Shown: positions 1 to 47,828 of the stretch, one piece after another
Layout: each line of letters starts with the position of its first letter
Numbering within the stretch: position 1 is the stretch's first letter
Virus record (IMG/VR): IMGVR_UViG_3300032249_000683
Location: 1-47,828 of that record
Length of the DNA: 47,828 nt
From: a virus
Direction: 5' to 3' (one strand)
Notes under the pieces: model-generated
The model's database searches: none
Told to the model about the DNA's origin: nothing
The model's input: only the letters and a program-made list of their open reading frames with translations
Made by a program: the position numbers and the translations under genes

Positions 1-168
1 AGTATAAGGACTGGTAGTTCCATTCACATAATCAACAATCTTCACACGATTTGGATGAAAGCACTTTTGTAGAGTAGGAAATCCAAAGATACGAGAACTT
101 ATCCAATCAAAGACACCATCATAATCTTTGTAATATTTACAATTATGGCAAGTTTTTATTTCAGTCAT
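1..168 (-). CDS. Cys-rich small protein, partial (C-terminus outside window)
   Basis: The start ATG at 168 overlaps the stop of the preceding gene as ATGA, and the frame stays open for 56 codons to the window edge. The protein opens MTEIKTCHNCKYYKDYD and later has KCFHPN, so a C-x2-C pair followed by C-x-H could bind zinc as a small knuckle. This is seen in sequence; the metal binding is inferred. No function is recognised. It is the last gene seen in the leftward small-gene array. Confidence 0.6.
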   Translation of the reverse strand, partial: MTEIKTCHNCKYYKDYDGVFDWISSRIFGFPTLQKCFHPNRVKIVDYVNGTTSPYT

Positions 169-350
169 AGGTTTTTCAACTCCTCGCACAATTCTATAAT
201 ATCAGGACACTTAATAATACCAGGAGATACTTGTAGTTGATTAATAAGTTCTTTGAGTGTATGAATAAGGATTTTAGGTTCTGATAAATCTTTCTCCACA
301 TCCATATAAGCATAGAGAACTTCTTGTGCTTTGGTTTTCATATCAATCAT
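165..350 (-). CDS. Small hypothetical protein, paralogue of the gene at 4265-4441
   Basis: 61 residues, probably helical and soluble. The C-terminal half (INQLQ, then PDIIELCEELKNL) closely matches the 58-residue protein at 4265-4441 (INQLQ, then PDVLELCEEIEAL), so the two are paralogues. Its start overlaps the previous stop by four bases (ATGA), and its own C-terminal codons supply the GAGGAG-like ribosome binding site for the next gene. Function unknown. Confidence 0.75.
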   Translation of the reverse strand: MIDMKTKAQEVLYAYMDVEKDLSEPKILIHTLKELINQLQVSPGIIKCPDIIELCEELKNL

Positions 351-580
351 AATACCTCCAACTCTTCACAAATAGCATCAATCTGGTGAATAGCATCGTC
401 CCAACCATTCACATACATCACATTCAATTCATCTTGCCAATCCACATTCTCATTTGTTCCAGAAATAAGTTTCCGTAGTTTTTCAAGAGTTTCTTTGAGT
501 GCTAAAGCAGTATTATGATGTTGCGAATTGGAGATTACCCGTAGGAGTTCTTCTGCGATTTGTTGGTTAGTCATCATCAT
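347..580 (-). CDS. Small hypothetical protein
   Basis: 77 residues. Three consecutive ATG codons open the frame (MMMTNQQIAEELL); any could be the start. The beginning resembles MTNEQILKL of the upstream neighbour and the tail ends ICEELEVL, like other proteins in this array. It overlaps the upstream gene by 14 bases or fewer and the downstream gene by four. No recognised domain. Confidence 0.7.
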   Translation of the reverse strand: MMMTNQQIAEELLRVISNSQHHNTALALKETLEKLRKLISGTNENVDWQDELNVMYVNGWDDAIHQIDAICEELEVL

Positions 581-770
581 CAGAACTCCAAGTATTCATT
601 TTGGTGCTTACATTACTACTTTCCCAACCTTCATCGTATCCTACTTTGAAACCTTCTGTGTAGATTAACGCAGAAAATTTCAAGAGTTGTTCTTTGGTTG
701 CTGTAATATCATCTGGAAATTCATCAAATCCACAGGTTTTAGCAAGTTTTAGGATTTGTTCGTTAGTCAT
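567..770 (-). CDS. Small hypothetical protein, paralogue of the gene at 2020-2190
   Basis: 67 residues from the ATG at 770, chosen because it lies directly after the upstream stop; a longer start at 794 would run into the upstream gene. It has EQILKLA near the N-terminus and LLKFSALIY with GYDEGW near the C-terminus, matching EELLKLA, LLKFARALY and GYDNGY in the 56-residue protein at 2020-2190. The last residues are SSDDDD. Function unknown. Confidence 0.7.
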   Translation of the reverse strand: MTNEQILKLAKTCGFDEFPDDITATKEQLLKFSALIYTEGFKVGYDEGWESSNVSTKMNTWSSDDDD

Positions 771-771
771 T

Positions 772-975
772 TCAAATACCTGCGTCAGCATCAATAGTGA
801 AGTTTGCTTTGTCTGTGATAATCTCTACATTCATATTATTCATAATCTTTTGAAGTTTTTTGAGCACATCGTTCCGTGCTTCTTTTTTAGCAGAACCAGT
901 CCAATACTCACCCTGACTTAAAGAATGAAGTAGAGTGTCTGTGAGAATATAAAGGTCTAATGCTGTGAGTTTCAT
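772..975 (-). CDS. Small hypothetical protein
   Basis: 67 residues, start MKLTALDLYILTDTLLHSL. The ATG overlaps the stop of the gene upstream, whose final codons (EELK then TGA) form the GAGGAACTGAAATGA junction that acts as ribosome binding site and stop/start overlap. Basic middle (KKEARNDVLKKLQK), no membrane segment. Not recognised. Confidence 0.7.
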   Translation of the reverse strand: MKLTALDLYILTDTLLHSLSQGEYWTGSAKKEARNDVLKKLQKIMNNMNVEIITDKANFTIDADAGI

Positions 976-1166
976 TTCAGTTCCTCAATAATGGATTTGA
1001 TTTGTTTGAGATTATCATAAAGTTCTTTTTGAAAATCATAACATTCAGTCAAATGTTCTATGTTGTTGTCCTCAAAATTAGTTTCCTCACGGATTTCCCA
1101 AGACAAACCCTCCATATCTGCTGCGGTTTCTGTGAGAAAGTATTGAATAGTTTCAAGTAAAGTCAT
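972..1166 (-). CDS. Small acidic hypothetical protein
   Basis: 64 residues, strongly acidic and predicted helical (MTLLETIQYFLTE to SIIEELK). The first six residues MTLLET are the same as those of the protein at 1444-1644, and both end EELK, suggesting old relatedness or convergence of tails that encode a ribosome binding site. Overlaps both neighbours by four bases. Function unknown. Confidence 0.7.
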   Translation of the reverse strand: MTLLETIQYFLTETAADMEGLSWEIREETNFEDNNIEHLTECYDFQKELYDNLKQIKSIIEELK

Positions 1167-1447
1167 TTGGTTCCATCACAATAGATATGAGGATAAGTAT
1201 CAGGATATTTCACAGGTGGTTTTGAGATTACGGGAGAAACACAAGGAATAGTATTAGGAGGAGTGAGAGAATGAAGAGAAGTATAATGAGGAGGAGTATA
1301 AACTAATGGAGATTTACTCAAATACTCTTCAATAATATTACAAGACCATCCATCCTCATAAAACTGCTTACCATAGAAAATAGCATCTTCCTTATTTGGA
1401 AAGGAAGCAACATAAGTGTCGTTGTGATAGAGTGAATAAACTTTCAT
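1163..1447 (-). CDS. Small hypothetical protein with proline-rich C-terminal half
   Basis: 94 residues. An N-terminal region (MKVYSLYHNDTYVASFPNKE) with a compact alpha/beta look is followed after about residue 45 by a Pro, Thr and Tyr-rich low-complexity tail (YTPPHYTS, SPVISKPPVKYP). The start overlaps the upstream TGA in an ATGA junction preceded by GAGGAAC. No family recognised. Confidence 0.7.
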   Translation of the reverse strand: MKVYSLYHNDTYVASFPNKEDAIFYGKQFYEDGWSCNIIEEYLSKSPLVYTPPHYTSLHSLTPPNTIPCVSPVISKPPVKYPDTYPHIYCDGTK

Positions 1448-1644
1448 TTCAGTTCCTCAATAAGTTTCATAAGAGTTTTGACGGATACTACTTGAGATTT
1501 CTTATCAACTCGTCCAGTTCCTCTAACTTCACGATGCTCATCAATCAAATATTGAAGAACAGCAGAAGCAATTGTTTGTGGGGAAGATTGTTCCATTGAA
1601 GACCAATCCCAACTCACTTCATTCAGTGTTTCAAGTAAAGTCAT
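1444..1644 (-). CDS. Small hypothetical protein
   Basis: 66 residues, beginning MTLLETLNEVSWDWSS and ending LMKLIEELK. It shares the MTLLET start and EELK end with the 64-residue protein two genes downstream. The final codons GAG GAA CTG AAA TGA carry the ribosome binding site for the next gene. Function unknown. Confidence 0.7.
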   Translation of the reverse strand: MTLLETLNEVSWDWSSMEQSSPQTIASAVLQYLIDEHREVRGTGRVDKKSQVVSVKTLMKLIEELK

Positions 1645-1838
1645 AATACCTCATTATCAAAGTTGTTTAGATAGTTCCAAAACCACAACATATCATCATC
1701 ACTCACATATTCCTCATACCTTTTACCATATTCACTATAATAAATGTGAGGATACATTACTCTAAACCACCAATCAAAACACCATCTCCACATCAATCTT
1801 CGCAACCAAAACTGTTTGAGATTATATGAAAGTTTCAT
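1641..1838 (-). CDS. Small aromatic-rich hypothetical protein
   Basis: 65 residues with unusually many Trp and Tyr (FWLRRLMWRWCFDWWFR, YPHIYYSEYGKRYEEY). The first 30 residues are basic and aromatic, the rest acidic. It is not a clear membrane segment because Arg is interspersed, though peripheral membrane contact is possible. Four-base overlaps on both sides fit the array. Not recognised. Confidence 0.65.
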   Translation of the reverse strand: MKLSYNLKQFWLRRLMWRWCFDWWFRVMYPHIYYSEYGKRYEEYVSDDDMLWFWNYLNNFDNEVL

Positions 1839-2026
1839 TTCAATTTACTCATACAAATAGAACAGAGACAATCATCAGTTTTAGGAACTCTAAACATTAT
1901 GTGATTTCCAGAGCAACAATCTCTATCACCACAATTTCTACATTCATCACAAATCCATTCTTTTTGATTACGACATTTGACGAAATCTTCAAGAGTGTAT
2001 TGTTGGAGAATAGAAGTCATCACCAT
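1835..2026 (-). CDS. Small Cys-rich, probably zinc-binding protein
   Basis: 63 residues from ATG 2026, or 61 from ATG 2020, which overlaps the upstream stop in TGATGA and is equally plausible. Cysteines are in pairs: KCRNQKEWICDECRNC, GDRDCCSGNH, DCLCSICMSKLK. This looks like one or two zinc knuckles, an inference from spacing. It could bind nucleic acid or a host protein; no family assigned. Confidence 0.65.
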   Translation of the reverse strand: MVMTSILQQYTLEDFVKCRNQKEWICDECRNCGDRDCCSGNHIMFRVPKTDDCLCSICMSKLK

Positions 2027-2190
2027 TCACCATCAAGAGTTCCACTAACGTATCCATTATCATAACCTCCACTATAACCTGTATCATAAAGTGCTCGGGC
2101 AAACTTCAAAAGGTTTTCTGGTTTGTTTTCATCAATAGGATGAAGTGTGAGATAATAAGAAGCAAGTTTTAGAAGTTCTTCGTCTTTCAT
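2020..2190 (-). CDS. Small hypothetical protein, paralogue of the gene at 567-770
   Basis: A 56-residue frame reading MKDEELLKLASYYLTLHP at the start and GYDNGYVSGTLDGEW at the end. The start codon overlaps the upstream stop (ATGA at 2190) and the stop overlaps the next start. LLKFARALYDTGY matches LLKFSALIYTEGF of the protein at 567-770, supporting it as real and paralogous. Function unknown. Confidence 0.6.
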   Translation of the reverse strand: MKDEELLKLASYYLTLHPIDENKPENLLKFARALYDTGYSGGYDNGYVSGTLDGEW

Positions 2191-2408
2191 CAGTTCTTTT
2201 TAAAGAGTTTGTAGATTGCGTCTGCGAGTGCGAGTGCCTCTTCTTTATCCATAGTAATATGATTAACTCGTTTATCTCCTTCTCCCTTGCGAATTTCCCA
2301 ATAGGAAATGGTGAAACCTTCACAACCTACATCAAGGTTAAGATCTTCAGCAGTATACCAATAATCTGCGTGGTTTTGGATGCGAATTTGAGTTGTGATG
2401 TCAATCAT
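2190..2408 (-). CDS. Small hypothetical protein, first gene after a promoter element
   Basis: 72 residues (MIDITTQIRIQNHADYWYTAEDL to DAIYKLFKKN), mixed alpha/beta composition with a strand-like N-terminus and a helical end. It is the first gene behind the promoter element at 2432-2488; the TATAAT box lies only about 24 bases before the start, giving a short leader. Function unknown. Confidence 0.75.
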   Translation of the reverse strand: MIDITTQIRIQNHADYWYTAEDLNLDVGCEGFTISYWEIRKGEGDKRVNHITMDKEEALALADAIYKLFKKN

Positions 2409-2431
2409 CAGATGTCCTTGTGTATGAGAGT

Positions 2432-2488
2432 ATTATAAGGCATTTTCAGGGACTTTGGGAAGTCCTTGTGCCAGTTCAAAAATTGTCC
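2432..2488 (-). promoter_or_regulatory. Composite promoter element, copy 1 of 6
   Basis: Minus-strand order: GGACA, seven bases, AACTGGCAC, 30 bases, TATAAT. There is no -35 hexamer 17 bases before TATAAT. The spacer holds a GGACTT/AAGTCC hairpin. Nearly identical over about 50 bases to copy 4 at 7422-7478. It overlaps the 3' end of the gene at 2476-2796 and fires into the gene at 2190-2408. Confidence 0.75.
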
Positions 2489-2796
2489 CACACCTCAAAA
2501 GTAATTCTTTTTGTGCGACTTAATTGGTCTATATCCATATTCATAGAAAATACTTGTGCCTCTTTGTTTTTTAACTTTTCGGCAATTTGTAAGAAACCAT
2601 CATTCAAACTCTCATTATCATAAGATGTGAGTTTTGTGATTGGAATATGATTTGCTTGTGTATTATAATTGGGAGCATTTGTAGTAGTTACACTTCTTAC
2701 ATCCCATTCTGGTGGAATTTCATACTTTTCTTCTACTACTGGTTCTTCTTTCTTTCCGTAGAGTTCTTCATATTTTTGTAGGAGTGGATTAGTCAT
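2476..2796 (-). CDS. Hypothetical protein with acidic/Pro N-terminal segment
   Basis: 106 residues from the ATG at 2796 (MTNPLLQKYEELYGKKEEP), which overlaps the upstream stop and follows GAGGAT; an ATG at 2811 is possible but lies inside the upstream gene. The stop falls inside the promoter element. In another frame the following bases would read ELAQGLPKVPENAL, the exact tail of the HNH protein at 7423-8112, so the C-terminus may have been shortened by an indel. Confidence 0.7.
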   Translation of the reverse strand: MTNPLLQKYEELYGKKEEPVVEEKYEIPPEWDVRSVTTTNAPNYNTQANHIPITKLTSYDNESLNDGFLQIAEKLKNKEAQVFSMNMDIDQLSRTKRITFEVWDNF

Positions 2797-3025
2797 AATA
2801 AGCATCCTCAAAATCTCTGGGTTCTACATAAGGTTCATCACAACCAGTATAAGCATACATTTTGTTATTCATCTTATACCAGTCGTGATTGAGAGCATAC
2901 CAAAAAGTCATACAATACCAATCATAAAATCCAAGTCCTTCATCATAAGAACCAAAGACATTGGTTTCTTCTGGAACAGACATCCAAATCTTCCAGTAAT
3001 CAAAAATCATTTTAGTTAGTTTCAT
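2789..3025 (-). CDS. Small aromatic-rich hypothetical protein
   Basis: 78 residues from ATG 3025 (MKLTKMIFDYWKIWM), preceded by GAGGAAAG about ten bases upstream and overlapping the previous stop; a longer frame to 3085 would overlap the upstream gene by 70 bases. Rich in Tyr, Trp and acidic residues (YDEGLGFYDWYCMTFWYAL). Similar in character, not clearly in sequence, to the protein at 5892-6290. Function unknown. Confidence 0.65.
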   Translation of the reverse strand: MKLTKMIFDYWKIWMSVPEETNVFGSYDEGLGFYDWYCMTFWYALNHDWYKMNNKMYAYTGCDEPYVEPRDFEDAYYD

Positions 3026-3197
3026 AATAAGTGCTTTCCTCATATCCAACATAATCACTACAAATATGACAGAAGAAATCACCACCAGTATCTTCTGGGT
3101 GCGTCATACACCAAATCCACTCCAACAGACATTCCCAGAACCAGTATCTGCCTGCTTCTAACTTTTCTACAAAATTCATAGGTCTATTGTATTTCAT
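3012..3197 (-). CDS. Small hypothetical protein with CxxC-like pair
   Basis: 61 residues from ATG 3197 (MKYNRPMNFVEKLEAGRYWF), which overlaps the upstream TGA and follows GGAAGGACGG, a good ribosome binding site. Contains CMTHPED and FFCHICSDY; the H and C-x2-C arrangement could bind a metal. No family recognised. Confidence 0.65.
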   Translation of the reverse strand: MKYNRPMNFVEKLEAGRYWFWECLLEWIWCMTHPEDTGGDFFCHICSDYVGYEESTYYETN

Positions 3198-3772
3198 CCG
3201 TCCTTCCAAGTAAAGTCAAAGAAGATTTTAGCACAATTTTTCACCAACCAGTTAGGTTTCTCATTCATATAATATCTCACATTACCAGCACCAATCGTAT
3301 AATATCCTGCATGATTAGTTCCACACCTAATCTCAAAGGATGTAGTGGCATTATTCACACTCAATATTCCAGCATCACTAACAAATTTAAGTTTGACTGG
3401 AAAATGTCCGTGTTCCCGAGCATACTCAAAGTCAGCATCTTGGTCCTTACAGAACTGATTATACTTTCTCAAAGTATAAGTCCAGTCGTGCCCAATCCTA
3501 TATTGAAGATGAGTTCTCTCAATCAGTTTCTCAAACTTCTCATCAAGTTCTTGTTTGATTTCTTCTAAAGATTTAGGTTTCTCTGGTATATCAAGATAAT
3601 CTTTGATTACATCAAAATACTCATAATCTTCGGTGTAATAAAAAGCACCACAAACAAAAGGAAGAACACTTTGAGGTGCTCTTTTGAGTTTCTCTGGGTT
3701 GAGTTTATATCCTCGTGAATAATTGATTTTATCTGGGTTGATATCTAACTTTGTTTTTGGTGTTTCAGTCAT
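3194..3772 (-). CDS. Hypothetical protein, 192 residues
   Basis: Starts MTETPKTKLDINPDK. Residues about 70-90 (PKSLEEIKQELDEKFEKL) look like a charged helix, and the C-terminal 70 residues look beta-rich (FVSDAGILSVNNATTSFEIRC). It overlaps the neighbours by four and eight bases. Among the longer proteins of the array, without a domain I can name. Confidence 0.75.
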   Translation of the reverse strand: MTETPKTKLDINPDKINYSRGYKLNPEKLKRAPQSVLPFVCGAFYYTEDYEYFDVIKDYLDIPEKPKSLEEIKQELDEKFEKLIERTHLQYRIGHDWTYTLRKYNQFCKDQDADFEYAREHGHFPVKLKFVSDAGILSVNNATTSFEIRCGTNHAGYYTIGAGNVRYYMNEKPNWLVKNCAKIFFDFTWKDG

Positions 3773-4265
3773 ACTTTCCTCTTTTTACTTCATTAAACCA
3801 TAACCCGTCAAGCAGACGATAAGTTTCACCATCAGTAATATGAACTAACATCATACCATCAGCAAACTTATACTTTCTCCTATACCAATAAACTTCATCA
3901 GGAAACTCAAGACGATAATAAACTTCATCATTATAAGAGACAACCTCAAACTTACCACCAAAATCAAACTCCATTCTTGGTTGAGATTTATGTGTCTCAA
4001 TCTCTTTGAGGAGTTCCAGTTTCTTTTGAAGCACTTTGATTTCTGCTTCTGTCTTTTCAATATCAGTGTTAAAAGTCATTTGTTTCAAGTAAGGAGTAGC
4101 ATCCATCACACCATCTTTGATTGCTTGTCTAAAGGCATCACGGAGACCAGTATCCACTTGCTCTGGTGTTTGTGGAGTTGGTTGAAAGTCAGTCATTTTA
4201 TCTTTGTTGAGAGGTCCATAAACTACTTTCATTATATCTTGGATGTCCTTTTCAATACCAAACAT
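3765..4265 (-). CDS. Hypothetical protein with central coiled coil
   Basis: 166 residues. A heptad-like segment around residues 68-95 (DIEKTEAEIKVLQKKLELLK) predicts a coiled coil. The C-terminal 70 residues alternate charged and aromatic residues as beta strands (VYYRLEFPDEVYWYRRKYKF). The start ATG shares one base with the upstream TAA stop. Function unknown. Confidence 0.75.
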   Translation of the reverse strand: MFGIEKDIQDIMKVVYGPLNKDKMTDFQPTPQTPEQVDTGLRDAFRQAIKDGVMDATPYLKQMTFNTDIEKTEAEIKVLQKKLELLKEIETHKSQPRMEFDFGGKFEVVSYNDEVYYRLEFPDEVYWYRRKYKFADGMMLVHITDGETYRLLDGLWFNEVKRGKYD

Positions 4266-4441
4266 TAGAGTGCCTCAATTTCCTCACACAATTCTAACAC
4301 ATCGGGAGCAGAAATCATAGCATTTCCTTGTTGGAGTTGGTTGATTACCTCACGAATAGCAGCAACAACTCCATCCTTTGGAAAGTTGTATGTATCCTCT
4401 GCTTCGTATGCTTTCATAATCCTTTTTGCTCTTTCAGTCAT
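4265..4441 (-). CDS. Small hypothetical protein, paralogue of the gene at 165-350
   Basis: 58 residues, MTERAKRIMKAYEAED at the start. The C-terminal half (INQLQQGNAMISAPDVLELCEE) matches the protein at 165-350. Start and stop both overlap neighbours. A seven-codon remnant with the same MTERA start follows the paralogous upstream gene at 5093-5248, suggesting that a two-gene module was duplicated and one copy decayed. Confidence 0.65.
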   Translation of the reverse strand: MTERAKRIMKAYEAEDTYNFPKDGVVAAIREVINQLQQGNAMISAPDVLELCEEIEAL

Positions 4442-4602
4442 AAAATCCCATACAAAACCCTTTTCAGTTCATTATACACCAACAATAAATCTTTATCAAT
4501 AGTCAAACAACCACTCTCCTTTTCGGTTCGTAGAAGTTCATAGAGTTCTTTTACCTGTTGCTCCGTGAAAGAAATGTTATAAGTTTTTTGGATGTTAATC
4601 AT
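4438..4602 (-). CDS. Small hypothetical protein, paralogue of the gene at 5093-5248
   Basis: 54 residues from ATG 4602 (MINIQKTYNISFTEQQVKEL). This start is preferred over an ATG at 4653, which would include a hairpin and a TATGAT promoter box in coding sequence. YNISFTEQQ and LVYNELKRVL match YKITLDEEQ and GLYDELKGTL of the protein at 5093-5248. First gene after promoter element copy 2. Confidence 0.65.
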   Translation of the reverse strand: MINIQKTYNISFTEQQVKELYELLRTEKESGCLTIDKDLLLVYNELKRVLYGIL

Positions 4603-4624
4603 CAGTTCTTTTGTAGATGGAACT

Positions 4625-4682
4625 ATCATATCACAAAGGGCACCTGAAATCAAGTGCCCCTGTGCCGATTATTTAAGTGTCC
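4625..4682 (-). promoter_or_regulatory. Composite promoter element, copy 2 of 6
   Basis: Minus strand: GGACA, seven bases, AATCGGCAC (two mismatches to the consensus AACTGGCAC), 31 bases, TATGAT. The spacer contains a GGGCAC/GTGCCC hairpin (4638-4659) that may terminate transcription of the internal-protein gene upstream. It drives the gene at 4438-4602. Confidence 0.6.
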
Positions 4683-4688
4683 TCTATG

Positions 4689-5042
4689 CTACTTGTTTTC
4701 TTTTGGTTCTTTCAAATCTTTCAATCTATTTTTCTGTTCTCGTCTCTTTAATACTGGGTTACTTACAAAAGGTCCAGTATCAAATTGGGAAAAGTGGTGC
4801 CTTTTATTTTTTGGAACTTTTTTTCCTTTCTCATCATCGTGAGCAATCTTCAACTTCCCATATCTTTCCAAATTTCTTTCTGATGGTGTTTTATCTGGAT
4901 TTTCCACACCAGTAGAAATTCTTTTTGCCCTATTCTTCTCTCTTGGTGTTAATCCAGATGGTAAATGTCTTTTGGGATTATCCCACTCCACTTTACCTTC
5001 ACTCAACTCACATTCAGCAATAAACTCTCTAAAAGTTTTCAT
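4689..5042 (-). CDS. Probable internal head protein with capsid-targeting sequence
   Basis: 117 residues, very basic in the second half (KGKKVPKNKRHH, LKRREQKNRLKDLKE). The N-terminus MKTFREFIAECE is almost the T4 capsid-targeting sequence MKTYQEFIAE of internal proteins, which directs proteins into the prohead and is cleaved by the gp21 protease after (L/I)-x-E; here IAE gives the expected cut after residue 10. The gene sits among early genes but has two overlapping TATAAATA late boxes directly upstream. Inference: packaged in the head and ejected with DNA. Its activity is unknown; no enzyme motif seen. Confidence 0.7.
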   Translation of the reverse strand: MKTFREFIAECELSEGKVEWDNPKRHLPSGLTPREKNRAKRISTGVENPDKTPSERNLERYGKLKIAHDDEKGKKVPKNKRHHFSQFDTGPFVSNPVLKRREQKNRLKDLKEPKENK

Positions 5043-5063
5043 CTATATTGATTACTTTTTAGT

Positions 5064-5077
5064 TATTTATATTTATA
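5064..5077 (-). promoter_or_regulatory. Tandem T4-type late promoter boxes
   Basis: The minus strand reads two overlapping TATAAATA octamers (5064-5071 and 5070-5077), identical to the T4 late consensus, 22-29 bases before the start of the internal-protein gene. Such boxes are otherwise seen in this window before virion genes, so late expression is expected. Confidence 0.7.
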
Positions 5078-5092
5078 TTTGTGCTCTTTCAG

Positions 5093-5248
5093 TCATCGTA
5101 TTCCAATTTTGAGAGTGCCTTTCAGTTCATCATAAAGTCCATTCAATCCCCGTCTCCTATCATTATCAGTCATATCAAGAATATCATACAATAGTCGTGC
5201 CTGTTCTTCGTCCAGTGTGATTTTGTAGTTCCTTTCAACCTGTATCAT
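5093..5248 (-). CDS. Small hypothetical protein, paralogue of the gene at 4438-4602
   Basis: 51 residues (MIQVERNYKITLDEEQARLL). The start overlaps the upstream stop as ATGA. It matches the 54-residue protein at 4438-4602 in start, DEEQ/TEQQ and YDELK/YNELK. Directly after its stop a frame beginning MTERA ends after seven codons at the late promoter; this looks like a truncated copy of the partner gene. Function unknown. Confidence 0.6.
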   Translation of the reverse strand: MIQVERNYKITLDEEQARLLYDILDMTDNDRRRGLNGLYDELKGTLKIGIR

Positions 5249-5466
5249 TTGCAGTCCCTCTCACAATCAAAGTCAATATATTCTACCACATCCCCCCTCA
5301 CATAATAACAAAGTGCTTCCCGTGCTTGTTCCAGAGTATCAAATCCAGAATGCTCAAAAGCAAAGAGATTTCTCCACCAAAATGTAACTTTTTTTTGCGG
5401 AACATATTTGTCATAACTATAAGAACCATAACTTGTGGTTTCTTTTTTTATACGATATTTTTTCAT
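5245..5466 (-). CDS. Small basic hypothetical protein
   Basis: 73 residues, MKKYRIKKETTSYGSYSYDKY. The centre has VTFWWRNLFAFEHSGF, and the C-terminus is acidic with three Cys. Overlaps both neighbours by four bases. The type of protein (basic N-terminus, DTLEQAREAL helix) occurs in other cyanophage accessory regions, but no function is recognised. Confidence 0.7.
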   Translation of the reverse strand: MKKYRIKKETTSYGSYSYDKYVPQKKVTFWWRNLFAFEHSGFDTLEQAREALCYYVRGDVVEYIDFDCERDCK

Positions 5467-5699
5467 TTCTTCACCTCTTTACAATCAAGGAAATATACCC
5501 AAGTAGTTGAAGGATTTGTGTATCTAATCACAGAGCAAGTTCTATTCTCATAAGAATAAGTATCCACCACCTCAAAGTTTGATTTGGGGGCATCTGGTTG
5601 TTGTGGTTCTGGTTTAGTCATATAAAGAAGAAGTATAAAGGTAAATGCACCAAGAACAAAACCAGAAAAGAATATTTTACCATCATTAAGATTGTTCAT
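5463..5699 (-). CDS. Small single-pass membrane protein
   Basis: 78 residues from ATG 5699, which overlaps the upstream TGA. Residues about 12-30 (FFSGFVLGAFTFILLLYM) form one hydrophobic membrane segment, followed by a Pro/Gln linker (KPEPQQPDAPK) and a 45-residue domain with two Cys (TCSVIRY, FLDCKEV). Probably anchored in the host inner membrane with the C-terminal domain in the periplasm; topology is inferred. Confidence 0.7.
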   Translation of the reverse strand: MNNLNDGKIFFSGFVLGAFTFILLLYMTKPEPQQPDAPKSNFEVVDTYSYENRTCSVIRYTNPSTTWVYFLDCKEVKK

Positions 5700-5899
5700 T
5701 TTTCCCAAGCATAAGATTTAATAAGTTCCATATCCTTTTCCAGAGCTTCTACTCTGCTTTTGAGTTCTTGATTTTCCACATACAAGTCCTCCAAGATACT
5801 TGTGAGATGATAATAATTTACAGAACCAACATCATAATGTCCTTCTTCAACCAGTTGTGAAAAGATTTCCTGCCATTTAAGTGGATTAAGTTCAGTCAT
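5696..5899 (-). CDS. Small protein with C-terminal coiled coil
   Basis: 67 residues from ATG 5899 (MTELNPLKWQEIFSQL), overlapping the upstream stop by seven bases. A longer frame to 6037 exists but would overlap the upstream gene by 146 bases. Residues 35-62 (LEDLYVENQELKSRVEALEK) have clear heptads, suggesting a dimer. Function unknown. Confidence 0.7.
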   Translation of the reverse strand: MTELNPLKWQEIFSQLVEEGHYDVGSVNYYHLTSILEDLYVENQELKSRVEALEKDMELIKSYAWEK

Positions 5900-6290
5900 T
5901 TGGTTCATCCCAGCTCCCATAAATGATTGCATCAGGGTATTTTGATTTATAATACTCAAGGCACTTATCTGCCTTCTCTCTGTCTGGTTGAATACAGACA
6001 GTAAATCCATTATCATCATAAGCAAGATATCCTCCATTATATTGAGAAGATATCAATTGCACTTTGCGTTGTGGTGGTTTTTCTGCTAACCTCAATCGTC
6101 TTTCATTTGAGTATGATGGATTATACCAATCATCATAAGGATATATGTATTCTGCCATCCAACCATAAGATAGTGCTTCCCAGAACTCACCATATCCCCA
6201 TTTATCCCCAGCATCATAGCAATCAAGGATATAGAGGATATTGCCAAATCCATCAAGGAAGTCTTCCCATTTACTTTCTCTAAGTCTCAT
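5892..6290 (-). CDS. Hypothetical protein, aromatic-rich, 132 residues
   Basis: Starts MRLRESKWEDFLDGFGNIL. Residues 20-60 are crowded with Tyr, Trp and Asp (YDAGDKWGYGEFWEALSYGW). The C-terminal half (GYLAYDDNGFTVCIQPDREK) looks like a small alpha/beta unit. Four-base overlap with the upstream gene. Not recognised. Confidence 0.7.
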   Translation of the reverse strand: MRLRESKWEDFLDGFGNILYILDCYDAGDKWGYGEFWEALSYGWMAEYIYPYDDWYNPSYSNERRLRLAEKPPQRKVQLISSQYNGGYLAYDDNGFTVCIQPDREKADKCLEYYKSKYPDAIIYGSWDEPND

Positions 6291-6502
6291 TTTCCTTCCA
6301 GTTCATCAAGAATACCCGCAGCATAACCACCAAAGTCAATCTCACAACCTTCCTCACAATAACCAGGCAGAGCATCAATCAGGTAATCATCAAATCCAAG
6401 AAATATCTGAATTGCTCTGCGTTTGTCGTGTTCTGTGATTGTAGTATGAGGAGAAGCAATAACCTTGGTTACAATCTCAAAAAGTTCATCAAGGTTAGTC
6501 AT
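6287..6502 (-). CDS. Small acidic hypothetical protein, first gene after promoter element
   Basis: 71 residues (MTNLDELFEIVTKVIASPHT to GILDELEGK). Promoter element copy 3 ends about 28 bases upstream. The tail GAACTGGAAGGAAAATGA supplies the ribosome binding site and overlap for the next gene. Function unknown. Confidence 0.75.
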   Translation of the reverse strand: MTNLDELFEIVTKVIASPHTTITEHDKRRAIQIFLGFDDYLIDALPGYCEEGCEIDFGGYAAGILDELEGK

Positions 6503-6530
6503 TTGCTGTTTGCGAATTGCGTATGAGTGT

Positions 6531-6587
6531 ATTATAAGGCATCTGGTAGGGTTTTGGTGGGGTCTTGTGCCAGTTCTTCAAGTGTCT
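6531..6587 (-). promoter_or_regulatory. Composite promoter element, copy 3 of 6
   Basis: Minus strand: GGACA, seven bases, AACTGGCAC, 30 bases, TATAAT. It lies inside the last 18 codons of the gene at 6532-6732: AACTGGCACAA encodes part of ELAQ and the stop codon TAA is inside the TATAAT box. It drives the gene at 6287-6502. Confidence 0.75.
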
Positions 6588-6732
6588 TCCTTTCCTGAAC
6601 GGCAATTACTTTACGATTTGGATACTTCTTGGCAATTATAATAAGAGCAACCTCACAACTCATAACATCTTCTACAGTCTCATAATACACAGTATTGTCT
6701 GTGGCATCATAAGTTTGAACCTCATAGGTCAT
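6532..6732 (-). CDS. Small hypothetical protein ending in the promoter-coded tail
   Basis: 66 residues from ATG 6732 (MTYEVQTYDATDNTVYYETV), chosen because it overlaps the upstream stop and follows GGTGGAACTGAAA. The core (VEDVMSCEVALIIIAKKYPN) looks like a small alpha/beta fold. The tail LEELAQDPTKTLPDAL is encoded by promoter element copy 3 and resembles the tail of the unrelated HNH protein at 7423-8112. Function unknown. Confidence 0.7.
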   Translation of the reverse strand: MTYEVQTYDATDNTVYYETVEDVMSCEVALIIIAKKYPNRKVIAVQERKTLEELAQDPTKTLPDAL

Positions 6733-6910
6733 TTTCAGTTCCACCATAATAATGTTGTGCGTTGAGTGTTCTCCACATTATAATCTGTTCAAAACATTCT
6801 CCAAGATTACGGCAAACGAAACTATCTTCATCCACCCCATCTGGCCCGTCCCAGATTGTAGCAGTATATCCTTTTGTGGGATGTGGAGTATAAGTAATTT
6901 CAATCTTCAT
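6722..6910 (-). CDS. Small hypothetical protein
   Basis: 62 residues (MKIEITYTPHPTKGYTATIW). The N-terminal strand pattern and GPDGVDEDSFVCRNLGECFEQI fit a HicB-like or small alpha/beta fold, but this is only composition and I do not claim it. Overlaps the upstream gene by 11 bases. Function unknown. Confidence 0.7.
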   Translation of the reverse strand: MKIEITYTPHPTKGYTATIWDGPDGVDEDSFVCRNLGECFEQIIMWRTLNAQHYYGGTENDL

Positions 6911-7148
6911 TGTCAGTCAATCCCACTTCAAGTCCTTCCATTCTTCCCATATTATACCCCATAACAAACGCAGAGTGCAACCACTTATACATCAAATCCT
7001 TACGAGTATTCACATCTTCTACTTCTGCATCACCAAAAAACCATTCACTACGAAATGAAAAACCACCACAAAGGTCATTAAACCATTCCTGAAATGCGTC
7101 TTCAATTGTATCATCAAAGTCCCAATCAGCAGTAGGATGTTTAGTCAT
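6900..7148 (-). CDS. Small acidic hypothetical protein
   Basis: 82 residues (MTKHPTADWDFDDTIEDAFQ). Acidic and aromatic-rich, with a helix near the C-terminus (LHSAFVMGYNMGRMEGLEVG). Its start overlaps the upstream EEELK-TGA junction (GAGGAACTGAAATGA). No family recognised. Confidence 0.7.
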   Translation of the reverse strand: MTKHPTADWDFDDTIEDAFQEWFNDLCGGFSFRSEWFFGDAEVEDVNTRKDLMYKWLHSAFVMGYNMGRMEGLEVGLTDNED

Positions 7149-7399
7149 TTCAGTTCCTCCTCCTGCTTTTCAATCTCAAAAATTGCGTTTAAAAACTCCA
7201 GACCATACTTACCTACAACCCAAGCATCTTTATCCTCAAAGAACCTATCACCTACAGTTTCCATATCATATCCTTCTGTATGTTTATTGAAGAAAGCAAC
7301 GACATAACAACTATCACCAGAGTCACGAGTAAACCACTTGACGAGTTCATACTTGTTGTTGACTTTGCTCCAACGGAACTCTACATTACGAAATCTCAT
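7145..7399 (-). CDS. Small hypothetical protein, first gene after promoter element
   Basis: 84 residues (MRFRNVEFRWSKVNNKYELVKWF). Beta-rich N-terminus, charged helical C-terminus ending IEKQEEELK. Promoter element copy 4 lies about 23 bases upstream. No recognised domain. Confidence 0.75.
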   Translation of the reverse strand: MRFRNVEFRWSKVNNKYELVKWFTRDSGDSCYVVAFFNKHTEGYDMETVGDRFFEDKDAWVVGKYGLEFLNAIFEIEKQEEELK

Positions 7400-7421
7400 A
7401 AGTTTTGTTGTGTATGAGGTT

Positions 7422-7478
7422 ATTATAGGGCATTTTCAGGGACTTTGGGAAGTCCTTGTGCCAGTTCATAAACTGTCC
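7422..7478 (-). promoter_or_regulatory. Composite promoter element, copy 4 of 6
   Basis: Minus strand: GGACA, seven bases, AACTGGCAC, 30 bases, TATAAT, with a GGACTT/AAGTCC hairpin in the spacer. It lies within the last 18 codons of the HNH gene (TVYELAQ to ENAL, then the TAA stop inside TATAAT). Near-identical to copy 1. It drives the gene at 7145-7399. Confidence 0.75.
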
Positions 7479-8112
7479 ATCCCTTGTAAGTATTATATCC
7501 TTTTAGTTCTTTTTTGTAAATATTTTTTTGAACCATTTTATGAAGATATCCAAAGTCTAATTTTTGTTCTGGAAACTTCCTGATTAGCATAGCAGTAGTT
7601 CCATAAAAAATACTACCATTACTATTTTTCCATTCATATTTTTCACCTTTACCTAACATACCATAACTTGGATTTTCTGTAAAATATTTACTTAATTTTT
7701 GTTTAGTTTCTTCTGTATGTCCTCTACCTGTTGCTCTTATTCTCAAATTTTCTTTTTGTTCTTCGGTATATTTTCTTCCCTCTCCTCTTTTATTTCCCAT
7801 CATAGATTTACTTACTCTTATTCTTGCCCCCTCATACAAGTGCGAATTATAGTATCTACCATTAGAAATCATAAGTGTGTGAGCATTAGACATTTTAACA
7901 GTATTTCCGTGATTTTCACCATATCTCTTCAAGCAAATCTTTTCCAATAATGCGTGTGCGATATAATGCTCTCTATTTGTAAACACCACAATTCTATTAT
8001 TCTTTCCAAAGATACTTACTGGAAATGTATGATGTTTTTCTGTATATCCTTCAGGTGGAGTTCTATTCTCTGCTTTCCTGATAAGATTACAATAAACCTT
8101 TAGGTAGTTCAT
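7423..8112 (-). CDS. Free-standing HNH homing endonuclease with NUMOD3 repeats
   Basis: 229 residues. Residues about 20-55 (YTEKHHTFPVSIFG, then REHYIAHALL) match the HNH variant common in T4-like phage homing enzymes. Residues about 110-145 contain two NUMOD3-type units (RKYTEEQKENLRIRA and GHTEETKQKLSK), and residues about 165-215 resemble a NUMOD1-like DNA-binding helix region. It cuts DNA to copy its own gene into related phages. It has its own TATAAATA box and an upstream terminator, so it is an independent unit inserted in the small-gene array. Its last 17 residues are encoded by a promoter element. Confidence 0.85.
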   Translation of the reverse strand: MNYLKVYCNLIRKAENRTPPEGYTEKHHTFPVSIFGKNNRIVVFTNREHYIAHALLEKICLKRYGENHGNTVKMSNAHTLMISNGRYYNSHLYEGARIRVSKSMMGNKRGEGRKYTEEQKENLRIRATGRGHTEETKQKLSKYFTENPSYGMLGKGEKYEWKNSNGSIFYGTTAMLIRKFPEQKLDFGYLHKMVQKNIYKKELKGYNTYKGWTVYELAQGLPKVPENAL

Positions 8113-8137
8113 TTCTATTCTATTGAGAGTGCATATG

Positions 8138-8145
8138 TATTTATA
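8138..8145 (-). promoter_or_regulatory. Late promoter box TATAAATA
   Basis: The minus strand reads TATAAATA 25 bases before the start of the HNH gene. Matches the T4-type late consensus. Confidence 0.6.
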
Positions 8146-8149
8146 ATAG

Positions 8150-8170
8150 AAAAGGTGCCCGAAAGCACCT
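8150..8170 (-). terminator. Rho-independent terminator
   Basis: The minus strand reads AGGTGC, TTTCGG, GCACCT then TTTT: a six-base-pair stem followed by a T run. It ends transcription of the gene at 8207-8800. Confidence 0.7.
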
Positions 8171-8206
8171 AATCTTCCTGTGAAATTGCACTCTCAACAG
8201 GTGTAG

Positions 8207-8800
8207 TTATTTAGAAACTTCTTCAGATGTCCTTTTTCCTGTGCCGTGTAGAGGACAATCTGCATTTACCCACTTTTTGTCATTAGGCATATCTTGATTG
8301 TCTAAAATTGGACAACGACAATTTTGCTTATATGCCTCATCAGAACCAGGAACTAACTTACCCCAAGACTTATAAGGTGAAGGTGGATTCCAATCACTCC
8401 CATCATCTCTGGGATAATCACCCTTCTCATACTGTTCTGGAAGAACCCTTGCAAGTTTTTCTTTCAACTCACGAATTTCATCTTCAAAAGCACGAGCATC
8501 ATCATCAGTATATGACTGCTTATCTTGCAAATCATACTCTTCCATCAACTTCTTCATATCATCTTCCCTGTTGCAATCATTAAATGCAACACGACAAGCA
8601 CCGTCCATAATGCCGTAATCATCAAACCCAACAGCACGAAGAAAACCTTTGAAGAGTTCAAAATACTGATGAGTATTTAAGTCTTGTGCTGGTGCTTCAA
8701 TAGTAATCGTCTGCTTATCTACGATTTCAGGAAAATACTTATTGTGAGATGCTTCTGTGTCGTTGATGTAGCAGAATTTGACGATTGCGTTGTAAGTCAT
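8207..8800 (-). CDS. Hypothetical protein with C-terminal Cys/His motif
   Basis: 197 residues. The N-terminal part (ITIEAPAQDLNTHQYFELFKGFLRAV) looks alpha/beta; residues about 85-125 are acidic helices (EDEIRELKEKLARVLPEQ). The C-terminus has CRCPILDNQDMPNDKKWVNADCPLHG, a C-x-C-x(n)-C-x2-H pattern that recurs in small proteins of tailed phages and probably binds zinc. It has its own sigma70-type promoter (8823-8851) and terminator, so it is an early monocistronic gene. Function unknown. Confidence 0.75.
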   Translation of the reverse strand: MTYNAIVKFCYINDTEASHNKYFPEIVDKQTITIEAPAQDLNTHQYFELFKGFLRAVGFDDYGIMDGACRVAFNDCNREDDMKKLMEEYDLQDKQSYTDDDARAFEDEIRELKEKLARVLPEQYEKGDYPRDDGSDWNPPSPYKSWGKLVPGSDEAYKQNCRCPILDNQDMPNDKKWVNADCPLHGTGKRTSEEVSK

Positions 8801-8822
8801 TGGATTGCTTGATTACCTTCAT

Positions 8823-8851
8823 ACTATAAGACCTCTTAACTGAAAAGTCAA
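8823..8851 (-). promoter_or_regulatory. Sigma70-type early promoter TTGACT-N17-TATAGT
   Basis: -35 TTGACT at 8851-8846, 17-base spacer, -10 TATAGT at 8828-8823; start codon at 8800. The -35 lies beside a CCTCTT/AAGAGG hairpin. Confidence 0.75.
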
Positions 8852-8881
8852 GAGGCAGTGGACGGTTTGGAAAGTGTCTGT

Positions 8882-9106
8882 TTAGACTTCGTAATCTTCT
8901 TGATAATACCCACTCACGACATTATCATCCCAAGCAGTCGGCAAATTATGCTCTCGTGCTTTCATGTGATTTACCTTAGAAACTGGAAGACCCTCCAAGT
9001 CTTCTTCGTGTAAAATTCCATCTAATTGACGGATTTCATTGAATGTGTGCGGGAATCTGAGTGCTCCACTGTGCATCCATTCGATATTCCTATGAGTTCT
9101 AGACAT
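8882..9106 (-). CDS. Small hypothetical protein (MSRTHRN type)
   Basis: 74 residues from ATG 9106 (MSRTHRNIEWMHSGALRFPH). An ATG at 9127 is possible, but the TATAAT box at 9133-9138 would leave almost no leader. Proteins with this N-terminus are, to my knowledge, common unassigned early proteins of marine T4-like cyanophages. Basic N-terminal half, acidic tail. Function unknown. Confidence 0.75.
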   Translation of the reverse strand: MSRTHRNIEWMHSGALRFPHTFNEIRQLDGILHEEDLEGLPVSKVNHMKAREHNLPTAWDDNVVSGYYQEDYEV

Positions 9107-9132
9107 AATGTTTGTGACTAAACACACTAGTA

Positions 9133-9161
9133 ATTATATCACTTTTTGAATTCTTTTTCAA
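9133..9161 (-). promoter_or_regulatory. Sigma70-type early promoter TTGAAA-N17-TATAAT
   Basis: -35 TTGAAA at 9161-9156, 17-base spacer, -10 TATAAT at 9138-9133. It overlaps the last codons of the gene at 9139-9369 and drives the gene at 8882-9106. Confidence 0.7.
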
Positions 9162-9369
9162 GTTCCTTTGCAATTCGTAAAGCATTTCTCCACATCAACC
9201 ATTTCACAATCGGATTTCGTGGATTATGAAGTAACAACCACTTTTGTTTTTCGTATTGGAATCTTACGATCTTAGAGACTAAGGTGACAGCATATGCCAC
9301 ACTATCATCCGTTGCTACAAGGTAGGCAACAAAGATAAAGATTCCAAACCAAAAGTAATATGCAGTCAT
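9139..9369 (-). CDS. Small membrane protein with basic tail
   Basis: 76 residues. Residues 3-19 (AYYFWFGIFIFVAYLVA) form a membrane segment; a second weaker stretch is VAYAVTLVSKIV. The C-terminal 35 residues are basic (RFQYEKQKWLL, IAKELEKEFKK). Probably inserted in the host membrane with a cytoplasmic tail; orientation is inferred from the positive charges. Function unknown. Confidence 0.7.
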   Translation of the reverse strand: MTAYYFWFGIFIFVAYLVATDDSVAYAVTLVSKIVRFQYEKQKWLLLHNPRNPIVKWLMWRNALRIAKELEKEFKK

Positions 9370-9402
9370 TTACCAAACTCGTATTGCACTATTTAATCAA
9401 GT

Positions 9403-9645
9403 TTACAGGAATTCTTCCAGTGATGATGTACCAGGTTTAATCTTAGATGCTTTGAGTTGTTTGTTGATGTAAGATTTGGCAACTGCAAGAGTTCCTGCTA
9501 CGTGAACTTGTTCTCCGTTATGAATGATCATAAACTGCTTACCAAAAGGGACTGCAGCCCACATTCCATCCTTGGTCACATAACCGGCAGGATCAGAAGA
9601 TTTATTGTTCAGCAGTCCGTAGTTAGGAATGAATGGTAGATGCAT
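9403..9645 (-). CDS. Small hypothetical protein
   Basis: 80 residues (MHLPFIPNYGLLNNKSSDPAGYV). The middle has WAAVPFGKQFMIIHNGEQVH and then AKSYINKQLKASK, a beta-hairpin plus helix look. Its start overlaps the stop of the 46-residue gene upstream by one base. Not recognised. Confidence 0.7.
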   Translation of the reverse strand: MHLPFIPNYGLLNNKSSDPAGYVTKDGMWAAVPFGKQFMIIHNGEQVHVAGTLAVAKSYINKQLKASKIKPGTSSLEEFL

Positions 9646-9785
9646 CAGAATGCGGCATTCACACTAATAACCTTTGCAGATGGATTACGTGCCAGTGCAG
9701 TACGTTTGGCATCCTGGTAATCACGTGCTTCAACGAGTTCATAGAACACTTTGCCAGCAACGTAGAGTTCAACTTTGCATTTCAT
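9645..9785 (-). CDS. Conserved cyanophage microprotein, 46 residues
   Basis: The frame reads MKCKVELYVAGKVFYELVEA, then ARNPSAKVISVNAAF. From memory, proteins almost identical in pattern (V-ARDYQDAK-TAL-ARNP-AKVI) are widespread in marine T4-like cyanophages, which supports it despite its length. The fold looks like beta-alpha-beta. A TATAAT box (9815-9820) precedes it by about 30 bases. No function known to me. Confidence 0.7.
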   Translation of the reverse strand: MKCKVELYVAGKVFYELVEARDYQDAKRTALARNPSAKVISVNAAF

Positions 9786-9822
9786 GGGAGGAAATCTTTT
9801 TGGTTATGAGTGTATTATAAGA

Positions 9823-10380
9823 TTAAAAATTGAGGTAATTGTCGATTGCCAACTGAATCTGTTCAGAAAGTTGAGTTGGGGGAAGGATTGGTGTTACTTC
9901 ACCAATGTCACATTTGTAATAATCACCAAGATCAAACTTGGCAAAAACTCCGTCACCATCGGCAAAGTAACGATCACGTGCCACATCATCTTCAATAACA
10001 ATGCATTGATAGGTGGTAAGACACAGAACAATTGCAATATCAAATGTCTGATCGTTCTTAAAATCTTCCAAGGTCTTCTTGTTACCTTGGAAGTTCTTCA
10101 TTTTAATCATCTGAGTTTGATTTGGTGTGCGTTTGTAGAATAGATTCTGACGCATCTTCAGTTCTACTTTCAACCCACCGTATACAAAATCATATCCAAT
10201 TTGGTCAACTCGTTCCAAGTCAGAAAACTTAGCAAGAGCCTTTTCAATTGTGGTCGATTTTGTGAAGTTATCTGCTCTGGAGGTGAATCCAGGATCACCA
10301 TAGGTGGAACGAACTACACCAAAAATTTTATTCCAGTTGACACCTGTTTCCAGATGATCGATAAGATTTGCGATTGTCAT
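9823..10380 (-). CDS. Putative PD-(D/E)XK-type nuclease
   Basis: 185 residues from ATG 10380 (MTIANLIDHLETGVNW), preceded by ACGGAG; a longer start at 10428 runs into the promoter element. Residues 64-75 read D-FVYGGLKV-ELK, that is Asp, eight residues, Glu-x-Lys, the signature of PD-(D/E)XK restriction-type nucleases, followed by QTQMIKMKNFQG, where a conserved Gln is often found. The catalytic assignment is inferred from the motif only. It is followed upstream by a ParB-fold-like gene and an SF2 helicase, each with its own promoter. Confidence 0.55.
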   Translation of the reverse strand: MTIANLIDHLETGVNWNKIFGVVRSTYGDPGFTSRADNFTKSTTIEKALAKFSDLERVDQIGYDFVYGGLKVELKMRQNLFYKRTPNQTQMIKMKNFQGNKKTLEDFKNDQTFDIAIVLCLTTYQCIVIEDDVARDRYFADGDGVFAKFDLGDYYKCDIGEVTPILPPTQLSEQIQLAIDNYLNF

Positions 10381-10414
10381 AATTAAACTAACTCCGTTAG
10401 TGTTGAACATTGTA

Positions 10415-10471
10415 ATTATAGGGCACAAGGGGGGTTTTATGGGACTCCTTGTGCCAGTTTAGAATCTGTCC
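10415..10471 (-). promoter_or_regulatory. Composite promoter element, copy 5 of 6
   Basis: Minus strand: GGACA, seven bases, AACTGGCAC, 30 bases, TATAAT. It starts at the base after the stop codon of the gene at 10472-11443. The element also forms a long hairpin, GGCACAAGG pairing with CCTTGTGCC. It drives the nuclease-like gene. Confidence 0.75.
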
Positions 10472-11443
10472 CTATCGAATCAATTCACTGGGATCTTCGA
10501 TACCAAGAGCTTGTGGCACAAATCCCTCAATTGAAAGAAGTTCAAAGGTAGGATCCGTATTATACTTCTCAGCAGCAACACGGAACATTTTGTTCAACTT
10601 TGCGACCTCCTTGGTGAGTTTCTTACGTTCATCATCTGCCTTTTCCGCAGTAACATTTTGCAAAAATCCAACCGAAAAAGGATCCTTACCATTTGCAACT
10701 GCTTGAAGAGCTTCGAAGAATGCTCGTTGACAATAAGTTTTGTTTTTGTTGTTGATTGCAATTACTGCTGCATTTTCGGGAAGTTTTTGCTTCAAGATCT
10801 TCTTTGCAAGAGTTTCTGCTGCTTCCTTATCGAAGGAAACCATACTGGAAGAAGCCATAATGTTGTTTACGACTTTGGTGCAACGATTTCCCACTACCTT
10901 TTGACTGAAAGAATGGGGAATAGAGTTCCACCAATTCATACATTCTTGAACGTTAGGAGAAGATTCTTGACGTGCAATCCAATTTCGAAGACGAACTTCA
11001 AAATCATCCTCACTAGCAGGTTTTGAAGGGGAGTGGTTATTGCATCCCAATCCAAGTTCGTCCTTCAAATCTTCAATAGAAAAACCAGGTTTCAGACCAA
11101 CAACAAGATAGACCCATTTCTCTTGCTCAAGAACTTTAAGAGCGCCACCACGGGTAAAACCATCAACAGAAGTTCCATCGGGAAGAATTACAGGTGGAAT
11201 AACATCAACCTGAATACCATTCACTTCAATACTGTTCCTGATCTTTTCCCGATTCACATAGTCCGTTCCAGTTGATCGAGCAACGTTGATTTCCTGACCA
11301 TTATCATTAGTGTAAATGATGGAGGAACAATCCCGGATTTCAATACCAATTACATTGGCAGTTCGGAACGTGGGAAGTTCAAGATTCTTGAACCAATCCA
11401 AATTGGGTACGCCACAAGGTACGTTAATCTTTTCAAATTTCAT
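10472..11443 (-). CDS. ParB/sulfiredoxin-fold-like protein
   Basis: 323 residues. Residues about 62-105 (REKIRNSIEVNG, PPVILPDG, TSVDGFTRGGA) fit the ParB-N/Srx nuclease-like fold pattern L-x2-SI-x3-G-x(n)-PP-V-x3-DG-x2-VDGF-x-R. The rest is helical, with EAAETLAKKILKQK and a charged segment EKADDERKKLTKEVAKLNK. ParB-fold domains bind and hydrolyse CTP or act as nucleases; nothing here proves either. Flanked by a nuclease-like gene and a helicase. Transcribed from TTGACA-N18-TATAAT about 65 bases upstream. Confidence 0.6.
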   Translation of the reverse strand: MKFEKINVPCGVPNLDWFKNLELPTFRTANVIGIEIRDCSSIIYTNDNGQEINVARSTGTDYVNREKIRNSIEVNGIQVDVIPPVILPDGTSVDGFTRGGALKVLEQEKWVYLVVGLKPGFSIEDLKDELGLGCNNHSPSKPASEDDFEVRLRNWIARQESSPNVQECMNWWNSIPHSFSQKVVGNRCTKVVNNIMASSSMVSFDKEAAETLAKKILKQKLPENAAVIAINNKNKTYCQRAFFEALQAVANGKDPFSVGFLQNVTAEKADDERKKLTKEVAKLNKMFRVAAEKYNTDPTFELLSIEGFVPQALGIEDPSELIR

Positions 11444-11508
11444 TTAGAATCATGCGATGTACAATAGTGAAAGTGCGTCAGCAAGAGCATCTGCCTTTCA
11501 ACCCTCTT

Positions 11509-11538
11509 ATTATAGGGCAAAAAAAAAGAGGGTGTCAA
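11509..11538 (-). promoter_or_regulatory. Sigma70-type early promoter TTGACA-N18-TATAAT merged with terminator
   Basis: -35 TTGACA at 11538-11533, 18-base spacer containing a nine-T run, -10 TATAAT at 11514-11509. GGGT-TGAC-ACCC or AGGG/CCCT pairing around the -35 followed by the T run gives a terminator-like hairpin for the helicase gene just upstream, so one sequence may end one transcript and start the next. Confidence 0.75.
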
Positions 11539-11542
11539 CCCC

Positions 11543-12778
11543 CTACCGATTGATCATGCTGAATGCCACCTCACCCTGGTTGAAGATGATGTCCACCACG
11601 TTCTGGACCTTCTGTGCCGTGCCCGTAGATGCCTTGTCAAAGGTCGGGCAGATGACCAGACCATAGGATTTGGTGTAGGAGGGCAGATCACCTGCTACAA
11701 GGGCACCAGAACGGATCCCAGCAGCATCCTGGGGGTGCAGACGCAGTGTCCGACCCACAGTCTGACCGATGCCCACGATGTCCATAGAACGCATAAAGAC
11801 GACTGCTTCCAGAGCACTGATGTTGATACCTTCTGCCAGAATAGAGTGATGAAGAACCACAAACTTCTTGTCTGCATCCTTGCCCCAATCGTTGAGAGTG
11901 TCAAAGAACACCTCACGGTTGACCTTCTCACCATCAATGAATGCACCGTGCTTGGAAGTAATGTGCATCACAGAATAACCTTCCTCTGCCAGTTGTTCGG
12001 CAAAGTCAGTCTCAGACAACAGACCAATGATGTGCTTGGTTGCCTTGGCACAGATCAGAATCTTATCCACAGGATTGTTCTGAATGGTCTGAAGCAGATA
12101 CTCACAGTCACGTTGAGCAATATCCTCACCCTTGACAGAGAGACGCATTTGGGATGCAATCACCTTAGGTGGAATGATATAACCGTTCTGAACCAATTGA
12201 GGAGCAGGAACCTTAGAGATGATGCTACCGTAGATCTCAGTGTCATTCATACCTGCCTTTCCAATAACATTGCTGTATTTTGGAGTAGCAGTAAAGAAGT
12301 AGCAACGATCTGCTTCCTGTGAGAAATACTCTACGGCAGGAAAGAAGTGACGTTGAATGGAATTATGTGCCTCATCAAAGTAGATCGTATCCACCTTGAT
12401 TTCTGCACGTTGCAGTTGCTGCAGAGAATTATAGGTGGTGAAGATCAGTTTGTGACCAGGAGTGGTGTTAGCAAACCAGGCAATATCACTAGGTTTGGTA
12501 GAAGAATAGTGATGAGTCTCACCACTATGAACGTGCATCACAGAAGCATTAGTGATAAACTCAAGGTATTCGGAAGACAGTTGCTCTGCCAGCAGAATAC
12601 GGGGAGCAACTACTACAATCGTCTTAGAAGCTGTAGACAGAAACTGATTGATAGCATCAAAGATACCTACGTTGGTCTTACCACCACCGGTAGGAAACAC
12701 ACAGATACCTTTAGAATGCTGTTGTAGGGCATCCAGGGCATCTTGCTGGTGGGGACGAAGTTGAATCACGTTCTCCAT
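11543..12778 (-). CDS. SF2 DEAH-box helicase, UvsW-like or restriction-subunit-like
   Basis: 411 residues. Q/R-like start (LRPHQQDALDAL), Walker A PTGGGKT at residues 29-35, DEAH at 135-138, motif III TATP at 163-166, and motif VI-like QTVGRTLRLHP near residue 350. The family unwinds or translocates on duplex DNA with ATP. T4 UvsW is about 500 residues with an extra N-terminal domain that this protein lacks, so it could be a shortened UvsW or a separate helicase. The gene is visibly GC-richer than all neighbours, suggesting recent acquisition. Two promoters precede it. Confidence 0.85.
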   Translation of the reverse strand: MENVIQLRPHQQDALDALQQHSKGICVFPTGGGKTNVGIFDAINQFLSTASKTIVVVAPRILLAEQLSSEYLEFITNASVMHVHSGETHHYSSTKPSDIAWFANTTPGHKLIFTTYNSLQQLQRAEIKVDTIYFDEAHNSIQRHFFPAVEYFSQEADRCYFFTATPKYSNVIGKAGMNDTEIYGSIISKVPAPQLVQNGYIIPPKVIASQMRLSVKGEDIAQRDCEYLLQTIQNNPVDKILICAKATKHIIGLLSETDFAEQLAEEGYSVMHITSKHGAFIDGEKVNREVFFDTLNDWGKDADKKFVVLHHSILAEGINISALEAVVFMRSMDIVGIGQTVGRTLRLHPQDAAGIRSGALVAGDLPSYTKSYGLVICPTFDKASTGTAQKVQNVVDIIFNQGEVAFSMINR

Positions 12779-12791
12779 TGCGTATAGGACT

Positions 12792-12847
12792 ATTATAGCA
12801 GAAAAGGGTCCCCGAAGGAACCCCCCGTACCAGTTCTTAAAGTGTCC
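12792..12847 (-). promoter_or_regulatory. Composite promoter element, copy 6 of 6, with UUCG terminator
   Basis: Minus strand: GGACA, seven bases, AACTGGTAC, 29 bases, TATAAT. The spacer contains GGGTTCC-TTCG-GGGACCC then TTTT, a strong terminator hairpin (about 12802-12824). It drives the helicase with a leader of only about seven bases. Confidence 0.7.
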
Positions 12848-12867
12848 TCTTCAACCCTAACAAAGGT

Positions 12868-12896
12868 ATTCTAGCAGTATTAGAGAGTTATGTCAA
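12868..12896 (-). promoter_or_regulatory. Sigma70-type early promoter TTGACA-N17-TAGAAT
   Basis: -35 TTGACA at 12896-12891, 17-base spacer, -10 TAGAAT at 12873-12868. The TGA stop of the fibre gene at 12893-14647 lies within the -35 box. It reads toward the helicase, through the hairpin of copy 6. Confidence 0.7.
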
Positions 12897-14647
12897 GCTC
12901 CTGCTACAGTAGCAACACCACACCATCCAGATCCATTATAATATTCCAGTCTATTAACTGAAGTATTATAAATGAATGCACCTGCGGCACGAACAATTAA
13001 TAAATCTCTATCAGAAGTAGTTAGTTTTGGTGGAAGCATGTATCTTCCAGCAGCATTATCACCAGGTCCTGTTCCAGCATCGGCAAAATCTACAAAACAT
13101 CGATTTAGAGATGTGCTGCCAATTGCAATTCCTTTAAAAACTGAGAATTTTCGACTACAATCAATACCCATACCATCAATAATGCTAGTTGTGTCAATTC
13201 CAATTGCAGAATTGCTGATTACTACTTTACTAGTTCCAGATCCAATTTCAAGTTGATAGAATGTGGGATTATCTGGACCAATAGACATTCTGCTATTTAC
13301 TCTAACTGAAGGGAATGTTGATATTCCAGAAGTAGAATAAACATTACCAGATAAATTACCAGTTACATTACCTGATAGATTTGCAGAAAGACTTCCTGAT
13401 GTAAAAGTTGGAGTTCCATTAACTGTTAAATTATTTGTGACAATTAAATTGTTTTTAACATATAAGTTATTTCCAATATATGAATCGTTAGTAACTGTTG
13501 ATGTTCCAGAAACATGTATAGTATTTGTTGGTAAAGTTTCACCAATTCCAAGACTGCCACCATAAGTTAGAGTCATTAACTGAGCAAAGTTTGGTTTTCT
13601 GTGCCAGTAAAAAGACCCTGTTCCAGCTACACTAACATTCGATGCTTCTAGATAAAAATTGACATTTCCTGAACCATAATTCAAAATATCTAAAGAATTT
13701 GCATTACTATATGGAAATAGACCAGAGGTATTTCCAAATCTTAAAGCACCATTATTTCCTGCAACTGTGGTACTTCTACCAAATGTAACAATTGCTTCTG
13801 CACTATCACTTGTGAGTTGTAATGTAGATGTTGAAGCTCTTCTAACGTGAATATCACTTGATAGAGAGTTAGTTCCTACACCAATAGATTCTGCATAAAG
13901 TCTTGTGGATACTGTTGATACTCCCACTGATGAAATTCCACTTATAAGATTTGTGGAATTTACTGTTGCTACAGTAATATTGGGAGATCCAGTAAGATTA
14001 GATGCTAATGATGCTGTTCCAGTTAAACTTCCACTAAATGTGGATGCAGTGACTGCAGAAACACTAATACTAGATGGGAGTCTTGCATTATCTAATGTTC
14101 CTGATGAAATATTAGAAGCACTTAATGATGTTAAAGATGATCCATTCCCACTAAAATATCCTGCTGTGATAATTCCAGTGGCCTTTACATTTCCCGATGG
14201 ACCATCAACAGAAAATCCATTTCCAGTAAGGGGATTTTGACCGACTTGGAAGGAGTATTGTGGATTTGTGGTTCCTATACCAACATTTAATGATGTAGAT
14301 AATCCAGTTCGAGCACTATTTATAATCCACGCCTCAGTAGAATAACCAACTATATTGCTCAGAGTTGCTCCATTACCATAAAATGCTATGGCAGTAACTG
14401 CTCCAGTAGAGGGGGAAAGTGTAATTCCTGAACCAACTTTTACATCACTATAAAAAGTAGAAATACCAGTTACTGCCAAACTAGTTGTTGTTACCAATCC
14501 AGTAACTCTGGCAGTTCCATAAACATCCAAGAACTCTCTGGGAATTGATGTTCCAATTCCTACCAATCCATTTGCATTTACTACAAAATTGTCATTATCA
14601 ACTTGAACTCCATTCCTAAAATTGAATGACTTATTATAATTTGCCAT
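12893..14647 (-). CDS. Tail fibre-like structural protein
   Basis: 584 residues, low-complexity beta-structured sequence rich in Ser, Thr, Gly and Asn. The N-terminus MANYNKSFNFRNGVQVDNDN, followed by GLVGIGTSIPREFLDVYG, is typical of cyanophage fibre proteins. Short repeats such as VTGISTF and SLTGTASLASNL recur throughout, as in trimeric beta-helical shafts. Near the C-terminus are DRDLLIVRAAGAFIYN and LEYYNGSGW, a fibre-end motif. It probably forms part of a tail fibre that touches the host; the exact position in the virion is not known. A GATAAATA late box lies upstream. Confidence 0.75.
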   Translation of the reverse strand: MANYNKSFNFRNGVQVDNDNFVVNANGLVGIGTSIPREFLDVYGTARVTGLVTTTSLAVTGISTFYSDVKVGSGITLSPSTGAVTAIAFYGNGATLSNIVGYSTEAWIINSARTGLSTSLNVGIGTTNPQYSFQVGQNPLTGNGFSVDGPSGNVKATGIITAGYFSGNGSSLTSLSASNISSGTLDNARLPSSISVSAVTASTFSGSLTGTASLASNLTGSPNITVATVNSTNLISGISSVGVSTVSTRLYAESIGVGTNSLSSDIHVRRASTSTLQLTSDSAEAIVTFGRSTTVAGNNGALRFGNTSGLFPYSNANSLDILNYGSGNVNFYLEASNVSVAGTGSFYWHRKPNFAQLMTLTYGGSLGIGETLPTNTIHVSGTSTVTNDSYIGNNLYVKNNLIVTNNLTVNGTPTFTSGSLSANLSGNVTGNLSGNVYSTSGISTFPSVRVNSRMSIGPDNPTFYQLEIGSGTSKVVISNSAIGIDTTSIIDGMGIDCSRKFSVFKGIAIGSTSLNRCFVDFADAGTGPGDNAAGRYMLPPKLTTSDRDLLIVRAAGAFIYNTSVNRLEYYNGSGWCGVATVAGA

Positions 14648-14677
14648 CTTATGAGTGTTTTAGACTTTTCTTAGTAT

Positions 14678-14685
14678 TATTTATC
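14678..14685 (-). promoter_or_regulatory. Late promoter box GATAAATA
   Basis: Minus-strand GATAAATA about 31 bases before the fibre gene start at 14647. Fits the late consensus of this window. Confidence 0.55.
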
Positions 14686-14711
14686 GTTACAAACTATTGG
14701 GTGTGACATTA

Positions 14712-15227
14712 TCACATGAGTGAAAATTGTTTACTAAACAAACCCAGAGCACCTTTTTCTCCAATATTCAAATTATATTCAATACCAGGAAAAATTTCAG
14801 CATAATCATATCTTTTAAATTTTTTATCATTTACAGTGACATCTTCATCTAAACAAAAAAGAAAAGATTTTCCTTGTTTAGCAGTTACTATTTTATTTTC
14901 TGATGTAAGAAGTTCTGCCTCCCACTTTACATTTTTATCTAGAGTATTAAATCCAATCATATGAAAATCTTCTGTTCCCTCAAATAATACTTTTGAATGA
15001 ACATAATCTTGAATATCAATTATTTTTTTAGAATCTAATTTAATGTGATCAGATTCAAAAATTCTAGCAAATTTACCACTCCCATATACACCATAAACAA
15101 AAATAGTGAATCTTTCATTTGGATTTTCTGCTAAAACATATCCATTTTCACCAATGTTTACACATATTGTAAAATCTTCACACTTTCTGTAAAATCTTTT
15201 ACATCTAGGGTCTCTTGAATTTTCCAT
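14712..15227 (-). CDS. Hypothetical protein in fibre cluster
   Basis: 171 residues, beta-rich (FTICVNIGENGYVLAENPNE, FTIFVYGVYGSGKFARIFE). It overlaps the upstream gene by one base and lies between fibre genes, so a virion, adhesin or fibre assembly role is plausible from context only. The pattern resembles a jelly-roll-like small beta protein, but I do not recognise a family. Confidence 0.65.
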   Translation of the reverse strand: MENSRDPRCKRFYRKCEDFTICVNIGENGYVLAENPNERFTIFVYGVYGSGKFARIFESDHIKLDSKKIIDIQDYVHSKVLFEGTEDFHMIGFNTLDKNVKWEAELLTSENKIVTAKQGKSFLFCLDEDVTVNDKKFKRYDYAEIFPGIEYNLNIGEKGALGLFSKQFSLM

Positions 15228-15577
15228 TATAAATCAATCCTATTGATAGAGTAACTATTATTATACATCACTTCTTCATAATCAACCGGAACAATTTTAT
15301 TCAAATTATCTTCAATTTCAGTAGAATTTGAGTATTCTACTTCATAATTTGATTCGATTCCAATTTCTTCTTTTATTTGACCTATAATGATTGAACGTCC
15401 ACATTGCATAATACTTAAAATAAAACTTTCATATGTGGTAAAATCTATATGTTGATAGTCTATGGCATATGCCCTATAATCATCTATTGATACTAAAGAA
15501 TTTTGACGACAATATTTAACCACCAGTTGCTCCGTTTCTGGATGATTTTCTATAATTTTAAAAATAAAATTCATCAT
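15227..15577 (-). CDS. Hypothetical protein, translationally coupled
   Basis: 116 residues, acidic and helical (MMNFIFKIIENHPETEQLV). The C-terminal part has many Glu, Tyr and Asn. Coupled by a one-base overlap to the next gene, and preceded by an AATAAATA late box. Possibly a small chaperone or accessory for the fibre cluster (context only). Confidence 0.6.
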   Translation of the reverse strand: MMNFIFKIIENHPETEQLVVKYCRQNSLVSIDDYRAYAIDYQHIDFTTYESFILSIMQCGRSIIIGQIKEEIGIESNYEVEYSNSTEIEDNLNKIVPVDYEEVMYNNSYSINRIDL

Positions 15578-15598
15578 AATTAAACTTTTTATTTCAAG

Positions 15599-15606
15599 TA
15601 TTTATT
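15599..15606 (-). promoter_or_regulatory. Late promoter box AATAAATA
   Basis: Minus-strand AATAAATA, 21 bases before the start at 15577. Confidence 0.55.
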
Positions 15607-15610
15607 CTAA

Positions 15611-16654
15611 CTAAGTTGGATTGGTATTATAGGCATATCTTGCACTAGGATATATTGTACCAACATTTGTTAGTGAAGAACCAGCACCCTCTGGATGGTA
15701 GTAAATTATAGTATAACCAGTTACTCCTGCTGCTCCTCCAGTTTCACTTGAATCTACACCTTTGATTGCATCTGTTGCTGGTGGTTGCCCACCATCACCA
15801 CCAGCACCAGCATCTTGACCACCAACACCACCAGTTCCTTTAGTTTCCAAACCACCAGGAGATCCGGCAGATCCTTCAGTTCCTTTACTTCCTTGCTGCC
15901 CTCCACTAGTTCCACGAGTTCCTCCAGGATAACCTGCTCCTCCACCTCCACCCCCTCCACTGGAAACGTTATATTCATCATATGCATTCTTTTTACCATC
16001 ATTTATCCTGACATTTCTTGCCTGATAAGAACCTCCACCACCTCCACCAAATCCTGCTTGAATATATCCCCTATTGATAATTGCTGTCGGATAATCAATC
16101 CCAAGTGCGCTGGTTCCATTAGTTCCTGCGGTTGGAGTTGATGTCCCACCATTTCCACCATCACCACCAGAACCATAAATTCTTGTAGCACTGCCGATTT
16201 CTAAAATAAGTTCAGTTCCGGAATTCCAAATTCCTGTTCTAAATGCAGTATTGGTTATTACTCCCTTTTCTGAAGCAATTTTAGTATTCGTATTAATATA
16301 AACTTTACTCCCGCTTGTATCACTGGGTTTTTCCTTAAATCCACCAACCACTCTTACTGATGTTCCTGGTATTGGAGTATTGTATATATTTTTAGCATTA
16401 ACTCTGGTTTGAAAATCATTCATTCCAACACAATTAACAACAATATTAAGTTTTTTGCTATAAAACTGACTAAATTTTATAGCACTACTTCCAATTGAAA
16501 CTGACTTTGGAATATCAGTATCTAAAGGCATATTGTTCAATGTACCAATCGTTTCACTTACACGATAAGCACCAAGTTTATTTTCAGTAGGATTTCCAAA
16601 TTCTGCTGCAATTTCAGAAAATTTAAGTTGAGATCCCGATGCCTTTATTGTCAT
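15611..16654 (-). CDS. Glycine-rich fibre-tip adhesin-like protein
   Basis: 347 residues. Residues 1-75 (IKASGSQLKFSEIAAEFG, then IKFSQFYSKK) match a short N-terminal domain found in many cyanophage structural proteins. Residues about 165-300 contain glycine runs (GSGGDGGNGG, GFGGGGGGSY, SSGGGGGGGAGYPGG) separated by short variable loops. Known T-even gp38 adhesins of the S16/T2 type fold such runs into a polyglycine II sandwich with loops binding the receptor; the same design is inferred here. Likely binds the host surface. Confidence 0.75.
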   Translation of the reverse strand: MTIKASGSQLKFSEIAAEFGNPTENKLGAYRVSETIGTLNNMPLDTDIPKSVSIGSSAIKFSQFYSKKLNIVVNCVGMNDFQTRVNAKNIYNTPIPGTSVRVVGGFKEKPSDTSGSKVYINTNTKIASEKGVITNTAFRTGIWNSGTELILEIGSATRIYGSGGDGGNGGTSTPTAGTNGTSALGIDYPTAIINRGYIQAGFGGGGGGSYQARNVRINDGKKNAYDEYNVSSGGGGGGGAGYPGGTRGTSGGQQGSKGTEGSAGSPGGLETKGTGGVGGQDAGAGGDGGQPPATDAIKGVDSSETGGAAGVTGYTIIYYHPEGAGSSLTNVGTIYPSARYAYNTNPT

Positions 16655-16662
16655 TTTTATTT

Positions 16663-16670
16663 TTATTTAG
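16663..16670 (-). promoter_or_regulatory. Late promoter box CTAAATAA
   Basis: Minus-strand CTAAATAA just before the adhesin gene; the stop TAA of the oxygenase gene (16667) lies within it. Confidence 0.55.
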
Positions 16671-17374
16671 TATTTTTTCCAATATTTTTCATGAATATAT
16701 CCGTGGGAGAATGATAGGTATTCTTCTTTAAGAATTAAAGTGGCATCACCAATAATTGCCAATCGTTCTCCTTCAAACTGTTCTCCCATCATTTTTGTGG
16801 AATGGGGAAGTTTACTTGGAAAAAGAACAATATTTCCTTCATTTGGAAACAAATAAAATAATTCGGCATTCAAATTGTTGTAATCTTTCATCATGTTTAA
16901 TTCTTCACCATCTTTATCTTCGGCAAATAGTGAAGAAGATATACTATTCGGTCGATTTTCGTTTGAAAATTGAAGAGCATGACAATCTTTGGGAGTCGAA
17001 AGATAATATGCAAATGAAATTTGGCTTGTTGAATGAATATGCCAAGGAATCTCATGATGAGATTCTCTTGATCTAGACAACCAACTCTTTGTAATCGCAA
17101 CATCAAAAATATCTTTAACTAATAAGACATCATGAATATAATTTTTGATATGCTTTACAATCTCATTAAAAAGTGGATCTAAAGTTTCTTCCAAATGAAG
17201 AAGAGGATTTCCACAATTTTCACTTACAGTGTTTATTGTATTTGTCTTTTGATTAATTTGTGGATAATCAAATTTTGGATATAACTTATAAAAATTATTT
17301 TTGTGTTCTTCATGATTATCAGATCTCCCAACATAGATTGTTGTGGGAAATATATTTACAACTTCAAAGTCCAT
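16667..17374 (-). CDS. Putative 2OG-Fe(II) oxygenase
   Basis: 235 residues. It contains EIPWHIHSTSQISFAYYLS and later GNIVLFPSKLPHST. These fit the 2OG-FeII_Oxy_5 pattern common in marine cyanophages: an H-x-(H/D) iron ligand pair, a distal His, and a region for 2-oxoglutarate. The N-terminus (FEVVNIFPTTIYVG) is also typical of that group. It would hydroxylate a protein or small molecule using oxygen and 2-oxoglutarate; the substrate is unknown. Position among fibre genes suggests modification of a structural protein, an inference. Confidence 0.7.
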   Translation of the reverse strand: MDFEVVNIFPTTIYVGRSDNHEEHKNNFYKLYPKFDYPQINQKTNTINTVSENCGNPLLHLEETLDPLFNEIVKHIKNYIHDVLLVKDIFDVAITKSWLSRSRESHHEIPWHIHSTSQISFAYYLSTPKDCHALQFSNENRPNSISSSLFAEDKDGEELNMMKDYNNLNAELFYLFPNEGNIVLFPSKLPHSTKMMGEQFEGERLAIIGDATLILKEEYLSFSHGYIHEKYWKKY

Positions 17375-17391
17375 ATCAAAGAGTTAAAAAA

Positions 17392-17399
17392 TTATTTAG
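17392..17399 (-). promoter_or_regulatory. Late promoter box CTAAATAA
   Basis: Minus-strand CTAAATAA 18 bases before the oxygenase start, overlapping the stop codon of the long fibre gene. Confidence 0.55.
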
Positions 17400-20300
17400 A
17401 CCCCCCTCAAATCCTCTATTTCTGATTTGAGTTCTTTAATTGCTTCAATCAGTAGTGGAACAAGTTTCTCATAATTAACGGCAAGATAACCATTATCTCT
17501 TGTAGTAACTGCTTCTGGAAGAACTTCCATAATTTCTTGTGCAATCACACCCGCTTCAGTTCCTTCTTTACCAGACTTGTCATTCCAATCAAATGTATTA
17601 CCACTGATTGAAAGTACCTTATTCAAGGCATTTGGAATTGGGGTAATATTATCTTTTAGTCTTTGGTCAGAAGTGGAGAATGCCGTAATGTCACCTGTTA
17701 CAATCAATTCTCCAGTAACCGAACATCCAGTGCTAATTGTATTCAGTTTAGATGCATTATCATAATAAAGATTTACTGCACCATCGGCAGTAGCAACAAT
17801 CATATTTTCTCCGGTATATTTCTGAATATTAACAGAAGTATTACCACGAAGATAAAGTGAACCAGTTCCTTGATCATCGATATAACTATCAGTTCCATTA
17901 TGATAAATTGCAAGGTCATTACCATCACCAAGATAGATAGTATCACTATCGCCAAGATAAACATTACTTCGGAATGTTGAAACTCCAGTTACATCTAATG
18001 TACTTGAAAGTGTAGTGGCATTAGTAACACCAAGGGTTCCAGTAATATTTGTATTTCCACCAACATTTAGATTTTGGGCGATACCAGTACCACCACTTAC
18101 AACCAGTGCTCCTGTTGCAGTAGTTGTTGATTGTGTGGTATTAGTAACTTTGAGTTGTGCAGTAACATTTGTTGTATCATTAATCTTGACTTCCTTGTTG
18201 AAAGTAACAGGTCCATTAAATTGTGAAAGAACTGTACTAGAATTTCCACCTTCTACGACAAGTCGTTCTTTAATTGTGACTTCATCAAATACAACACTCA
18301 AACGATTTGGATCTTCTCCAGTAATTGTTGGATTTGGGATATCATATGATAAAATTTCTCCACTAGATGCAGAGGTCTTAGTATTTCCGTTGAATAAATC
18401 GCCATTACTGTTTATACCATTATAAACAACAATGCCGCCGGACCTTTCTTGTGATTGAACAAGGAACTCTTCTCTTTCACTTAGAGTCGTAACTTGAACT
18501 TGTGGCAAACCTGTAGAATAGTTACCAGGACCATATCCAAGATACTCAAATGTATGTCCTGATGCTCTTGCGATAGAAGGTCTTCTAAACTCAACAGCAA
18601 TTGGTTTAATCTTTATAATTAATGATCCAACCTCATGAGTTGATTGTAATGTTGCAAGAGCACCACGAATGACTGTAAGTATATTCCCATCATCACCACT
18701 TACAACCCTCATAATTTCATCATCAATCTGAATATAAGAACCAAGTGGGAATCTCTTTGTAATTGCAGCAGCACCAACAGGACTTGAGACTTCAATTCGA
18801 GTTGTACTTACAAATGAAACAAGTGTTAAAGTTTCTTCGTCAAAGAGTGGAACACCTCTTACTGATAAGTTCTCTACAGAAACATCTGAAGTTGCTTCAT
18901 TTGCCGAGAGTCCGTGCTTGAGAATATATGATGCGGATACTGATTTGTTTGTAATTGCGGTGAATACATTGATTCCAACTTTTGCACTTACAATGTAGTC
19001 TCCTAGATTATTATTACTGGAATCAATCACTCTAAATCTATTCCCTGCAAATAATCCGTGAGGAGCAGAGCAGTTAAATGTGGTAGTACCAGAGGTATAA
19101 GGTGATGAAGAAACTTGAACCGAAGGTCCGACTACAAATGCATACTGAGATGTGGTAACAACTGGGTCTCCTGCAGTCTTAGCAATTGAAACTGTAGTTG
19201 CACCAACACCAGTAATTCTATAATACCCATCAGAAGTTGTGCCTGCTCCAGTAAATTGAATAACGTTACCAATTGCCGTTGTAATGCCAGAAGTTGCAAC
19301 ATTAAATCTGGCATTTCCATCACCATTACCAACTACGGAAGCATCAAAGTATAAACCGTTAGATCCAGAACCGGCAGAATATCCAGAACCAGAAGAAATA
19401 ATATCTGCTGAAATTACTGCTCCAGCAGATACAACAACTCTTGCAGTTGCACCCTGCCAGGTTCCAGTCTGAGAACCATTCAGAAGTTTAACATTCTGAT
19501 ATGTTGCAGTTCCGGCCGCAGGAGTATAGAGATCACCACCAGGTAAACTACTATAAGTTACAATACCTGCAAGTCCGTGATTTCTTGTAAAGGCGATTGT
19601 TGCACTTGTACCTGCATCAGAAACGAAATGTACGTCAAGACCTACACCAAAAGATGTAAGTAAAGTATCAGTTGATTCTTTTGTAATGCTCTTCTTAATG
19701 TCATTTGTTACAACTTCACCGATAAATGATCTCTTTGCAAATGATTTGGCAGAAGTTGGAGTATCATTAATGTTATCCCTATCTAATTGGGGATACAGGT
19801 CAACAAGATTTTGACTATATTTTAAGTTTGTAAACTCTGTTGGGACTGCCTTATCTGCTGTTAAAGCATAGATGTGATAAACACCATCTTGGACATCCTT
19901 AATATATTCGGAGATTACTTCATTTCTGTAGATATAAAGATTAGATTGAAGATCATTTCTTTCAAATCTTGGAAGTGAAGTTGTTCTATTAGCAGTATTA
20001 TTTGTGAATGATCCTGCAGTTCTAGTTGTTACATATGTAAATGTCATATCATTTACAACAGATGCAACCGCAAATGTTCCATTATATCCAGAATTTCCAA
20101 CTCCAGTAGTATTGGTACTATCAGTTACATTTTTAATAATAACAGTATCATTAACTTGAAGATTATGTGGGAGTTCAGAAATAACAGTTACATTTGGTGA
20201 ATTGTAACTGCAAGTTGAAATAAATCTTGGATTTCTTCTATACTCATAATCATTACGTGTGAGAGTAGACTTTGTAAAATCTATATCAATAGCACCAGTA

Positions 20301-22723
20301 CTAGATTCTTGAATAATAAATCCATTCTCGGGTTTTTTTGCATTTGCAGATTCTTTTGGAATTACAACTCTGATTTTATAAATTTTCTCATCTAGACTTC
20401 TATTATCTGCAATTCTCTTAATATAAGAAGGTTCGGTTCTTGCAGTTCCAATACCAGCAACACCTAAGTTATTCAGTGCATTGTAGATTCCACTATTTGC
20501 ATTTGTCTTAATGTACCATTGATTTCGTGTAGTATCAAATCCTACTGGATGTCCAATATCTCCTGCAATTTTGTCAGATACTCTACTTAGAATCTTAAGT
20601 TTGGTTCCGCCATAAGCACTAATTCCAATACCAGTCGTTGCATTGGATGTGGAAGATGCCAATTTGATGGTATTATCTCCATTATTAATTACATAATAAA
20701 TTGTATTTTCTACAATATTTTCTGGCAAGTCTCCATCATCACTCAGAATGATGACCTTTTCTCCAGTACTTAATGTATTTGCTCCAATTGTAAATTTGTT
20801 TAAAGTATCTGGTGCATTTATATTTGAATATTCTTTTACACTACTTGTAACACCATCCGACATTAAAATATTTGCCGTGCTTGTTCCAGCCCCAATATTA
20901 ACATATAATTTATCATTTACTTGTGCCCCAATACGATATCCCTGAGTAAGAATTGGTGGAACATCATCTTTAGCAGTAAATCCAAACAGATAAAGATGTG
21001 AAGTAATTCCGACAGAAGTTGTGACTCCAACATCCAATGAAATCCAATCAATATTTTCTTCTGTACTCACAATTGCTCTTGGAGCAATAATAGATGTAAT
21101 AAATGCCTTATTATCTTTATCAAATGCTTCTTTTTTAAATCCACTAGCATTAATTGCAAGTTGTCCAAAGTTTGAGTTGGAGTTTGTAATACTATAGTCT
21201 GCACCAGTTTGGGCATCAAAGTGCTTATTAAATCCAATTGCAAATACGGATACAACCTGAATAAAGGAATCATTACTTGCCTTAATATGACTCGATTCCC
21301 ATCCGTTTCTATAAATTGCTCTTGGGTCTAAATGATAGACACTGCCAATATTTGTAGAGGAAGATTGGGAAGATAGAGTTGCTCCCGCAACTTTAGTGGT
21401 AGAGAGTCCCTCATAGATTCTAGAGGTAGGATTATATTTTACAAATGCACGATCATCTTTCTGTAGAGATACACCAGTAAATTGTGCCACAACCATCGAA
21501 CGGAAACCAGATGCCTTGCTGCCATCAGCGTGCATTCCGTTCATACCATAAACGGAACGCAGAGAGATGTTGAAAATATAAGGTGACGCACCAGATACTG
21601 TATCAGTCTCAATCGTTACAGTTGCACCAGATGCACTTCCTGGTGTTGGCAGATTTGCTCTAAAACTTGGGAGTAAATATGTAAATACTGTTGGGTCAGT
21701 AGTACTAATACTTTGGACTAATGTTGAAATATTATAATCTTCTGGTGAAACTCCATTAATTTTAATTGGAGTTCCTGCTGTAAGTTCGTGAGGTACGGCA
21801 GTCTTAACAGTAACTTGATTGGTTGGAATTCCACCAGAACCAGCCTGAATGGTAGAAATTGTAATAGGATCTGCGGCAAATGCACCTACAATTTCCCATT
21901 CAGGTCTTTGCTTCTCAAATCCAAGAGAGTTGGCAGGATACTTCTGGTCAATATCTCTACCAGATGCAAGATTAAATGCATTGGAGAGTTTTGCATAATA
22001 CATATCAAGGTCAGTAAGACCATAATTTTCCACATTATTCACACCATCTGCGTATTCAAAACAGGTGAGTTTGTGGTGAGAAAATTTTGGTACTGATTGA
22101 TTATTAACTGAGAAATCTCTCGGGTCAGTATATACATTTCCTGCAATATCACCATCAAAGAAACAGAACTGCCAGAAGTAGCAGGCACCAGTAATTCTAA
22201 AGATTGCTGAATTAGCAACATTAGAATCTGTTGGGTTAGGTACGTACTTTGGGCGTAGTTTGGTTTTTCTTAAGTCAAGACCAACAACTGAAGTACCTCT
22301 GGGTACAACAACACCACCATTAACACTATTAAACTTATAGAGAATATTATCTTCTTGGGTTAGATCAAAGTTAGAATCTAGTGTGAGTGATAATGTATTG
22401 ATAGCTGCTGATGTTGCTCCACCAGGTGCTACTGCTGTTGCTGTTCCACCATTATTGTAAACTGCAAAACCAGGTCTATTATCAATTACGTGAGCACCTG
22501 GCATCAAGAGAATCGTAGTTTTCTCTACATCATCATTACTATTTCCTTTCTGATATGAGAATCTTGCTGCTTCTAACAGTGCCCTCTGTAGTGTCTTAAA
22601 GGGTTGTGCAAGTGAATTACCTTGATTATTAATGCTATCTGTGGAATCAAGGTCACTTGGCGAAACATAAAGAATACGACCTTCTGTATTCTTAATAAAA
22701 TTATCTAATTTATTGAGACTCAT
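17396..22723 (-). CDS. Very large tail fibre protein with C-terminal S74 chaperone domain
   Basis: 1,775 residues, the longest gene here. The N-terminus (GRILYVSPSDLDSTDS, then GNSLAQPFKTLQRALLEA) starts like a right-handed beta-helix of the pectate-lyase type. The middle is Ser/Thr/Asn-rich beta structure; residues about 1560-1680 carry fibre-shaft repeats (VTGVSTFRSNVYLG, DLAIYHNGTDSYID). The last 90 residues (SDQRLKDNITPIPNAL to EIMEVLPEAV) are an intramolecular chaperone peptidase S74 domain, which trimerises the fibre and cuts itself off at the Ser-Asp junction. It probably forms a long fibre or large baseplate appendage. Confidence 0.85.
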   Translation of the reverse strand: MSLNKLDNFIKNTEGRILYVSPSDLDSTDSINNQGNSLAQPFKTLQRALLEAARFSYQKGNSNDDVEKTTILLMPGAHVIDNRPGFAVYNNGGTATAVAPGGATSAAINTLSLTLDSNFDLTQEDNILYKFNSVNGGVVVPRGTSVVGLDLRKTKLRPKYVPNPTDSNVANSAIFRITGACYFWQFCFFDGDIAGNVYTDPRDFSVNNQSVPKFSHHKLTCFEYADGVNNVENYGLTDLDMYYAKLSNAFNLASGRDIDQKYPANSLGFEKQRPEWEIVGAFAADPITISTIQAGSGGIPTNQVTVKTAVPHELTAGTPIKINGVSPEDYNISTLVQSISTTDPTVFTYLLPSFRANLPTPGSASGATVTIETDTVSGASPYIFNISLRSVYGMNGMHADGSKASGFRSMVVAQFTGVSLQKDDRAFVKYNPTSRIYEGLSTTKVAGATLSSQSSSTNIGSVYHLDPRAIYRNGWESSHIKASNDSFIQVVSVFAIGFNKHFDAQTGADYSITNSNSNFGQLAINASGFKKEAFDKDNKAFITSIIAPRAIVSTEENIDWISLDVGVTTSVGITSHLYLFGFTAKDDVPPILTQGYRIGAQVNDKLYVNIGAGTSTANILMSDGVTSSVKEYSNINAPDTLNKFTIGANTLSTGEKVIILSDDGDLPENIVENTIYYVINNGDNTIKLASSTSNATTGIGISAYGGTKLKILSRVSDKIAGDIGHPVGFDTTRNQWYIKTNANSGIYNALNNLGVAGIGTARTEPSYIKRIADNRSLDEKIYKIRVVIPKESANAKKPENGFIIQESSTGAIDIDFTKSTLTRNDYEYRRNPRFISTCSYNSPNVTVISELPHNLQVNDTVIIKNVTDSTNTTGVGNSGYNGTFAVASVVNDMTFTYVTTRTAGSFTNNTANRTTSLPRFERNDLQSNLYIYRNEVISEYIKDVQDGVYHIYALTADKAVPTEFTNLKYSQNLVDLYPQLDRDNINDTPTSAKSFAKRSFIGEVVTNDIKKSITKESTDTLLTSFGVGLDVHFVSDAGTSATIAFTRNHGLAGIVTYSSLPGGDLYTPAAGTATYQNVKLLNGSQTGTWQGATARVVVSAGAVISADIISSGSGYSAGSGSNGLYFDASVVGNGDGNARFNVATSGITTAIGNVIQFTGAGTTSDGYYRITGVGATTVSIAKTAGDPVVTTSQYAFVVGPSVQVSSSPYTSGTTTFNCSAPHGLFAGNRFRVIDSSNNNLGDYIVSAKVGINVFTAITNKSVSASYILKHGLSANEATSDVSVENLSVRGVPLFDEETLTLVSFVSTTRIEVSSPVGAAAITKRFPLGSYIQIDDEIMRVVSGDDGNILTVIRGALATLQSTHEVGSLIIKIKPIAVEFRRPSIARASGHTFEYLGYGPGNYSTGLPQVQVTTLSEREEFLVQSQERSGGIVVYNGINSNGDLFNGNTKTSASSGEILSYDIPNPTITGEDPNRLSVVFDEVTIKERLVVEGGNSSTVLSQFNGPVTFNKEVKINDTTNVTAQLKVTNTTQSTTTATGALVVSGGTGIAQNLNVGGNTNITGTLGVTNATTLSSTLDVTGVSTFRSNVYLGDSDTIYLGDGNDLAIYHNGTDSYIDDQGTGSLYLRGNTSVNIQKYTGENMIVATADGAVNLYYDNASKLNTISTGCSVTGELIVTGDITAFSTSDQRLKDNITPIPNALNKVLSISGNTFDWNDKSGKEGTEAGVIAQEIMEVLPEAVTTRDNGYLAVNYEKLVPLLIEAIKELKSEIEDLRGV

Positions 22724-22751
22724 TTTTATTTGTATCAGACCTATTATGTTT

Positions 22752-22759
22752 TATTTATT
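22752..22759 (-). promoter_or_regulatory. Late promoter box AATAAATA
   Basis: Minus-strand AATAAATA 28 bases before the long fibre gene start at 22723. Confidence 0.55.
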
Positions 22760-23045
22760 CCTCATTAAACTCCATAATGTCTTCTGGTAGGTCTTGTGGA
22801 TTCTCTAAATCCATATCAAATAATAATGGATGTGCCTCTTCGTCTATTAGATAGAAAGAGTTCTTAAATAAATCTTCTGGTTCAAAAGTCCTTTGCTTAT
22901 CTGCTAATTCTTTTAAGTCTTGATCGTACAAATGCCCATCAGGTAATTCATCAAATGTAAAAGGAACTTGATTGATAAAGTACATCTTAACAATCATCGT
23001 GCCTTCATTATACCAACAGTATGCTTGACTGATTTGATAAGACAT
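22755..23045 (-). CDS. Acidic hypothetical protein
   Basis: 96 residues, strongly acidic (LPDGHLYDQDLKELADKQ, MDLENPQDLPEDIMEFNEE). The start MSYQISQAYCWYNEGTM is preceded by an AATAAATA late box. It stands alone between the tRNA genes and the long fibre. Function unknown; late expression suggests a virion or assembly role. Confidence 0.65.
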   Translation of the reverse strand: MSYQISQAYCWYNEGTMIVKMYFINQVPFTFDELPDGHLYDQDLKELADKQRTFEPEDLFKNSFYLIDEEAHPLLFDMDLENPQDLPEDIMEFNEE

Positions 23046-23065
23046 TTGAGTGTTTCAATATCTTG

Positions 23066-23073
23066 TATTTATT
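23066..23073 (-). promoter_or_regulatory. Late promoter box AATAAATA
   Basis: Minus-strand AATAAATA 20 bases before the start at 23045. Confidence 0.55.
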
Positions 23074-23077
23074 TTAA

Positions 23078-23150
23078 TAGGCGTGGTCGGATTCGAACCG
23101 ACCCTGGAGGCGTTTTAAGCGCCCTGTCTCTGCCGCTGGACTACACGCCC
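23078..23150 (-). tRNA. tRNA with UAA anticodon (Leu-type) but short variable loop
   Basis: Minus strand, 73 bases. Acceptor GGGCGTG pairs with CACGCCT (one G-T), D arm GTC/GAC with loop AGCGGCAGA-type, anticodon stem GGGCG/CGCCT, loop CTTAAAA giving anticodon UAA, variable loop of only five bases (CCAGG), T arm GTCGG-TTCGAAT-CCGAC. No encoded CCA. UAA would decode UUA (Leu), yet bacterial tRNA-Leu normally has a long variable arm. The CTCATAC-TATAAT promoter lies directly upstream. Confidence 0.85.
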
Positions 23151-23162
23151 GTGTATGAGACC

Positions 23163-23191
23163 ATTATAACTCAAAGAATTATAATAGTCAA
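23163..23191 (-). promoter_or_regulatory. Sigma70-type promoter TTGACT-N17-TATAAT
   Basis: -35 TTGACT at 23191-23186, 17-base spacer, -10 TATAAT at 23168-23163. It sits between two tRNA genes and drives the UAA tRNA about 10 bases further on. Confidence 0.75.
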
Positions 23192-23192
23192 G

Positions 23193-23266
23193 TGCCCGTT
23201 AGTGGAATTGAACCACTCTAAATTCGATTATGAGTCGAGTCCTTTCAACCAGATAGGTAAACGGGC
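23193..23266 (-). tRNA. tRNA with CAU anticodon (Met or Ile2)
   Basis: Minus strand, 74 bases. Acceptor GCCCGTT/AACGGGC with discriminator A, anticodon stem CTCGA/TCGAA (one C-A mismatch), loop CTCATAA giving anticodon CAU, T arm AGTGG-TTCAATT-CCACT. CAU can be elongator Met or, if lysidine-modified, Ile for AUA; the sequence alone does not decide. The HNH gene ends two bases upstream on this strand. Confidence 0.85.
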
Positions 23267-23267
23267 A

Positions 23268-23681
23268 TTAATTTAATCTCTGTTTTCTTGTTTTGTGATA
23301 TCCAGAATTTTTATTTAAAGTTTTATAAGTATCCGTTAAAGTATGGCAGTTGGGACATAAAACTTGTAAATTTTCTCTATATCCATTTTCTCTAGATCCA
23401 TCAATATGATCAATCTCAAGATAAATTATTCCATTAACTGGATTTGGTTTTCCCCATCCACACATAGAACACTCATAATTTACTTCTTCAAGCAAATATC
23501 TTCTCACAAAATCACTTGGTCTACCATCTCGTTGTTTACCAGTTATTTTTTTTGACAACCAATTGGATATATTTTGTTTATAAAGATATTCTTGCTGGCA
23601 TTTGTTGGAGCAATATAGACCCTTTCCTTGAGATGGAGAGTATTTGTATGTAATAGAACAATTTGAGCAAGTTCCTACCAT
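23268..23681 (-). CDS. HNH endonuclease beside tRNA genes
   Basis: 137 residues. An N-terminal zinc pair (CSNCSITYKY, CSNKCQQEY) is followed by CSMCGWGKP and the HNH core YLEIDHIDGSRENGYRENLQ then VLCPNCHTLTDTY. This is the common zinc-supported HNH homing endonuclease of phages. It lies between two tRNA genes, two bases from one of them, a typical homing site. It cuts DNA lacking its gene. Confidence 0.88.
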   Translation of the reverse strand: MVGTCSNCSITYKYSPSQGKGLYCSNKCQQEYLYKQNISNWLSKKITGKQRDGRPSDFVRRYLLEEVNYECSMCGWGKPNPVNGIIYLEIDHIDGSRENGYRENLQVLCPNCHTLTDTYKTLNKNSGYHKTRKQRLN

Positions 23682-23733
23682 AATAGTTAGAGCATTCTAC
23701 ATTATTATTTATACTCTAATGTAGTTAGAGTAA

Positions 23734-23821
23734 TAGTCGCCCAGGGTATCGAACCCTGCCAAAGGCCCTAATCTGGGGCAAAGGACTTATAAGATCCCTC
23801 TGAACACCTGTTCTGACGACC
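23734..23821 (-). tRNA. tRNA-like gene with long variable arm, anticodon read as UAU
   Basis: Minus strand, 88 bases. Acceptor GGTCGTC/GGCGACT (two G-T pairs), T arm CAGGG-TTCGATA-CCCTG, and a long variable arm with GCCC/GGGC. The anticodon stem GGGAT/GTCCT encloses CTTATAA, giving UAU (Ile, AUA codons). The D arm is odd: GAAC-AGGT-GTTC, lacking the usual loop. Long variable arms belong to Leu, Ser and Tyr tRNAs, so the identity is uncertain and the gene may be degenerate. Confidence 0.65.
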
Positions 23822-23837
23822 ATAAAAAACTAGAGTA

Positions 23838-24011
23838 TTACTGAGCTTCGTTGTTTTCGTCGGTGTGTATTCGTATGAGTTCGTCATCGACGGGCATCAT
23901 TACTGCTGCCTGCCCGTTTTCATTGACGATACCTATATGTTCTCCATTTTCGACTCTTTCCATAAGTTCGTCGAATCTTTCCTGAAATTCTTCCACACTA
24001 AAAACTTCCAT
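23838..24011 (-). CDS. Phd/YefM antitoxin-like protein, orphan
   Basis: 57 residues: EVFSVEEFQERFDELMERV, then ENGEHIGIVNENGQAAVMMP. This fits the Phd/YefM pattern (helix, then NGE-x-I-x-I-x3-G-xA-VM-P), the DNA-binding half of type II antitoxins. The usual C-terminal toxin-binding tail is short (DDELIRIHTDENNEAQ) and no toxin gene adjoins it. It might neutralise a host toxin or repress transcription. Homologues occur, to my recollection, in other cyanophages. Preceded closely by the gene at 24015-24206. Confidence 0.6.
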   Translation of the reverse strand: MEVFSVEEFQERFDELMERVENGEHIGIVNENGQAAVMMPVDDELIRIHTDENNEAQ

Positions 24012-24014
24012 TTC

Positions 24015-24206
24015 TCAAAGGGGGTTGGTATATGCAAGGCAATCTTCACTTACCTGACTGCGAACTACTTCCAATACATTCATAAATTGGTCAATAGATT
24101 CACATTCTACCAGTTTCTCTCCACCTTCACTAGAATAAAGATAGAACTTACGTGCCAGAGTATCCACGACACAACGGGACAGAAACTCTTCGGTGTTGGC
24201 AGGCAT
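24015..24206 (-). CDS. Small hypothetical protein, early
   Basis: 63 residues (MPANTEEFLSRCVVDTLARKF to CLAYTNPL). Looks like a small alpha/beta protein (FYLYSSEGGEKLVECESIDQ). It is the first gene of an early unit with the Phd-like gene, three bases downstream, transcribed from a perfect consensus promoter. Function unknown. Confidence 0.7.
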   Translation of the reverse strand: MPANTEEFLSRCVVDTLARKFYLYSSEGGEKLVECESIDQFMNVLEVVRSQVSEDCLAYTNPL

Positions 24207-24231
24207 TTGGTCTTGTGTCGATTACCCTGAT

Positions 24232-24260
24232 ATTATAGGGCAGATGGGGGCGCCTGTCAA
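24232..24260 (-). promoter_or_regulatory. Perfect sigma70 promoter TTGACA-N17-TATAAT
   Basis: -35 TTGACA at 24260-24255, exactly 17 bases, -10 TATAAT at 24237-24232. The TGA stop of the upstream chaperone gene (24257-24259) lies inside the -35 box. It drives the gene at 24015-24206 and the Phd-like gene. Confidence 0.85.
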
Positions 24261-24682
24261 GGGCTCAGACCCAAGAGACTTTTGAGTTCTTCTACTGTTA
24301 ATCCAGATTTTTCCAGTTTTTCTTCTGGAGTTAGAACTGGTTTTTGTTTTATTACCCAACCATCATTCCAAATTAAATAACAACGTTCTGGAATTTCTGG
24401 TGGAACTTCTTTAGTTGCATTTTCTGGTGCTTCTAATGGATTATAATTTTCAATTAATTCAATTTGAATATTGTTAGTGGAATAATAAGTTCCTCTTTTA
24501 TCATCAACAATATTCCAAGAAGACTCATTAAAAATTTGTATTTGATTTGACTCACAAGTTGGGGGTTCAATATCAGTTGCGTGTGCGGGAATAAGAAATA
24601 CTCCAGGTTCTAGTGGAGATTCATCTGCAATTGATGTATTGATAAAATACTTATATTCTGAATGATAATTATAAATTTTCAT
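24257..24682 (-). CDS. Tail fibre assembly chaperone-like protein
   Basis: 141 residues. The pattern FNESSWNIVDDKRGTYYST (W-x2-V-x-D-x-RG-x-YY) and a C-terminal helix TPEEKLEKSGLTVEELKSLL are those of phage tail fibre assembly proteins, which help fold the fibre encoded next to them. Located directly downstream of the collar-domain fibre gene, as expected. Start preceded by the late box at 24697-24704. Confidence 0.7.
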   Translation of the reverse strand: MKIYNYHSEYKYFINTSIADESPLEPGVFLIPAHATDIEPPTCESNQIQIFNESSWNIVDDKRGTYYSTNNIQIELIENYNPLEAPENATKEVPPEIPERCYLIWNDGWVIKQKPVLTPEEKLEKSGLTVEELKSLLGLSP

Positions 24683-24692
24683 AATTTTTTTA

Positions 24693-25490
24693 TTAGTATT
24701 TAATACAATGAAGAAGTGCTATGTTTCTTGGACGGGTTTCTGTACCGCCAGCAGATTCTGTACTATTTGTTGCGGTATATCCAGCATCAGAGTTGGCTGC
24801 TGCTGATCCATTACCAGTGTGATTATTATCATCAGCATCAGATACTGTAATACCATGAGTATGACTTTGGATTCCATATGACTGAGCACTTCCAAAACCT
24901 CTTCCACTATCAACACCTCTTGCATCATCCCAACCACGAATAAATTCACCTCTTAAATCGGGAAGAGTAAAGGATGCTCCACTTCCACCAAAAGTATAAC
25001 CGATTGCTGCAAATAATGCAGCATAAGTTGTTGTAGATAATGAGGCACCATTTGCCTTCAAATGTCCTGCAGGAGCTGTAGATGAGGCAACTGTAATAAT
25101 AGTTCCTGGAGGATTGGAAAGATAACCACCAGAAGAATCTGTAATTGATGTTAATCCCGTAATAGTATTATTTGTCCCATCAACTGTAATACTCCCAGTA
25201 CCAATTGTAAGAATACCAGTAACTCGTGCATTTCCATTTACAATAAGTTGAGTAGTGCCACCACCAACTACAGTATTTCCAAGCGTAGAAGTACCAGTAA
25301 CTCGTGTGCTACCATTTACCACCAATGCAGTTTGGGCAATACCAAGTTGATTTATGGTTGCTCCATCCCTAACATACAAAGATTCATAACTTATTTTATC
25401 AAAATTTAAATTACCATAAATGTAGACATCCTTAAAGAACTGGGCGTCTTGATTAAAAAGTGCAGGTGAACCTATTACATAATCTGCCAT
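24693..25490 (-). CDS. Short tail fibre with tail collar domain
   Basis: 265 residues. The N-terminal 120 residues are a repeated beta shaft (VVNGSTRVTGTSTLG, IVNGNARVTGILTIG). Residues about 130-190 (PPGTIITVASSTAP, TYAALFAAIGYTFGG, FTLPDLRGEFIRGWDD) are a phage tail collar domain. The C-terminus has QSHTHGITVSD and ends RPRNIALLHCIKY, as in receptor-binding tips; H-x-H residues in such tips coordinate metal ions in T4 fibres. Probably the host-binding short fibre, paired with the chaperone downstream. Confidence 0.85.
   Translation of the reverse strand: MADYVIGSPALFNQDAQFFKDVYIYGNLNFDKISYESLYVRDGATINQLGIAQTALVVNGSTRVTGTSTLGNTVVGGGTTQLIVNGNARVTGILTIGTGSITVDGTNNTITGLTSITDSSGGYLSNPPGTIITVASSTAPAGHLKANGASLSTTTYAALFAAIGYTFGGSGASFTLPDLRGEFIRGWDDARGVDSGRGFGSAQSYGIQSHTHGITVSDADDNNHTGNGSAAANSDAGYTATNSTESAGGTETRPRNIALLHCIKY
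24697..24704 (-). promoter_or_regulatory. Late-type box ATTAAATA
   Basis: Minus-strand ATTAAATA 15 bases before the chaperone gene start and overlapping the end of the collar fibre gene; weaker match to the late consensus. Confidence 0.4.
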
Positions 25491-25491
25491 T

Positions 25492-26073
25492 TTATAATCC
25501 TATGAGTGAAGTTATGCCAGATGCTGGTCCACTAAACTTATCTGTTATAACATCTATACCCACATTTCCTGCAACTCCGGCAAAAACTTGTTCACCAAAA
25601 CTAGTTCCTTTCGGTACAAGATTTCCAGTTAAACCACTAGCATCAAGTTTATTTCCTTTTAACAACACTCTTCCAGATCCAGCATCTAATGTAATATTTC
25701 TTCCTGCTTTAATGTCTACATCTTCATCTGCATCAATCATAATGTTTTGAGCACGAATTCTAACTCTCCCATTCTTTTCGGCAGTGATACATACATCACC
25801 ATTTCTACCACTAATAATAATATCCACACCATTTGATTCACTCTTTTGTCCTGCGATAATTTCAATTGAACGATCATTGTAAATGTGATAAGTTCCTCCT
25901 TCGGTCAATCCTGTGACCTGAACATCATTATTGTCAGTTACTGCGTAGAGATTATAAACATCTGTTCCGTTACAACCCATTTGGGGATTGTTCATATCCA
26001 ATCTAAACTTAGGTCCGAAGCTGGTTAAACTTCTACCCTGCCAGTTTTGTTTATCAAAAGGTCTTTCTGCCAT
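25492..26073 (-). CDS. Baseplate central spike, gp5 C-terminal-like beta-helix
   Basis: 193 residues. Residues about 65-145 have strand repeats of the form V-I-x-G-x-G-D-V (DIIISGRNGDVCITAEKNG, RVRIRAQNIMIDADEDVD), the intertwined beta-helix of T4 gp5C and VgrG needles. It should trimerise under the hub and puncture the outer membrane. In T4 this lies in the same polypeptide as the OB-fold and lysozyme; here it is a separate gene next to the OB-fold gene (two-base gap). The functional call is by fold pattern and context. Confidence 0.7.
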   Translation of the reverse strand: MAERPFDKQNWQGRSLTSFGPKFRLDMNNPQMGCNGTDVYNLYAVTDNNDVQVTGLTEGGTYHIYNDRSIEIIAGQKSESNGVDIIISGRNGDVCITAEKNGRVRIRAQNIMIDADEDVDIKAGRNITLDAGSGRVLLKGNKLDASGLTGNLVPKGTSFGEQVFAGVAGNVGIDVITDKFSGPASGITSLIGL

Positions 26074-26074
26074 T

Positions 26075-28078
26075 TTATGTTACACAATCGATTACTTGTT
26101 TTACTTCACCTTGGAATTCTGGTCTTACATCCAATAGAGGTCTTAATAGGGCACCAGAACCAGTATCAGATTTAATAGTAATTATTGGAAGATCATTTAC
26201 TTGAATTGCTCCACTCTCTCCAACAATATTTATCGGTCCAATCTTAGTAATAGAACCTTCAAATATTTCAATAGAATATTCATTGCCAAACTGATCTGTT
26301 GCAATATCCCCATCACTATAATTTCGACCTGGATTCTGAATTAAAATACTATCAACAACATAATTCTCAATAACTTCAAATGCATAATTCTCACCTTCGG
26401 AAACAATATAAACTGAATCAACTTCTCCTAGATCATTAATAGTTGCTCTTGCAACAGCCCCATATCCTTGATGATATTCATCGGCAATTTCTACAAATGG
26501 TGGGTATTTGTATCCAGAACCACCACCAGTAACTTTTGCACCAATTACACTTCCGGTTGTTCCATTGATCGCACCTATTAGTGGAACTGCAGTAGCACCA
26601 GATCCACCACCACCAAAAATATTTACCATAGGAATACCCTGTGATAGTGGTGGTCCAGTGTAACACCCCCCAATTTGGTTTGGAAGATTGTTTATAGCAC
26701 TAAATGCACCGGTAACTCCACCAACAGCATTCTGTACTCCACCAACAACATCAGTTACTGCACCAACGGCACCTTGCACACCATTCACCAAATTACTAGC
26801 AATTGCTATGGCATTAGAAATATTTGCATTTTCCAGTATTTTTTCAAAATCTGGTCCGGGAGCATTTGCGGGACCACATCCAATGGTCCATTCATCAACA
26901 ATACCATCAGATTTTCCTTTACTCTGATTACAATCAAACATTCCAACAATGCCTTTAATTGCATCAATACTTCCTCTTAAAAATCCATCAACACTAAAAT
27001 CAGAGAAGAATTGTAAAATATTTTGAACTCCACCAATTGCAGATTCTAATCCACTTGTAATTTTTCCAATAATATCATTAACTAAAACTCCAGTAAATTG
27101 GTTTGCCGCACAAGTTACAAAATTTGCTACATTATCTACTACTGATGTAAGAATATTCTTAATCACACTTCCCAATCCACTAATAATGGATCCTGCTACA
27201 CAAGGAATTGCTTTTTGCAGTGCTAATACTGGATTAAGCATGTCAGTTAGTGCATTAACAGCTGCATTATGACCTGATATTTTTTTAACCTTATCATAAA
27301 GTAAACTTAGACCACTATTCAATATTCCTGCTAATTTTGTGTATAATCCATTTATCATATTACCAACAAGACCATTTGTAATGGCCTGAATCTTTTCGGT
27401 TACACGATTAATCTCATTTGCAATATTTGTAAAGATTGCAGGTACTTTAATCTTATTCAGTAAATTAGTAATTTCTGCGGATATTTTCCCAACAAAAGTA
27501 TTATTTACAGTATTTGCAAGTGGAATTTTATCTCCGATTGCACTAAAATATTGGAGTTCGCCATTACCAAGTGCTTGTGCTTGCTGTGGAGATACATTTC
27601 TTGGAGACTTTGCAGAGTTGGCATTCTGTTCACTAGTTTCATCTTTTTTTAATGCTGTTCCATCATTATTAATTTTGCTAGTTTGTCCAGTAAATGGTTG
27701 AAATGGTCCGGCATAATCAGAACTAGGAACTTGGGAGGTCCTACCAAAACATCCCATAATAATTGGAATCTGGGCATTATCACCATCCAAGAAGAATCCA
27801 AATACAGTATCACTAGGACGCACTTTTACTGTAGTTACATGATTTGATGCTCCAGTACCCGCAGTTGTTGAAAGTAGACACTGTGCCCAGGGTAAGTCCT
27901 CATCTGGAAGTTCAACAGTATTATAAGGATGATACCCCATAATACGAACCTTAAATCTATTTCCCCATCCTGCCCCATTAATTTGTCCACCATGAGCACT
28001 CTCTGGCGGAATCTGTCCAATCCACCAACGAAAACCGTCTCTTCCTAGAAAATTACTTTTGAGTAAAGATTCGTCCAT
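26075..28078 (-). CDS. 5: Baseplate hub subunit with gp5-type OB-fold
   Basis: 667 residues. Residues about 40-130 (NRFKVRIMGYHPYNTVELP, DLPWAQCLLSTTAGTG, VRPSDTVFGFFLDGD, IPIIMGCFGRT) are the OB-fold of gp5/VgrG proteins. The middle is helical and hydrophobic (MINGLYTKLAGILNSGL, GSVIKNILTSVVDNVANF). The C-terminal 150 residues repeat GGGSGYKYPPFVEI-like and VSEGENYAFEVI-like units. No lysozyme domain is seen, unlike T4 gp5; lysis functions sit in the gene at 29425-31281. Confidence 0.8.
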   Translation of the reverse strand: MDESLLKSNFLGRDGFRWWIGQIPPESAHGGQINGAGWGNRFKVRIMGYHPYNTVELPDEDLPWAQCLLSTTAGTGASNHVTTVKVRPSDTVFGFFLDGDNAQIPIIMGCFGRTSQVPSSDYAGPFQPFTGQTSKINNDGTALKKDETSEQNANSAKSPRNVSPQQAQALGNGELQYFSAIGDKIPLANTVNNTFVGKISAEITNLLNKIKVPAIFTNIANEINRVTEKIQAITNGLVGNMINGLYTKLAGILNSGLSLLYDKVKKISGHNAAVNALTDMLNPVLALQKAIPCVAGSIISGLGSVIKNILTSVVDNVANFVTCAANQFTGVLVNDIIGKITSGLESAIGGVQNILQFFSDFSVDGFLRGSIDAIKGIVGMFDCNQSKGKSDGIVDEWTIGCGPANAPGPDFEKILENANISNAIAIASNLVNGVQGAVGAVTDVVGGVQNAVGGVTGAFSAINNLPNQIGGCYTGPPLSQGIPMVNIFGGGGSGATAVPLIGAINGTTGSVIGAKVTGGGSGYKYPPFVEIADEYHQGYGAVARATINDLGEVDSVYIVSEGENYAFEVIENYVVDSILIQNPGRNYSDGDIATDQFGNEYSIEIFEGSITKIGPINIVGESGAIQVNDLPIITIKSDTGSGALLRPLLDVRPEFQGEVKQVIDCVT

Positions 28079-29425
28079 TTACTTGCCCCCAGTATTCGTC
28101 CCGTAATTTCCAAATGTATCCCTAATTAAAGTCATTGAAGTATATGAACCTTCCGTATCAAAATGATGACACAATTCCTTTATCATATATAGACCACTTT
28201 GCTCATCATCATATGTTGCCCCGTCTTCTCTAGAAATCTTAGGAAACTTACATGTAATAATATCACCTGCTCTTAAGTTGGTATTTGATGGTACAGTCAT
28301 ACTCATAGTTTGAGTAAAGAGTATATTATATCTCATAATTGCCTGTGACTGATACTTAAATGGGTCAGAGTTTCCTTCTCTAGAAACATCTTTCTCCATT
28401 GTACCAATATCCAATACTTGAGTTAGAATTCTTGTGGGAGAATCTCCCAGACTAACATTCGAACTACTTGAAATTTTTGGTAGTTGAAGTTCTTGTCCCA
28501 GGTTATTCACACCACTTACATAATCATTTAACTTAAATGTTCCCTTTTCTGGTGGAGTAAATTCAAATGTCAATGGATTGTAGAACATTCTATAACTAGA
28601 ATAGGTTCCCAATCTAAGTTTTTCAATTAGGTTTTGATTTCTATTTGTGGTATATTGGAGAATATTAAAGTCATTATCTTTTTCATATCCAGTTTGGTTT
28701 ACATCACTATAGATATAAGTTGCTTTTGATGGTTGTGAAATTAGATTATCAATTGATCTGAAACTGAATCCATCTTGTGTTTGGAAAAATACATACCCTG
28801 CCGTAGCATCTTTCTTCGATGATTCGGGAACTCCTTTAGATGCTAACCATACTAAAACAGTAAATGGTTTTCTTAAATTTCCAATAAATCCATACTTATT
28901 CTGTGTCTTATCAATTTCATCAATCTTATCAGTCTTTAAGTATTCCTTGATAATACTTTCTACAGAGTCACTGATTGATTGACTGGTTGGAAACTTCTTT
29001 GGGACTCTTACAGTCTCATTTGTAATTGCTTCTCTTGAGACCAGGTTTAGTTCAAAGAATTCTCTTTGAGATTCTGAGATAACATTACTGATACTTGAAA
29101 CATAAAGATAATCCTTTTCATCGGTTGCAAAGTCCAATCCAGGATTTGTGGCAGAATTACCGGCAATCTTTAAGGAAACTCTTTCACCACCTCTTAAGGG
29201 AAGACCATTATAGATTGATTGGAATGATCCTGTTGCATTTCCTTCATTATCTTGTGCCTGAATAGAATCACCAGTGTTTCCTACCTGAATTTTTGCCGTG
29301 ATTGATGGGGAGAAGATATCCTCATAATAATCAATAGAAACCGTACCAGTTCTAATATCAACGGTTCTCTTTTGGTCGTTGGATTCAAGTATAAGTTCTT
29401 CGTAAATTGACTTTTTTACTGACAT
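28079..29425 (-). CDS. Baseplate hub protein, VrlC/gp27-like
   Basis: 448 residues. Begins VKKSIYEELILESND and continues TGTVSIDYYEDIFSPSITA, a beta-barrel pattern of hub proteins that T4-like cyanophage annotations call VrlC. It sits exactly where T4 gp27 would be, between the tail lysin and the gp5-like OB gene, overlapping the upstream gene by one base. Inference: forms the trimeric hub ring that carries the spike and docks the tail tube. Confidence 0.75.
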   Translation of the reverse strand: MSVKKSIYEELILESNDQKRTVDIRTGTVSIDYYEDIFSPSITAKIQVGNTGDSIQAQDNEGNATGSFQSIYNGLPLRGGERVSLKIAGNSATNPGLDFATDEKDYLYVSSISNVISESQREFFELNLVSREAITNETVRVPKKFPTSQSISDSVESIIKEYLKTDKIDEIDKTQNKYGFIGNLRKPFTVLVWLASKGVPESSKKDATAGYVFFQTQDGFSFRSIDNLISQPSKATYIYSDVNQTGYEKDNDFNILQYTTNRNQNLIEKLRLGTYSSYRMFYNPLTFEFTPPEKGTFKLNDYVSGVNNLGQELQLPKISSSSNVSLGDSPTRILTQVLDIGTMEKDVSREGNSDPFKYQSQAIMRYNILFTQTMSMTVPSNTNLRAGDIITCKFPKISREDGATYDDEQSGLYMIKELCHHFDTEGSYTSMTLIRDTFGNYGTNTGGK

Positions 29426-31281
29426 TATGTGTATGCTAAATCTAGTAAGAGTTTCTGTGTGATGAAACTATTTAACGGATTAATTATAATTGGTATCATT
29501 CCACCTCCACCACCTCCGGCAGAGACTTGTTGCTGTGCTGGTGGATCTTCTTCTATCACAACAATAGTGGGACCATTTCTTTGTTGGGATAGTTGTTGAG
29601 GTGTTGTGATAGTTGGTGATTTTATTTGTGCTAGTGCTAGTGGAGAAATTGTAGTTGGTTGCCCCGATATTCCGGTCAATTGCCTTCCAATTGAAAGAAG
29701 TCCCAAATAAGGTCTGGGATCGATTGCTTTTCCAAAAGGACCACCAGGTCTAACTTCAAAGTGTAAATGAACATCTGGAGAGTTTCCAGTATTTCCGATT
29801 TCACCAATAGTTTGACCATTATATGATTGCCCATTCTTTACCATCATTTTTGCAAGGTGGGCAAAACGATAGCAAGTTCCGTCCGATGTAACAATATCTA
29901 CTGTTAAACCATATCCACCACTATTTCCAGCGAAGACTACCTTTCCACTATTTCTAAAAGCAACATAATACCCCCTTGCACCAGAAGTTCCAATATCAAT
30001 CCCTTCGTGTGTTCTTCCACTACGTGGTGCTCCAAATACACCCCTTCCCCCACTAAGTCCAACGGTAGCAGTTCCTCCCCTAGGTCCAGCAACATTTATA
30101 GAATCTTTTACAGTAGTTGTGACTGCTGGAGTCATTTTTGCTGGAGTGGATGCTTGTGCAGATCCGGGTTTGAATGATTTGATAAAAGCATTATGCAATA
30201 TTCTTCTATCCTTATAAACTCTTTTGGATGGATTCTCCCAGTTTCTCATAAAATCATCTGCAGCTTCTTCTGGAGAATTGAATTGTTTTTTTAAGTATAA
30301 TGGAGTATTTGGATCACTCTTTATTGCAAAATCAATTTGCCCTTTCCAATTAGTTTTGTAATCAGGAACTGCTTTCAAAAATGCTGCTTTTCTGGATGGG
30401 TAAGTATATTGAAATAATCCAATACCTTGTTTACTATCACCTTTTTCTTGAGAACCTATCTCAAATCCACTTTCTCCTTTAATATTTGCTAAAATACCTA
30501 ACGCATGAGTATCATCTATACCCAATTGCCTTAGATAAGAATATACTGCTTGTGGACTAACTCTTCCACCTTTGGTTTCTTCTTCACCACCAGAAGGTTG
30601 CCCCTGAAAACTCTGATTTGAATATTGAGTTCCAGTAGGTGCAGCATTCTCACCACTGGCAACTCCTTCACTCAGAGATGTGGTGAGTAATCTAAATCCC
30701 TCATCAAACTGACTCTGCATATCATCAAAATTAGTATTCAAATCTCTCATCGCATTCTCAACTCTTTTATTACTATCAGTAAAATCAAAGCTTAGAATAT
30801 TTTTACCAACTGCACCCAGAACATTTCCAAACCCTCTAAAAATATTAATGGTACGATTAAAAAATCCAGTCACAATAGTATAAAGTCTTTGCATTCTTGC
30901 AATCAATTCCTGTGCCATCGTAATAATTGATGGTAGATTATACATCAACCACCCAATTAATAAAGTTCCTAAGAAGTCCATAATTCTTCCTAAGAATCCT
31001 TTAGTACTTGAAGCAATTGCCTTTGCCTGCCTCTTAAATACTCCACCAATACTTGATGCTTCTATCAGATCTTCTCTATTCTTTCTTCTTTCCGATTCCT
31101 GTCTTCTTTGAGAAAGAATATAATTTCTTGCTATCGATTCCCTCTTTACTTTTGTCTTTTTTAATAGAATATTATTAAGTTTTACAGTCTTCGTTTTTAT
31201 TCCACCCAATCCAGATCTCAAAGATCTCATTGATGTATTGATATTGGTAAAACTTCTTACTGGAGTTATAACAGGTGCCAT
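29425..31281 (-). CDS. Tail hub lysin with lysozyme-like and M23 peptidase domains
   Basis: 618 residues. Residues 50-95 are basic (RRQESERRKNRED), 101-120 a hydrophobic membrane-like segment (MDFLGTLLIGWLMYNLPS). Residues about 245-370 form a phage tail lysozyme domain (ALGILANIKGESGFEIGS, with Glu of GESGF as candidate acid, and KQGIGLFQYTYPSR). Residues about 405-530 are an M23 endopeptidase with H-x3-D (THEGIDIG) and H-x-H (VHLHFEV) zinc ligands. Together they would cut glycan and peptide of peptidoglycan during DNA entry. Two enzymes in one hub protein replace the T4 gp5 lysozyme. Confidence 0.85.
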   Translation of the reverse strand: MAPVITPVRSFTNINTSMRSLRSGLGGIKTKTVKLNNILLKKTKVKRESIARNYILSQRRQESERRKNREDLIEASSIGGVFKRQAKAIASSTKGFLGRIMDFLGTLLIGWLMYNLPSIITMAQELIARMQRLYTIVTGFFNRTINIFRGFGNVLGAVGKNILSFDFTDSNKRVENAMRDLNTNFDDMQSQFDEGFRLLTTSLSEGVASGENAAPTGTQYSNQSFQGQPSGGEEETKGGRVSPQAVYSYLRQLGIDDTHALGILANIKGESGFEIGSQEKGDSKQGIGLFQYTYPSRKAAFLKAVPDYKTNWKGQIDFAIKSDPNTPLYLKKQFNSPEEAADDFMRNWENPSKRVYKDRRILHNAFIKSFKPGSAQASTPAKMTPAVTTTVKDSINVAGPRGGTATVGLSGGRGVFGAPRSGRTHEGIDIGTSGARGYYVAFRNSGKVVFAGNSGGYGLTVDIVTSDGTCYRFAHLAKMMVKNGQSYNGQTIGEIGNTGNSPDVHLHFEVRPGGPFGKAIDPRPYLGLLSIGRQLTGISGQPTTISPLALAQIKSPTITTPQQLSQQRNGPTIVVIEEDPPAQQQVSAGGGGGGMIPIIINPLNSFITQKLLLDLAYT

Positions 31282-31282
31282 C

Positions 31283-32713
31283 TTATGTTACCACATTATA
31301 ATTGACTTGTGAATAAAGAACGTAGAAGTTATCTGGGTTTGATGCAGATATTGCCGGAACCTCATTTACAGAACCACCAGTAGGAGCAGCACCAGATTGC
31401 TGTTGAGCAGAAGAACCTATTCTCTTATACACTACATTTGGTGTTGGTTCTGGTGCTGGTCCAAGATTAAATGCGGTAGATGGTATTCTTGTAGTTTGTG
31501 CTTGTGGTGACACCTCTGCCGGAATATCAACATTCCCAAACTCTGCTGGTTTGGAAGCATCTAATTGTTTTGATTTGTCCGTTTTTGGTGCTTGTGTTTT
31601 TGGTTGTTGCGTATTCTCATTCTTTCCAAGAAAAGTTCCCTCAAAAGCACCAAATTCTCTGGCAACATCTGCACCAACCGCAAGTAATCCAACTCCCGGC
31701 AATGCAGAAGCAGCAGATAAAGATCCACCAACCATATCCCCCTGAGAGAATCTATATGCAGATATTCCAATATTAATTGGTGCAAAAAGTTTTGACCCAA
31801 GACTTGTAGCCCCCTTAAACAAGTTTCCGGCATTTTTTAATAATCCACCACCACCTCTTGCTGCTGCCGCTGCCGATACTGTTGCTGCTGCAGGTGCCGC
31901 TTTTGGACCTGCTCCAGTAAGTACTCTTACTCCAGCCTGTGCCCCAGAAACTATTGCACTTCCAGCAGATTTTAATAGATTTCCAAGTGCTCCAAAAAAT
32001 CTACCAATAGTATTTTTAAATAACCATCCACCAATTTTGAGAGATAATCTGGTAATAGTTCCTGCAATTGCAAAAAATCCACCACTCAATAAGAATAATG
32101 TTCCGGCAGCAATTCCAAGACCATTGAGAACATTATCTCGGATTTCTTCTAATTTTTTACCATTGCCATCAGACAATGCTTTAAGAGTTTCAATTCCTTT
32201 ATTAGCAAACCATCCAATGAATAATGTCGTAAAGAATTGTTTTACTTTTTCTAAGATAGATTGTGTTCTTTGTGCAATTGCCTGAGCAGGAGCAAGTAAT
32301 GCATTTTGGATTTTTCTTTCTATTAAACTTTCTCTACCTATTCTTAATCCTTGTTCGGTCCCTCTTCTTTGCTCTTCTTGTTCCTGCCTTATACGATTCT
32401 GATCCAGAACACTATCATAAGCAATCAAATCTGTAATTCTACTTAAAGCAGTACGAAAGTCATTAACTTCTGCTCTTAAAGAATTAATCTGCTCCTGTAG
32501 TGAAGATATGTTCTGAGTTTGATTCTGTATTGCCGTTGTAACTAATGCTCCAGAATCTGATTGCCCATTAATAGCAACCAGTGCTCCACCACGACCAAAA
32601 ACATTAGATGATATGCGAGTTCTTGCAAATATTGCTTTTCTTTTTTCCGCAGACAAATAGGACCCTGATATAGGATCTACCCCACTTTGTGCTATTTGTG
32701 CGAGATCAGCCAT
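31283..32713 (-). CDS. Hub or tape-measure-like protein with membrane segments
   Basis: 476 residues. Residues about 55-135 have coiled-coil and basic segments (QNQTQNISSLQEQINSLRAE, ERKIQNALLAPAQAIAQR), then hydrophobic stretches (FFTTLFIGWFANKG, LGIAAGTLFLLSGGFFAIAG), then Ala/Gly-rich sequence. The FIGWF region parallels LLIGWLMYN in the next gene, so both may share an N-terminal module. The order gp26, small ORF, this, lysin, hub matches T4 26-51-27-28-29, so it may correspond to gp28 or gp29; context only. Confidence 0.6.
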   Translation of the reverse strand: MADLAQIAQSGVDPISGSYLSAEKRKAIFARTRISSNVFGRGGALVAINGQSDSGALVTTAIQNQTQNISSLQEQINSLRAEVNDFRTALSRITDLIAYDSVLDQNRIRQEQEEQRRGTEQGLRIGRESLIERKIQNALLAPAQAIAQRTQSILEKVKQFFTTLFIGWFANKGIETLKALSDGNGKKLEEIRDNVLNGLGIAAGTLFLLSGGFFAIAGTITRLSLKIGGWLFKNTIGRFFGALGNLLKSAGSAIVSGAQAGVRVLTGAGPKAAPAAATVSAAAAARGGGGLLKNAGNLFKGATSLGSKLFAPINIGISAYRFSQGDMVGGSLSAASALPGVGLLAVGADVAREFGAFEGTFLGKNENTQQPKTQAPKTDKSKQLDASKPAEFGNVDIPAEVSPQAQTTRIPSTAFNLGPAPEPTPNVVYKRIGSSAQQQSGAAPTGGSVNEVPAISASNPDNFYVLYSQVNYNVVT

Positions 32714-32879
32714 TTGCTTGGTTCTTTAGATTTTCTTCTTCGATATAATTTTGTAGCAAGGTTACATAGATCTCCCTTTCCCAAGGAATCATATCTTCAA
32801 GTTCTGTCAAAGAGTATTTATGATGCTGCATCATGGCAAAGTTTGTCTTGTAGTATGACGCAAGGTCAGTATGCGCCAT
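32706..32879 (-). CDS. 57-codon tail chaperone extension, probably made by frameshift
   Basis: Frame MAHTDLASYYKTNFAMMQHH to EENLKNQANG, with YSLTELEDMIPWEREIYV, the pattern of the second half of tail assembly chaperones (helical, E-x-M/L-P-WE). It has no convincing ribosome binding site, lies in the -1 frame of gp26, and no stop separates it from a T TTT TTC slippery site at the end of gp26, so it is probably made as a gp26 fusion. T4 gp51 is the positional counterpart. It overlaps the next gene by eight bases. Confidence 0.75.
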   Translation of the reverse strand: MAHTDLASYYKTNFAMMQHHKYSLTELEDMIPWEREIYVTLLQNYIEEENLKNQANG

Positions 32880-32881
32880 AC

Positions 32882-33601
32882 CTACCCGAAAAAAGCAGAT
32901 AATCCCTCCAGAACTACTTCACTTTCAACTTTAGTATTGGGATTTTTAATCTTAATTGTATGAGAAAGTTTAGGCATTGTTTCAAAGAAATTTTCAACTT
33001 CTTTGAATTGCTTGGAACTTAACTGTTCAACAAATTCCAATAGTTCTTTCTTTGTGGAACCACTACCAGTCCAAGACTCTTCTTCTGAATAAATTTGGTC
33101 AATACATGAAATAATCAAATCAAATGTATCATCAACACTTACCGACTCACCAGAATCAAAGTTATTCTTAATGAACTCAGCCATCGATGGGTATCTCATT
33201 CTCAATGTTAAAGAATCATCCAACTTAATATCACGTGAATGTTCTGGGTCCACTTCAACATTAATTTCATCCAAGTTGATGCTTGTTGGAACTTGAGTCT
33301 CACCATCATCGGGACAGGTAATTAAAACATCTACAGTTTCACCGACTGACTTACCTCTAATATTGAGGAACAAATACTCAATATCAAATGTAGCAAGATC
33401 TTCTACTTTAATACCTTTGCTTAAAATACAGTTTGAAATAACATTCTTAACTGCATTCGCAATCTGTTTTGAATCTTCACTTTCTAGTGCAATAATTAGA
33501 ATCTTTTCTTCTTTAACCAGAAAGGGTCTATATCTAATTTTCTTTTTTAATGATGGAATTTCCAACTCATAAATTGGAGTTGCAATCTTTGGTAAAGGCA
33601 T
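32882..33601 (-). CDS. 26: gp26-like baseplate hub / tail assembly chaperone
   Basis: 239 residues. Starts PLPKIATPIYELEIPSLKK and contains IRYRPFLVKEEKILIIALES, the T4 baseplate (PF12322-type) signature. T4 gp26 is 208 residues and takes part in hub assembly. The last codons are GCT TTT TTC GGG TAG, containing a -1 slippery heptamer in frame. By analogy with lambda G/GT the short and extended forms would act as chaperones on the tape measure. Preceded by a CTAAATAA late box. Confidence 0.85.
   Translation of the reverse strand: MPLPKIATPIYELEIPSLKKKIRYRPFLVKEEKILIIALESEDSKQIANAVKNVISNCILSKGIKVEDLATFDIEYLFLNIRGKSVGETVDVLITCPDDGETQVPTSINLDEINVEVDPEHSRDIKLDDSLTLRMRYPSMAEFIKNNFDSGESVSVDDTFDLIISCIDQIYSEEESWTGSGSTKKELLEFVEQLSSKQFKEVENFFETMPKLSHTIKIKNPNTKVESEVVLEGLSAFFG
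32888..32894 (-). other. Candidate -1 ribosomal frameshift site T TTT TTC
   Basis: Minus strand 32894 to 32888 reads T-TTT-TTC with TTT and TTC as zero-frame codons of gp26. Slippage by -1 gives TTT TTT CGG GTA GGT ATG GCG, which continues straight into the 57-codon frame. Six bases later GTATG-GCG-CATAC can form a five-base-pair hairpin, a plausible stimulator. Confidence 0.7.
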
Positions 33602-33626
33602 AATAACCTATAAAGTTCAGTTAAAA

Positions 33627-33634
33627 TTATTTAG
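33627..33634 (-). promoter_or_regulatory. Late promoter box CTAAATAA
   Basis: Minus-strand CTAAATAA 26 bases before the gp26 start; overlaps the stop of gp54. Confidence 0.55.
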
Positions 33635-34428
33635 ACGACTCTACGAGAACGATCATATGCAACATCCCCAATACCTCTTGGTCTTGGATCATCCAATCTA
33701 CCTGTTCCAAGATTTGAGTTTCTCCATAGTAATTCATCCCTACCAGTTGCAAGTCTAGTTAATTGATTGGCAGTATTAACAACATTAACAGCACTAGCAA
33801 ATTTATTACCGTCAATACTTTTTGCTACATCAAAACTTAATACCTTGCCACAAACATATCTCTCATAGTTAAATGCGGCACTAATTCTCAATACATCAGA
33901 ACCATTATAACTTACTGGTGTAGAATTTAAGGAAAGTGGAAAAAGTCCAAAGAAATTATATTCAATCTCCTTATTATAATCTCTATCAAATTTAATAATC
34001 TTGGTTGTATTACACTTATATGTTTCTGGGTATTGCATTCTAAAATAATACCCTTCTCTATAAGGATCTGCATTAGATCCACCAGAAATAAACTCCATCC
34101 AGTGTTCTATAAATTTTAATTGCATATAATCTCTATCAACATAAAACTCTAAACCAATTTCAGTAAAGATTCTGCGATGAGCAACTCTCTCATTGACTCC
34201 AGTAAAATTATTATTAATGTCTACGGTTGCAAATGAGGTTCCTGGTAATGATGCAGAATGACAAAGTAATCCAGCATCTTCTGCAATAAATCTTGGATCA
34301 ATACCTCTAGTATAAAGATGTGCCAAAAGTTGACCTGGCAGACCACCAAAGATAACTTGGAAGTGTGAAGTCTGAGCAAGATTGGTGAATAGTGGTTTAA
34401 AGTCCGATATTCTACGAGGTCTGACCAC
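33631..34428 (-). CDS. 54: Baseplate tail tube initiator
   Basis: 265 residues; T4 gp54 is 320. The first 40 residues (KPLFTNLAQTSHFQVIFGGL) and the C-terminal half (YNFFGLFPLSLNSTPVSYNG, LRISAAFNYERYVCG) match the tail-tube-like fold of gp54/gp48/gp19 relatives. It seeds polymerisation of the tail tube on the baseplate. The gene is divergent from the gp4-gp48-gp53 operon across a 38-base gap carrying two opposed late boxes. Confidence 0.85.
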   Translation of the reverse strand: MVRPRRISDFKPLFTNLAQTSHFQVIFGGLPGQLLAHLYTRGIDPRFIAEDAGLLCHSASLPGTSFATVDINNNFTGVNERVAHRRIFTEIGLEFYVDRDYMQLKFIEHWMEFISGGSNADPYREGYYFRMQYPETYKCNTTKIIKFDRDYNKEIEYNFFGLFPLSLNSTPVSYNGSDVLRISAAFNYERYVCGKVLSFDVAKSIDGNKFASAVNVVNTANQLTRLATGRDELLWRNSNLGTGRLDDPRPRGIGDVAYDRSRRVV

Positions 34429-34429
34429 T

Positions 34430-34437
34430 CTAAATAC
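34430..34437 (+). promoter_or_regulatory. Late promoter box CTAAATAC for the rightward operon
   Basis: Plus-strand CTAAATAC 30 bases before the gp4 start. It lies two bases from the start of the divergent gp54 gene, so the two transcripts overlap in their 5' ends. Confidence 0.55.
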
Positions 34438-34458
34438 CTTTTATAAGTCTTAGTATAC

Positions 34459-34466
34459 TTATTTAG
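34459..34466 (-). promoter_or_regulatory. Late promoter box CTAAATAA for gp54
   Basis: Minus-strand CTAAATAA immediately before the plus-strand gp4 ATG and 31 bases before the gp54 start, facing left. Confidence 0.55.
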
Positions 34467-34907
34467 ATGTCTTACAAGGGAAAATATCAACCATCATTCC
34501 CAAAAAAGTATAAAGGAGACCCCACAAACATTGTGTATAGGTCTTTGTGGGAAAGGACTTTTATGAAGTATTGCGATACAAATGAGAATATTTTAGAATG
34601 GTTCTCGGAAGAAATTGCAGTTCCTTACAGATCCCCAATAGACAATAAAATTCATAGATACTTTCCAGATTTTTATATCAAAGTCAAAGAGAGTAATGGA
34701 TCCATTAAAAAATACATAATTGAAATCAAACCAAAGAAACAAACAATAGAACCTATACCACAAAAAAGAAAGACAAAGGGATATATCTATGAGGTTTATG
34801 AGTATGCCAAAAATCAGGCAAAGTGGAAGGCAGCAGAAGAATGGTGTGCTGATAGAGGATATGAGTTTAAAGTTCTCACAGAAGATAACCTTTTTGGGGT
34901 AAAATAA
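34467..34907 (+). CDS. 4: Head completion protein gp4
   Basis: 146 residues; T4 gp4 is about 150. It reads SYKGKYQPSFPKKYKGDPTN, then YRSLWERTFMKYCDTN and YFPDFYIKVKE followed by IEIKPKKQ, a PD-(D/E)XK nuclease core (PDF-x(n)-EIK) related to TnsA-type endonucleases. In T4 it completes the filled head before tail joining. First gene of the only plus-strand operon here, sharing its last base region with the next start. Confidence 0.88.
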   Translation: MSYKGKYQPSFPKKYKGDPTNIVYRSLWERTFMKYCDTNENILEWFSEEIAVPYRSPIDNKIHRYFPDFYIKVKESNGSIKKYIIEIKPKKQTIEPIPQKRKTKGYIYEVYEYAKNQAKWKAAEEWCADRGYEFKVLTEDNLFGVK

Positions 34908-35317
34908 TGCCAAGAAAGACTCTCAAACAAAGAAAAGGACCAAATCCTACAAGTGATAAGAGTAATCGTATTCGTAGTGTTTTGGATAACCTAATTGGAA
35001 CAGAAGATCCTGATGATTTAATGATTGAGATATTGGATGTTATACAAGAAAGTGGAAAGATTCCAAGTGTTGGTAAGTATTATGTTTTTGTTTATAATCC
35101 AAAGACACCCAACATACAATACGATCAAAATCCATTAGTCGCAGTGACTGATATATTCCCCCAATGGGGATTTAGGGGTATTAACTTTCACTGGGGGTCC
35201 AAGGGAGTCCGACAATATACTTGGGATGAAATACCTGGTTCTTTATATGAGGTTTATGCAGAAGAACTTGCCGACTTAAGAGAGATACCTTTTGGCAAAA
35301 TTCGTCTAAATAGTTAG
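34907..35317 (+). CDS. Hypothetical protein between gp4 and gp48
   Basis: 136 residues; the start overlaps the gp4 stop (TAATG). Residues about 55-100 (GKYYVFVYNPKTPNIQYDQN, PLVAVTDIFPQWGFRGINFH) follow a pattern seen in other tailed phage proteins: a short barrel with YDxxPLV and GFxGxNxHW. I recall such proteins in many T4-like genomes but not a demonstrated role. Late expression and neighbours suggest a head or tail structural role. Confidence 0.75.
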   Translation: MPRKTLKQRKGPNPTSDKSNRIRSVLDNLIGTEDPDDLMIEILDVIQESGKIPSVGKYYVFVYNPKTPNIQYDQNPLVAVTDIFPQWGFRGINFHWGSKGVRQYTWDEIPGSLYEVYAEELADLREIPFGKIRLNS

Positions 35318-35327
35318 AAAATCGATA

Positions 35328-36305
35328 ATGGCAGTTTCTTTTCCATCTAGTTTATCATCAGCAACTCAAGCAGCTGGCATACAGGAATATAGAAATGCTA
35401 ACGCTGCTTCTACAGCACCCGCACTAAGATATAGATATCCACAGAAGAGTATTGGTAAAGATGACGACTATTTGGAGATAAGTGTTATTAAATATGTTCC
35501 ACCAGGAGTTCAAACTGGAGTAAATAATCTTAAACTAAAAACTGGAACAGAAACCAATTCCAATCAAAAGGCATTATCTACAATACAACTACCAATACCA
35601 GCAAATATTGGGGATACAAACCAGGTTACTTGGGGTGATGATAGTTTAAATCCTCTTGCTGCTTATGGTGCAGAGAAAGCAGCAGAAATTCTCAAATCGG
35701 GAAACTTTGGCAGAGGTGTTATTGATGCTGCTAAATCTATAGGTTCTACTGGTATGCAAGTACTAACTAAGGGGGGAGGACAAGATTTAGTAGCAAATGC
35801 GTTTGGTGCCGCATTAGTAAATAGTGTAGTAAATGGGAGTATAAATCCAACTGCACTACTTTCAAGAGCACAAGGAAGTGTTTTAAATCCAAACTTAGAA
35901 CTATTATTTGGTAGTGTTAATCTGAGGTCTTTTGCCTTTGATTTTGATTTTGCACCAAGAAACTTAGAAGAATCAAATGTTGTTAAGCAAATTATAAGAA
36001 TATTTAAGCAATCAATGTCCCCAAAAACTGGTAGCAATACTGATGGTGCAGGACTATTCATTGAGGCTCCAAATGTCTTCCTACTAAAATATAAAACTGG
36101 AAGTCGAGACCATCCATATCTAAACAAGTTCAAACCTTGTGCTCTCACAAATATGGGAATGAATTATACTGGTTCTGGTTCTTATGCAACTTATGCGGAT
36201 AAGACACCAGTTCATATGAAATTATCTCTTAGTTTTACCGAACTGAATCCAATTTACAATGAAGATTATGATAGTAATATTGGTAAACAAGCAGTAGGTT
36301 ACTAA
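35328..36305 (+). CDS. 48: Baseplate tail tube cap
   Basis: 325 residues; T4 gp48 is 364. N-terminal APALRYRYPQKSIGKDDDYL and C-terminal YLNKFKPCALTNMGMNYTGS, then TPVHMKLSLSFTELNPIY, are typical of gp48. With gp54 it caps the baseplate and starts tail tube assembly. Followed after one base by gp53. Confidence 0.85.
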   Translation: MAVSFPSSLSSATQAAGIQEYRNANAASTAPALRYRYPQKSIGKDDDYLEISVIKYVPPGVQTGVNNLKLKTGTETNSNQKALSTIQLPIPANIGDTNQVTWGDDSLNPLAAYGAEKAAEILKSGNFGRGVIDAAKSIGSTGMQVLTKGGGQDLVANAFGAALVNSVVNGSINPTALLSRAQGSVLNPNLELLFGSVNLRSFAFDFDFAPRNLEESNVVKQIIRIFKQSMSPKTGSNTDGAGLFIEAPNVFLLKYKTGSRDHPYLNKFKPCALTNMGMNYTGSGSYATYADKTPVHMKLSLSFTELNPIYNEDYDSNIGKQAVGY

Positions 36306-36306
36306 A

Positions 36307-36954
36307 ATGTCATATTTCAGAGAACTACCAGACCTAGAATATCAATCTCCTTTTGTAGATAGTAATTCCTCACAGAATTATGTAAGAGCAAAGAATTTAT
36401 TTCGTCGTGTGAAACTTCGTGATGACTTACAAAATGTCTTTACTCTGTTTAATAAGTATCAAATCCCAGATGGTGTAAGACCTGATATTGTTGCAGAAGC
36501 AGTTTATGGTAGAGCAGATTATGATTGGGTGGTTCTTATGACTGCCGGTATTGTGAATGTAAGAAACGAATGGCCTCTTTCGAATAGAGACCTTTACAGA
36601 TATGCTGAAAACATTTACGGGACTCAATTAAATGCTGTGCATCATTATGAGACTACAGAAGTTAAAGATTCTAATGGAAGATTGATTCTCCCTGCTGGTA
36701 AGGTTGTTGATTCTACTTTCACTATTCCAAAACCAGATGATTATGGAGCAACATTGAATCCGGTTGTTGGTATCAGTAATTATGAATATGAAACTCTAAA
36801 GAACGAAGAAAAGAGATCGATATACTTACTAAGACCAGATTATCTACAACAATACTTAAATGATATGAGAACGATTATGTATTATGAAAAGTCTTCTCAG
36901 TATGTTGATAAGAAACTCATTCGCACTGAGAACACTAGAAATACAATGCCATAA
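36307..36954 (+). CDS. 53: Baseplate wedge subunit gp53
   Basis: 215 residues; T4 gp53 is 196. SYFRELPDLEYQSPFVDS, KLRDDLQNVFTLFNKYQIPD and YGRADYDWVVLMTAGIVNVR are characteristic of gp53, which links wedges into the baseplate ring. Last gene of the plus-strand operon; its stop lies beside the terminator shared with gp32. Confidence 0.88.
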   Translation: MSYFRELPDLEYQSPFVDSNSSQNYVRAKNLFRRVKLRDDLQNVFTLFNKYQIPDGVRPDIVAEAVYGRADYDWVVLMTAGIVNVRNEWPLSNRDLYRYAENIYGTQLNAVHHYETTEVKDSNGRLILPAGKVVDSTFTIPKPDDYGATLNPVVGISNYEYETLKNEEKRSIYLLRPDYLQQYLNDMRTIMYYEKSSQYVDKKLIRTENTRNTMP

Positions 36955-36978
36955 AAAAGGGGGAGGTTTCCCCCCCCG
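36953..36978 (-). terminator. Terminator between convergent gp53 and gp32
   Basis: On the minus strand a G run pairs with CCCCC around AAACCT, followed by TTTTTT: a strong terminator for gp32. On the plus strand the T run after the C-rich arm is weak, so it probably serves mainly the minus strand. Confidence 0.7.
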
Positions 36979-36984
36979 TTCTTA

Positions 36985-37899
36985 TCACTCGGCAAGTTTT
37001 GCAAAGTAACTCAGAGTATCATCATCCTCTTCATCATAAGAAGAAGATTTAGAAGAACTTAAATTACTCAGTTCGGTACGAAGATCTTCATCAAGGTCAC
37101 GAACTGGACCACGAGAAGTCTCTTCCTCATCGGCAACCTCAGGGTCTTGACGACGAGTTCCTTTGTTACCAAGAACATAATCAAGACGCTTCTTCAGTTC
37201 ATCATAAGACTTGAACTGATCGGCAGCAACGAGTTCTGCAAGAGAATACTGCTTCTTCCACACTGCTTCCATCTCTTCATCATCATCCAGCAGAGCACCT
37301 TGTGCGGCAAACTCACTGGAATCATAGTTACGATACCCAGCAACGTTCTTTGCCTTCAGTTTGAAGTTAGCACCTTGCCAGAAGTCAAACGGATCGATAG
37401 GAGTCTCATCTTCAAACTCAGGTTGCATTGCGGCAGTAATCTTATCAAAGATTTTCTTACCAAACTTATAAAGGAAGACTTTACCTTCGTTAGCAGGATT
37501 AGCAGGATCTTTGACCACGTAGATATTGCTAATATAAGTCAGTTTACGTTTCTGCTTACGTGCAATCTCTTTACCAGCATCAGTACCATTGTTCCAAAGT
37601 TCAGAGTTCAGTTCTGACACAGGATCTTTCTGATTGAGAGTGGTGAGAGAGTTCTCAATAAACCAACCACCAGGACCTTGGAATGCGTGGGAATACAGTT
37701 TCACAAACGGCAGGTCTTCACCGTCAGGAGCAGGGAGGAAACGAATGATTGCATAACCATTCTGTGCTTTATCACATTCGAGTTTCCAGAGACGATCATC
37801 ACCAGATGATGCGTTATTATTCATTTTTTCTACTTCTTTAACCAGTTTCGCAGTCAGCGAACCAAGTTTAGATTGCTTTTTAAGATCTGAGAAGGACAT
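36985..37899 (-). CDS. 32: Single-stranded DNA-binding protein gp32
   Basis: 304 residues; T4 gp32 is 301. N-terminal basic segment (MSFSDLKKQSKLGSLTAKL), OB core (NGYAIIRFLPAPDGED, VKLYSHAFQGPGGWFIEN) and an acidic tail (DEEDDDTLSYFAKLAE). In T4 a zinc ion is held by one His and three Cys; here the Cys positions read LTTLNQKDPVSELN with no Cys, so zinc binding appears lost. It coats single-stranded DNA and recruits gp59 and polymerase. Driven by TTGACA-N17-TATACT. Confidence 0.95.
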   Translation of the reverse strand: MSFSDLKKQSKLGSLTAKLVKEVEKMNNNASSGDDRLWKLECDKAQNGYAIIRFLPAPDGEDLPFVKLYSHAFQGPGGWFIENSLTTLNQKDPVSELNSELWNNGTDAGKEIARKQKRKLTYISNIYVVKDPANPANEGKVFLYKFGKKIFDKITAAMQPEFEDETPIDPFDFWQGANFKLKAKNVAGYRNYDSSEFAAQGALLDDDEEMEAVWKKQYSLAELVAADQFKSYDELKKRLDYVLGNKGTRRQDPEVADEEETSRGPVRDLDEDLRTELSNLSSSKSSSYDEEDDDTLSYFAKLAE

Positions 37900-37942
37900 T
37901 TAGATACCTTGGATAGTTTTGGATTTGTTGGATTACTTGGAT

Positions 37943-37971
37943 AGTATAACAAGGATGGTCTCACTTGTCAA
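37943..37971 (-). promoter_or_regulatory. Sigma70-type promoter TTGACA-N17-TATACT for gp32
   Basis: -35 TTGACA at 37971-37966, 17 bases, -10 TATACT at 37948-37943, 44 bases before the gp32 start. The -35 lies in the 3' end of the DUF1825 gene. Confidence 0.85.
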
Positions 37972-38293
37972 GGAAATGTTTGAGAGACTCAATTGTTTTG
38001 TTCATACTACTGAAAAGTAAATTCATATCAGTGTCTGGTGAGAATCCCATTAGAGCCACTGATTTTTTCAAATTCTCTTTCATCTCAACCGCTTGCGGAT
38101 CATCAGAAAGAGAAAGTCTTGTGTACATAATGCGTTGCTTTTCTAGCAACAAAGTCATTTTTTCAATGTGTTCCAGTTTATCTTCGCGGGACATTGAACC
38201 AAAAGACAGAATACTTCCATAAATGAACTTTTGAAGTTCATTAATTTCTTCAAGTTCTTCTTGTATAAGTTCAGAGTCAAAGAATTTACTCAT
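37961..38293 (-). CDS. DUF1825-like protein, homologue of a cyanobacterial family
   Basis: 110 residues: FFDSELIQEELEEINELQKF, MSREDKLEHIEKMTLLLEKQ, MYTRLSLSDDPQA, MGFSPDTDMNLLFSSMNKT. Length and pattern match DUF1825, a small helical protein conserved in cyanobacteria whose function is unknown to me. It lies between gp59 and gp32, suggesting a link with replication, or mimicry of the host protein. The start overlaps gp59 by eight bases. Confidence 0.75.
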   Translation of the reverse strand: MSKFFDSELIQEELEEINELQKFIYGSILSFGSMSREDKLEHIEKMTLLLEKQRIMYTRLSLSDDPQAVEMKENLKKSVALMGFSPDTDMNLLFSSMNKTIESLKHFLDK

Positions 38294-38876
38294 TTACAAT
38301 TTCCCGTAGAAGTTCTTTATAATCGGACACATCAATATGTATAAAGGGATTGTATTTCCTAATTTTTAAACTTACAATTTCCCAAACAGGATCTAGTAGT
38401 TTCGTATCAAATACCTTCCCGAACTGGAAGATTTTGTCGTATATGACTAGAACTTCAGGAGAAATCTTCCCACCCAGGAACTTTTTTAGAATTGGTGGAT
38501 GACCTTTCGAGCAGTTGAAAGCATCTTCTAATTTTGTTTCCGAGAGTAATTCTTCCGATTGTTCTTTGAACAAGTAGGTCAAACTCTGCTGTCGTTTCAT
38601 CCACTCGACGTATGTTCTTTCCCCTTCGTTTATTAAAGAACCAATCCATAAATTTTGTGGGGTGTCTGTGGCAACAAAGTTTGATACAAGAAAATCTACA
38701 ATTTCATTATCAGAATATTTCCTCGAAGATTTCTCAAAGAAATATTTGTCTTTTCGTTTATTGAAGGAAGTTAGAGTTGCTCTTGACTTCCCACGATATT
38801 TAAAGAAATCGTATTTTGGATTTGTGAAATGACTTTTGAGTGAAAGATAATGTTGATAGGTCTCAAAAGGACTCAT
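38286..38876 (-). CDS. 59: Helicase loader gp59
   Basis: 196 residues; T4 gp59 is 217. PFETYQHYLSLKSHFTNPKY, FFKYRGKSRATLTSFNKRKD and a basic N-terminal domain, then SGKGHPPILKKFLGGKISPE-like helical C-terminus. It loads gp41 helicase on gp32-coated forks. Overlaps the gp33 stop (ATGA). Confidence 0.88.
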   Translation of the reverse strand: MSPFETYQHYLSLKSHFTNPKYDFFKYRGKSRATLTSFNKRKDKYFFEKSSRKYSDNEIVDFLVSNFVATDTPQNLWIGSLINEGERTYVEWMKRQQSLTYLFKEQSEELLSETKLEDAFNCSKGHPPILKKFLGGKISPEVLVIYDKIFQFGKVFDTKLLDPVWEIVSLKIRKYNPFIHIDVSDYKELLREIVNE

Positions 38877-39133
38877 AGTGGAAGTTTTGCTCTCGAAGTT
38901 TTTTTCATAAAATTTAGATTGATAGCATCATACTTCAATCGTTCTTTGAGGGGTTTTGATACAAGTTTCGTAATTGAATCTACCTCAATCTTATTAATCT
39001 CACAATAATGGCAAATAGCATCAATGTAATTCATACTCTCCTCCGCAACGATCTTCTCTATCTCTAGAGAAAACTTGGAGGGAGTTAGGAACTTATCCTC
39101 TATTGCCTGTTCCAGTTCTCTGTTAGGTTCCAT
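38873..39133 (-). CDS. 33: Late transcription coactivator gp33
   Basis: 86 residues from ATG 39133 (MEPNRELEQAIEDKFLTPSK), which overlaps the upstream nuclease stop; T4 gp33 is 112. Helical, with FSLEIEKIVAEESMNYIDAI and a C-terminal KLPL-type tail where T4 gp33 binds the sliding clamp. It bridges RNA polymerase and clamp at the late boxes listed here. A start at 39214 would lie inside the nuclease gene. Confidence 0.8.
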   Translation of the reverse strand: MEPNRELEQAIEDKFLTPSKFSLEIEKIVAEESMNYIDAICHYCEINKIEVDSITKLVSKPLKERLKYDAINLNFMKKTSRAKLPL

Positions 39134-39803
39134 ACTGCTCAAGTTTATCTCCAACAAATTTTCTAATATATTGGACGAGCAATTTAAGGTACTTTGCTTT
39201 GTCGTATTCTTCATAAACTACACATTCTCCATTTTCACAAGACATAATGATAACAAATTTTTTGACTGGTATCTCAGTCAGTTCATAAAACATTGCTGCA
39301 TAAGCACAGCACTGTACAAAATAATGGTCAATCCAATCTCTTGGTTTGGGTTTCTTGGAAGTTTTAAAGTCGATGATTGCTAATTCACCATTATATTCGG
39401 CAATGCAATCAACGGTTCCCGCAATACCTAATTGCTTACTATATAGGGACCCTTCAAGAGAGTGAATATTATCAATATTCTTGAGAGTTGACTTCGCAAT
39501 ATTGAACAGAAACTCTGAGATTGGGAGAATATCCGTAGGAAGATCGTGATTTTTTAGGAAATACTCAGTAAGAGTATGCATATCCGTACCACGAGCAGTA
39601 GCTGCTTTAGTAATCTTCTCTGCTTCCTCATCCCCAACTCTCTTGCGCCACTTCACAAAGATTTCTTTATTGAAATGACTTGTGATAGAAGTGATTGAAA
39701 CTAGTTTGAGTAGTTCTTCATCATCAGGTACTTTATAATATCTTATACCATCTATAGTCTCCCGATCAAGTTTCGGGAGAGTCACATCAACATGATTGAA
39801 CAT
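39123..39803 (-). CDS. RecB/Cas4-like PD-(D/E)XK exonuclease
   Basis: 226 residues. Residue order of the RecB nuclease family: RGTDMHTLTEYFL (His), GIAGTVDCIAEYNGELAIID then FKTSKKPK (Asp and Asp-x-Lys), and HYFVQCCAYAAMF (Gln, Tyr motif). It would degrade DNA ends with metal ions. Located between PhoH and gp33, a common place in T4-like cyanophages. Confidence 0.82.
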   Translation of the reverse strand: MFNHVDVTLPKLDRETIDGIRYYKVPDDEELLKLVSITSITSHFNKEIFVKWRKRVGDEEAEKITKAATARGTDMHTLTEYFLKNHDLPTDILPISEFLFNIAKSTLKNIDNIHSLEGSLYSKQLGIAGTVDCIAEYNGELAIIDFKTSKKPKPRDWIDHYFVQCCAYAAMFYELTEIPVKKFVIIMSCENGECVVYEEYDKAKYLKLLVQYIRKFVGDKLEQYGT

Positions 39804-40558
39804 TAAAGACCTACTTCTATTTTCGCAAGGATGTATTCTTTGACAAGTCCAGAACGAACAATATCATCAACACCAAATTCTATTATATCAATAGATGGCA
39901 TTTTACGCAAGACATTCATAAAATCAACAATTCCATTACGCTCATTAGATTTTTGCAAATCTGACTGAGAAGCATCTCCACAAAACATAATCTTAGAGTT
40001 CTCACCCACACGAGTAATGATTGAATCAAGTTCATGTGCGGTACAGTTTTGGAACTCATCTACAATCACAATTGCATTATCAAGTGTGGTGCCTCTAAGG
40101 AATGAGGTGCTCCAGAACTTAATCGTCTCCTGAGATTTAAGATTGCCATAGAGCATCTCAAACTCGGCATCAGAAGGCATCTGGAACATATACTTCACCA
40201 TATTCTTATAAGGAATTTGGTAGATATCCGACTTATCCTCATAGGAACCAGGAAGGAAACCAATCTCTCTAGTGGCAACCAAAGAACGAACCAGATAGAT
40301 TTTCTCATAAGGAGTTCTTTCATCAAGAACTTCACGAAGAGCATTATAAAGAGTGATGAAAGTCTTGCCAGTACCAGCACATCCATAGGCAACAAGATGT
40401 TTGCCTTCTGCATATGCATCAAAAAGTTTTCTTTGATTGTCTGTTAAGGGTTCAATATCTAAAAGATATTCATTCCCAAGTGCTTTCTTTTTCTTTGGTT
40501 GTCGGCCAGCAAGATCTGGACCGGTTTGTTGCTCATTTGATCTTTTTCTTCTTGCCAT
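39803..40558 (-). CDS. phoH: PhoH-family ATPase
   Basis: 251 residues. Walker A GCAGTGKT at residues 59-66, Walker B-type AIVIVDEFQNC near residue 160-170, and a sensor region MFCGDASQSDLQ. Basic N-terminal 25 residues. PhoH is a marker gene of marine phages; it resembles SF1 helicase cores and its role is debated (RNA handling or phosphate stress). The stop overlaps the start of the nuclease. Confidence 0.92.
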   Translation of the reverse strand: MARRKRSNEQQTGPDLAGRQPKKKKALGNEYLLDIEPLTDNQRKLFDAYAEGKHLVAYGCAGTGKTFITLYNALREVLDERTPYEKIYLVRSLVATREIGFLPGSYEDKSDIYQIPYKNMVKYMFQMPSDAEFEMLYGNLKSQETIKFWSTSFLRGTTLDNAIVIVDEFQNCTAHELDSIITRVGENSKIMFCGDASQSDLQKSNERNGIVDFMNVLRKMPSIDIIEFGVDDIVRSGLVKEYILAKIEVGL

Positions 40559-40568
40559 ATTAGGTAGG

Positions 40569-40811
40569 TTAGATTTTCTTTACTCTTGACCCAGGTGCTT
40601 TTGCCGCCACTCCAAGGACATCATTCCATCCAGGGTTTCGTGCGACAAGTTTATCTTTCCACTCACCGACTTCTCCTGGACTTGCAGATCCTTGGCTCCA
40701 ATCTCGTTTCCATTCGGGGTTATCATTATACCACTGTGTGATATCATGAACACTCATTTCAAGCACTTTAGTCTCACCAGTTTCTTTGTTTATAATCGGA
40801 TATATGGCCAT
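40569..40811 (-). CDS. Conserved small protein, FmdB-like pattern without Cys
   Basis: 80 residues: MAIYPIINKETGETKVLEMS, HDITQWYNDNPEWKRDW, ASPGEVGEWKDKL. The start resembles FmdB zinc-ribbon proteins (YPI-x-KETGE), but the zinc Cys are absent. To my knowledge, similar Cys-less proteins are common next to PhoH in cyanophages. Function unknown. Confidence 0.7.
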   Translation of the reverse strand: MAIYPIINKETGETKVLEMSVHDITQWYNDNPEWKRDWSQGSASPGEVGEWKDKLVARNPGWNDVLGVAAKAPGSRVKKI

Positions 40812-40832
40812 GAATTTTAATAATGTGTATGA

Positions 40833-40840
40833 TTATTTAG
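40833..40840 (-). promoter_or_regulatory. Late-type box CTAAATAA
   Basis: Minus-strand CTAAATAA 22 bases before the gene at 40569-40811, just after the ThyX stop. It could give late transcription of the PhoH cluster. Confidence 0.5.
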
Positions 40841-40841
40841 A

Positions 40842-41597
40842 TTATGGACTCAAACGTGCCTTATGAAGTCTCTTCTCCTCATAATAACTAAAGATCTCAG
40901 GAACCCATTCTTTAATGATAGGAACCATACCCTCACAAAGTGCCTGAATCTCAAGTTGAGCATCCATCTTTGCACGAAGGTCTAGGAAGTGTAGTGCTGC
41001 ACGAAGTGAGAATGAAACCACAAAGTTCTGACGAATGTTCTGTGGGAGATAATCACGAAGATGCTCTTCTGCCATACCACGAGTATTAAATGCCTCTGCA
41101 TACCTCTCAGATGCCGACACACAGAACTTTAACTGCCTTTCGTAGTCTTCCCTAATCCATTCATACTTGCGCCCTTTACGGTCCAAATACAGACCTTCTG
41201 GACGCACATAATAAACCTCTTCAGGTTTCAGGTTACCACTAGCAACTTTCAGCACACGTCGTCCAGTATAACGTTGAGATTGAACATCAAATGATACACC
41301 AACACGATGAGTTCGCGCCTGAACCATTACATTATGAACAAATCCAACGCAGTCCAAAGTGATCGCAGGATGCTCCAATGGACCCCAGTGGCCACGTTCA
41401 TTTGCAAGTAACTGCTCAATAACCCATTTACCACATTCCTTTTCTGCTGGGGGAAACTTTGTATGAATAGGTTCCTCGGAATAGTCATTTTTTCCAGCCT
41501 GATAAACAAGAGTCTGTGGAAGTTGTGTCTGCCGAAGCATCACAACTTTCATTTCTCTATCTAGTTCTAGGAGGTCTTTTGCTCTAATAGGTTTCAT
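40842..41597 (-). CDS. thyX: Flavin-dependent thymidylate synthase ThyX
   Basis: 251 residues. Contains the FAD/dUMP motif region ARTHRVGVSFDVQSQRYTG, a variant of RHR-x7-S, plus GHWGPLEHPAITLDCVGF and SLRAALHFLDLRAKMDAQ, all characteristic. Makes dTMP from dUMP with methylenetetrahydrofolate and reduced flavin, feeding phage DNA synthesis. Coupled to the 51-residue gene upstream by ATGA. Confidence 0.93.
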   Translation of the reverse strand: MKPIRAKDLLELDREMKVVMLRQTQLPQTLVYQAGKNDYSEEPIHTKFPPAEKECGKWVIEQLLANERGHWGPLEHPAITLDCVGFVHNVMVQARTHRVGVSFDVQSQRYTGRRVLKVASGNLKPEEVYYVRPEGLYLDRKGRKYEWIREDYERQLKFCVSASERYAEAFNTRGMAEEHLRDYLPQNIRQNFVVSFSLRAALHFLDLRAKMDAQLEIQALCEGMVPIIKEWVPEIFSYYEEKRLHKARLSP

Positions 41598-41749
41598 TTC
41601 TTTCCAAATCCTTTATATTCTTTTGAGTTTTGCTTTTCTAATTGTAACACAGAAAGTTGTGCCTTCATAAATTGAAGTTCTTCACTGGAATACAAATAAT
41701 CTTGCTTCAGTGCTTCCTTGATTAATTGAATTGTTTTTTTGTTTCTCAT
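41594..41749 (-). CDS. Small conserved helical protein, 51 residues
   Basis: Frame MRNKKTIQLIKEALKQDYLY, then SEELQFMKAQLSVLQLEKQ. ATGA overlaps at both ends tie it to ThyX and the gene upstream. The pattern L-I-x-EAL-x3-YS-EEL-x-FMKAQL is familiar from other cyanophages. Helical, basic; function unknown. Confidence 0.65.
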   Translation of the reverse strand: MRNKKTIQLIKEALKQDYLYSSEELQFMKAQLSVLQLEKQNSKEYKGFGKK

Positions 41750-41901
41750 TCGGAATCCTCAAAAATTTCGTCGTAATCTAACTCTTTTGGTGTAATATCA
41801 TCAAATTGGTATGCCTGAACATCAGAATATAATTCTGCTTTCAGGGAATCCACAAGAAGTTCTAAATTACGGACAATCAGTTTTAATTTGTCTTTGTCCA
41901 T
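41746..41901 (-). CDS. Small acidic protein, 51 residues
   Basis: Frame MDKDKLKLIVRNLELLVDSL, then DDITPKELDYDEIFEDSE. Acidic tail, helical start. First gene of the ThyX operon, 22 bases after the TAGAAT box of the promoter at 41923-41951. Function unknown. Confidence 0.65.
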   Translation of the reverse strand: MDKDKLKLIVRNLELLVDSLKAELYSDVQAYQFDDITPKELDYDEIFEDSE

Positions 41902-41922
41902 TGCACATAGTTCTCTGGAAGC

Positions 41923-41951
41923 ATTCTACACAAAAAAAAGAGACCTGTCAA
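41923..41951 (-). promoter_or_regulatory. Sigma70-type promoter TTGACA-N17-TAGAAT
   Basis: -35 TTGACA at 41951-41946, 17 bases including an eight-T run, -10 TAGAAT at 41928-41923. The -35 hexamer is the loop of the terminator at 41932-41957. It drives the ThyX operon. Confidence 0.8.
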
Positions 41952-41957
41952 GGTCTC
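41932..41957 (-). terminator. Terminator whose loop is the -35 box
   Basis: Minus strand GAGACC-TTGACA-GGTCTC followed by eight T: a perfect six-base-pair stem, six-base loop. It ends the 30-codon gene unit upstream and simultaneously carries the -35 of the next promoter. Confidence 0.8.
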
Positions 41958-41964
41958 TGGTGAA

Positions 41965-42057
41965 TCAACGCATTGCCATTGCAAGTTTTGCTTGATGTTT
42001 GCGTTGTTCTTTTTCTTTTTGCTGCTTGATTAAAATAAGTTGCCAATTGTTTTTCAT
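41965..42057 (-). CDS. 30-residue basic microprotein
   Basis: Frame MKNNWQLILIKQQKEKEQRK then HQAKLAMAMR. It has a good ribosome binding site (AAAGGAG nine bases before ATG), a CTAAATAA late box 91 bases upstream, and a strong terminator eight bases after its stop, so it forms a complete small transcription unit. Very basic amphipathic helix. Function unknown. Confidence 0.55.
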   Translation of the reverse strand: MKNNWQLILIKQQKEKEQRKHQAKLAMAMR

Positions 42058-42114
42058 TAGGGTGCTCCTTTACTTTGTGGGTATTGGTGCGTTCCTTCGG
42101 TATTCCTACTTCCG

Positions 42115-42136
42115 TTTGCTATTCGCAAATAGCAAA
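42115..42136. other. Nine-base-pair hairpin in intergenic region
   Basis: TTTGCTATT-CGCA-AATAGCAAA, perfect on both strands. It lies between the gene at 42243-42584 and the 30-codon gene, within the predicted 5' leader of the microprotein transcript. No T run follows, so it is more likely a leader structure than a terminator. Confidence 0.55.
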
Positions 42137-42147
42137 TGAACGTTCGA

Positions 42148-42155
42148 TTATTTAG
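42148..42155 (-). promoter_or_regulatory. Late promoter box CTAAATAA
   Basis: Minus-strand CTAAATAA within the 185-base gap 42058-42242; the only promoter-like signal I see for the 30-codon microprotein. The rest of the gap holds the hairpin above and no frame I would call. Confidence 0.5.
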
Positions 42156-42242
42156 TCAATCAATTTTGTAACATTGGATACAAAATTAAAAACCTTCGTG
42201 TGAGAAAATTTTGGGGAGATTTTTTCCCGACTATTTTGAAAA

Positions 42243-42584
42243 TCACTTCCGCTTTTTCTTTTCGGGTGCTTTGTATCCCCAGATTTTTGGACTTACTTTA
42301 CCATAACCCCAGGCAATCTTCTGAACTGCTCCGTGACCGAACTTATCAAAATATAAATCAAAGATTTTTACTTTACTTCCACGGCAAAGGTCCGTATAAG
42401 TCTCATCTTTAACGATATAAGTTACGATATGAGCATCAAGGGGAAATGATGGGTCCTTGAGTTGTTGTAGTGTTGCTTTTTCTAAAAGAATTTCGCACCC
42501 ATAACGGGAAGGAATATCTTTTTTTTCTTCTGCCGTCCATTCCACAGTTGTTTTTTCCTCTACGACACTGCTGGTTTTACTCAC
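42243..42584 (-). CDS. Hypothetical protein, GTG start
   Basis: 113 residues from GTG 42584, which overlaps the upstream TGA as GTGA and follows GGGGAGG, an excellent ribosome binding site. Features: ERYGCEILLEK-like core, HIVTYIVKDETYTDLCRGSK, FDLYFDKFGHGAVQKIAWG, and a basic tail KAPEKKKRK. Conserved in pattern with other cyanophage proteins, role unknown to me. Confidence 0.72.
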   Translation of the reverse strand: MSKTSSVVEEKTTVEWTAEEKKDIPSRYGCEILLEKATLQQLKDPSFPLDAHIVTYIVKDETYTDLCRGSKVKIFDLYFDKFGHGAVQKIAWGYGKVSPKIWGYKAPEKKKRK

Positions 42585-43183
42585 GAACGACCTCCCCAAG
42601 TAATAGATGGGTATGCCTGACTTACAATTTCTTTTGTAATCTTATATTTGGTATCAAGTTTCTTATCTTTTACAAGAATTAGAATTTCTGCTTCTAGTGG
42701 ATGAAGTCCTTCTAGAATATTAATGAACATAGATTCTCTACGAATACTATTTATTGCGTCATTACCACCTTTAATGAAGTGGTAGAAGTGTTTAAACTCT
42801 CTACGAATGGTGCTGTGCCCCATATTCGCATCTGCTGTATTACCAAGAGAGAACGAACCAACTTCGTGCATCTTACGAATTTCTTCAGTAAGTTTATCAC
42901 TCATTGATCCATTAAAAGTTGTCTGATCCTTATAACCTGAATAAGGTACAGGACCATCTGGCAGCACAGAAATCACACTCTCATCAAAGTTCCAAATAAA
43001 AGTTGCTCTGATTGATGGATGATCATACTTTTGTAGAACTTCCACTTTCTTTGCATTGGTTTTTTGACGAGATACCAAATCAAAAACCTCAAAGGCAAAT
43101 GGATTATTTGGTAGATTATCAATTACAGGAGCAACTCTTTTGGTAGTGGTTGCTTCTTTAGTTTTTGTTGTAGTTGTAGTCAT
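42581..43183 (-). CDS. DUF6433-like protein
   Basis: 200 residues. A Thr-rich start is followed by NPFAFEVFDLVSRQKTNAKK, VEVLQKYDHPSIRATFIWNF and FYHFIKGGNDAINSIRRESM. This arrangement matches the DUF6433 family of T4-like cyanophages as I know it; no activity is established. It lies in the early/middle replication region, upstream of the gene at 42243-42584. Confidence 0.7.
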   Translation of the reverse strand: MTTTTTKTKEATTTKRVAPVIDNLPNNPFAFEVFDLVSRQKTNAKKVEVLQKYDHPSIRATFIWNFDESVISVLPDGPVPYSGYKDQTTFNGSMSDKLTEEIRKMHEVGSFSLGNTADANMGHSTIRREFKHFYHFIKGGNDAINSIRRESMFINILEGLHPLEAEILILVKDKKLDTKYKITKEIVSQAYPSITWGGRS

Positions 43184-43204
43184 AATTATTATCAGTTAAA
43201 AAAA

Positions 43205-43432
43205 TTAATCTTCGTCGTCTTCTTCGTCAGAGTCAAAGTAACCTTCCTCAAAACGAATTGCTAATACTTCGTCTGGAATCAGGTTTCCCTGAGTATCAAA
43301 CATTTCTGGATGAATTTTAGGAATTTCTCTATAATTCATCATATACTCTCGGGCAACCCATCCAGTTAAAACTCCTACTATAAGAAATAATACGGTTAAA
43401 AAAGAACCTAATACTAAGCTAACTGCTAACAT
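43205..43432 (-). CDS. Small conserved membrane protein with acidic tail
   Basis: 75 residues. Residues 2-25 (LAVSLVLGSFLTVLFLIVGV) are a membrane helix, followed by GWVAREYMMNY, HPEMFDTQGNLIPDEVLA and an acidic end DSDEEDDED. SD AAGGAG eleven bases upstream. Similar proteins are frequent in marine myoviruses. Probably in the inner membrane, tail cytoplasmic. Confidence 0.8.
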   Translation of the reverse strand: MLAVSLVLGSFLTVLFLIVGVLTGWVAREYMMNYREIPKIHPEMFDTQGNLIPDEVLAIRFEEGYFDSDEEDDED

Positions 43433-43635
43433 CTTTTTTTCTCCTTATAGGGATTGTTTTTCTTTTCTTTATGGTCAAAGAAAACTCAAAATAGATAGTT
43501 ACTTCTCGTCTTAGAAAACAAAGTAACTTCTCAAAAATAATATGAAAATCTTTTGGTTGCCTCTTTTTCCCCCCACTAAGTATAAGTTCTACCCCACGAT
43601 TTATACCATCGTAGTTATTGTTATTTATGTTGGGT

Positions 43636-43872
43636 TCAGGCAATTTGCTTCTCTTTCAGAAACTTAACAGTATCGGTACATCCACCAAGTTTTTGGTCGT
43701 CACAAACAACCTGGGGGAATGTAGAACCTTCACCAAACTCCGAATAGAATTCTTCTTTGGTAAAATCTTCTCCTAAATTATACACCACAAACTTGTTTCC
43801 TGTCAACTCAAGAACTTGTTTGACTTTATAGCAATATGGGCAATCTTGTTTGGAATAAACAGCAAAATTCAT
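43636..43872 (-). CDS. nrdC: Glutaredoxin
   Basis: 78 residues with the redox motif CPYC at residues 11-14, the cis-Pro segment TFPQVVCDD and GGCTDTVKFL, all standard for glutaredoxins. It would reduce phage ribonucleotide reductase or other disulfides using glutathione. The gene symbol follows T4 thioredoxin/glutaredoxin usage. The upstream leader holds the terminator and candidate RNA described separately; an ATAAAT-type box is near 43890. Confidence 0.9.
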   Translation of the reverse strand: MNFAVYSKQDCPYCYKVKQVLELTGNKFVVYNLGEDFTKEEFYSEFGEGSTFPQVVCDDQKLGGCTDTVKFLKEKQIA

Positions 43873-43903
43873 AATTGTTTAATATCTGTAGTAATTTATA
43901 TAA

Positions 43904-43928
43904 GAAAAAAGAGGAGATTTCTCTCCTC
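43904..43928 (-). terminator. Strong Rho-independent terminator
   Basis: Minus strand GAGGAGA-GAAA-TCTCCTC then TTTTTT: a perfect seven-base-pair stem with GNRA-like tetraloop and six T. Confidence 0.85.
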
Positions 43929-44006
43929 CTATTATAGCACCAACTCACTTCTTCCCACCACAGAAGAAGGTCTTGGTTCTCGAAGTCACAGAGAATTCAT
44001 CAAGAC
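43904..44006 (-). ncRNA. Candidate small RNA of about 100 bases
   Basis: Between the perfect promoter 44041-44013 and the strong terminator 43928-43904 there is no open frame longer than a few codons. The predicted RNA contains a second perfect hairpin, CTTCTTC-TGTGGTGG-GAAGAAG (43946-43967). It may be a free small RNA, or a leader that attenuates transcription into the glutaredoxin gene. Not similar to any RNA I recognise. Confidence 0.5.
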
Positions 44007-44012
44007 ATCTAT

Positions 44013-44041
44013 ATTATACAGCATTTACATTTGAGTGTCAA
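44013..44041 (-). promoter_or_regulatory. Perfect sigma70 promoter TTGACA-N17-TATAAT
   Basis: -35 TTGACA at 44041-44036, exactly 17 bases, -10 TATAAT at 44018-44013. It is embedded in the last codons of the gene at 44025-44633. Confidence 0.85.
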
Positions 44042-44633
44042 CTGGTCTTTCCCACTTCGTTCCTTCCTGAACGATTCCATCTCCATCTCCATCACCATCT
44101 CTTGCATCAGGATTATAACCATCAGCAATCTTTTCTTCCAATGTTTGCTCTGTAGGTACAGGTTCTTCAACAACTTCTTCTACTACTGGTTCTTCAACAA
44201 CTTCTTCTACTACTGGTTCTTCAACAACTTCTTCAGTTACTACTTCCTCTACTACAACAGGTTCTTCAACAACTTCTTCAGTTACTACTTCCTCTACTAC
44301 AACAGGTTCTTCTACTTTTATCCAAGGAAGAGGTAATGATGCGATAGGTGGATTATACTTACTTGCAATCTCATTTGCAAGATATGTTTGTAAGTATCCA
44401 ACATCAAGGTTACTTTCCAACCAACCAATCACAGTTTCTTCAGCAAGTGTTGAATAATCAGCAAATCCTTCTGGACTTGGTGAGGGGAGAGGATATGAAT
44501 TATTCATAGATGCTGAGATTCCATTCTCATCCTGCCCAGTAAGATTCCAGTGAATAATTTTAACAACATCCGTCAATCCATTTTCTGTTGGGGCACAATC
44601 TAGTTTAGAAATACTCCAAGTATAAGTAATCAT
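44025..44633 (-). CDS. Virion-type protein with VEEVV repeats and Ca-binding-like tail
   Basis: 202 residues. Residues 1-90 (TYTWSISKLDCAPTENGLTD, VVKIIHWNLTGQDENG) match a beta-sandwich domain (DUF7936-like) found near phage structural genes. Residues about 110-165 are a repeat of EEPVVVEEVVTEEVV units, an acidic spacer. The end DARDGDGDGDGIVQEGTKWE resembles a dockerin or EF-hand calcium loop. Probably a minor virion or adhesion protein; repeats may vary in number between isolates. Confidence 0.7.
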   Translation of the reverse strand: MITYTWSISKLDCAPTENGLTDVVKIIHWNLTGQDENGISASMNNSYPLPSPSPEGFADYSTLAEETVIGWLESNLDVGYLQTYLANEIASKYNPPIASLPLPWIKVEEPVVVEEVVTEEVVEEPVVVEEVVTEEVVEEPVVEEVVEEPVVEEVVEEPVPTEQTLEEKIADGYNPDARDGDGDGDGIVQEGTKWERPVDTQM

Positions 44634-44639
44634 AATTTT

Positions 44640-45290
44640 TTAGCATACACCATATTTAGATTTGAGATTATTGGACTGTGTTTCCATACTCTCAAATCCT
44701 TTGACTGTCATCCAAGTCACCATAGAATATCTGTTTCCTTTGGTGACTGGTTCTACACCGTGCCTATAATAACGATTGGAAGGGAAACATACAAGAAGTC
44801 CAGGTTCAGGACGAACACGAATATGAAGGTCTGGAAATACAAAATCTCCACCTTCAAATTCATCATTCAAATATAAGACCATAGACAAATCACGGTCTAC
44901 TGTCTTTCTCCACAGTTGTGTTTGGTCTGGTGCAGTCCATATACCTTCACCATCAATATGAGGTTGGTAGTGCCCTCCTACATCATAACAAAGAAGTTGT
45001 GGAACTTCACTACTATCAACTTCAAACTGATAGAAAGGATTGATGACTTGCTTTACAATATGATGCATCAGTTCATTGACCTGTGGAAATACAGGTTCAA
45101 TTGGTGCAATTTGAGTATCTCTTGTTCTCTTATCAGTAATCCATTCAGTCCCTCGTGTCTGATTGGATTTGTCTGGGTCAAATACTGAAAGGTCTTCTGT
45201 TTTAGAAGTTTTCATATGATGAACCAAAGCATCAATACCTTCTTGACTGATGACTTTTGGTGCAATCAAAACTTTGGATAATAAATTCAT
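44640..45290 (-). CDS. 2OG-Fe(II) oxygenase, prolyl 4-hydroxylase-like
   Basis: 216 residues. YDVGGHYQPHIDGEG gives the H-x-D iron pair, LSMVLYLNDEFEGGDFVFPD is the family strand pair, RVRPEPGLLVCFPS and YRHGVEPVTKGNRYSMVTW give the distal His and the Arg/Lys for 2-oxoglutarate. It would hydroxylate prolines or other residues; the neighbouring virion proteins are possible substrates (inferred). Second oxygenase of this superfamily in the window. Confidence 0.88.
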   Translation of the reverse strand: MNLLSKVLIAPKVISQEGIDALVHHMKTSKTEDLSVFDPDKSNQTRGTEWITDKRTRDTQIAPIEPVFPQVNELMHHIVKQVINPFYQFEVDSSEVPQLLCYDVGGHYQPHIDGEGIWTAPDQTQLWRKTVDRDLSMVLYLNDEFEGGDFVFPDLHIRVRPEPGLLVCFPSNRYYRHGVEPVTKGNRYSMVTWMTVKGFESMETQSNNLKSKYGVC

Positions 45291-45311
45291 TAGTAATAAT
45301 GTAGTTGAAAG

Positions 45312-45319
45312 TATTTATG
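45312..45319 (-). promoter_or_regulatory. Late promoter box CATAAATA
   Basis: Minus-strand CATAAATA 21 bases before the oxygenase start, overlapping the stop of the propeller gene. Confidence 0.5.
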
Positions 45320-47546
45320 TTGGGGTGTTGGAAGTTGCTGTTAAACCATTTCTTGCTGAACTTAATGGACCTCTTGGTGATGCTGTTACAGAATCATTTG
45401 CAAAATTTATACGCTCTACTGTTGCTGCTGGTGTTGTTGGGTCAGTTTGTCCACCACCAAACCAACCATAGTTAGAGTTTCCTGTTGCTGCTAATAGTCT
45501 TTTTTGTGGAGTTAAAAAACTTCTTCGTAATGCTGTTACAGAATCATTAGAGAAATCTATACGGTCTACCATTGAATAATAAACAGGATTATCTCCAACG
45601 TCGGCAAAACCAGCACCGAACCATCCATAGTTAGAGTTTCCAGTTGCTGCTAAGTAATATCTTGCTGCAGTTAATGAACCTCTAACTGATGCAGTTACAG
45701 AATCATTAGAAAAATTGATGCGTTCTACTGTTTCTGATTCAAAAGTACCACCAATGACACCACCACCAAACCAACCATAGTTAGAGTTTCCTGTTGCTGC
45801 TTGTCCATATCTTGCTGCATTTAATGGACCTCTTGGTGCTGCTGATACAGAATCATTAGAGAAATCTATACGTTCCACGGTTCCTGACTCTCCAAACCAA
45901 CCATAGTTAGAGTTTCCTGTTGCTGCTAAATTACTTTTTGCTAAACTTAATGGACCTCTTACAGATGCAGTTGAAGAATCATTTGAAAAATCTATACGGT
46001 CTACTGTTGATGTTTGTGGATAACCACCACCACCAAACCAACCATAGTTAGAGTTTCCTGTTGCTGCTAAAGCAGATCTTGATAAACTTAACGGACCTCT
46101 TGGTGCTGCTGATACAGAATCATTAGAGAAATCTATACGGTCTATTGTTGCAGAATACCCACCACCAAACCAACCATAATTCCCTGCTTTTTGTAGACGA
46201 ACACTTGAAGACCTTGCCTGTCCTGATGTTGCTGCTAAACCATATCTTGCTGTTGGTGCTGGTGTTATACCTCTTGGTGATGCTGATGTAGAATCATTGA
46301 CAAAATCTATACGGTCTATTGTTTGTTGTCCAGTTGTTCCTGGATTTGCTCCACCTCCAAACCAACCATAGTTAGAGTTTCCTGTTGCTGCTAAATTATA
46401 TCTTGCCGAACTCAATGGACCTCTTGCTACTGCTGTTCCAGTATCATTTGTAAAATCTATACGGTTTACTGTTGATGTAATTGCAGGTACGGAAGTTCTA
46501 CCACCACCCCACCAACCATAGTTGGAGTTTCCTGTTGCTGCCGAATTATACTTTGCCGCACTTAATGGACCTCTTGGTGATGCCGTTGCTGCATCATTAG
46601 AAAAATCTATTCTAGATACTGACCCATCAGATGTAGCACCACCAAACCATCCATAATTAGAGTTTCCTGTTGCTGCTCTAGTCGAAGATGCAAAAACTAA
46701 TGGACCTCTTGCTAATGATGTTCCAGAATCATTTGAGTAATCTATACGAACTACAGTTGTGTTAGTATTAGATGAAGAACCTGTAAAATATCCACCACCA
46801 AACCAACCATAATTAGAGTTTCCTGTTGCTGCTGCTTTTGCTTTCGTTGTGCCTAATGGTCCTCTTGGGGATGCTGATGGAGTATCATTTGAAAAATCTA
46901 TTCGATCTACTGACGATAATGCATTTCCCGAAGGTCCATTATTGCCACCACCATACCAACCATAGTTAGAATTTGATGTTGCTGCTAAGTATCCTCTTGC
47001 CGCACTCAATACACCTTTCGTGCTTGCTGTTTGAGTATCATTTGAAAAATCTACACGTTCTACGGATGATAATGGGAGATTATTAACACTGAAAAAATGA
47101 CCACCACCAAACCAACCGTGAGTTTGAGCACTACTCCAAGTGGTATTTGTAACTGCAGTATCAGTCACTAACATTACCAAACCAGTTTGTCCTGAAATAC
47201 TTGCGGTCACACCACCAACATAATCAGTAGTCGCATAAGAAACTGTCGTAGTTCCTGCAAATCCTGTGACTACAAAATTTCCATTATATCCAGTATATGC
47301 TATTCCTGTTGTAGAACCAATACCAGAAACTGCAATCTTTGCACCCACATAAAAAGGTGTCGTAGAAAGACCAGCAGCAGTTGAAAGAGTGAGAGTTGCA
47401 ATACCAGCAGTAGCATTCAAAACTCCACTCACAACAGTAATACCAGCACCTGCAGCAGTAGAATTAATGTCTACAGCAGAAACCGTAATGGGATTTGATT
47501 TGTTTAGAAAAAATCCATCAAGACCAAATACGTCTCCTGCTGGCAT
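45315..47546 (-). CDS. Twelve-repeat beta-propeller-like virion protein
   Basis: 743 residues. Residues 1-130 are a beta-rich N-terminal region (VSGIGSTTGIAYTGYNGNF). The rest is 12 repeats of about 45-55 residues of the form SNYGWFGGG-x(n)-ERIDFSNDS-x3-SPRGPLS-x-AR-x2-LAATGN. Kelch- and RCC1-like repeats of this size make propeller blades. After repeat six an unusual insert (SGQARSSSVRLQKAG) splits the array 6 + 6, suggesting two six-bladed propellers. Probably a surface-exposed fibre or adhesion protein; this is inferred from repeats and neighbours. Confidence 0.8.
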   Translation of the reverse strand: MPAGDVFGLDGFFLNKSNPITVSAVDINSTAAGAGITVVSGVLNATAGIATLTLSTAAGLSTTPFYVGAKIAVSGIGSTTGIAYTGYNGNFVVTGFAGTTTVSYATTDYVGGVTASISGQTGLVMLVTDTAVTNTTWSSAQTHGWFGGGHFFSVNNLPLSSVERVDFSNDTQTASTKGVLSAARGYLAATSNSNYGWYGGGNNGPSGNALSSVDRIDFSNDTPSASPRGPLGTTKAKAAATGNSNYGWFGGGYFTGSSSNTNTTVVRIDYSNDSGTSLARGPLVFASSTRAATGNSNYGWFGGATSDGSVSRIDFSNDAATASPRGPLSAAKYNSAATGNSNYGWWGGGRTSVPAITSTVNRIDFTNDTGTAVARGPLSSARYNLAATGNSNYGWFGGGANPGTTGQQTIDRIDFVNDSTSASPRGITPAPTARYGLAATSGQARSSSVRLQKAGNYGWFGGGYSATIDRIDFSNDSVSAAPRGPLSLSRSALAATGNSNYGWFGGGGYPQTSTVDRIDFSNDSSTASVRGPLSLAKSNLAATGNSNYGWFGESGTVERIDFSNDSVSAAPRGPLNAARYGQAATGNSNYGWFGGGVIGGTFESETVERINFSNDSVTASVRGSLTAARYYLAATGNSNYGWFGAGFADVGDNPVYYSMVDRIDFSNDSVTALRRSFLTPQKRLLAATGNSNYGWFGGGQTDPTTPAATVERINFANDSVTASPRGPLSSARNGLTATSNTPT

Positions 47547-47557
47547 CTACTTTCTCC

Positions 47558-47824
47558 TTATGAGTTTCTGGATTCTAAAAGTTGTTGATGTTGTTCTGCT
47601 CCAGGTGCAAGCAAACCTAAATCAGTATTCGTCACTTCTTCAATACCACGAAGAACTTTCTCTTGCAGTGTATTCAAGAACTTATCAGGGTCATTAATCG
47701 CATCGGCAAGAGCACCATAACCATTCTTAATGCGATTCGTATCATCACTGACTAATGTAGGAGCAGTTCCTCTTCTCATTGAGTGAAGATTACCGATACT
47801 AATACCAGTCTTGGAACTTACCAT
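47558..47824 (-). CDS. Hypothetical protein at window edge
   Basis: 88 residues from ATG 47824 (MVSSKTGISIGNLHSMRRGT). The true start could lie upstream, outside the window, since only four bases precede this ATG. Middle INDPDKFLNTLQEKVLRGIE is helical. It precedes the propeller gene by 11 bases and is probably co-transcribed. A structural or assembly role is possible from context only. Confidence 0.6.
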   Translation of the reverse strand: MVSSKTGISIGNLHSMRRGTAPTLVSDDTNRIKNGYGALADAINDPDKFLNTLQEKVLRGIEEVTNTDLGLLAPGAEQHQQLLESRNS

Positions 47825-47828
47825 TTCA

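Follow-up and report, generated by a model that had tools for sequence, protein, structure and literature searches.

A predicted −1 frameshift joining gp26 to a gp51 module in a probable T4-like cyanophage

The gp26/gp51 locus

The window, by which we mean the whole 47.8 kb viral record that was analysed, has its best DNA matches among T4-like cyanophages, for example S-SRM01 and P-SSM2, and its source is a T4-like phage, probably of marine cyanobacteria. The locus under study is encoded on the minus strand and comprises gp26 followed by a 57-codon frame corresponding to gp51 (Table 1). It is flanked by a tail tube gene on one side and by tape-measure-like genes on the other, the usual position of a tail assembly chaperone (TAC). 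The two adjacent tape-measure-like ORFs have about 100 residues in common (25% identity, E 1e-7). The 57-codon ORF matches phrog_634, 'baseplate hub assembly catalyst', as well as the C-terminus of phrog_150, and this second match to so small an ORF is a first sign that the two parts are fused elsewhere.

Table 1. Features of the gp26/gp51 locus and its neighbours, in window coordinates.
Feature	Position	Strand	Basis
Second tape-measure-like ORF, tail lysozyme and M23 peptidase domains	29425..31281	-	PF18013 2.7e-19; PF01551 2e-18; tape-measure phrogs
Coiled-coil/tape-measure-like ORF, directly downstream	31283..32713	-	phrog_3405 5.1e-7; related to the second tape-measure-like ORF
57-codon frame (gp51)	32879..32706	-	−1 frame relative to gp26; start 2 nt past gp26 stop
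Predicted −1 extension RVGMAHTD...NG, 60 aa (TAC-C)	32706..32888	-	phrog_634 1.1e-27; phrog_150 C-terminus 1.1e-5; conserved in alignment
Predicted TAC-NC, 298 aa, about 33 kDa			gp26 residues 1–238 plus 60-aa −1 extension
Conserved hairpin, 3′ arm GCGTCATAC	32853..32861	-	covariation, fold
Conserved hairpin, 5′ arm GTATGGCGC	32873..32881	-	covariation, fold; holds gp51 ATG
ATG of annotated-style gp51 ORF	32877..32879	-	within hairpin 5′ arm; non-start codons there in many relatives
Zero-frame stop TAG, one sense codon past heptamer	32882..32884	-	sequence; spacing equal in 101/107 non-redundant loci
Slippery heptamer T TTT TTC, zero frame (read 32894..32888)	32888..32894	-	sequence; conserved in relatives
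gp26, putative TAC-N, short form, 239 aa	32882..33601	-	PF12322 T4_baseplate 5.4e-74; phrog_150 5.6e-82; hhalign to T4 gp26 9.7e-18
Tail tube-like protein, upstream	33631..34428	-	PF23849 1.6e-17; phrog_45

The 3′ end of gp26 reads GCT TTT TTC GGG TAG, in which T TTT TTC forms a canonical X XXY YYZ heptamer in the zero frame, as an earlier note on this DNA had pointed out. From the heptamer (CGG GTA GGT ATG GCG ...) to 32706 the −1 frame stays open, with no stop between the heptamer and the ATG of the 57-codon frame, and on this point too the minus-strand sequence bears the note out. The predicted junction between gp26 and the extension in the −1 product is AFFRVGMAHTDLASYYK (AFFRVGMAH). It had also been argued that the 57-codon frame has no usable ribosome binding site; this is a weak point, as gp26 itself, judged by eye, also seems to be without a strong Shine-Dalgarno sequence.

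Conservation of the slippery site and the −1 frame

The relatives comprised 209 loci, reduced to 115 non-redundant loci at 90% identity. The 107 non-redundant loci outside the Ackermannviridae-like and T4 groups represent Kyanoviridae, the Straboviridae genera Schizotequatrovirus, Ceceduovirus and Nanhuvirus, as well as Menderavirus, Emdodecavirus and Pootjesviridae; one locus (L179), in which an early stop in gp26 makes the site test invalid, was set aside. In all 80 of the close relatives from IMG/VR (gp26 70–94% identical) TTTTTTC is found 9 nt ahead of the gp26 stop, with the gp51 module following in −1; a few of the contigs end within the module. Across the non-redundant set, T TTT TTY stands 0–2 codons ahead of the gp26 stop with gp51 in −1 in 107 of 107 loci, and neither the heptamer nor the frame relationship, the loss of which in relatives would, according to the earlier note, have refuted the frameshift, has been lost in either set. 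The codon preceding the Phe-Phe pair varies (AGT, TCT, GCT, GAT, AAT) and always ends in T. Other Phe-Phe pairs in the same loci, which served as a control, read T TTT TTY in 6 of 236 cases (2.5%). The 107 loci share ancestry and so do not count as independent cases, yet they span deep phage groups, and silent sites elsewhere change freely.

Just past the heptamer the −1 frame encodes Arg in 98 of 101 loci, whereas the zero-frame residue drifts (A, G, V, E, D, S, I, R), which argues for selection on the −1 reading upstream of the ATG. Five loci have a −1 stop immediately ahead of the heptamer, and since their −1 frame begins exactly there, a slip would be possible at no other place in them. 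Among the 103 complete loci, 41 contain no ATG, GTG or TTG in the first eight codons past the heptamer, and in most of these the first start codon is codon 18–33, inside the conserved domain. In these relatives the whole gp51 module would therefore be readable only through the shift, and a free polypeptide with an intact N-terminus is excluded.

The downstream hairpin

The hairpin GTATG-GCG-CATAC described in the earlier note is present as letters but is not conserved, with 69.6% pairing in 69 relatives against 68.8% for shuffled columns, and this 5-bp element was rejected as a stimulator. The conserved stem uses the same GTATGGCGC but a different partner, GCGTCATAC. This 9-bp stem starts 6 nt past the heptamer, so that in the window's clade an RNA structure is found within the 5–9 nt downstream that is canonical for −1 sites. 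In 69 distinct sequences 91.5% of cells are paired, compared with at most 47% in slid controls, and the covariation score is 0.173 against 0.070 ± 0.008 for shuffled columns (0/500), with five pairs changed on both sides. The extended 11-bp fold of the window has an energy of −16.0 kcal/mol (z −4.2). P-SSM2 (L096) shares both this hairpin and the heptamer with the window.

The pair formed by columns 21 and 35 is UA in 33 sequences, GC in 26, AU in five, GU in one and another combination in four. Read in −1, column 21 falls on the third position of an Ala codon, where changes are silent, and column 35 on the second position of a codon (Ala/Glu/Val), so that a silent position here tracks one at which the amino acid changes. 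Approximately 10–11 changes on the gp26 tree are needed to account for the switching between UA and GC, at least four of them forced by well supported branches.

The conserved 9–11 bp hairpin is absent from the close relatives L003–L006 and from the other clades, including the Syn33-type clade, for which RNAalifold gave no common hairpin worth naming (−0.39 kcal/mol); the hairpin is thus not essential to the mechanism in general. A search of Rfam returned no relevant family. In one relative (L191, bases 1357–1421, which follow its heptamer) an unrelated perfect stem, GTTTTCCAG/CTGGAAAAC, is found where the window's clade has the hairpin, and another (L185) has an unrelated perfect stem of its own, TAGGCCTCT/AGAGGCCTA. 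Such losses and replacements suggest rapid turnover of the stimulator next to an unchanging heptamer. For the window's clade we propose, at even confidence, a two-part signal made up of the fixed heptamer and a quickly replaced, covarying hairpin, which would both stimulate the slip and hide the ATG of the C-module, thereby blocking its separate production.

A predicted chaperone pair and its relation to known systems

T4 gp26 aligns end to end with gp26 of the window (9.7e-18) and contains no C-module. T4 gp51 consists of a gp26 domain (PF12322, residues 1–201) followed by the C-module (residues 208–244, 8.5e-5). The earlier note had called T4 gp51 the positional counterpart of the 57-codon frame, which is true but says too little, the frame being homologous to the C-terminal module of that protein. 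In contrast to T4, with its two full genes, the gp51 of the window has no TAC-N domain of its own and consists of the 57-codon C-module only. This domain composition, with TAC-N alone in T4 gp26 and TAC-N plus the same C-module in T4 gp51, points to a tail assembly chaperone pair of TAC-N and TAC-NC, for which the window phage would use one gene and a frameshift where T4 has two genes. In all 107 non-redundant loci the N-terminal domain is common to the short form and the predicted long form, with the latter adding a small C-terminal domain in −1. A viral structure model, BFVD A0A8S0HX62 (182 aa), matches both gp26 (51%, 119 columns) and the C-module (58%, 53 columns), as if they were fused in one frame. 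The best PDB matches include the HK97 chaperone 2ob9, with a weak score (probability 0.72, E 1.6, 57 columns), and a link in fold to the gp26/gp51 family is suggestive only. A sequence search of gp26 against solved structures gave no relative, and Foldseek with the C-module among viral models returned small helical proteins, none below E 0.001.

Judged from sequence, gp26 and the 57-codon frame very probably constitute one tail assembly chaperone gene in which a −1 frameshift gives TAC-NC; the conserved site, the frame and the start-less relatives strongly support the programmed shift that the earlier note had proposed to join gp26 to a chaperone extension. We infer that the slip occurs, that it does so with limited efficiency, and that the products act as chaperones. 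Most ribosomes would end at the TAG and produce TAC-N. A minority would slip back by one base at T TTT TTC, where the P-site Phe (TTT) and A-site Phe (TTC) tRNAs could re-pair with TTT and TTT, aided in this clade by the 9–11 bp hairpin about 6 nt downstream, and would read on to 32706 to give TAC-NC. TAC-N and TAC-NC would then be expected to act together during assembly of the tail tube, holding the tape measure protein that is encoded immediately downstream.

That the heptamer is a Phe-Phe codon pair which merely looks slippery in a T-rich genome is hardly credible. Phe-Phe is itself conserved at the C-terminus of the family, but the control pairs discussed above take the slippery form in 2.5% of cases as against 100% here, which already refutes chance. 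A different account makes gp51 a separate gene, translated without any frameshift by re-initiation at the ATG 2 nt past the gp26 stop (translational coupling). Most records are annotated in this way, many public ones giving gp26 and gp51 as two genes, and the ATG does lie near the stop in the window and in most of its clade. This account has no start codon near the junction to work with in the 41 start-less relatives, however, where annotated starts (e.g. in Syn33 and HTVC008M) cut into the conserved N-terminus of the module, and it leaves unexplained the invariant T TTT TTY, the Arg kept in −1 upstream of the ATG and the position of that ATG inside a conserved stem. We consider it very unlikely.

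A combination of the two, in which the window's clade makes the frameshifted TAC-NC and also some free TAC-C from the ATG, is improbable to a lesser degree. Of 61 non-redundant clade members, 57 retain the ATG at the junction, 2 nt beyond the stop, so that coupled re-initiation may give some free gp51 there; other relatives have Leu at this position. Met/Leu exchanges are conservative, however, and the GTATG is also needed for the hairpin, in the stem of which the ATG is buried; moreover, L003–L006 have lost the ATG and have a normal gp51 module.

The frameshift reading has precedents in other tailed phages. In lambda, gpG and gpGT are a short and a long tail chaperone arising from a −1 slip near the 3′ end of the gene, just upstream of the tape measure gene. 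The locus in the window is arranged like that of lambda; the heptamers differ, being G GGA AAG in lambda and T TTT TTC in the window. The contractile-tail phage P2 makes E and E+E′ by a −1 slip on a six-T run, T TTT TTG; the run is like that of the window, and the protein family differs by name. The author of the earlier note did not know of such a shift having been described for T4-type gp26. A TAC frameshift system in T4-like phages has reportedly been described by Vladimirov, Gautam and Davidson (Virology 2022, 566:9–15, doi 10.1016/j.virol.2021.11.003). Frameshifting is said there to be conserved in several T4-like groups, T4 itself reportedly encoding TAC-N (26) and TAC-NC (51) as two genes. 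The genes are those of the window, TAC-N and TAC-NC of the gp26/gp51 family, and our T4 comparison agrees with that account. The site in the window is real and mostly expected, being an instance of this described system. The covarying hairpin, together with the start-less relatives, may be the main addition made here.

According to PMC12846349, TAC-N genes of T4-like phages are known to carry poly-T slippery sequences. The paper also describes, for Pakpunavirus Adele and Vandenendeviridae, a −1 slip on a poly-T motif where TAC-N ends, the second part having been wrongly annotated as a gene of its own. The motif given for that different phage family is GTTTTT, compared with T TTT TTC in the window.

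Many cyanophage records list gp51 as a gene of its own under the name 'baseplate hub assembly catalyst', frequently with an incorrect internal start, or leave it unannotated. Because there is no start codon near the junction in the start-less relatives, public records begin gp51 approximately 50 nt too late, at an internal Met that cuts off the conserved N-terminus (Syn33, NC_015285; HTVC008M, NC_020484; also Melnitz), and several show no gp51 feature at all. If gp51 is read as the C-terminus of a tail assembly chaperone that ribosomes reach by frameshifting, the annotation of an abundant group of marine viruses would be corrected throughout, and T4 genes 26 and 51 would fall into place as the two-gene form of this system. 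The locus would in addition offer a compact, testable frameshift cassette with a hairpin supported by covariation.

In the Ackermannviridae-like phages (Salmonella phage Maynard, L084, and L192–L209) gp26 ends without the canonical heptamer, in ATT TTC AT(T/C) TAA, and is followed in the −1 frame by a homologous C-module (phrog_9633, weakly phrog_634). The gp26 of Vibrio phage D504 (L091) likewise ends without the canonical heptamer, in CTT TTC AAG TAA, and here again the C-module is in −1.
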